IMG/VR virus record: IMGVR_UViG_3300032607_000825 | Coordinates: 1 to 30,963 of that record | Strand: one strand, 5' to 3' | Origin: a virus | DNA: 30,963 nucleotides | Part shown: positions 1 through 30,963 of the stretch, in pieces | Position numbering within the stretch: the stretch's first letter is position 1 | How the letters are laid out: every line of letters begins with the position of its first letter | Position numbers and translations under genes: made by a program | The notes under the pieces: generated by a model | The model's database searches: none | Told to the model about the DNA's origin: nothing | Seen by the model: the letters and a program-made list of their open reading frames with translations, nothing else

Positions 1-852
1 TGCCATGCCTGATAAAACACCACCATCTACGTATCTAATTACTGCACCTGTACTACAAAGAGTTATGACTGTATCCAACCTTACAGATATAGCTTGAAGA
101 CTTGTAGTTGTGGTAGTTGTTGTTGTACTAGTAGTAGTCGGCGCAGCTGTCGTAGTAGTAGTTGTTGTACTAGTAGTTGTGGTCGGCGCAGCCGTAGTTG
201 TTGTTGTAGTAGTCGGCGCAGCCGTAGTTGTTGTACTAGTTGTACTAGTTGTAGTAGTTGTAGTAGTCGGCGCAGCCGTAGTTGTTGTACTAGTTGTACT
301 AGTAGTTGTAGTAGTTGTTGTTGTTTGTATTAGAGCATACTCGTAATCTAAATTAGTAATAGTAACTATACCTTGAGCGTATAAAACGTTTCCTACATGA
401 ACATTATTATTATTTGTATCTATAACATTTCCATTACCATCATCTATAAGATTATAAGTGGCTCCTGATATTCTTAAACTCTTTCGACTTATATTTTCGC
501 CAAATATAGTTGTAGGCATTGCCATAACAGTTATTTGATCATCAATAGAATTTGGAAAATATCTAAAGTCGTTATCAAAAGTACCTGATGCTGCTGTGGA
601 TTGCAAATTATCATTCCAAGCACTAGCAGTATTATTTAATGATCCCGTTAAATAAGAATTGTAATATAATTGTTTGGCTAATTTATAAACAAGGAAAGAG
701 TTCCCATCAGAAATAAAAGATCCATTCACACCTCTATTTAAAGTTATTCCGTAATTTAAAGCAGAAGAACTTGCATAAGATGCAGAATATTTTAACTTTA
801 CCGGAAAAGTAGAAATATCTGATCTATCAAGAGTATTTTTTGACATTCCCAT
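1..852 (-). CDS. tail-fibre-like structural protein with Thr/Ala/Pro linker, C-terminus beyond window edge
   Basis: An open frame runs from ATG at 852 leftward with no stop, so 284 codons are visible and the C-terminus is missing. It begins MGMSKNTLDRSDISTFPVK and has about 170 residues of Ser/Asn/Thr-rich sequence. A low-complexity linker of Thr runs broken by Ser and Ala-Ala-Pro follows, then a new ordered-looking segment starting SLQAISVRLD. This architecture is typical of fibre or adhesin proteins in which a virion-attachment domain is joined by a flexible spacer to a distal domain. It is the last visible gene of the leftward virion block, 24 nt after its neighbour, where T4-like phages often place host-contact proteins. 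Fibre function is inferred from composition and position; no specific family is recognised. An in-frame ATG two codons downstream (844-846) is an alternative start. Confidence 0.7.
   Translation of the reverse strand, partial: MGMSKNTLDRSDISTFPVKLKYSASYASSSALNYGITLNRGVNGSFISDGNSFLVYKLAKQLYYNSYLTGSLNNTASAWNDNLQSTAASGTFDNDFRYFPNSIDDQITVMAMPTTIFGENISRKSLRISGATYNLIDDGNGNVIDTNNNNVHVGNVLYAQGIVTITNLDYEYALIQTTTTTTTTSTTSTTTTAAPTTTTTTTSTTSTTTTAAPTTTTTTTAAPTTTTSTTTTTTTAAPTTTSTTTTTTTTSLQAISVRLDTVITLCSTGAVIRYVDGGVLSGMA
97..327 (-). repeat. imperfect tandem repeat encoding poly-Thr with four Ala-Ala-Pro blocks
   Basis: On the plus strand the stretch is a run of GTA/GTT/ACTAGT triplets interrupted by four copies of cggcgcagc, at about 139, 184, 214 and 268. 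On the coding strand these read as Thr runs with occasional Ser and four Ala-Ala-Pro units. The GC-rich blocks stand out against AT-rich surroundings. Two units of about 84 bp share nearly identical sequence, suggesting copying by slippage or recombination. The peptide should be an extended, flexible linker inside the fibre-like protein. Confidence 0.85.
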
Positions 853-875
853 TTATAAACTATTGTAGTTTTTTA

Positions 876-1910
876 CTACCAATCTAATTTAACTCTTATC
901 AAAGCTTCTTTAGTAAAATCTTTTGTAAGAGGTTTAGACATTTTAGCTACTGCTAATAATTCATTATTATCATTATACAATCCAACAGTTGTAGGATATG
1001 TTTGAGGACTATTAATAAAATTAGAGTATATTAATTCACCCGAACCTGTTATAAATGAAGGGTTAGTAGTATAGTTATAGTCAGCATTTTTAAATCTTAC
1101 AAACACATAATCAGAAGAGATTGTCTCTTGAGAATTAAGTTGAAAACTTGCGCCTGATTTTATTATAGTATAAATCAAATCATTATTTGCACTAGATGCA
1201 GCTACTGTATTTGCAGCACTAAATGAAGTAACAATACCTCCTGTAGCAGTACTTAAAGATAAAGCTCTAGGGTTTAAAAGAATTAATCCAATATCAGGTA
1301 AAAATAATCCGTAACTTCCTGATACTGTATATCCTTTAACAGCACCAGTTAAAGTAGGGCTGCTTGCAGCACTTCCATTAGAACCAGATATTATATCAAA
1401 AACTCTTCCCCCATCTAAATATGTTATAGTAGTTACATCATTTGAATTATCAGTTAGTCTGATAGGTCCATTGTTATCACTTCCAGATAAAGTTAAATTA
1501 AACGTGCCAGGGAAAAGGCTTTCTTTATATTTATTTCTATCTATTTGAATAGCTATTAAATCAGGAGAGTTAGTGTTTAATCCACCAAAATTTACAGCGC
1601 TTTCTGCATCTCCATAAATTAAATTTCTAAATTGACCAAATGTAATTCTAGTTGGACTTTTTCCTATTACTACAGAATTTAATGGTGCTGATCCAGATCC
1701 AGCATAGTGTCCGTAAGCTACTGAAAATTGAACTGATGCAGATGGTGAAGTAATTGCCCCATCATAAGAATCAACATAATAGCTGCCTGTACTACCAGCG
1801 GACGCTGTAAAAAAGCTAGTAAGAGTAGTTACATTGTTACTCCAAGCGGGAGCTGTTACCGAGTCAGCAGATACTACAAAATCTGTAGGATCTAATCTTG
1901 TAAATGACAT
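876..1910 (-). CDS. conserved phage structural protein, probably baseplate or fibre periphery
   Basis: The 344-residue product begins MSFTRLDPTDFVVSADSV and is rich in Ser, Thr, Gly and Asn with no signal peptide, as expected of beta-rich virion proteins. Its end (GLYNDNNELLAVAKMSKPL, then basic and hydrophobic residues to LDW) resembles a C-terminal module that recurs in tail proteins of environmental tailed phages, judged from memory. Its place after the 219-residue gene (gap 11 nt) and before the fibre suggests a part of the baseplate rim or fibre attachment. Size and a Gly-Glu-Leu-Ile-Tyr string near the end are reminiscent of T4 gp8, but the match is too weak to name it. Exact role unknown. 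Confidence 0.6.
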   Translation of the reverse strand: MSFTRLDPTDFVVSADSVTAPAWSNNVTTLTSFFTASAGSTGSYYVDSYDGAITSPSASVQFSVAYGHYAGSGSAPLNSVVIGKSPTRITFGQFRNLIYGDAESAVNFGGLNTNSPDLIAIQIDRNKYKESLFPGTFNLTLSGSDNNGPIRLTDNSNDVTTITYLDGGRVFDIISGSNGSAASSPTLTGAVKGYTVSGSYGLFLPDIGLILLNPRALSLSTATGGIVTSFSAANTVAASSANNDLIYTIIKSGASFQLNSQETISSDYVFVRFKNADYNYTTNPSFITGSGELIYSNFINSPQTYPTTVGLYNDNNELLAVAKMSKPLTKDFTKEALIRVKLDW

Positions 1911-1921
1911 AGTTTAATATA

Positions 1922-2581
1922 TTATGAGGTTACTTTTATAATTGTTACAGGTATAGAAATTCTAGCACCAGAATCACGCCCAACTACAACTAAGGTAGTA
2001 AATAAAGATGTACTAGATCCAAATAAAGTATTAACTGTGGTTGCAGTTAAGTTAATTGTAGTTCCTATAACCGTTTTACTTACATTAGTACCTATAGTTG
2101 TTGTACTATTTAATGACGTAGCTTCAGGAGTATTAATACCAACTCCATTAAATGAACTCATTGTTCTTACATCACCAATTGTAGCTACATATCCTGATTG
2201 TTCAAAGGTTGATGTTGCTCCAAGATAATTTAATGTTTGAGGAGTAATTGCTAAAGAAGCTCCTTGCTTAATAACAATAGCATTATATCCAAGATCTAAT
2301 ACTGGGATTTTAGCCGTTCCTCTAGGAAGGGTTATTAGCTTATACTTCATGATCTCCATATCATTAGGATACGCTTGGATAATTGGCATTGCTTCAATAG
2401 CTTCACCATAAAATGCAGATCCTGATGGGTGGGTAGGATTATATAGAGTATAATCGATCTCATCATCAGCTAATGAAAACTGAGTAATTCTAAATGATCC
2501 ATCATTTCTGGAAAGGAGTTCTCTACCTTTTTTAGTGAGGATAGCATCTACTACCACTGATGTACTACTTAAATATGACAT
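1922..2581 (-). CDS. conserved phage structural protein of unknown role
   Basis: The 219-residue product starts MSYLSSTSVVVDAILTKKGR, with an N-terminal region containing KKGRELLSRNDGSFRITQFS and an Asp/Glu-rich DDEID. I recall similar N-termini in virion proteins of uncultured T4-like phages, without an assigned function. The C-terminal half is rich in Thr, Val and Asn and probably forms beta structure. It lies between the large tail protein and the 344-residue structural protein, preceded by a 27-nt gap carrying the ATATTTATT candidate promoter. It may therefore start a sub-operon for the three most distal proteins. No enzyme motif is visible. Confidence 0.6.
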   Translation of the reverse strand: MSYLSSTSVVVDAILTKKGRELLSRNDGSFRITQFSLADDEIDYTLYNPTHPSGSAFYGEAIEAMPIIQAYPNDMEIMKYKLITLPRGTAKIPVLDLGYNAIVIKQGASLAITPQTLNYLGATSTFEQSGYVATIGDVRTMSSFNGVGINTPEATSLNSTTTIGTNVSKTVIGTTINLTATTVNTLFGSSTSLFTTLVVVGRDSGARISIPVTIIKVTS

Positions 2582-2596
2582 ATAAATGGGCTTTTA

Positions 2597-2605
2597 AATA
2601 AATAT
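2597..2605 (-). promoter_or_regulatory. candidate late promoter motif ATATTTATT
   Basis: The minus strand reads ATATTTATT with its first base 24 nt upstream of the ATG at 2581, inside one of the few intergenic gaps of the structural block. The same motif precedes six other gene starts in the window. Promoter function is inferred from this recurrence. Confidence 0.4.
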
Positions 2606-2608
2606 GTG

Positions 2609-5600
2609 TTATTGGAAAATTATTGTATTTGTATCTGGGTCTATCAAATTCTGTTGCTTAAGTGCTTTTATGACATTGCCAGAGTTATTCCTAACTGGTG
2701 GATCTATATATTGAGGGAATAATATTCCATTTTCAACTATAGTAGAATCTTTAGGATTATATCTTAGCATTACATTAGTTTCATCTGGTATGTGTTTCCA
2801 AACTATATATCTACAAGCTCTATACGGAGCACCTGTGAGTGATTCGGTAGGGACTGTAGATGCTGATACAAATGATGTTAAGTTTGCTGATCTATCTAAT
2901 TCAACTAATAATCTAGAACCAGTTATCCCAGAACCTGTAATAGATGTGTTTTTTACTATGTACTCAAATTTTTCATTCCATCCCAATCTAGATGATGAAT
3001 CATATAAGGATATTCTATCTCCAACATCTAATGTAAAAGGCAGAATAACATCATCTAAATAAGATGCTGTCCATGCAGTATCACTTGTAGAATTAAAAGT
3101 TATTCCATTTGTATTATAAAAGTACGCAATTGTCGAATTAAATACTAATTGATTTGATTGAGATATATAATATAAGCAAGGTTGAGAAGACGTTACTTGA
3201 CTAGTATAATATTCAAAAGCAGGGCTACCTTCAGCACTTACAGCCTCAATACTTGAAACATATTTAGTACAATCAGAAATGCCAGGAGGTAATCCAAAAA
3301 ATGGTGGTGCCCCAATTGTACAAGTACCAGCCCAACTAGGTACAAAAGCAATAGTTTTACTATACCCATCAAAATCTCCAATATTAATTCTTATAGTATT
3401 AGATCTAAGTGTGACTCCACATGTTGCGTATCCATCATCTTGGATATATGTACTTACAACAACATTTACATTATAAGGAACATTCCCAAGATTACATGAT
3501 ACATAAAGTTTTATAGTATAATTACTAGTTCCACCACCATCTACACATGCTTCTACCACTGTTTCTGTTGTATAGTAACTTATGCTCCAATTTTCTTCTT
3601 GTAGTACAGGATCATTTGGAGATGCCCCAGATCCTGCATCTATAGTTATTTTACTTGGTACATTAAGAGTATATGATTGAGTAAGTTGACTAGATCCACT
3701 AATGTTATGCAGTATAGGAAGATATCTAAACCCGCCTTCAAATATTTGTAAAGTGGGATTATTTACTAATTGTTGAGAATACGGATTTTTTTCATCGTAT
3801 TCAAATAAAGAAACGTCGGCAGTTTCACCTGATTTAAATACATTTTGTACGCTAAATATATTTTGATTTGTTTTAGTTAAGTCTAAAACATTTTCATCAT
3901 TGTCAATTAGATATTTTATTTGAGCATTAGATCTTCCGGGTAAATATATAGAAGCTCCGTATATATCTAATAAGTAAGCATATTGATATTTTATTTTATC
4001 TATAGTGGCAGTTTTACCATATGAAATATCTCCAGCGGTATAAACATTATATTGAGCACTCTTAATTATAGATCCAGCATATCTAGGATATATAGACCTT
4101 TTTAAATTATAGTTATAATCTTGAACGTACGCGTAAGGATTATTAGGATTAGTATATGAAGCATAGTTATTAATCTGAGAATTATTTATAGATTGGGTTA
4201 CTATTCCATAGTTAACCGGTATAGTTTGATCGGAGTTATAATCTAAATCAAAAAGTATTTGTGATCTTACAGATTGAGTAACATTTTGATATAAAGCACC
4301 TAATGAATAAGTTAAAAATAAAGAACTAGAAGGAAGCTGTGATATTTCAAATTGAGGAAATTCTTGACCGCTTGTTACTACTATTGTAGAACCGCTTAAT
4401 TCCCCAGTGTATTTTTCTATTCCATTTGAACTTATAAATTGAACTGAGCCTGAAGGAGTCATTATACTACCTGTAAATGAAGTAGACCCATTAACTACTC
4501 CTGCTGAGGAACCTGTTATAGTTCCTATATATATTGATTGAGAATAGTCATTAAAAGTTACATAAGGTTCATGACGGGCATATTTATTTCTCTCTAGCAT
4601 ATGTGACTTAACTATTATACCTGTAGAGAGATTAGCTCTAGCAGGAACATAGTCTTTAATCATTTTAAATAAAGAGTTATTATAAAACTTGATCAACCTT
4701 ATATATTCCCAAATACTATTAGGTTGAGTATATGAACTAAAATATGTTTCATTAAAATCTACTAAAGGAGTATATGATGCAGAGTATTGATATCCTGGTG
4801 CTCCTATTAATTGATCTATATTAAAATATCCTTGAGAAGAAACTATATTACTATTAATTGTATCAGCAGGAGAAAATCCAACTTCTACATTTGTAGTATT
4901 AATTCTATTAATATTTTGATAGTATTGTAAACTAGCTTCAGGATGTAGTAATGAAGAAGATAGAGTTAAGCTACTAGTTACATTTCCGTTACTTCCTGTT
5001 ACTATAGCTATTTTATAAGTAGAAGAGTCTAAATCAAAAACACCATCTACAGAATTTATAGGCGTTCCTCCAAATTCTCTAACAGTTAAAATATCATCAG
5101 GAATACCAAAAGTACTAATAAGTGCTTTAATACCTCTTTCTGTGCCTTTACTTTTAAGTAAATATGGTAAATTATGATACAGTCTTTTATATAATTCTTG
5201 TTGAATCTCTTTTGCAGAAAGTGTTTCTAAACTTGAAGTAACATACTTTCCTCCAATTGCAGTTATTTTTTCTGATCCTGTTGGAGGAAGTAGCGATCCA
5301 TCTGTATTGATTCCGAACAACGTATAATAGAGGTTATCTGATACGTTTGAGTTTGTATATAACTGAATACCAAGACCCTTCAGTGCGTCTCCAACAACGT
5401 CTAATGATATTCCTGTATCAGGATTATTGGTAGCATTATATCTATTAGAAAGATCTCTATAGTAGATCCATATATTATCAAAGTGTTGGCCAATCATATC
5501 CATAAAGGTAATGAAAGGCTGGTTGTTTGAATCATCTAATAAGTACTGAGGTATAGAATTATGTAGTAGATCTTTATTAGTAGAATCATAATAAGATGCA

Positions 5601-6823
5601 CTAAATAATAAAGATTGAGTAGTTGCCGTTGGAACTATACTAGTTGATCCTAAAAAGTTACTAACTTGAGAAGAAGTTATTGAATATAGTTGATACGGTT
5701 GAGTTAACGTTGATTTAGGCCATGCAAAACTTGAAGAATTAAAATACAAAAAGTATTCGTAAGTATCAAATTTCTCTATTATATTATCTATAGCTTGTTG
5801 AGCAGAGTCTATAGAATTTGCTTTATAAGAAGAATTTGCCGAGCCTCCAGCAATTATAGATTGGCTATATTGTTGTTGTTGATATTGTTCTATTAGTCCA
5901 GCTTTATAAACAAAATTGCTTACTCTTTCTGTTGCACTTGAAAAATGTATAAAGTTTGTAAAGTTAGTATAATCTACGTTTATAGCTACAGATCTATCTT
6001 GATAATAACTTAATAGTTTTTGATATGAAGAACTTACTGGGCTTGCTAATAAATTATCATAATTGTAATATGGAGTAGTTTGTCCATTTTTATCATTTAT
6101 TTGAACGTTAAAATTAGGACCTCTTAATCTATTTACTTGATCTATATTCTCTGCTTCTACAGTAATAGATACGTTATAACTTACTGATTCTGCAACTTCA
6201 TCTACTATCCACAATTGAGATTTTAAATCAAAATCTGCATCTAGTGGTTCATATAGCTTTATTAGTAGATAAGATCCGTCTTCATCTTCTGTATATGATA
6301 CATTACTTGCTATTATAGTTTGATTATTACCTAAATTCAAATAGAATACAGGGTAATAATTTTTATTACTTATATAAGATTGATATTGAGAAAACCCATT
6401 TAAAATACTATCATCACTTATTGTTTGTGATGCTAATTTTAATTCAGTTCTTGATGGAGATATTTCTTTAATCCAATAAAAAGTACCAAATGCAGAATTA
6501 AATAATCTTTTATAAAAATTATATTGTATATTTAAATTACCCCTATTGTATCCTCTGTTTTTTAAATCTTTTTCCGGATCTAAAGTTAGTGCAGAATAAG
6601 TATTATTTTTTGGATTTGCTGTTAAATAAGGGTAGTAATCAAATGCATCATAATCAAAATCTAATAGATTATTATTTTCATCATAGATATATAATTCTAA
6701 ATAATCTTCTGGTGCACCAAATTGACTATTTATAAAATTAGAATTTACTAATTGTTTATCTAATGGAGTTAAGTCTTGAGATTGAAATCCCTCCCCTGAA
6801 TATGTTATATTAACTAATTCCAT
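2609..6823 (-). CDS. very large tail/baseplate protein (gp7-like position, P2 gpI-type segment)
   Basis: At 1404 residues this is the largest protein here. Around residues 550-590 it carries LPYLLKSKGTERGIKALIST, then a GIP..ILTVREFGG string. This is the helical segment seen in phage tail protein I (P2 gpI) and related baseplate-wedge proteins. The remainder is Ser/Asn/Tyr/Thr-rich and probably beta-structured; a Cys-containing stretch lies near residues 1090-1230. In T4, gp7 (about 1000 residues) is the large wedge protein acting with gp6. The position here, downstream of gp25 and gp6 homologues, supports a wedge or wedge-to-fibre connector role. Its start overlaps the stop of the 113-residue gene by one base, implying coupled translation. 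Homology to gp7 itself is not shown. Confidence 0.65.
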   Translation of the reverse strand: MELVNITYSGEGFQSQDLTPLDKQLVNSNFINSQFGAPEDYLELYIYDENNNLLDFDYDAFDYYPYLTANPKNNTYSALTLDPEKDLKNRGYNRGNLNIQYNFYKRLFNSAFGTFYWIKEISPSRTELKLASQTISDDSILNGFSQYQSYISNKNYYPVFYLNLGNNQTIIASNVSYTEDEDGSYLLIKLYEPLDADFDLKSQLWIVDEVAESVSYNVSITVEAENIDQVNRLRGPNFNVQINDKNGQTTPYYNYDNLLASPVSSSYQKLLSYYQDRSVAINVDYTNFTNFIHFSSATERVSNFVYKAGLIEQYQQQQYSQSIIAGGSANSSYKANSIDSAQQAIDNIIEKFDTYEYFLYFNSSSFAWPKSTLTQPYQLYSITSSQVSNFLGSTSIVPTATTQSLLFSASYYDSTNKDLLHNSIPQYLLDDSNNQPFITFMDMIGQHFDNIWIYYRDLSNRYNATNNPDTGISLDVVGDALKGLGIQLYTNSNVSDNLYYTLFGINTDGSLLPPTGSEKITAIGGKYVTSSLETLSAKEIQQELYKRLYHNLPYLLKSKGTERGIKALISTFGIPDDILTVREFGGTPINSVDGVFDLDSSTYKIAIVTGSNGNVTSSLTLSSSLLHPEASLQYYQNINRINTTNVEVGFSPADTINSNIVSSQGYFNIDQLIGAPGYQYSASYTPLVDFNETYFSSYTQPNSIWEYIRLIKFYNNSLFKMIKDYVPARANLSTGIIVKSHMLERNKYARHEPYVTFNDYSQSIYIGTITGSSAGVVNGSTSFTGSIMTPSGSVQFISSNGIEKYTGELSGSTIVVTSGQEFPQFEISQLPSSSLFLTYSLGALYQNVTQSVRSQILFDLDYNSDQTIPVNYGIVTQSINNSQINNYASYTNPNNPYAYVQDYNYNLKRSIYPRYAGSIIKSAQYNVYTAGDISYGKTATIDKIKYQYAYLLDIYGASIYLPGRSNAQIKYLIDNDENVLDLTKTNQNIFSVQNVFKSGETADVSLFEYDEKNPYSQQLVNNPTLQIFEGGFRYLPILHNISGSSQLTQSYTLNVPSKITIDAGSGASPNDPVLQEENWSISYYTTETVVEACVDGGGTSNYTIKLYVSCNLGNVPYNVNVVVSTYIQDDGYATCGVTLRSNTIRINIGDFDGYSKTIAFVPSWAGTCTIGAPPFFGLPPGISDCTKYVSSIEAVSAEGSPAFEYYTSQVTSSQPCLYYISQSNQLVFNSTIAYFYNTNGITFNSTSDTAWTASYLDDVILPFTLDVGDRISLYDSSSRLGWNEKFEYIVKNTSITGSGITGSRLLVELDRSANLTSFVSASTVPTESLTGAPYRACRYIVWKHIPDETNVMLRYNPKDSTIVENGILFPQYIDPPVRNNSGNVIKALKQQNLIDPDTNTIIFQ

Positions 6824-7164
6824 TATATTATATCATTAATATTTGCAAACGATTGATTAACATCTAAAAGCTGTTGGCGTAAAGAATTTATTTCTTCTAT
6901 TAATGCCTGCTTTTCAGCGTCTAATACAGAACCTCCTATATACTGTTGACTTTTTTCTACTATATAAGTATGAGAGTTAATAGTACCATCAACAGGTATA
7001 GTAAAGAATAATTGGTCATAATATTCAAAAAACTGATCAACTGTTATCTCAGTAGTCGGAGCTTCAACAACAGCGGGTTGTAGTAGTTCAGTAAAATTAG
7101 TATTTATAGCTTTACTGTACGTATTAAGTCCATAAATCTCCTTAACCATTTCTACATTCGCCAT
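6823..7164 (-). CDS. small coiled-coil virion protein
   Basis: The 113-residue product has a C-terminal heptad-like stretch (residues about 85-107, EKQALIEEINSLRQQLLDVN) that should form a coiled coil. The N-terminal part is mixed and lacks enzyme motifs. It is packed between the DNRLRE-type protein and the 1404-residue tail protein with one-base overlaps on both sides, so it is probably made with them and assembles in the same structure, perhaps as a trimeric or dimeric connector. No family recognised. Confidence 0.55.
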   Translation of the reverse strand: MANVEMVKEIYGLNTYSKAINTNFTELLQPAVVEAPTTEITVDQFFEYYDQLFFTIPVDGTINSHTYIVEKSQQYIGGSVLDAEKQALIEEINSLRQQLLDVNQSFANINDII

Positions 7165-8270
7165 TATCTAGTAACTTTAAATATTAAGTTATTATCTATC
7201 TCGTAAGATGAACCATCAGATAATACTGTTTTAATCAATATCTTGTAGTATCTTTCTGGTTCTAATCCGTTCATATACAGGTTAAAGTAACTATTTATTC
7301 CATCACAACTAACTTTTGTGTATGTAGTGTCGTAATCTATTAGTATATCATTTGTCTTTACATCTTGCAAAGCCCAATAAGATGTTTGAGGAAGGGCTTT
7401 ATTTGTTGTATATAAAGAAGAAGTAGTGAATGTTCTTACAGGATATTTATCTCTTGAATTTATATTAAATCTATATTTTCCTGTTCCATATTTAAATGTA
7501 TCTAAATTATTAGATAGCGTAATTACACTGTCGGTACTATTAATTACAGATAAACTTCCTGTAGAATATGAACTATCATCCCATTTTATTTCTAATGTCG
7601 GAGGATATATTGTGTGTGTATCAACTGAGAAAAAGCTTAATCCTATATAGCTTCCTGAATTTTGTTCAATTGCATTAGTATGTTTAGCTATAAATCCATA
7701 GTTTGATCTAGAACCACTAAACCAAGTATCAACTATAGAGCTAACATCTACATTTATATCTTTATTATCTGGATAATTAAATGATTGTGTAACTACTAAA
7801 TTTGTAAACGATCCACCACCAGGAGTTAAATAAAATGCACCATTTCCCCATTGATTAGAAGCAGTCGTGAATTGATTAGGACTATACCAACATGCACCGT
7901 TTCTAGTCTCAGGAGAGTCTCCAAATTTTCCTGTTCCCATTTCCCAAGACTGAGAAACTTGCCTAAGTTCTAAACTATATGATGTATTTAAATTCTCAGC
8001 AGTAGCTAAAAATAATCGTAAATTAGTTTTCCATGATCCTGTAGTGTACGTTTTTAATATAGCAATATCTGAATCAGAAAAAGATATAATAGCCCTTCTT
8101 AAATTGTCTTGAAGCAAAGGTTCAGAAGGAACAGGATCTACAAAATAGTTAGATGGATTGTTTGAATTTTTAACTGATACTTCTAATATTTCATCTAGAC
8201 CTGTATTAGCAGCAGGACTACTTGAATATAAAGTCGTATCAGAAGAAGCAAATATTTTATATACGGCCAT
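7164..8270 (-). CDS. DNRLRE/CBM96-like beta-sandwich virion protein
   Basis: The 368-residue product begins MAVYKIFASSDTTLYSSSPA, followed by N-T-G-L-DEILEVSV and, near residue 60, RRAIISFSDSDI. This pattern (D-T-x-Y, Asn-Thr-Gly, then an R-x-x-I-x-F strand) matches the DNRLRE/CBM96 style of carbohydrate-associated beta-sandwich, roughly residues 1-210, which includes ELRQVSQSWEMGTGKFGDSP. The C-terminal 150 residues (RDKYPVRTFTTSS and a YKILIKTV strand) look like another beta domain. Such domains occur in fibres and baseplate decorations, so it may bind surface glycans or act as a baseplate rim protein. It lies 11 nt after gp6. The family call is by motif reading only. Confidence 0.55.
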   Translation of the reverse strand: MAVYKIFASSDTTLYSSSPAANTGLDEILEVSVKNSNNPSNYFVDPVPSEPLLQDNLRRAIISFSDSDIAILKTYTTGSWKTNLRLFLATAENLNTSYSLELRQVSQSWEMGTGKFGDSPETRNGACWYSPNQFTTASNQWGNGAFYLTPGGGSFTNLVVTQSFNYPDNKDINVDVSSIVDTWFSGSRSNYGFIAKHTNAIEQNSGSYIGLSFFSVDTHTIYPPTLEIKWDDSSYSTGSLSVINSTDSVITLSNNLDTFKYGTGKYRFNINSRDKYPVRTFTTSSLYTTNKALPQTSYWALQDVKTNDILIDYDTTYTKVSCDGINSYFNLYMNGLEPERYYKILIKTVLSDGSSYEIDNNLIFKVTR

Positions 8271-8281
8271 TTTTTATTTTT

Positions 8282-10141
8282 TTACATTGTTACTACACGA
8301 CCTTGAATATCTGTATTAGGGAATTTTACTTCAAATATAGATGGATCTAAAGAAGGGTAAATTACACCATTTAAAGAACCAGCTGATATATCATAAGAGT
8401 ACCTTGAATATCCATTAGCTTCGCCAGATTTATTTACTATTCTTATATCTTTTACTGTTTGCACACCTTCAACAACATCTAATAGGGAATACATGTCTCC
8501 TAATATAATTGGTTCATTTATCTGCCAATTATCTATATTAAAAAAGTCCTGTAAAGTTAATATGCATCTAGCAACTACATCTTGACTAGTATAATTAGGT
8601 CTAATTATAATTTCAAAATCACAGCCTATATTGATTACATAACCTGGTTTAATATTAACGGCATCCGTCATCATTCTATAATCTGACAAATATGTTTGTA
8701 GATTTTGAAGTAATGCTGGTGAAGGATCTGCTATATTATTATTAGCATCAAGACCTAGTACATAAAGACTAACTAATACTTGATCTTTTTGACTAAAATC
8801 TCCTTGCATGTAATTATTAAACGTAGCATCATCTTTAGTTATATATGCCTTTGATATTTTACCATATTGAGGAGGCATACTAAGAGTTCTTGCTAAGTAG
8901 TCTTCTTGAGTAACTGCTCTGTATTGAGTAGGAAACTCAGCAGCAATATTCATTCTAAGTTCATCTACAGTATCACCATCACCACCGCCTGAGGCAGGAT
9001 CTGTGTTATTTACTACTATAGTGTTTTGATATGTAGTATTTCCTGATACGGTATAAGATACTATTTGAGTTAATTGATTGCTTAAAGCATTTGCAGAAGC
9101 ACCGCCACCTACTAAATATTGAAACGATATACTTGTATTTTTTGGAGCTAATCCATATGTTTGAGTAGTAACAAAGTTTGTTGGATCAAATGAACTAGAT
9201 AGTGTACTAAGTCCACCACCAGTTAAACCAACGCTTACATTATTAGGATTAGGAAGTACTGCAGTATCTGCAACAGAGTTAATACCAGGACCAAATTCTA
9301 TCTCTAATGATCCATCAGCTCTAAATCTAGATGTAAACCTTCTAGGCACAGATAACTTCTGTATCATATAAGGAACCTGATTCTGGAATTGATATAGTGA
9401 TGGATAATTAGCAGCAGTATTTTGTACTGGCTTTAATATATAATCTTGTGCTAAATAAGGAACTTCATACCAAGTATTATTATCAGAATCTTTTGCTTCT
9501 AATATTGTAATAATAGAACTATCTGATATAGTTACTGTCGTAAATCTTTGGGGAGATGAAAAACTAAAAGTTTGAGTTTTAGCCTGTCCTGATAAAGCTT
9601 GTACCGTCTTTTTTAGGAGATATGATGTAGGAACATTACTTCCATTTATTGTATATACTTCTATTGTGGTAGGATCTAAAGAAGAAGATGATGCAAAATT
9701 AACTTTTTGAGGAGTATAAAATACTACAGAGCTATTTACATTTGATTTAACTTGCATTCCCTGCTCTATAGACATAGCGTAAGTAAAGTCTGGAGCTACA
9801 TTACCACCTCCAAGACTAACCGCAGGCAACTGTTGATATACATCAAGATTAACTATTGCTGCAGAAGTTACTTTAGGTCTATAACCTAACATGTAAGCTA
9901 AGGTAAATAAATTACCTTTTTGTTTAGCATATTGTAAAAATGTTTCTTGCAGTTGATTGTCTAAATAAAATGAAAGCACATCCCCTACATAAGAAGCCAT
10001 ATCAATAAACATACTACCAGGTGACGCCTGAGTAAAGTCATTATACGCAGTAGGATAATATGCTCTTGCATATTCTATTAGATCTGCTTTTAAAGAAGCA
10101 AAATCTTTGTTTAAATATTTAATGTCAACTTGGTTAGCCAT
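8282..10141 (-). CDS. 6: baseplate wedge protein, T4 gp6 / baseplate J-like
   Basis: The 619-residue product opens with an ordered helical region containing NDFTQASPGSMFIDMASYVG and VLSFYLDNQLQETFL (residues about 34-69), then AYMLGYRPKVTSAA. This is the hallmark of T4 gp6 and P2 J-type wedge proteins. Its length is close to T4 gp6 (660 residues). A central domain has a Gly-rich segment (PASGGGDGDTVDELRMNIAAE, about residues 385-405), followed by the conserved 'EDYLARTLSMPPQYGKISKA' region typical of J-like proteins. gp6 dimers form the inner ring of the baseplate and change shape on sheath contraction. It follows the gp25 gene by 2 nt, the arrangement expected for a wedge module. Strong assignment. 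Confidence 0.92.
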   Translation of the reverse strand: MANQVDIKYLNKDFASLKADLIEYARAYYPTAYNDFTQASPGSMFIDMASYVGDVLSFYLDNQLQETFLQYAKQKGNLFTLAYMLGYRPKVTSAAIVNLDVYQQLPAVSLGGGNVAPDFTYAMSIEQGMQVKSNVNSSVVFYTPQKVNFASSSSLDPTTIEVYTINGSNVPTSYLLKKTVQALSGQAKTQTFSFSSPQRFTTVTISDSSIITILEAKDSDNNTWYEVPYLAQDYILKPVQNTAANYPSLYQFQNQVPYMIQKLSVPRRFTSRFRADGSLEIEFGPGINSVADTAVLPNPNNVSVGLTGGGLSTLSSSFDPTNFVTTQTYGLAPKNTSISFQYLVGGGASANALSNQLTQIVSYTVSGNTTYQNTIVVNNTDPASGGGDGDTVDELRMNIAAEFPTQYRAVTQEDYLARTLSMPPQYGKISKAYITKDDATFNNYMQGDFSQKDQVLVSLYVLGLDANNNIADPSPALLQNLQTYLSDYRMMTDAVNIKPGYVINIGCDFEIIIRPNYTSQDVVARCILTLQDFFNIDNWQINEPIILGDMYSLLDVVEGVQTVKDIRIVNKSGEANGYSRYSYDISAGSLNGVIYPSLDPSIFEVKFPNTDIQGRVVTM

Positions 10142-10143
10142 TT

Positions 10144-10557
10144 CTACATGTTTTGTATAGTCAATATAACAGAATCATTTTCATTTGATCTTAATAGTCT
10201 ATAACTAAATTTTATATTGATTGAATTATAATCAGGACTTCCTATTATATCTAAAGTAGTAACTTGAACTTGAGGGAATTGATTTTCCATTTGAGTTCTT
10301 ATAGACTGCTTAATTTCTTCAAAAGATGCTTGATCTATTTGTTCAAATAATCTAGCTCTAAGACCAGCTCCAAAAGTAGGATTAAAAACCCTCTCTCTAG
10401 GATCGGTTAATAAGAAGTTAATGATATTATACTTTATCTGATCCTTTGTTGTATACACAGATGAAAATACATTTTCAGCATCAAAAGGGATTTTTACTCC
10501 AATTGCTGTTGAAGGCTTAAGATCTAACGGTGATATTTGTTTTAATCCGTAAGCCAT
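10144..10557 (-). CDS. 25: baseplate wedge protein, GPW/gp25 family
   Basis: The 137-residue product matches the gp25 family: a short N-terminal part, a helix, then LLTDPRERVFNPTFGAGLRA (residues about 49-68) with RLFEQI immediately after, and a C-terminal V/I-rich strand region. Length fits T4 gp25 (132 residues). In T4, gp25 with gp6 and gp53 forms the wedge core that joins baseplate to sheath; related proteins exist in contractile injection systems. The one-base overlap with the upstream 146-residue gene and the 2-nt gap to gp6 show coupled expression. No lysozyme catalytic signature is visible, consistent with current views of the family. Confidence 0.92.
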   Translation of the reverse strand: MAYGLKQISPLDLKPSTAIGVKIPFDAENVFSSVYTTKDQIKYNIINFLLTDPRERVFNPTFGAGLRARLFEQIDQASFEEIKQSIRTQMENQFPQVQVTTLDIIGSPDYNSINIKFSYRLLRSNENDSVILTIQNM

Positions 10558-10997
10558 TATATTTGTCCTTGTTCTTTAAGTTTTGCCATAAGGCCGGTAA
10601 AGTCTGGAACCTCATTTATTTGTACAGCATCTAAATTTGAGCTTCCTCTAGCTGTTCCTAGCATTCCTTCTACACTACCCACCTTGACTTCTTTAGGCTG
10701 GAAGGCTAGTCCTGGGTGTACATTATCTGAAGTCATACTAAAGTCTTCATTTAACATACTTTGAGCAGTGTCATTTAAGAATGCTGCCATAGGATTGTTT
10801 CCTGTAAACTTAATTGGTTTAGGTACAGAGGTATTTAGAGTTCCTGGCAATTTTGATTTTACCTGCTCCTGCAAGCTCTTTTTAGGGTCTAGCATAGGAG
10901 TTTTCTTAACATCACTTAATAGTTTAGGAAGTTCTTCTTTAAGAACGGCCCTAAGTTCCTCTCTTATTAGTTTTCTTAATTGGTCTACTTGTCCCAT
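10557..10997 (-). CDS. small virion-associated protein with charged N-terminal helix
   Basis: The 146-residue product begins MGQVDQLRKLIREELRAVLK and continues as a strongly amphipathic helix for about 30 residues. A Pro/Lys-containing linker and a disordered-looking middle follow. The C-terminal segment is NEVPDFTGLMAKLKEQGQI. It sits directly upstream of gp25 (one-base overlap) and follows a 12-nt gap with the ATATTTAT motif. The N-terminal helix with L-I-R-E at residues 10-13 resembles the leader shared by the rightward proteins, though here it may simply be an interaction helix. I recall similar proteins beside gp25 in environmental T4-like phages. Function unknown. Confidence 0.55.
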   Translation of the reverse strand: MGQVDQLRKLIREELRAVLKEELPKLLSDVKKTPMLDPKKSLQEQVKSKLPGTLNTSVPKPIKFTGNNPMAAFLNDTAQSMLNEDFSMTSDNVHPGLAFQPKEVKVGSVEGMLGTARGSSNLDAVQINEVPDFTGLMAKLKEQGQI

Positions 10998-11002
10998 ATC
11001 TT

Positions 11003-11010
11003 ATAAATAT
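11003..11010 (-). promoter_or_regulatory. candidate late promoter motif ATATTTAT
   Basis: The minus strand reads AATATTTATAAG ending just before the ATG at 10997; the first base of ATATTTAT lies 13 nt upstream of that start. The motif recurs before six other genes. If used as a -10 box the leader would be almost absent. It partly overlaps the stop codon of the upstream gene. Confidence 0.35.
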
Positions 11011-13007
11011 TATTTTATAGCATTTTTAAGTTTATTTATCTCTTTATCTATTTGTATTATTTTATTTAGCGTTACAACCTGAATTGCAGGGCCTCCAGTT
11101 AATAGTAGTAATTTAAGCTTTTTTTTCTGGTCTTCTAACTCCTCTATTTTTAATTTGGTAGTTTCCTTTTCTTTTTCTTTTATTATATTACCCGTGTATT
11201 TACTATTTGGATCTGTGCTTTTTAAATTGCTAGTAAGGGATTGATTTTGTTTAATCAAAATTTTCCTAACCCTCTTCCTTAAAGCTTTACCACCGGGAAG
11301 ATTATTTAAGAATGACTGAAGTCCTAGTTCCTGTTCATTTTCCTCTAAATTATTTAAATCACCTGTAGTTAATTCTACCGAGTCTATTGAGATATCTTGT
11401 TCATCTAGATATTTTACAGATTCAGAAATAATTAGAGTTTCTTCAGGAGATAGTGAATTTAGTCCGGTTTTAACCAAACCTTTTGAAGACAGTATTAGTT
11501 TTACCTCATTAATTATGATTAAATCTAAAGAGGCAAAAGTAGGTGTAGATTGTGCTACAATATATCCATTAGTGTTTCTAGCTATCCCAAATCTTCTTCT
11601 AATGCTTATTCCTTCATCTACTATTTCTTCAGTAACTATTTCTATTACATATTCTCCAAATGTTCTATTTAATGAATCTTGTGCATTATTATATCTATCT
11701 AAAAAGTCTTGAAGTTCATTTACAGTACTAGATAGATTGTCTATAGTTGTTTGAATTTCTGCTTTTAAATCAGATGGTGCATTTATACAATTTTCTAAAT
11801 TTAGTAATATTAAATTTAATTTTTGTATAATATCATATATTCCTATTATCATTGTTTGAGCTAATCCTGCTATAGCTCCTAATAATACATTTATTTGTGC
11901 TAATCTTTTTACTAATTTCTTTTTTCCTCTTTCTTTAAAAACTTCTGTTACAGTATCACTAAAAGTTGTTTGAATACCAGCAGTTGTAAATTGACTTGGT
12001 AAAGAAAGAGTTTTAAAAAATACTATTAAGAAATCAAATACTCTAATTAATATAATAGCTATTTTTATTATTCCTCGAGCTGTGGTTATATAAGATATAA
12101 GTTTAGTCCCTAAAGAATTTAAATTAGTTGCTACTTTTAATATCTGTTTTAATAGAGGTATTAATTTTGTAGGCGTTATAATTTTATTTATTTTTTCTAT
12201 TTGCTTCTGAACGTCTCCTCCTAATATAGAATCTGCAAGATTAACAAAAGAAGCTGGAATATTTAATCCTTGTATAGCTATTGTATAGACTCTAATTTGA
12301 TCTATTGTTCTTATTATTTTTTGCAATTCCTCATTTGGAATTTGTCTAAGATCAGTATATCTATTAAATAGACTTAATGCGTTTGTTAAAAAATTTGAAG
12401 CAATAGAAAGAGAAGGAAAAGCTTTATTTAATTCTGGATTGCTTATTGGGAAATTAGGATTATTAGTAAGATTAAATATTTCTGTTATATCTTTAGTTAG
12501 ATTATATAAGCCAAATTTACTGTCTGGATTTTTTGCATCTCCATAGCTAGTGTAATAATCATCTATTTTTTTCTGTACGTCATAAGCTGCCTTTTGAAGT
12601 CTAAATTTAGATAAAGCAAACGGATTATCTGGTGGTTCATCATTAGGATTAAATTGTTTACCTCCAGGTATTTCATTAATTGCATAACTTAATAAGTTAC
12701 ACAGATCAACAGAAGCAACATCTTCTAATACATTAGTTATGCCTCTATCAATAGCTTTAGTTATAGGATTATTACTATTTTGTTTTTGAAATTTACCATA
12801 AATAATACCTAAAACAGATCCTTGAGCTTTTATTATAAACTTATAAATTACTGCTATTACTTTTTCTAATCCTTTTGCAGTTGTTGTATTTGCATTTAAT
12901 TTAGGATCTCCAAAATTTACAAATCCTTTTTGATACCTTTCTTTTGCGGATGCTGCACCCTTTTCAAAACTAGCCTGTGCTGATGGATTTATAGTAGGGA
13001 GTGCCAT
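11010..13007 (-). CDS. large helical structural protein with hydrophobic segments (hub or tape-measure candidate)
   Basis: I place the start at ATG 13007 (MALPTINPSAQASFEKGAAS, 665 residues). A longer frame starts at 13052 but overlaps the spike gene by 44 nt, whereas 13007 begins one base past that gene's stop. The protein is largely helical. Two hydrophobic stretches occur near residues 320-350 (IIKIAIILIRVFDFLIVFF) and 385-415 (LLGAIAGLAQTMIIGIYDII). The C-terminus is a Lys/Glu-rich coiled coil ending NKIIQIDKEINKLKNAIK. Length is near T4 tape-measure gp29 (590 residues). Hydrophobic helices and location among spike and hub genes fit a tape-measure or ejected hub component, but this is inference. 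No family name is certain. Confidence 0.55.
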   Translation of the reverse strand: MALPTINPSAQASFEKGAASAKERYQKGFVNFGDPKLNANTTTAKGLEKVIAVIYKFIIKAQGSVLGIIYGKFQKQNSNNPITKAIDRGITNVLEDVASVDLCNLLSYAINEIPGGKQFNPNDEPPDNPFALSKFRLQKAAYDVQKKIDDYYTSYGDAKNPDSKFGLYNLTKDITEIFNLTNNPNFPISNPELNKAFPSLSIASNFLTNALSLFNRYTDLRQIPNEELQKIIRTIDQIRVYTIAIQGLNIPASFVNLADSILGGDVQKQIEKINKIITPTKLIPLLKQILKVATNLNSLGTKLISYITTARGIIKIAIILIRVFDFLIVFFKTLSLPSQFTTAGIQTTFSDTVTEVFKERGKKKLVKRLAQINVLLGAIAGLAQTMIIGIYDIIQKLNLILLNLENCINAPSDLKAEIQTTIDNLSSTVNELQDFLDRYNNAQDSLNRTFGEYVIEIVTEEIVDEGISIRRRFGIARNTNGYIVAQSTPTFASLDLIIINEVKLILSSKGLVKTGLNSLSPEETLIISESVKYLDEQDISIDSVELTTGDLNNLEENEQELGLQSFLNNLPGGKALRKRVRKILIKQNQSLTSNLKSTDPNSKYTGNIIKEKEKETTKLKIEELEDQKKKLKLLLLTGGPAIQVVTLNKIIQIDKEINKLKNAIK

Positions 13008-13008
13008 G

Positions 13009-13458
13009 TTATCTAGTATAATTTCTTTTAGATAATATTTGTGATTCACCAACTAAAAAACCTCTAAGTCTTTCTGTTTCTTGAGAAATAGCTTGGCCAG
13101 CTCCTGCAATTATACCCATGCTTGCTCCTAGATCAGATTCAGATACATTTGAAAGTTGATCTCCAACACTTTTTAATACTGATAATAACATTGTTAATTG
13201 TGTATTAAGAGTTCTTCCCAAAACTAAAGGCTCACCTAATGCTTCAGCGTCATTGCCTAATTCTATTTTATTAGTATAAATTAAAACTTTATCTGGTGCG
13301 TCTAAATTTATAGTTTTGGTAGATGATAATGATACAGACTGTTTACCAAATAAAAATATAGAATCATTTTTAGAATGTAATAATACTCTATCAGATGATA
13401 ATATTATTTGATCACCCTTATATGGAAAATCTGGTTTATATGATGGAGTTATTGCCAT
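13009..13458 (-). CDS. beta-solenoid spike-like baseplate protein
   Basis: The 149-residue product has alternating strand repeats between residues about 17 and 68 (QIILSSDRVLLHS, DSIFLFGKQSVSLSS, TINLDAPDKVLIYT, NKIELG). This is the pattern of the beta-helix in T4 gp5 C-terminus and other contractile-tail spikes. The second half is helical and Gly/Ala-rich. The gene overlaps the 302-residue hub-like gene by one base. Together the pair would replace the fused gp5 of T4: an OB-type hub protein plus a separate solenoid. Membrane-puncturing function is inferred. No lysozyme domain is present in either protein. Confidence 0.55.
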   Translation of the reverse strand: MAITPSYKPDFPYKGDQIILSSDRVLLHSKNDSIFLFGKQSVSLSSTKTINLDAPDKVLIYTNKIELGNDAEALGEPLVLGRTLNTQLTMLLSVLKSVGDQLSNVSESDLGASMGIIAGAGQAISQETERLRGFLVGESQILSKRNYTR

Positions 13459-14366
13459 TACCCGTTAGATTTTTTATCTTGATCAGTAGCTGATGTAAAT
13501 TGATTAGAAGTTGGCTTTGTAGAAAGCCTAACAGCATTAGTAACACCAAGATCTTTTATGGAAGTTCTAAAAGAATTTAAAGGAAAATTATATAAATCTT
13601 TAAGATCTATTTCTTGTGTACTAGTCATATATATAGAAGATCCGTCTTTATTAATATCTTCAACTATCGAATCAAATTTATTCCTAACAACTCTATCTCC
13701 TTGTCTATTTGTTATTATAGTTATAGGGTCTCCATTGGTTCCTTCTTTATTCTTTGACCAAGTATTATCATTGCTTAAAACAGAAACTGTACTTCCAAAT
13801 CTAATAGACTGTCCAAATCTTGCTTGTATTATAGTGTCTCCTTCAAAAGGTTGCAAATCTTTTATTTTAGGATTTTCTTCAAATGTATACCCTAAAGGAA
13901 GAGTTTTGCTCTCTGTAGCATTTCCTGAATATGTTGGTTTATTAGCAAAAGTATTTAGATAGTCTGCCCATTCTTCCATATTGGGAAATCCATTATGGTT
14001 AGGATTATTCCACATTCCATAAGCTGGCATATAATAGTATTGTTGTTTTGTTGCTCCATCATTTAATCCTATAGAAGGTCCAACAACAATTAAAACTATT
14101 TCATTAACTACAGGATACTGCCTAATAAAATACCACATTGGATATGCAGGTTCAGATACTTCTTTTGATTTTGAAGTAGATAAAGCAGAATATAGTAGTT
14201 CATATTTTATAGAACCTATATCAGATGGAGATCGGTAGTTTTTATCTTTTTTACCTGCTGGTGTATTTGGTCCTAATACAATAGACTTAACTCTTCCTAT
14301 TTGGAAATATTGGCCACCTCCAGCGCCATTATCGGATTCTAATTTAGGTCCAAATGTATACGCCAT
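13458..14366 (-). CDS. baseplate hub/spike OB-fold-type protein
   Basis: The 302-residue product starts MAYTFGPKLESDNGAGGGQY and contains RVKSIVLGPNTPAGKK near residue 24 and PFEGDTIIQARFGQSIRFGS near residue 173. Further on are NGDPITIITN and EDINKDGSSIYMTSTQ. The 'EGD..I.ARFG.SIRFGS' and 'GDPITII' strings match, from memory, a widespread environmental-phage baseplate protein that occupies the gp5 hub position. The first part is likely an OB-like domain. It overlaps its neighbours on each side by one base (14366 and 13458). It contains no catalytic signature. Placement at the tail tip is inferred from the adjacent solenoid protein. Confidence 0.6.
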   Translation of the reverse strand: MAYTFGPKLESDNGAGGGQYFQIGRVKSIVLGPNTPAGKKDKNYRSPSDIGSIKYELLYSALSTSKSKEVSEPAYPMWYFIRQYPVVNEIVLIVVGPSIGLNDGATKQQYYYMPAYGMWNNPNHNGFPNMEEWADYLNTFANKPTYSGNATESKTLPLGYTFEENPKIKDLQPFEGDTIIQARFGQSIRFGSTVSVLSNDNTWSKNKEGTNGDPITIITNRQGDRVVRNKFDSIVEDINKDGSSIYMTSTQEIDLKDLYNFPLNSFRTSIKDLGVTNAVRLSTKPTSNQFTSATDQDKKSNG

Positions 14367-14728
14367 TATACGCTAGGTAGTTGTTTAGGGTCTTTAATTA
14401 CAATGTTAGAAACTTCAGAAAATAGCTGTTCAATATCCTTTTCAGTAAGAACACCAGAATCATCAGCATCGCCAGCCTTTTTACTTTCAGCAGCTTTTTG
14501 GAAAAGGTTAAGTAGCTTAAGAAGAACTTCGTCATTCTTTAAACTAGAGTCTATAAATCCTTTTAGCATAGGTACAACTACAATAGCATCACCAGGAGTT
14601 TCAATCATATCAGCAAGCCTGATGATCTCCTGTTTGATCGCAGAATCTTGATTTTTCTGCTTATTGTATACCTCTTCTACAAGATTGGCAATAGTTTTGC
14701 CTTTGAATATTTCCTTATCAAGTTCCAT
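14366..14728 (-). CDS. small acidic helical protein, first gene of the virion block
   Basis: The 120-residue product is acidic and helical (MELDKEIFKGKTIANLVEEV at the start). A flexible Ala/Gly/Asp-rich stretch (KKAGDADDSGVLTEKDIEQL) lies near residues 83-102 and the end is KDPKQLPSV. No family is recognised with certainty, though similar proteins precede baseplate genes in environmental T4-like phages. It follows the sigma gene after 18 nt. That gap holds the ATATTTATT motif, making this probably the first gene of the late transcript. It overlaps the hub gene by one base. A chaperone or assembly role is possible but unsupported. Confidence 0.5.
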   Translation of the reverse strand: MELDKEIFKGKTIANLVEEVYNKQKNQDSAIKQEIIRLADMIETPGDAIVVVPMLKGFIDSSLKNDEVLLKLLNLFQKAAESKKAGDADDSGVLTEKDIEQLFSEVSNIVIKDPKQLPSV

Positions 14729-14738
14729 GACTTTTTAG

Positions 14739-14747
14739 AATAAATAT
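14739..14747 (-). promoter_or_regulatory. candidate late promoter motif ATATTTATT at the regulator/virion border
   Basis: On the minus strand ATATTTATT begins 19 nt upstream of the ATG at 14728 and touches the stop codon of the sigma-factor gene. It separates early-type genes from virion genes, the place where a late promoter would be expected. Confidence 0.45.
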
Positions 14748-15499
14748 TAATAGTCATTGTTTTCAAGATACTTATTAAGAATGGTTTTGTAGATGTTTTT
14801 TAGCTTTTTAATTACCTTTGTAATGGTATTTGACTGAGTGTCTGCCATTTCTTTAACATAGATAAAGACAGCCTTTTTATTAAAAATGTCTATATTTTCC
14901 CTTTTCTTGAATATCTCTAGGATAGCATCAGCGACCTTTAGCTCCTCTGTTTTGTCAAATAGCTCTAATAAATTGTCATCTACATATTTGATAAAAAGCT
15001 CGACCACATCTAGCTTATCTAGCTCTGGTTCTGGTTCTTTAACAAGGATACTATTTAGAAGGGCATTGTCATCACTTTGATCACCGATCTCTGATTTTGC
15101 TACGAGTTTCTTGTAATTCTTTTGGTTATATATAATCAAATACCTTTTGGCAATTGTACCAAAATAAGAAAATGCCTTACCTTTAGACTGATCGTAAAGG
15201 TCTAATTTTTGCAAAAGAAATGATATTACTTCGTACTTAAGATCTTCTATATTGTCAACCTCAGTATAATAGAACTTAAATGTATGAATGATATTCTCTA
15301 CTAGTTTATAAAACCCGTAGTGAATGTCTTGATTGTAAATCCTATTTTTTTCGTCTTGATTTTTTGTAGACCTATACCTTAGAATTGCTTCCTCAGTTTC
15401 AGAAGTAAAGTAATTATTTTTTGTTTTTGGCTTTCTTTTTCTAGGATCTCCTTTCTTAGTTAATAACACCTCTTCCTCATTCAATAGTATATCACTCAT
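14747..15499 (-). CDS. sigma-70-like late transcription factor (T4 gp55-like)
   Basis: The 250-residue product carries a sigma region-2-like core at residues about 60-130: hydrophobic helices, then EDLKYEVISFLLQKLDLYDQ and SKGKAFSYFGTIAKRYLI. The string 'YD.SKGKAFSYF...AKRYLI' corresponds to sigma region 2.3-2.4, which recognises and melts the -10 box. The N-terminus is Lys-rich (KKGDPRKRKPKTKNN). The C-terminal part is helical and acidic, ending in VIKKLKNIYKTILNKYLENN. T4 gp55 (185 residues) is a reduced sigma that reads late promoters, so this product likely reads the phage's own late promoters. It lies just upstream of the structural block. Confidence 0.75.
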   Translation of the reverse strand: MSDILLNEEEVLLTKKGDPRKRKPKTKNNYFTSETEEAILRYRSTKNQDEKNRIYNQDIHYGFYKLVENIIHTFKFYYTEVDNIEDLKYEVISFLLQKLDLYDQSKGKAFSYFGTIAKRYLIIYNQKNYKKLVAKSEIGDQSDDNALLNSILVKEPEPELDKLDVVELFIKYVDDNLLELFDKTEELKVADAILEIFKKRENIDIFNKKAVFIYVKEMADTQSNTITKVIKKLKNIYKTILNKYLENNDY

Positions 15500-15500
15500 A

Positions 15501-15773
15501 TTATTCTTCTATAAATTCGTTAATTCTAGTCTGCATCTGTTTAACATTTTCCATAAGACTTAAAAACTCAGGATCAGATTGAATCCATAATTTAGAATCA
15601 ATTTCATTGGCACAAGTATTTATCTCTTTCATACACTCTTTAATATTGCCAATAAACACTTGTTGTCTAACAACCATAGATTCTAACTTTCTATTTTTTT
15701 GAAATAAATTCCAAACTACGTATCCTATAATGGATACAATCCAAACTATAATGGCTATAATTCCTGTTGTCAT
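15501..15773 (-). CDS. single-pass membrane protein with coiled coil
   Basis: The 90-residue product has one hydrophobic segment at residues 4-24 (GIIAIIVWIVSIIGYVVWNLF), followed by basic residues (QKNRK). A helical charged tail follows, with Cys residues at about 48 and 54. The layout predicts an N-out or signal-anchor inner-membrane protein with a soluble coiled coil. It is 1 nt from the sigma gene and 12 nt after the HD gene, so it is co-transcribed with early-type genes rather than lysis genes. Function is unknown; membrane modification or superinfection exclusion are possibilities without direct support. Confidence 0.6.
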   Translation of the reverse strand: MTTGIIAIIVWIVSIIGYVVWNLFQKNRKLESMVVRQQVFIGNIKECMKEINTCANEIDSKLWIQSDPEFLSLMENVKQMQTRINEFIEE

Positions 15774-15785
15774 AATATATTAATT

Positions 15786-16415
15786 TTAATTTGATTCAAT
15801 TTTACTAGCCATCAAATCTGCTTGATGTAGTATATAAGCTATATTAGACCTCAATTCTGTATCTTTATTGTAGGTAATATAATACTGCTTATTTGCTTCT
15901 TCATACAAACCATCATGGAGTCTGATAGCTAAGAACTCGTTTTCTGAAACCTGTATACCGTACTTCTGTAGTACAAATAAACTTCTTTCTGCAATTCTCA
16001 TATGAGCTATAGCAGGGTTGTAATTGAACATAAGACCTTGATTTTCCCTGTGCCATTGTGATTGGTTGGGAATATAAACTGGTTGATCATTTGTACCTAG
16101 TTTACCAAGATCGTGATTAAGTGCTGAGAAAGCTAACTCTTCTGTTGTGTAATTTTTACTCTGGCCAAACTTATCCCAAACCTTTTCAAATACCAAAGCT
16201 GCTTCAGTAACTCTGTTAACATGATCTAAATAACCACCAGCAAAAGCATTGTGATGACTTATTTTGGTAGAGGCAGGAGAAGTAGCTAAAGTCTCTTCAA
16301 TATCCTTGTACATTTCCAGAAGCATATCTTTTCTATCACCAGAAATATACTTACCAATAAAAGAATAAAACTTGGCTAAATTCTCAGCCATTTGCTCAGG
16401 ACTTAATTTTTTCAT
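15786..16415 (-). CDS. HD-domain phosphohydrolase
   Basis: The 209-residue product shows the HD superfamily metal ligands: His65 in GGYLDHVNRV, His101-Asp102 in ALNHDLGKLG, His167 in RLHDG, and Asp200 in LHQADLMA. Flanking helices fit a single HD domain of the usual size. HD enzymes hydrolyse phosphate esters of nucleotides or cyclic nucleotides. In phages they can recycle dNMPs or destroy signalling nucleotides of host defence. Which substrate applies cannot be read from sequence. It belongs to the leftward early-type group, 13 nt from a 58-residue gene upstream and 12 nt from the membrane protein downstream. All key residues appear intact. Confidence 0.8.
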   Translation of the reverse strand: MKKLSPEQMAENLAKFYSFIGKYISGDRKDMLLEMYKDIEETLATSPASTKISHHNAFAGGYLDHVNRVTEAALVFEKVWDKFGQSKNYTTEELAFSALNHDLGKLGTNDQPVYIPNQSQWHRENQGLMFNYNPAIAHMRIAERSLFVLQKYGIQVSENEFLAIRLHDGLYEEANKQYYITYNKDTELRSNIAYILHQADLMASKIESN

Positions 16416-16428
16416 AACTTATTATTAT

Positions 16429-16605
16429 TTAGAATTCATTTTCACTATTTATCAAGACTTCAATTTCTTCTATTTTATATTTTATTTTATCTAAATGAGA
16501 ATTGATTTCATCTTGAGGTCTAGAAGTGGATACTAAAGCTCTTTGGGAATTTATCAAATTGTTTAATTCAAATAGTTTCCTTAATATTAAATGTTTGTAT
16601 TTCAT
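16429..16605 (-). CDS. 58-residue helical protein
   Basis: An ATG at 16605 (plus-strand cat at 16603-16605) opens a 58-codon frame ending at 16429. The sequence begins MKYKHLILRKLFELNNLINS and ends in an acidic amphipathic helix (KIKYKIEEIEVLINSENEF). It fills the gap between the glutaredoxin-like gene (9-nt spacing) and the HD gene (13-nt spacing) in the same direction, which supports it being real. It has no family match I know. The N-terminus with LFE at residues 11-13 resembles the [L/I]-x-E leaders of the rightward proteins but could be a simple helix. Confidence 0.5.
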   Translation of the reverse strand: MKYKHLILRKLFELNNLINSQRALVSTSRPQDEINSHLDKIKYKIEEIEVLINSENEF

Positions 16606-16614
16606 ACTATAAAT

Positions 16615-16935
16615 TTACAACTTTATTGTGTACTCTATCAATTGATCTATAGAGTGAAAGGCCTTACCTTTAACTTTATTATTAAACATAATTTTTTTAC
16701 TTATATCTTCATATGTATTTGCTACATAGATTATCTCTTCTATAATAGAAGCATTTAACATTTTTAATACTATAGGATAGTTAGAACAGCCTGTTAAATC
16801 TTCAATAGAATCACAAATTTCCGTATCCGATTTACAAACTTCATATTCGTAATCAATATAGTTATTATTTAATTCCTGTTTTAATTTTTTGCATTTACTA
16901 CAATCTTCTAATACTAATAATTTAATCTTGTTCAT
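16615..16935 (-). CDS. glutaredoxin-like thiol redox protein
   Basis: The 106-residue product begins MNKIKLLVLEDCSKCKKLKQ: a beta strand followed by a Cys12-Ser-Lys-Cys15 active site. Later comes TGCSNYPIVLKM with Pro54 in the place of the cis-proline of thioredoxin folds. Length is right for a glutaredoxin. Phage glutaredoxins and thioredoxins usually supply electrons to ribonucleotide reductase or maintain thiol proteins. No reductase gene is in this window, so the partner is unknown. The start codon lies inside the end of the upstream 55-residue gene (14-nt overlap), implying coupled translation. The CSKC motif is less common than CPYC. Confidence 0.7.
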   Translation of the reverse strand: MNKIKLLVLEDCSKCKKLKQELNNNYIDYEYEVCKSDTEICDSIEDLTGCSNYPIVLKMLNASIIEEIIYVANTYEDISKKIMFNNKVKGKAFHSIDQLIEYTIKL

Positions 16936-17089
16936 AAAATTCTTTATCTATTTTTTGCATAATTTCATACCACATTTCTTTTTCTTCATCTTTCATAGTT
17001 TCAAATGTCATTGATAAATAAATATATAGCGCATCTAATTGCTCTTCTGTTAATTTATCTCCTTCTATTTGAAAATCTTCTGCTTGCAT
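16922..17089 (-). CDS. 55-residue acidic helical protein, first leftward gene
   Basis: A frame from ATG 17089 to a stop at 16922 encodes 55 residues starting MQAEDFQIEGDKLTEEQLDA, then LYIYLSMTFETMKDEEKEMW and an acidic end. It is helical and strongly acidic. Its end overlaps the glutaredoxin-like gene by 14 nt. It is the first open frame after the leftward promoter near 17357-17393 and its long leader. Small acidic early proteins of phages often bind host enzymes; that role is only a possibility. Compact spacing and plausible composition support it as a true gene. Confidence 0.55.
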   Translation of the reverse strand: MQAEDFQIEGDKLTEEQLDALYIYLSMTFETMKDEEKEMWYEIMQKIDKEFYEQD

Positions 17090-17350
17090 AATAGCTAGTT
17101 TAAAGGTATTTATCCTTTTTTTAGAGTGTAATTGACTTTGTTTTTCATCTGTAGCTTATACCTAAAACCCTTTAGCGGACTAAACCGTCGGATATGGCCG
17201 ATATTATTTTAGGCTTTCACTACTAACTATTTTTGTATACCTGAAGCATATATTGGTCTTTACTCCTGGTAGTCGTATGGCTTACTCATTCTAAAACTCA
17301 CTCATGGAATTTAACCAAGCTATGGCATAGAGCCTGAGTATATGACGTTA
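17090..17350 (-). ncRNA. structured leader RNA or small RNA downstream of the leftward early promoter
   Basis: This is the only gene-free stretch above 300 bases. It is more GC-rich than its surroundings and can fold. The outer stem 17161-17167 pairs with 17207-17213 (7 bp). Inside are two hairpins: 17171-17175 with 17180-17184 (loop of 4), and 17188-17191 with 17198-17201 (loop of 6). Together these make a three-way junction. A second set, 17222-17227 with 17347-17352 (6 bp) and 17236-17240 with 17338-17342 (5 bp), encloses the rest. All listed pairs are Watson-Crick. Promoter placement suggests leftward transcription into the 55-residue gene. It contains a tiny frame (17148 to 17110, 12 residues, MKNKVNYTLKKG). 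No known riboswitch or tRNA is recognised. Confidence 0.4.
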
Positions 17351-17356
17351 GTTTTA

Positions 17357-17393
17357 CTAATATACAACAAATATTTGAAACAGAAAAATTTAT
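17357..17393 (-). promoter_or_regulatory. leftward early promoter, copy A of a 37-bp element
   Basis: Read on the minus strand, this 37-bp stretch is identical at 34 of 37 positions to the one at 29708-29744. The last 17 bases, TATTTGTTGTATATTAG, are exact, and the upstream T-rich tract and TTTCAA also match. A TATATT box with a conserved upstream box at fixed spacing is what a sigma-70-class promoter needs. Transcription would start near 17350 and run left through the structured leader. Confidence 0.65.
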
Positions 17394-17404
17394 TTTAATA
17401 AATA

Positions 17405-17436
17405 TTTTTTTATGTCATTTTTTTGTCTTATATTTG
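17405..17436 (+). promoter_or_regulatory. rightward early promoter, copy C, adjoining the primase start
   Basis: Aligned without gaps, 26 of 32 positions match the element at 29713-29744: seven T, then AT.TCA, a TTTG, and TATATT. Its end, TATATTTG, fits the Bacteroidota -7 consensus TAnnTTTG. It lies back to back with copy A and only 4 nt before the primase ATG, so the primase mRNA may be nearly leaderless. Confidence 0.6.
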
Positions 17437-17440
17437 ATAG

Positions 17441-18370
17441 ATGGACAAAGAGTTGCTCGTATTAGGATTATTAGAAACAGTTCTTGGTAAAGGAAAAGGT
17501 TCTAAAACCACTATGGATTATGCATTCTATTGCCCAGTATGTAAGCACCATAATCCTAAATTAATAGTGAATATTAAGTCTGGACAATATAATTGTTGGA
17601 CTTGCCATCCTGCTACTAAAGGTAGAACTCCTGTATCACTCTTAAAAAAAGTAGATGCTCCTACTGAGAGGATTCTTGAAATGAAGAACTACTTTCAAGG
17701 AGATAATACTAAGATTGATACCACTAAACCAAATAAGGTAACCCTACCAGAAGAATTTCTTTCCTTATACAACCCAGATAAATCTCTTGAGTGTCGACAT
17801 GCTTTGACTTATCTAAAGAAAAGAAACATTTCTATTCAAGACATACAAAAGTATAATATTGGATACTGTAAGACAGGTAGATATAGGAATAGAATCATAG
17901 TTCCTTCTTATGATAAAAACGGTAATATAAACTATTTTATAGCCAGATCATTTGAACCAGACCCATCTCGTAAATATGATGCTCCAAGTTGTAATAAAAC
18001 AGAACTTATAGGTCTAGAGTACTTTGTTAATTGGTCTATTCCTATTATATTATGTGAAGGTATTTTTGATGCCATTGCAATTAAACGAAATGCCATTCCT
18101 TTATTTGGTAAAACTATTCCTCAGTCACTCATGATGAAATTAGTAGAATCTGAAGTAAAAACAGTATATTTAGCATTAGATAAAGATGCTCTTAAAGAAG
18201 CTCTTAATTATTCACAAAATCTTCTTAATCTTGGTAAAGAAGTTTATTTAATAGAATTAGAAGGTAAAGATCCTTCTGAGCTTGGTTTTAATAGTATGAC
18301 CAAGTTATTACATACTGCGAAGCCAATGTCTTTCGGAGACCTGCTTCTCAAAAAAATACAACTAATATGA
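17441..18370 (+). CDS. DnaG-type DNA primase (zinc finger plus TOPRIM)
   Basis: The 309-residue product has an N-terminal zinc ribbon with Cys31, Cys34, Cys52 and Cys55 (YCPVCKHHNP, NCWTC), as in CHC2-type primases. A linker with a PSYDKNGNINYFIARS segment (about 155-170) follows. The TOPRIM core has the Glu motif in IPIILCEGIFDAIAI (Glu206) and the Asp motif in YLALDKDALKEA (Asp247, Asp249). It should synthesise RNA primers for lagging strands, working with the phage helicase (not in this window), as T4 gp61 does. It is shorter than bacterial DnaG, normal for phages. The stop overlaps the next start by 4 nt. A later in-frame ATG at codon 25 is possible if the mRNA starts at 17441 or beyond. 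Confidence 0.88.
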   Translation: MDKELLVLGLLETVLGKGKGSKTTMDYAFYCPVCKHHNPKLIVNIKSGQYNCWTCHPATKGRTPVSLLKKVDAPTERILEMKNYFQGDNTKIDTTKPNKVTLPEEFLSLYNPDKSLECRHALTYLKKRNISIQDIQKYNIGYCKTGRYRNRIIVPSYDKNGNINYFIARSFEPDPSRKYDAPSCNKTELIGLEYFVNWSIPIILCEGIFDAIAIKRNAIPLFGKTIPQSLMMKLVESEVKTVYLALDKDALKEALNYSQNLLNLGKEVYLIELEGKDPSELGFNSMTKLLHTAKPMSFGDLLLKKIQLI

Positions 18371-19161
18371 TTGAACAAAACAAGAATGTCTATAGAGATA
18401 AGTTCTTAAAAAGAATTGTTGAGACAGATCCTGAGCTTAGACAAATTACTTTACATGATTCAAGGTATTATCAAAGGTCTCCTGGTGTTTTCTATCCTTC
18501 TGTTACTACTATCCTAGGCTACTTTCCTAAAGGTGCTTTTTTTGAAACATGGATTAAAGACATGGGGCATAATGCTGATATTGTTATGCGCAGAGCAGGT
18601 GATGAAGGTACTCAAGTCCACAATGCAGTAGAAAAGTTCTTGAAAGGTGAAGAGATTAGGTGGATTGAGTCTGATGGCAAGGTTAACTATCATACTCATG
18701 TATGGAAAATGATTTTAAGCTTCACAGATTTTTGGACTACTTACAAACCAACCTTGCTTTTATCTGAAGAATTTATGTTCTCAGATGTGCATAAGTACTC
18801 TGGAACCCTAGATCTATTGGTAGATATTAATGGAGAGAAATGGCTTCTAGATATTAAAACCTCAAACTCAATTCATGAAAGCCACCACTTACAAATATCA
18901 GCCTACACTAAAGCTTATGAAGAGAAATACCTTCAAAAAGTGGATCGTAACGGTATCGTATGGCTTAAATCTACAAAGAAAGGGCCAGATAAAGCTGGCA
19001 AAAAAATGCAAGGTGCAGGATGGGAAATAATTGAAGGAAAGAAGACTGTAGATGAATACTTTGACATGTTCTTGCATACTTATGAGACATATAAGATTAT
19101 GCACCCAGAGTCTGAAGTAGAATTACTTACTCTTCCTAATACTGTTAAACTCACATATTAA
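18367..19161 (+). CDS. PD-(D/E)XK exonuclease, RecB/Cas4-like
   Basis: The 264-residue product carries the RecB-family signature in order: GTQVHNAVE (His85), acidic EEF at 134-136, GTLDLLVD with Asp149, LLDIKTS with Asp162 and Lys164 (a D-x-K variant of E-x-K), and LQISAYTKAY with Gln176 and Tyr180. This predicts a metal-dependent nuclease for recombination or DNA processing. It is coupled to the primase by an ATGA overlap, which suggests a role in replication or replication-linked recombination. There is no Cys cluster for a Cas4-type iron-sulfur site. The end of the gene marks the last replication-type gene before the tagged cargo genes. Confidence 0.82.
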   Translation: MIEQNKNVYRDKFLKRIVETDPELRQITLHDSRYYQRSPGVFYPSVTTILGYFPKGAFFETWIKDMGHNADIVMRRAGDEGTQVHNAVEKFLKGEEIRWIESDGKVNYHTHVWKMILSFTDFWTTYKPTLLLSEEFMFSDVHKYSGTLDLLVDINGEKWLLDIKTSNSIHESHHLQISAYTKAYEEKYLQKVDRNGIVWLKSTKKGPDKAGKKMQGAGWEIIEGKKTVDEYFDMFLHTYETYKIMHPESEVELLTLPNTVKLTY

Positions 19162-19169
19162 TATTTATT
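19161..19169 (+). promoter_or_regulatory. candidate late promoter motif ATATTTATT at the replication/cargo border
   Basis: ATATTTATT begins 15 nt before the ATG at 19176 and touches the stop codon of the nuclease gene. It is the rightward counterpart of the site at 14739-14747: both lie where early-type genes end and virion-type genes begin. Confidence 0.45.
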
Positions 19170-19175
19170 GGTAGT

Positions 19176-19964
19176 ATGATCAAGCTACTAGATTTATTGA
19201 AAGAACAACCTGAAAATGGTAGTAAGGCTATTGTCATGGCTGGCGGAGCTGGTGCTGGCAAGTCTAATATAGTTAGGCAACTCACACCAGAGCTTGAAAA
19301 ATCAGGCTGGCAAGAAATTAATGCTGACAAGTATGTAGAGGATAAAGATAGTCCTATGTACAATAGTTTAGGTAAGGCATCTAGTTATATAGAGAAGGTT
19401 GATCTACCTAATACCATAAAAAGTGGCAAGAATTTTCTTTACGATACTACAGGGACAAATGTAGATAGGGTGAAGAGTATAGAATCTGCAGGCTATGATG
19501 TAATGATGATTATGGTCTACACCAATCCGGTTGTAAGCTTCTTAAGGAACTTTAAGAGAGAAAGAAAGGTGCCAACTGTTGGTATACTATCAAGTTGGAA
19601 TAAAGTATATAAAAATATCTCTACATATAAAAGCATGTTTGGAGATAACTTTTTATTAGTACAATCAGAAGTTAGTCCTGCAGAACAGAAGATGATAAAT
19701 GCATTTATGAAGGCTTATAATTCTGGAAAGCTAAAAGAATTCTTTTCTGAACTATTATCTTCTGGGCAATTTACTTCCACCTTTAAAAAAGATCCTACTA
19801 AGGAAAAATCTTCTGAAGAGAAGGCAAAGTCTAAAGAGTTAGTAGATATACAAATTGATATCTTAGCTGGACAGTTTGAAGATATAGAAAAGAAAGTTGA
19901 GTCTCTAAAAGATGATAGTACTGAAAGTGTTGTGTCTAAAGCAAAATCATTTATTACGCCATGA
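19176..19964 (+). CDS. P-loop kinase (zeta-toxin/AAA_33-like) with N-terminal leader
   Basis: The 262-residue product starts MIKLLDLLKEQPENG, a leader shared with other proteins here, then enters a P-loop NTPase. Walker A is GGAGAGKS at residues 23-30; FLYDTTGT around 87-94 gives the Asp90 of the kinase/zeta Walker-B region; RNFKRERKVP (124-133) is a basic lid candidate. The C-terminal 80 residues are a Lys/Glu-rich coiled coil. Members of this fold phosphorylate small molecules, nucleosides, RNA ends or UDP-sugars; the substrate cannot be told. It overlaps the nucleotidyltransferase gene by 4 nt. The leader ends LKE, a site fitting T4-type prohead protease cleavage, so it may be a packaged enzyme. 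Confidence 0.75.
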   Translation: MIKLLDLLKEQPENGSKAIVMAGGAGAGKSNIVRQLTPELEKSGWQEINADKYVEDKDSPMYNSLGKASSYIEKVDLPNTIKSGKNFLYDTTGTNVDRVKSIESAGYDVMMIMVYTNPVVSFLRNFKRERKVPTVGILSSWNKVYKNISTYKSMFGDNFLLVQSEVSPAEQKMINAFMKAYNSGKLKEFFSELLSSGQFTSTFKKDPTKEKSSEEKAKSKELVDIQIDILAGQFEDIEKKVESLKDDSTESVVSKAKSFITP

Positions 19965-20551
19965 TTAATTTCGAACAACTAGGAAGACAAATAGCAGAAG
20001 ATATATTAAGAGAAGGATCACCAGATGTAGGACCTTGTTTTTACCCTGGTAAATTTAAGCCTCCTCATAAAGGACATTTTGAAGCCGCAAAGTATTTAGC
20101 GTCTCTAAATTATATTAATAAAGTGTATGTTGTTATATCTAATGTTACTAAGTATGGTATAACTCCTGAAGATTCTCTTTATATTTGGCAAGAGTATCTT
20201 AAAGCAGAACCTAATCCTAAAATAGATGTATCAATATCTAAAGAGTCAACACCTATAAAAGACATTTTTTCTTTTATGGCAGAGAATCCAGATGTTAATC
20301 CAGTATACGTTGCATCAGGAAAAGAAGAGCAAAATGAGTTAGGATACTTTGATTCTATACAAAAAAGATTTCCTAATAAAGTAAGGCCTGAAATTATACA
20401 AGATAAATTTGGTAGAATATCAGCAACTCAAATGAGAGATACAATTAAAGCCGGTAACTTTGAAGAGTTTGTTAAATTTATCCCAGACTCAGCATATAAT
20501 AAAGGAGTGGCTAAAGATGTGTTCGGAAGACTATTGAAAATAATGAAATGA
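19961..20551 (+). CDS. HxGH nucleotidyltransferase (NMNAT/cytidylyltransferase-like) with N-terminal leader
   Basis: The 196-residue product has PGKFKPPHKGHFEAAKYL with the His36-x-x-His39 motif, and ISATQMRD at 153-160, the ISxTxxR motif that binds the nucleotide triphosphate. These define the nucleotidylyltransferase superfamily (NadD, NadR, CoaD, glycerol-3-phosphate cytidylyltransferase). The first 20 residues, MINFEQLGRQIAEDILREGS, lie outside the fold and form a leader with IAE and LRE sites. Neighbouring kinase and HAD genes suggest joint nucleotide or cofactor chemistry, for example NAD salvage (NadR joins an adenylyltransferase and a kinase). Substrate is not determined. Confidence 0.82.
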   Translation: MINFEQLGRQIAEDILREGSPDVGPCFYPGKFKPPHKGHFEAAKYLASLNYINKVYVVISNVTKYGITPEDSLYIWQEYLKAEPNPKIDVSISKESTPIKDIFSFMAENPDVNPVYVASGKEEQNELGYFDSIQKRFPNKVRPEIIQDKFGRISATQMRDTIKAGNFEEFVKFIPDSAYNKGVAKDVFGRLLKIMK

Positions 20552-21441
20552 CACCAGAACAAAGACAATATATAATAGAGGATTTTATGCAGTTTGTAAA
20601 AAACAAACTTGATATAGATAAACTTCCTACAACTAGTTTTACAAATGATCGTGAATGGGCTACTGAAAAAAGAAGCTTTGGACAGTATGATCCGAATAAA
20701 AGACACTTAAACGTTTATATAGGTAATAGAAACCTAGCAGATATACTTAGAACCTTATGTCATGAATTAGTTCATCATAGACAAAACGAGCTTGGAAAAT
20801 TATATGCAGATGCTGGTAAAACTGGATCAAATATAGAGAATCAAGCTAATTCTTTAGCAGGTATAATGATGAGAGAATATGGTAATAGTAATGATCTTAT
20901 TTATGAATCTCTTCTTCCTAGCCTTAAACAAATCTATGAAGTAGAACAATCTGGAGGTATTCAAATTTATTGTGACATGGATGGAGTATTGTGTGATTTT
21001 GATGAAAAGTTTGAATATTTTTATGGAATAACACCTATAGAATATCGCAATACAAAAGGTCCTAAAGCATTTGAAGAGGCTGTAAATAAAGCTGGTGTTG
21101 ACTTTTGGGCTAAGATGAACTGGATGCCTGGAGGCCAAGAACTATGGTCTATTATAGGAAAATATAAGCCTTATATTCTAACTAGCCCAAGTAAATTTGA
21201 GTTTGCTAAAGAAGGTAAGCAAGAGTGGATAAAGAACAATCTAAATCCCCAGCCAAAGAAAATATTGTTTGCTCAGACAGGAGATAAGCATTCTATGATG
21301 ACTGCAGACCCAAAGAATTCTATGTTAATAGATGACTATTGGCCAAACCTAGCACCTTGGAAAGCATTAGGCGGTGTTGCAATAATGCATAAAGACATTG
21401 ATAAAACAAAAGATATATTAAGCAAATTTAGAATAAAATAG
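20548..21441 (+). CDS. fusion of zinc metalloprotease-like domain and HAD 5'(3')-nucleotidase-like domain
   Basis: The 297-residue product has two domains. Residues 1-115 contain CHELVHHRQNE with His72-Glu73 and His76, a HExxH zinc-protease site, and Glu97 in a following helix. Residues 137-297 form a HAD domain: DMDGVLCDF (Asp143, Asp145), LTSPSK (Thr212), Lys247 region and LIDDYWPN (Asp262, Asp263), like 5'(3')-deoxyribonucleotidases. Between them is LPSLKQIYEVEQSGG, which resembles the N-terminal leaders here and offers IYE and VE cleavage sites. The N-terminus (MTPEQRQYIIEDF) also has an IIE. It overlaps the previous gene by 4 nt. The fusion is unusual and all key residues look intact. 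Confidence 0.75.
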   Translation: MTPEQRQYIIEDFMQFVKNKLDIDKLPTTSFTNDREWATEKRSFGQYDPNKRHLNVYIGNRNLADILRTLCHELVHHRQNELGKLYADAGKTGSNIENQANSLAGIMMREYGNSNDLIYESLLPSLKQIYEVEQSGGIQIYCDMDGVLCDFDEKFEYFYGITPIEYRNTKGPKAFEEAVNKAGVDFWAKMNWMPGGQELWSIIGKYKPYILTSPSKFEFAKEGKQEWIKNNLNPQPKKILFAQTGDKHSMMTADPKNSMLIDDYWPNLAPWKALGGVAIMHKDIDKTKDILSKFRIK

Positions 21442-21443
21442 TT

Positions 21444-22022
21444 ATGATACCAAAAGAGTCTACGTTAAAAAAAGAGTTTAAGAAAAGTGAAGTTCAAAGA
21501 ATGAGAAACATTATCACCGGAAATACTGGTGATAGAACTCAAGTACTTGGAGGCTGGGAAGCTACAATAGAAGAACATAAAGAAGGAGATACTTGGGAAG
21601 AAGACGGAAAGAAGTGGACCATTAAAAATGGCATCAAACAGTCTATTACCAAGCTAGATAAGTTCAAGCATCTTGTATCTCTACCTCTTACCTGTCCTAG
21701 TTGTAAGAAGCCTATGAAGGCTAATGAACTAAACAAGAAGATGTATTCAGTGCATAAAGTGTGTTTGAATTGTGTTGTTGATATGGAGTCTAAACTTAAG
21801 CTTGAAGGTAAGTATGAGCAGTATGAAAAGAATATTCTTAATATGAATAAGAATGCCAGCCTTGAAGAGTTTGAACAGGCTTTGGATTCATGGCTTGAAG
21901 AAAAAGATACCTTCGTAACTGAACAAGGGGACATTGAAAGTTGGCAAGGTGGAGACAAGAATCAGATATATAAACAGCTCAAAGAAAAGATACAGGAGTT
22001 TAGGAAAACAGATATTTATTAG
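21444..22022 (+). CDS. zinc-ribbon protein of unknown function
   Basis: The 192-residue product has two Cys pairs, C84-P-S-C87 and C107-L-N-C110, forming a likely zinc ribbon in the middle. Before it is an ordered region with TGNTGDRTQVLGGWE (25-39) and a WEEDGKKWTIKNGIKQSITK strand pair (51-70); after it are charged helices. I recall similar small proteins in T4-like environmental phages but no function. It lies 2 nt after the HAD fusion in the cargo array. The N-terminus, MIPKESTLKKEFKKSEVQRM, is basic and does not show the common leader. Nucleic-acid binding or a co-chaperone role are possible, neither supported directly. Confidence 0.55.
   Translation: MIPKESTLKKEFKKSEVQRMRNIITGNTGDRTQVLGGWEATIEEHKEGDTWEEDGKKWTIKNGIKQSITKLDKFKHLVSLPLTCPSCKKPMKANELNKKMYSVHKVCLNCVVDMESKLKLEGKYEQYEKNILNMNKNASLEEFEQALDSWLEEKDTFVTEQGDIESWQGGDKNQIYKQLKEKIQEFRKTDIY
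22012..22020 (+). promoter_or_regulatory. candidate late promoter motif ATATTTATT
   Basis: ATATTTATT begins 25 nt upstream of the ATG at 22037 and overlaps the end of the zinc-ribbon gene. The following AGTAA resembles the sequence after the copy at 30010. Confidence 0.4.
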
Positions 22023-22036
22023 TAAATCTATATAGT

Positions 22037-23143
22037 ATGCCATCTGCATCTCAACAACAACAGAAATTAATGGGTATAGTTAGTGCCCTTCAAAAAGGAG
22101 ATATGAAACCATCACAAGCATCAGATAAAGCAAAAGAAATGGCTAAATCAATGAAAAAAGGCGATGTAAAAGACTTTGCTTCTACTAAACATAAAGGACT
22201 TCCAAAGAAAGTAAAGAAAGAAAATATGGGAGTAGCTTCTATGTATGTAGTTCGCAAACCTAATGCAAATATGCAAGAAGCCGATCTTGTAATGGAGTTT
22301 AATCCACTTGAAGGCATTCAGCCTCTTAATATAGGCATGGAAGATGTTCAAACAGTTACAGCTGATATAACACAAGCTCAAGAGATTGCAGCAGAGGCGT
22401 ATAAAAAATGTATGGAAGAATCTTTTCAACTTGAAGAAAAGAAAGGAAAAGTTGGAGATAAACTAAAAAAGACTATAGACCATCTTGAAAAGAAGCGTAA
22501 AGAACATATTGATATGGCTAAAGAAGATCCTAAGAATGCATCTCAATACAAAGAACAGATTGCTAAACTTGCTACACATATTGATGATCTTATGAGTAAG
22601 ATGGAGAAGATAGAAAGAAGCAAGAAAAATGTAGAAAAGAAAGAAGATAAAAAAGACGTAGAGAAAAAAGATATTAAAGAGTCTATTGTCTCTGAACGTA
22701 GAGAGTATGATCAAGAGGAAATGGAGAAATTAGGTTTTAATTTATATCCAGGAGGTAGAACTGAAGCTTGGGAATTTGCAACAGATGAATTAGGCATTTC
22801 ACCTTCTGAAATATTAGGTAAAATGAGTGATGATGATGTTTATAATGCAATTGACAGTTCATTAGAAATACTTGGATATTATGATAATGAAGATGAAGAT
22901 TTATATGAAGGAAAGAATTGGTCTAAAATGATGGCTGGCGTGAGAAAAGGTTCTCAATCTGGCCCTTGGACAATTGTAGTATCTCGTAATAAAAAAGTAG
23001 TATATCAAAAGCAAGTAAAAGTAAAAGATGCAATTCCTGCAAACTTTGAAGATTTAAAAAATACCTCTTCTTTAAATGGCGATATTTTCGCAATTGAAGA
23101 TAATGAAGGAATGATTGTTTATAAAGAAAAAATACAAAAATAA
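22037..23143 (+). CDS. DUF3008-type N-terminus fused to long charged region
   Basis: Residues 1-58 (SQQQQKLMGIVSALQKGDM, AKSMKKGDVKDFASTKHKGL) match the DUF3008 family, normally a stand-alone protein of about 65 residues. The remaining 310 residues comprise a middle with acidic helices, a Lys/Glu coiled coil (about 140-215), and a C-terminal region holding LGFNLYPGGRTEAWEFATDE and a small beta domain (GPWTIVVSRNKKVVYQKQVK). DUF3008 function is unknown; its basic sequence suggests DNA or capsid-interior association. Possible prohead-protease-like sites lie between regions (for example MQEAD near 275 codons from the end). A one-base overlap couples it to the next gene. Confidence 0.65.
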   Translation: MPSASQQQQKLMGIVSALQKGDMKPSQASDKAKEMAKSMKKGDVKDFASTKHKGLPKKVKKENMGVASMYVVRKPNANMQEADLVMEFNPLEGIQPLNIGMEDVQTVTADITQAQEIAAEAYKKCMEESFQLEEKKGKVGDKLKKTIDHLEKKRKEHIDMAKEDPKNASQYKEQIAKLATHIDDLMSKMEKIERSKKNVEKKEDKKDVEKKDIKESIVSERREYDQEEMEKLGFNLYPGGRTEAWEFATDELGISPSEILGKMSDDDVYNAIDSSLEILGYYDNEDEDLYEGKNWSKMMAGVRKGSQSGPWTIVVSRNKKVVYQKQVKVKDAIPANFEDLKNTSSLNGDIFAIEDNEGMIVYKEKIQK

Positions 23144-23505
23144 TGGAACCTTACGGCCTATTTATAGGAACATTAATGCAGAGCCGTAATCAGGCGCATA
23201 TCTACCATTTACAGACTAACTCTTTTGCAGCCCACAAAGCTTTGCAAAAGTATTATGAAGAGATTGTAGATTTGATCGATGGTCTAGTTGAATCCTATCA
23301 AGGTCGCTACGGCATTTTAAGAGGATATAGAATGGAAGGTACTATCAAAGAAGATGGTAATCCTGAAATGTACTTTGAAGGTCTTTGTAAGTTTGTAGAA
23401 ATGATTAGAACAAAAGTTCCACAAGATTCATATATCCAGAATGAGATTGACAATGTAGTTAATCTTCTAGAATCTACTAAGTATAAACTTAAATTCCTAA
23501 AATAA
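23143..23505 (+). CDS. DUF5856-type ferritin-like helical protein
   Basis: The 120-residue product contains GTLMQSRNQAHIYHLQTNSF, AHKALQKYYEEIVDLIDGL and VESYQGRYGI. These match the DUF5856 family as I remember it from T4-like phages. His19, His22, His31, Glu39-Glu40 and Glu50 are spaced like metal ligands in a four-helix (Dps/ferritin-like) bundle. It may bind metal or protect DNA, but the family has no established role. One-base overlaps on both sides tie it to the DUF3008 and DUF5661-like genes. It has no leader, unlike many neighbours. Confidence 0.65.
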   Translation: MEPYGLFIGTLMQSRNQAHIYHLQTNSFAAHKALQKYYEEIVDLIDGLVESYQGRYGILRGYRMEGTIKEDGNPEMYFEGLCKFVEMIRTKVPQDSYIQNEIDNVVNLLESTKYKLKFLK

Positions 23506-24080
23506 TGGATAAGGCTTTACTAAAACAAGTAAAGAAAGGTATTGAAGTTGAGATGGAACATACTGATGATCCTAAAATAGCTTTGAAAATAGCTATGGAT
23601 CATATTAAAGAAGATCCTAACTACTATGATAAGTTGGCCAAAGCCGGTTTAGAAGAAGAGAAAATGATAAGGTGTAAAAATTGTGGATGGAGATGGAAAG
23701 CTTCAGAAGGTGGAAAAGATCCTTATCTTTGTCATAAATGTGGAAATGATAATAGACCAATTGAGAGTTTAAATGAAGGTGAATTTTGCCCTCAGTGTTT
23801 AGCTCAATATATAAGAGAAAATATTAACTCTTTACAAGAAGCAGAATACCAAGGCCGTAAAGTTCAGCTAGGAGTCCCAATGGCAGGTGATGTTAAGAAG
23901 TTTAAGGTGTATGTTAAGAATGCCAAAGGAAATGTTGTTAAAGTAAACTTTGGTCAGAAAGGAGTAAAGATAAAAAAGAATAATCCTGCAAGGAGAAAGA
24001 GTTTTAGAGCAAGACATCATTGTGATACTAACCCAGGACCAAAATGGAAAGCTAGATATTGGTCATGTAGAAAGTGGTAA
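23505..24080 (+). CDS. DUF5661-like domain + zinc ribbon + conserved YWSCR C-terminal domain
   Basis: The 191-residue protein shows three modules. Residues 1-45 (VKKGIEVEMEHTDDPKIALK, AMDHIKEDPNYYDKL) match DUF5661 from memory. Residues 55-80 form a zinc ribbon with C57, C60, C76 and C79 (CKNCGWRWKA, LCHKCG). Residues 118-191 (KKFKVYVKNAKGNVVKVNFG, RRKSFRARHHC, KARYWSCRKW) are a basic C-terminal domain that recurs in environmental phage head-associated proteins. A further CPQC lies at 95-98, and SLQEAEYQ at 109-116 gives an L-x-E|A site right before the C-terminal domain. It looks like a composite protein whose last module could be released in the prohead; that is inference. Confidence 0.6.
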   Translation: MDKALLKQVKKGIEVEMEHTDDPKIALKIAMDHIKEDPNYYDKLAKAGLEEEKMIRCKNCGWRWKASEGGKDPYLCHKCGNDNRPIESLNEGEFCPQCLAQYIRENINSLQEAEYQGRKVQLGVPMAGDVKKFKVYVKNAKGNVVKVNFGQKGVKIKKNNPARRKSFRARHHCDTNPGPKWKARYWSCRKW

Positions 24081-24081
24081 T

Positions 24082-24597
24082 ATGATTAAACTATTAGATA
24101 TATTATTAGAAATGTATCCACCATATAGATCTGATATGGTTAAAAAAGTAAGATATAAAGCTTCTGATACCTGGACTAATGATCCTAATATAACTGAAGC
24201 TGATCCTAAAAAAGGTAGTGGTAAAAAGCCAAAGGGATCAGATCGCAGATTATACACAGATGAAGATCCTAAAGATACTGTTAGTGTAAAATTTAAAACA
24301 GTTCAAGATATAAAAGATACACTATCTAAGAGTGAATTTAAATCTAAATCACATGCTAGACAATCACAGATTATAAATCTAATACATCAAAGAGTAAGAG
24401 CTGCTTACGGTAAAGCTAAAGACTCTGAAGTAAAAGCTAGATTAAAACGTGGATTAGATTATATTGAATCTCGTAAAGAAGCATCAAAAGAAAAAACTAA
24501 AAGTTTAAATAAAGTAAAAGAAACATCAGACCCACAATCAGGTAAAGCAGCACCATATGGTTCAGGTTATGCTCCTGTTAAAAATAAAAACAAATGA
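24082..24597 (+). CDS. DUF5872-like basic protein with N-terminal leader
   Basis: I start the gene at ATG 24082, one base after the previous stop; a longer frame from 24022 would lie inside the previous gene and would hide the leader MIKLLDILLEMY. The 171-residue product is very basic. Its core KPKGSDRRLYTDEDPKDTVS, FKSKSHARQSQIINLIHQRV and the Lys/Arg-rich helix after it resemble DUF5872, a phage family of unknown role. The leader ends LLE, fitting a prohead-protease-type site, and the basic body suits packaging with DNA. It overlaps the next gene by 4 nt. Confidence 0.65.
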   Translation: MIKLLDILLEMYPPYRSDMVKKVRYKASDTWTNDPNITEADPKKGSGKKPKGSDRRLYTDEDPKDTVSVKFKTVQDIKDTLSKSEFKSKSHARQSQIINLIHQRVRAAYGKAKDSEVKARLKRGLDYIESRKEASKEKTKSLNKVKETSDPQSGKAAPYGSGYAPVKNKNK

Positions 24598-24911
24598 TAA
24601 AACTTATTCAACTGCTAAATGAAGTTAAAGAAAGCTTCGAAACATTTGCTAGTACTAGACTAAAAGGTGCTGAAAAAATAGCTGATACTACTCAAGAGGC
24701 CGGTGGTTTATCTTTATTAACTTATAAACACTATAAAGTTAAATTTCCATATTATAAAAAAGCAGCCGCAGGTAAGTTAGATAAAGAAGCTGCTAAAAAA
24801 GAATTTAACGAAACATATAAAAAGATATCTTTAGATATGTCTCAAAATGAATTTCAAACTGAAATGGGACGTTTAGAGGTACTAGGCGAACTATTAATAA
24901 GAGAAAAATAA
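24594..24911 (+). CDS. small helical protein with N-terminal leader
   Basis: The 105-residue product starts MIKLIQLLNEVKESFETFAS: the leader is nearly the same as in three other genes, with LNE at residues 8-10. The body is helical with Lys-rich stretches (HYKVKFPYYKKAAAGKLDKE) and ends EVLGELLIREK. No known family. The ATGA overlap with the previous gene and the leader point to a member of the proposed packaged set. No catalytic motif is visible. Confidence 0.55.
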   Translation: MIKLIQLLNEVKESFETFASTRLKGAEKIADTTQEAGGLSLLTYKHYKVKFPYYKKAAAGKLDKEAAKKEFNETYKKISLDMSQNEFQTEMGRLEVLGELLIREK

Positions 24912-24936
24912 TATAAATTTATAAAACGGTTATAAA

Positions 24937-25638
24937 ATGTCATATCTAAATACCCCAATCCCAATTGTTGAGTCTTTTATTAGAGGAAACTTTCTAAGAA
25001 ATCAAGAAGATTCTTTTGATAAAAAGTTTCCATGCTATATATTTGGCATGTCATCAATACCTGCTCAAGCACCATTATTTCATTTTATGATGGAAGATGG
25101 TGGACTCTGGTGGAGAATGCCAATTCATGCCTTTTGTTGGAAAGAAGATGCTCCTCAACAAGAGTTAGATGAACTTGTTTTGTGGGATTCATTTACATAT
25201 CATGTAGGTGCAACTTGTTTTCCTGTATTAAAAAATAAGACTTGTAAATTTACTTCAAGAAGAAGAGTTCAATATTCAGGAAAATATTTATTTACCTTAG
25301 ATTGGGGAAGTTCTGATGATATGAGTGATACAGATTTTGGATTAAGTGAATTTCCTTCTCAACATAAATGTGGACATTTTATTCAAATGGATAATGGAAA
25401 TTTTGCAATACAACCTAATAATAGATTAATTATTCATGATCCGTCATTTACAGTTAAACAAGATATTGTTATAAATAGAAAATATAATACTACTTCTTGG
25501 ACTGCAGAAAGAAATAGTAGGTGGGTTACACCTGATACTGATGTTTTTAATTATGATCATACTGACTTAGAATCTGGTGAATCAAATAAAGAAAGATCTA
25601 AAATATATAATGAATTAGATAATGAAACTAATATTTGA
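24937..25638 (+). CDS. conserved phage protein of unknown function
   Basis: The 233-residue product has no leader and no recognised domain. It is rich in aromatic residues (GGLWWRMPIHAFCWKEDAPQ; VLWDSFTYHVGATCFP) and in predicted beta strands. A conserved-looking DWGSSDDMSDTDFGLSEFPS stretch (about 127-146) is followed by HKCGHF. The Asp/Glu-rich tail (residues 210-233) overlaps the next gene by 17 nt. I recall similar proteins of unknown function in environmental T4-like phages. A 25-nt gap upstream holds AAATTTATAA, a one-base variant of the candidate late motif. An enzyme is possible given His, Cys and Asp residues, but none can be assigned. Confidence 0.5.
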   Translation: MSYLNTPIPIVESFIRGNFLRNQEDSFDKKFPCYIFGMSSIPAQAPLFHFMMEDGGLWWRMPIHAFCWKEDAPQQELDELVLWDSFTYHVGATCFPVLKNKTCKFTSRRRVQYSGKYLFTLDWGSSDDMSDTDFGLSEFPSQHKCGHFIQMDNGNFAIQPNNRLIIHDPSFTVKQDIVINRKYNTTSWTAERNSRWVTPDTDVFNYDHTDLESGESNKERSKIYNELDNETNI

Positions 25639-26158
25639 TCATTCTTTAAGTATTTATAATGGTAAATATCCTATAATTTATTTAGAAGCTGAAAGAGAAA
25701 ATGAATCTGCTAAATCCATGTTTGAAAATGGATGGATTGTTTATTATAAAGATAATCAGGAACACTGGTATCAAACGCAATCTTCAAGACTAAAAATACA
25801 AGAAATTTCTAGTAAAAGAAAAAATCAACTATCTAAAATAAAAATATCAGGACATACAGAAAACAAACAAATAGAAACCCCATCAGACCTACAACTTTAT
25901 AATCACGGAAAATTTGAAGACTTTTTTTTTGACGATCTTTTTTGGGGTAGGATAATCTATATAGAAGATCAAGTATTATTCTCTGTCATGAATGAAACAA
26001 AAAGTAAAAAGTCTTATGGAACTCTTTCATTTTACTACTTACTAAAAAAACTTATAAATGATTACGAGCATTTATATATAGCTGATTATTTTGATATTTT
26101 CAACTATAAAAACAAATTACAGGGGTTTGAATATTGGGATGGAATTACTTGGAAGTAG
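25622..26158 (+). CDS. uncharacterised protein, possibly GNAT/arginyltransferase-like C-terminus
   Basis: The 178-residue product starts MKLIFDHSLSIYNGKYPIIY inside the end of the previous gene (17-nt overlap). Its end, TLSFYYLLKKLINDYEHLYI followed by ADYFDIFNYKNKLQGFEYWD and GITWK, resembles the last part of arginyl-tRNA-protein transferases and GNAT folds, where Y-L-Y, Y-K and a final G-x-x-W recur. The N-terminal half has no matching motif. This is a weak likeness from reading only, so I leave the function open. No leader or membrane segment is visible. Confidence 0.4.
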   Translation: MKLIFDHSLSIYNGKYPIIYLEAERENESAKSMFENGWIVYYKDNQEHWYQTQSSRLKIQEISSKRKNQLSKIKISGHTENKQIETPSDLQLYNHGKFEDFFFDDLFWGRIIYIEDQVLFSVMNETKSKKSYGTLSFYYLLKKLINDYEHLYIADYFDIFNYKNKLQGFEYWDGITWK

Positions 26159-26214
26159 TATAAATATGACAGATATATTAGCCTCCCAACTTTAATTAAT
26201 AGGCAGATATTTAT
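26159..26214 (+). promoter_or_regulatory. T4-type TATAAATA box and ATATTTAT motif upstream of a leader-bearing gene
   Basis: The 62-nt gap between genes holds TATAAATA at 26159-26166, identical to the T4 late-promoter consensus, and ATATTTAT at 26207-26214, 14 nt before the ATG at 26221. The first overlaps the upstream stop codon. This is one of the larger gaps in the array, so a promoter is expected here. Which box is used cannot be told. Confidence 0.45.
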
Positions 26215-26220
26215 ATTCAT

Positions 26221-26754
26221 ATGATTAAGCTTAAAGACATATTGAATGAAGTAATCTCAGAAATGGGAGTAATGACAATACAACCTATTCTAGATTTATA
26301 TGATAAAAATCCTAAACTAGTATCTAAAGTAGTATTTCCTTACCACAAATTAAAATCTAAAGAAGATGTGCAAGAGGAACTTTTAGGAATGGAATATGAA
26401 GATTTTGATTCAATAAGAAAGCAACTAGATTTAAATCCTCTTGAAGAAGCTTGTTGGGATGGATACCAAAAAAAAGGTATGAAAAAGGGAAAAAAAGGGA
26501 ATATGGTTCCTAACTGTGTTAGAGTAAGTGAGGCAAAAAAGACAGGTAAAGTTAATGCTGCGTATCTTACTAAAGATGCAGCGGAAATGAAAAAAGATAT
26601 AAAAGCAAGAAAGGATTTAAAGTCAGATGATCCTTCAGCCTACGGTAAGTGGGATGCTGATTATTCAGATGATGCTAAGACTAAAAAGTATAAGACTAGA
26701 AAGTCTGCTGCAACAGTTGCATATGAAAAAAGATTTGGCAAAAAAGAAAAGTAA
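26221..26754 (+). CDS. multi-module basic protein with N-terminal leader and CWxGY...VPNCV motif
   Basis: The 177-residue product begins MIKLKDILNEVISEMG, with leader sites LNE (8-10) and ISE (12-14). A helical part (residues 20-75) follows. Then comes EEACWDGYQKKGMKKGKKGN with MVPNCVRV (75-102), a short motif I recall in many T4-like phage proteins. The C-terminus (SDDPSAYGKWDADYSD; KSAATVAYEKRFGKKEK) is another recurrent basic module. The P-L-E-E|A at 73-77 directly before the Cys motif is a second potential processing site. It overlaps the next gene by one base. Function unknown; a packaged DNA-associated protein is inferred. Confidence 0.6.
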   Translation: MIKLKDILNEVISEMGVMTIQPILDLYDKNPKLVSKVVFPYHKLKSKEDVQEELLGMEYEDFDSIRKQLDLNPLEEACWDGYQKKGMKKGKKGNMVPNCVRVSEAKKTGKVNAAYLTKDAAEMKKDIKARKDLKSDDPSAYGKWDADYSDDAKTKKYKTRKSAATVAYEKRFGKKEK

Positions 26755-27029
26755 TGAAACTAAAAGAACTATTACAACAATTAGTTGAAGAGAGACTTAA
26801 GTTTAACCATTCTAATGCACCGGATGCAAAAGGTAAGTTCAAAGAGCTACCAGCAGAAAAGTTAGCTAACTGGATGATTAGGACAAGAAAAGGTAATATG
26901 AGTAAGATAACCGGTTCTTTAAATCAGCAAGCTAACTTTAATCGTAAAGATGATCCTGCTTACGCAAGGAAAATGGATAGAACTAGAGATATAGTTAAAA
27001 AGAAACTAGATAAAAAGAAGAAAAAATGA
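26754..27029 (+). CDS. small very basic protein with N-terminal leader
   Basis: The 91-residue product starts MKLKELLQQLVEERLKFNHS, a leader with LVE at residues 10-12. The core ELPAEKLANWMIRTRKGNMS and KITGSLNQQANFNRKDDPAY (about 31-70) belongs, from memory, to a conserved phage family of unknown function. The protein ends in a run of Lys (DKKKKK). The strong positive charge suits DNA condensation or packaging in the head. It overlaps neighbours by 1 and 4 nt. Confidence 0.6.
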   Translation: MKLKELLQQLVEERLKFNHSNAPDAKGKFKELPAEKLANWMIRTRKGNMSKITGSLNQQANFNRKDDPAYARKMDRTRDIVKKKLDKKKKK

Positions 27030-27313
27030 TGAATAAATTAGATATATTAAAGCAAATACTTATTCTTGAGTATGATGCTGCAATAGAAAAAGGGTTAGCT
27101 AATAAAGCTAAAGCTTCTGGAATATCTAAATCTATACTTAAAAGTGTGTATGCTTTAGGTCTTGCTGCCTGGAAAACAGGACATAGACCAGGTGCTGGCC
27201 AACATCAGTGGGGAATGGGTAGGGTGAATAGCTTTATAACTGGTAAAGGCGGTGCTAGAAAAGCAGATGCAAAGTTGTGGAAACGAGCACAAAAATCTAA
27301 AAAGAAAAAATAA
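27026..27313 (+). CDS. DUF5824-type protein with N-terminal leader
   Basis: The 95-residue product has a leader MMNKLDILKQILILEYD (ILE at 13-15). Its core KASGISKSILKSVYALGLAA, WKTGHRPGAGQHQWGMGRVN and SFITGKGG (about 24-76) I identify as the DUF5824 family from the WxTGHRPGxxxxQWG string. That family is common as a module in head-region and other proteins of T4-like phages, with unknown role. The C-terminus is Lys-rich. A second ATG at codon 2 gives an equally good start (27029). Confidence 0.68.
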   Translation: MMNKLDILKQILILEYDAAIEKGLANKAKASGISKSILKSVYALGLAAWKTGHRPGAGQHQWGMGRVNSFITGKGGARKADAKLWKRAQKSKKKK

Positions 27314-27314
27314 A

Positions 27315-27791
27315 ATGACTAACATTTCATTCTTCAAAGCTCTTTTGATGAAAGAGTTGAACGAAAAAAATCTTCCTGGGAATCAAGAAAAGATAGCGCA
27401 AGCTGCTGAACCTAAAGATAAAATTACTGGTGCAGACTTTAAAGCTCTTCGTGCAAAAAAAGGCATGAAGGAAGAAGGTGAAGGCGAAGATCATGAAGTA
27501 TCAATGGCTCAAAATAGTCTTAAGTCTATTATAAGTTCTGCTAGTCAATTAATGAATTTGTTAGGCCAAGATGAGAAAGATATCCCTGCTTGGATTCAAG
27601 ATCATATTACTAATGCAGAGAATTTTATCAATCAGGCTTCTAAAAACTACCACGAATATAATGGAGGCGAACATGATATGGATGAACTTCCAGATGGTAC
27701 AGAAGAAGTACCTGCAGGTGATGCAGAAGATTTAGACATGGCTCTTAAATCTATGATGGAAAGTGTTATCAAGCGCAAAAAAGCAAAATAA
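27315..27791 (+). CDS. acidic helical protein with N-terminal leader
   Basis: I start at ATG 27315, two bases after the previous stop; a longer frame from 27252 would begin inside the previous gene. The 158-residue product starts MTNISFFKALLMKELNEKNL, with MKE and LNE sites at 12-17. Residues 60-115 (EVSMAQNSLKSIISSASQLM; DIPAWIQDHITNAENFINQA) match a helical pattern I recall in virion-associated proteins of T4-like phages. The end is acidic, then a basic tail KRKKAK. A scaffold- or core-like role is possible. It is 3 nt from the next gene. Confidence 0.6.
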   Translation: MTNISFFKALLMKELNEKNLPGNQEKIAQAAEPKDKITGADFKALRAKKGMKEEGEGEDHEVSMAQNSLKSIISSASQLMNLLGQDEKDIPAWIQDHITNAENFINQASKNYHEYNGGEHDMDELPDGTEEVPAGDAEDLDMALKSMMESVIKRKKAK

Positions 27792-27794
27792 ATA

Positions 27795-29711
27795 ATGCCA
27801 GTGAGTAACCAAGATATATTAAAGACTATACTCTTACAAGAGTTAGATAGGATGGAGCCTGAAACTTCTACGTTTGAGGATGATCCTATGCAGTTCATAT
27901 TGAAGAAGTATGCAGGACTTAAGAACACTCTTGAGTATCTTATGACTCCTTCATTTGAAGAGTATATTACTGGTATATATGTAGTTGCTCCTAAGCCAAC
28001 AACATTTAAAGTTGTTCTACATAATGGCCAATTCTTTTTCTTGCAGTTTATGGGCAAAGCCTATGAAGCAACTGTAGAAGGAAGGAAATACTATTTAATG
28101 TCTATTGGTGAGAAAGAAAGATGCATGGTTGCAATATCAAGGCTTCTTAGGTTTGGTAACCCGTTAAAGACTAAAGGACCAGATGGAGCAGAACAAGCAA
28201 CTAGAGATTCAGAAGGACCTACAGAAGAAGCAGGACCAACACCACCAGCAGAAAAATCAGCACCAGAAGCAGGAGGAGAAGAGTTGACAGAGTCTAGTAT
28301 ATTAGAAAGTATTTTAAAAAAAAACCTAACTACTGAATTAACTATAAGCCCTGATTATAAAACAAAATCAGGATTTAATCCATACTATACTGTAAAAGAC
28401 GATCTAAAAAACGATATAGCAAAACAGCTTAAGATTGATCCTAGCAAAATTGTATTTAAAAGTACTAATGATCCTAAAGGAAAACCTGCAATAGATAGAA
28501 AAGGCGGATACTCTTTTCAAATTGGTATAGATCAAAATGGAAATATTAAAGATACAAACTACTACGTAAAAAGTAGTAAAGCAGATGTAACAGGACACTA
28601 CGGTACAGAAAAAAGAAAAGATGCTACTGCATCTTCTAATGTCAATGAATTTTTGACTGTTTATTTTTTAATAAATAATTTTAAAGGAACGCCTAAAGAA
28701 TTTATAAAGTTTGTTAAAAGCAAAAAAGGATCAACTGGGGTTAACACAGGAGACGGATCTGATGTATCATATGAAATGTTATCTAAGCTTCTTGATAAAG
28801 ATGAGACTCCTGAAAGAGATATTGCTATAGGAATGAATAATGCGAAAGCTGTTAAGGCTGATATAGGAGGGAACACTAAATCTATTTCTCAAGTGTATTG
28901 GACACCTAGAACAAAACCTGAAGGAGTGGGCAGTAAAAATCCATCTGATGTATTTATTAAATTTAAAGATGGAACTTTTTTAGGATACTCAAATAAAATA
29001 ACTGATAAAGGACCAGATTCTACTCCTAAATTTAATACAAGTCTTTCTGCATTTGCTAGTAAGCTAGAAGATAAAAATCAAGACAAAAATATAAAGCAAA
29101 TAGTTGACAGCTCTTGGAATCAAGCCGCAGAATCAATAATGACAAATACATCTTTAAAAGCACCTAATACTAAAAAAGCGCTTAAAGATTTTAATATTGA
29201 AAAAGAAAACCATTCTGAAACAACTAGTAGAGGGTCATTTGCAAATCTAGCCAGAGAGTTTGAAAAAGATGGACTTGATTTTTACGGAAAAGATTTCTAT
29301 TATTTGTTTAGAAATCAGTTAATACAAAATATGGGAGCCTATTGGAAAAAACCCAAAAACTTAAACTATTTACTTAAAACAATTGCATACTACACTTATG
29401 GAGAAGTAAACCCAGAAGTTAATGATGCACCTTATAAATTACTTATAGGAACAGAAACTGGATCAACAATAAAAGATGTTACTTCTGATGATGAGTCTAA
29501 AATGATGCTTACTAAATCTAGTCCTGAAAATATTAAAAAAATAGAATATACATATCTAGGAACAGGACAATCTTTTGATATTAAATTTTATAGTGATTTA
29601 ATAAAATCAAATGTACTTATTCCCTTAACACTAAGAACTAGAGCGTCAGGTGGATGGGCAGGAAAATCACTTTATATTAATACTCCAGGATTAAAAATAG
29701 GAGAAAAATAA
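27795..29711 (+). CDS. large leader-bearing protein with putative restriction-fold nuclease domain
   Basis: The 638-residue product has four parts. Residues 1-20 (MPVSNQDILKTILLQELDRM) are a leader with LQE. Residues 28-125 are a compact domain. Residues 126-165 are a Pro/Glu/Ala linker followed by a second leader-like segment (TESSILESILKKNL, 165-178). Residues 185-638 are a large domain with NPSDVFIKFKDGTFLGYSNK (382-401): Asp385 and Ser399-x-Lys401 could be a PD...(S/E)xK nuclease site as in some type II restriction enzymes, followed by GPDSTPKFNTSLSAFAS. No other catalytic motif is visible. If packaged and injected, it could cut host DNA; that is inference. Start is 3 nt after the previous stop. 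Confidence 0.55.
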   Translation: MPVSNQDILKTILLQELDRMEPETSTFEDDPMQFILKKYAGLKNTLEYLMTPSFEEYITGIYVVAPKPTTFKVVLHNGQFFFLQFMGKAYEATVEGRKYYLMSIGEKERCMVAISRLLRFGNPLKTKGPDGAEQATRDSEGPTEEAGPTPPAEKSAPEAGGEELTESSILESILKKNLTTELTISPDYKTKSGFNPYYTVKDDLKNDIAKQLKIDPSKIVFKSTNDPKGKPAIDRKGGYSFQIGIDQNGNIKDTNYYVKSSKADVTGHYGTEKRKDATASSNVNEFLTVYFLINNFKGTPKEFIKFVKSKKGSTGVNTGDGSDVSYEMLSKLLDKDETPERDIAIGMNNAKAVKADIGGNTKSISQVYWTPRTKPEGVGSKNPSDVFIKFKDGTFLGYSNKITDKGPDSTPKFNTSLSAFASKLEDKNQDKNIKQIVDSSWNQAAESIMTNTSLKAPNTKKALKDFNIEKENHSETTSRGSFANLAREFEKDGLDFYGKDFYYLFRNQLIQNMGAYWKKPKNLNYLLKTIAYYTYGEVNPEVNDAPYKLLIGTETGSTIKDVTSDDESKMMLTKSSPENIKKIEYTYLGTGQSFDIKFYSDLIKSNVLIPLTLRTRASGGWAGKSLYINTPGLKIGEK

Positions 29712-29744
29712 ATTTTTTTATTTCAATTATTTGTTGTATATTAG
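29708..29744 (+). promoter_or_regulatory. rightward early promoter, copy B of the 37-bp element
   Basis: Identical at 34 of 37 positions to the minus-strand element at 17357-17393, with exact agreement over TATTTGTTGTATATTAG. It overlaps the stop codon of the large gene and ends 15 nt before the ATG at 29760. Conservation over a noncoding stretch, in opposite orientation, marks it as a promoter. Confidence 0.65.
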
Positions 29745-29759
29745 CCATAAATTAATAAC

Positions 29760-30005
29760 ATGGCAAAAAAAGATACAATCTATAGAACAATAAATACTAT
29801 AGAAGGAACAACAATCCACATTTACGAAGACGATAAAGGTGCTACAAAACCACATTGTGCCACAGGTCCTGCTATCCTTTATGGAAAAGGACATAACAAA
29901 CAAGACGAATACTATTTGTTTGGAGTCAAGTACAATTATGATAGATGGCTAGAATTATCTAGGCCTTTAAGGAAAGTACTTACCAAAGAAGATTTTGTTG
30001 ATTGA
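29760..30005 (+). CDS. small protein of unknown function under an early-type promoter
   Basis: The 81-residue product reads MAKKDTIYRTINTIEGTTIH at the start and contains a strand-turn motif CATGPAILYGKGHNKQDEYY with LFGVKYNYDRW. The TGPA.....G....EYYLFG pattern is like short phage beta-repeats (DGPA...EWWVNG) I recall from many large phages, function unknown. No leader. It is preceded by the 37-bp promoter, so it is probably expressed early and independently of the cargo genes. A late-type motif then follows it before the next gene. Confidence 0.55.
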   Translation: MAKKDTIYRTINTIEGTTIHIYEDDKGATKPHCATGPAILYGKGHNKQDEYYLFGVKYNYDRWLELSRPLRKVLTKEDFVD

Positions 30006-30009
30006 TAAA

Positions 30010-30017
30010 TATTTATA
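30010..30017 (+). promoter_or_regulatory. candidate late promoter motif ATATTTAT
   Basis: ATATTTAT begins 23 nt before the ATG at 30033, in the 27-nt gap after the early-type small gene, within an AT palindrome (ATAAATATTTAT). The following AAGTAA resembles the copy at 22012. Confidence 0.4.
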
Positions 30018-30032
30018 AGTAAATGTGCAACC

Positions 30033-30383
30033 ATGTCATTTAACTTAAGAAAGTATTTAGTTGAAAACAATCTTACCATAATCTCTAAGATTAGAGAGGA
30101 GGAAGATATGGAGGTAGAACCTTCAAAAGATGATCTCAAACAATCTGAAAAAGACTTTAGATCAATAGATAAGAAAAAGAAAGAGCTTGCAAATCTTCAA
30201 AAGCAAGTAAAAACAATTCTTGCTAAATATACAGAAAGAGGACCTGATGATAACCTTAAACTTAAAGATGTAGCTGGATATAAGAATGCTGTTGGAAACA
30301 TTCCTGACAGAATTAAACTTCTTAAAGCTCAAATAGAGACAATAGAAAACCCTAAATTAGATTCAAATGAAGAAGACGATTAG
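30033..30383 (+). CDS. small coiled-coil protein with N-terminal leader
   Basis: The 116-residue product begins MSFNLRKYLVENNLTIISKI with LVE at residues 9-11, then an acidic stretch and a Lys-rich coiled coil (DKKKKELANLQKQVKTILAK and DRIKLLKAQIETIENPKL). It ends in acidic residues. No known family. The late-type motif upstream and the leader suggest it belongs to the packaged set. Its end overlaps the next gene by 17 nt. Confidence 0.55.
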   Translation: MSFNLRKYLVENNLTIISKIREEEDMEVEPSKDDLKQSEKDFRSIDKKKKELANLQKQVKTILAKYTERGPDDNLKLKDVAGYKNAVGNIPDRIKLLKAQIETIENPKLDSNEEDD

Positions 30384-30963
30384 TATTGTAGTAATATGCC
30401 TTTTAGCTTTATTAGCAGTATGGTACATATTCATTTACAAAGCCCCTAAATTTGATACAAAACCGTATGAAAAAACTATTGATTCACTTCAATATAGTAT
30501 TGATTCTGTATTAATAGAAAACATTCATTTAGAAGCTGGTATTAGTATATTAGAAGAAGATAATGACTACTTAGTAGTTAAAGTAGGTGCATTAAATAAA
30601 AAAGTCTTATATTTAAAGGGTGATCTTAAAGATGCTAAAGATGCTTTGAAATACACTCCTACTCAAGTAGATAGTTTTTTTGTAGCTAAGTATCCTAATG
30701 AATATGTTTTAGTATCTGAAGACACAACCCAACTTCCTTTAGAAGTAAGTAAAGCGGTTGTTGTTGATCTTCAAGAAGGAGAAACAAACGAGAAGCTAGT
30801 AGTAGCACAAGACAGCGTTATAGTTACTTTAGATCAATCTCTTAAGAATCGTGAAGAGGTAATTGTAGCTTTAAGAGATATGGAAGCAAACTATCTTAAA
30901 ATAGATAAAGACAAATCAAGCCAAATTGACAACTATAAAATACAAGTTAGTGGTTTGAAAACA
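30367..30963 (+). CDS. membrane-anchored coiled-coil protein, cut by window edge (spanin-like candidate)
   Basis: A frame from ATG 30367 stays open to the window end (199 codons, no stop). It starts MKKTISIVVICLLALLAVWY: two Lys, then one hydrophobic segment at residues 5-24, an uncleaved signal anchor or signal peptide. The rest is a long periplasmic-type region with heptad-like helices (YEKTIDSLQYSIDSVLIENI; LNKKVLYLKGDLKDAKDALK). This layout is that of an inner-membrane spanin (Rz-like) or another lysis accessory, but no lysin or holin is in view. The start lies within the previous gene by 17 nt. Confidence 0.6.
   Translation, partial: MKKTISIVVICLLALLAVWYIFIYKAPKFDTKPYEKTIDSLQYSIDSVLIENIHLEAGISILEEDNDYLVVKVGALNKKVLYLKGDLKDAKDALKYTPTQVDSFFVAKYPNEYVLVSEDTTQLPLEVSKAVVVDLQEGETNEKLVVAQDSVIVTLDQSLKNREEVIVALRDMEANYLKIDKDKSSQIDNYKIQVSGLKT

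Follow-up and report, generated by a model that had tools for sequence, protein, structure and literature searches.

Large structured RNAs known from phages are few, and the timing of gene expression in Bacteroidota phages is little understood. The kind closest to the RNA described here is represented by manA (RF01745) and wcaG (RF01761), large conserved RNAs that are likely 5′ leaders of T4-like cyanophage operons (PMC2864571). Our RNA resembles them as a large conserved RNA in the likely leader of a phage operon, but it has no Rfam match and another fold, and it precedes a predicted late-sigma/tail operon instead of metabolic genes. The nearest functional model is the operator of T4 gene 32, a pseudoknot upstream of the start codon that is absent from some relatives (PMC535899). 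Here, too, a pseudoknot is found before a phage start codon and is missing in some relatives; however, the T4 pseudoknot comprises ~28 nt and has a known repressor, whereas our RNA has ~250 nt, several helices, and no known repressor. As a candidate structured leader heading a long operon, it is also reminiscent of HK022 putRNA and the Bacillus EAR/epsC RNA, but it is not homologous to them, and its operon has no excess of terminators.

In the open literature, with few subscription papers covered, no description of this RNA or promoter was found. The structured RNA is previously unlisted; its kind, the structured leaders of phages, is already known. It would represent a further RNA family, strongly supported by comparative analysis, in front of a predicted late sigma operon, and the phage-type promoter motif is usable for annotating transcription units of uncultured phages.

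The window, i.e., the whole stretch of DNA analyzed, is an entire virus record of 30,963 bp (Table 1). The virus is a member of a tailed-phage clade related to Flavobacterium phage immuto, which is one of the closest annotated relatives together with Microcystis phage Mel-JY01 (identity of the baseplate protein, ~44%). Judged from this kinship and from the -7 box of the promoters, the host probably belongs to the Bacteroidota. Mel-JY01 (PP395634.1; L099, L224), whose primase, sigma-like, and baseplate proteins are 37 to 44% identical to those of the window, clusters with immuto, and its cyanobacterial host label may merit a check.

Table 1. Features of the promoter-RNA locus and its surroundings in the window
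Feature	Position	Strand	Remarks
Promoter copy 1	17357-17393	-	-33-like TTTT, -7 TATATTAG; predicted +1 at 17352
Promoter copy 2	29708-29744	+	Precedes 81-aa gene; predicted +1 at 29749, 11-nt leader
Promoter copy 3, diverged	17403-17436	+	TATATTTG; before primase; self-complementary BLAST match, PWM 19.9; kept in relatives
81-aa protein gene behind copy 2	29760-30005	+	No Pfam or PHROG match
Structured RNA core, 217 nt	17133-17349	-	Helices P1-P6 and PK1; CM match 254.6 bits; covariation
P1	17346-17340 with 17278-17272	-	Covarying helix; encloses 5′ domain
T-loop-like hairpin UGG-UUAAAUU-CCA	17305-17317	-	Stem nearly invariant
PK1, 3-bp pseudoknot	17256-17258 GAC (P2 loop) with 17134-17136 GUC	-	Covariation
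PK2 5′ strand UAAAGG	17169-17174	-	Between P6 and P4 3′ strand
PK2 3′ strand CCUUUA	17101-17106	-	Begins 17 nt before AUG at 17089
p55, 55-aa acidic protein, first gene after RNA	16922-17089	-	Downstream in nearly all RNA-bearing relatives
Glutaredoxin-like gene	16615-16935	-	PF00462, E 1.8e-4, just below curated cut-off
HD phosphohydrolase-like gene	15786-16415	-	phrog_28876, 5.5e-13
gp55-type late sigma factor (predicted)	14747-15499	-	AlphaFold model, VIA structure match
DNA primase	17441-18370	+	Divergent; phrog_47, 1.6e-42

Promoter element

The preliminary description had reported a 37-bp promoter element that occurs once on each strand. Both copies are present as described: copy 1 (ATAAATTTTTCTGTTTCAAATATTTGTTGTATATTAG) and copy 2 (ATAAATTTTTTTATTTCAATTATTTGTTGTATATTAG) agree without gaps at 34 of 37 positions, and the 17-bp identical core makes up their last 17 positions. 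Exact matches to this core are found in the window only in these two copies; with up to three mismatches there are 4 matches, compared to 0.71 ± 0.80 in dinucleotide shuffles. The pair is real but incomplete, since a search of the whole record revealed a third, divergent copy on the plus strand, 12 bp from copy 1 and pointing away from it. The assertion that both copies lie just upstream of a gene is right for copy 2 but not for copy 1; its next ORF starts 268 bp off, and these 268 bp are a structured RNA and not a mere intergenic stretch. In related contigs, copy 1 is kept ahead of the same noncoding sequence (e.g., L001, L010, and L028) and copy 2 ahead of the same 81-aa gene (L010, L011, L013, L023, L034, and L048).

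Two distant copies that are nearly identical over a long stretch might also be the remnant of a recombination event or of a mobile element and not promoters at all. We regard this as hardly credible in view of the orientation of the copies, their spacing to genes, the third copy, and the -7 box; moreover, the motif also precedes unrelated genes in other phages.

A weight matrix (PWM) built from 19 distinct viral sites gave scores of 44.6 at 29711-29744 (plus strand), 43.6 at 17357-17390 (minus strand), and 19.9 at 17403-17436 (plus strand), with a Markov-null maximum of 10.3; because the training sites all share the 17-mer, the first two scores are high by construction, and that of the third copy is the informative one. 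One more weak site (14.5) falls inside a gene. Each of the contig's three transcription units has one of the three promoter sites at its head, in the correct orientation and at a position kept in relatives. Such an arrangement within 31 kb, together with the positional conservation and a Bacteroidota-like -7 box, supports the promoter reading well. Scans for E. coli-type promoters gave matches at chance level.

Promoters of Bacteroidota hosts have the consensus TAnnTTTG at -7 and TTTG at -33 (PMC6847099, PMC7366714), and we placed +1 by the Flavobacterium johnsoniae rule, which counts the G of the -7 element as position -5 (PMC6847099). The phage element resembles these primary-sigma promoters in its layout, the spacing of the -33 block, and, in part, its -7 box. 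The -7 element matches TAnnTTTG exactly at the primase site (TATATTTG) and reads TATATTAG at copies 1 and 2, and its last two positions vary widely in relatives. The element differs from host promoters in that TTTT stands at -33 in the window (several other phages with the same spacer have TTTG), the G at -5, nearly invariant in hosts, is not retained among relatives (TATATTAG, TATATTGG, TATATTTA, and TATATTCA), and the spacer carries an extended conserved block, TTTCAAATATTTGTTG, which turns up in host genomes about as often as expected by chance. These differences and a frequency near chance in host-like genomes weaken the earlier suggestion of a strong host-type promoter. Its alternative, a putative specific regulator, fits better, given the block TTTTTNTNTTTCAAA conserved around -35 to -22.

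In the viral collection, the 17-mer occurs in 54 stretches, TTTG or TTTT stands at the -33 place in 36 of the 57 sites seen in loci, and a TATATT box precedes the RNA at a fixed short distance in 39 of 39 distinct relatives. In cellular genomes, the motif has 4 matches in 257 Gb (the whole GTDB contig set) and, with one mismatch allowed, 8 matches in 249 genomes of the Capnocytophaga family, compared to 4 with a reversed control. From this recurrence in diverse viruses and the near-chance counts in cells, we draw the well-supported prediction, based on sequence, that the element is a phage-type promoter on the Bacteroidota -33/-7 plan with a conserved spacer absent from host promoters. The best explanation is that it would serve as the main promoter type of the immuto-related clade. 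Three other large viral contigs (L114, L115, L117, and other sites in G002, G004, and G005) have 7 to 16 related promoter copies of the form TTTGGN..TATTTTTTGTATATTTG or TTTTTTT..TATATTTA, and these copies could help to delimit the transcription units there.

In the region 17403-17443 (plus strand), the -7 element of the primase promoter lies exactly 4 nt ahead of the ATG, and so it does in most of 29 relatives. Since the F. johnsoniae rule puts the start site on the A of this ATG (17441), we predict a conserved leaderless primase mRNA, opposite a long structured leader on the other strand.

Structured RNA

The stretch from 17356 to 17090 on the minus strand contains no ORF, yet other contigs have kept it immediately after the promoter. 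It contains a structured RNA of ~250 nt (~17352-17101) that is found at the same site in >50 viral contigs. Homologues were gathered by pattern scans and by primase- and HD-guided searches; the pattern-scan matches L080, L083, L086, L088, L091, L092, L093, and L095 were discarded as chance matches. In a plain MAFFT alignment of 30 homologues (A3), which was not fitted to the model, 20 of 59 proposed pairs have changes on both sides. A second alignment (A8; 41 distinct sequences with 53 to 97% identity) was aligned to the model, and its pair counts therefore lean toward the model: 95.1% of the cells are paired over 54 named pairs, and 36 of the 54 have double changes (0/500 shuffles). Double-change cells number 339, compared to 90.5 ± 9.0 in shuffles and 33 to 62 in structures slid by 1 to 3 columns. 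Covariation thus exceeds the controls for column composition and relatedness, and the existence of a structured RNA is close to certain. The fold emerged only from the alignment, single-sequence folding of the window RNA being not significant (z, -0.90).

Searches for known or cellular counterparts were negative. Rfam has no match in the window at the gathering threshold, and permissive thresholds gave only chance matches for four family members (best E, 0.8 or worse). When the RNA region was compared with GenBank phages at the nucleotide level, only chance matches with 14% coverage emerged. The RNA models had no credible match in the whole genomes of immuto, Mel-JY01, and LR756508, those of the weak matches that were inspected being in coding or repeat-rich DNA, and none was found in 249 genomes of the Capnocytophaga family under stricter filters, which do not prove absence. 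A tRNA or tmRNA was ruled out by ARAGORN.

The RNA is composed of a 5′ domain (P1 and a T-loop-like hairpin), the P2 hairpin, a 3′ domain (P3 to P6), and two long-range pairings whose 3′ strands both lie at the end of the RNA. By sequence, the loop of the hairpin UGG-N7-CCA fits the T-loop pattern and may be called T-loop-like. P2 (UACC-A-GGAGC/GCUUC-A-GGUA) is nearly invariant, and P5 (UCGG/CCGA) and P6 (CGG/CCG) are almost fixed; in P3 and P4, the sequence varies freely while pairing is maintained. The first long-range pairing, PK1, occurs as GAC/GUC, GAU/AUC, and GGU/GCC across relatives. The second, PK2, links the joint after P6 to the spacer ahead of the next gene. Its paired changes are plainly visible lineage by lineage (UAAAGG/CCUUUA, UAGGG/CCCUA, CAGGG/CCCUG, ACAGGG/CCCUGU, UAGAG/CUCUA, UAUAG/CUAUA, and UAAGGG/CCCUUA). 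With 16 lineage representatives, the PK2 score was 13.3 with the own spacer, 11.04 ± 0.44 with swapped spacers (0/5000), and 9.0 ± 0.5 with shuffled ones, the permutation value being optimistic because PK2 was spotted in, and then tested on, the same sequences. The 3′ strand starts 14 to 24 nt before the AUG in most lineages and 31 to 37 nt before it in L179, L182, and L186; in L190 it is farther away, with the pair AAGGU/ACCUU beyond the 60-nt test range. In the clade of the window, the 3′ strand can alternatively form a local hairpin, AAAGG (17114-17118)/CCUUU, which several lineages do not have. A pairing of the P6-internal loop to the 3′ side (UUUAG/CUAAA) was dropped, as it fits only the clade of the window.

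The pairings also bear on the idea that the promoter is all that matters and that the structure of the conserved stretch downstream serves some other end, for example, mRNA stability. T4-like phages use mRNA end structures, and the promoter is conserved as well. However, two long-range pairings, ~220 constrained nt, and 36 double-change pairs far exceed a protective 5′ hairpin, which makes this explanation quite improbable.

Gene order and history of the RNA

In all relatives with enough flanking sequence, the divergent primase gene is followed by the RNA and then by the genes of the small acidic, glutaredoxin-like, HD, sigma-like, and baseplate/tail proteins, in this order. The RNA is thus fixed 5′ of the operon and on the same strand. 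Mapped on the primase tree, presence or absence of the RNA takes three changes (2 to 3 on bootstrap trees); this implies an ancestral RNA with one gain and two losses and is compatible with a single origin. Two RNA-less sister clades retain the divergent layout with a gap of only 140 to 180 nt. Because they lost the RNA while keeping this layout, the RNA is not indispensable. In the RNA-less sisters L237 (1701-1859) and L252 (1870-2026), a promoter-like box is still present, and the place of the RNA is taken by purine-rich leaders (AAGGGGACACAACAAGGGG in L237 and GGGGGAAGGGGGAGGAGG in L252).

Downstream operon

The operon behind the RNA has a length of at least 17 kb, and its fourth conserved product is predicted to be a late sigma factor of the gp55 type. 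Sequence profiles for this protein are weak (phrog_1740 in 3 of 10 members, best value 0.0041; Pfam Sigma70_r2, E 0.15), and a profile search of PDB sequences found nothing. Its AlphaFold model is of moderate quality (mean pLDDT, 73.9) and suggests a sigma region 2 fold: the best VIA match is T4 gp55 (7d7c_F; Z, 10.0; rmsd, 2.9 over 107 residues), and sigma factors predominate among the matches listed. The modeled fold of residues 29 to 141 resembles gp55, but the identity is only 15%, and the protein of the window has extra C-terminal helices.

An RNA that is transcribed first in such a long operon could act in processive antitermination, as HK022 put and the Bacillus EAR/epsC RNA do, and allow the polymerase to read through the late operon, and RNAs of this kind are known in phages (HK022 put [PMC9378689]). 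However, the number of terminator-like sites in the operon is at chance level (7 compared to 5.4 expected), and without an excess of terminators antitermination becomes less likely; furthermore, two clades manage without the RNA. We consider this function unlikely.

Function of the RNA

We lean toward the RNA being a cis-acting phage leader that, under the element promoter, tunes expression of the predicted late-sigma/tail operon, a reading that has a somewhat better than even chance. The conservation of the element, the fold, its position, and the synteny are shown, and a model built on them would run as follows. Copy 1 would start transcription ~6 nt before P1 (17352), and with this predicted start the RNA would be the 5′ end of the operon transcript. 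A ligand, or a protein of the phage or the host, may gate how the leader folds; the gated fold could set ribosome loading at p55 or transcription run-on and would thereby tune the expression of the operon. Bacteroidota hosts do not have Shine-Dalgarno signals, and their translation initiation is tuned by mRNA structure (PMC6847099). Since PK2 adjoins the start codon in such hosts, a cis-acting leader is the best reading. More tentatively, and with a clearly smaller probability, the RNA, with its T-loop-like hairpin and the two long-range pairings, may be a phage-specific switch that detects a metabolite or protein of the infected cell and determines when the gp55-type late sigma and tail operon of Bacteroidota phages is expressed. 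As to a small-ligand riboswitch, the downstream genes suggest no ligand.

The highly conserved 217-nt core could also mean an RNA acting in trans, cut from the leader and binding a phage or host protein or RNA, with the adjacency of p55 being inherited synteny. Such a role would be in line with the very strong local conservation (an almost invariant P2 stem and the near-invariant AAUAUCGG..CCGACGG), with the T-loop-like hairpin, with the promoter being of the strongest type, and with the persistence of the operon where the RNA was lost. On the other hand, the RNA is single copy in G001 and G007 and has no other location in the records searched, PK2 anchors the fold in the spacer at a rather constant distance from the next AUG, and there is no terminator-like U tract at the RNA end. 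A trans-acting RNA is rather doubtful, although less so than antitermination. The function of the RNA, as a cis-acting leader or otherwise, can be tested directly with the fold, the predicted start site, and the sister phages that naturally lack the RNA.

Other features of the contig

Several unrelated ORFs between 19176 and 29711 (plus strand) share a type of short amphipathic N terminus (MIKLLDLLKEQ, MIKLLDILLEM, MIKLIQLLNEV, MIKLKDILNEV, MKLKELLQQLVEE, MNKLDILKQILILE, and ..DILKTILLQEL). This N terminus could be a leader with an LxE site that serves in capsid targeting or is removed by a protease, as in the internal proteins of T4. The ORF at the contig end (1-852, minus strand) contains extended tracts that are rich in Thr and have AAP spacers (TTTTTTTSTTSTTTTAAP repeats); slippage may cause these tracts to vary.
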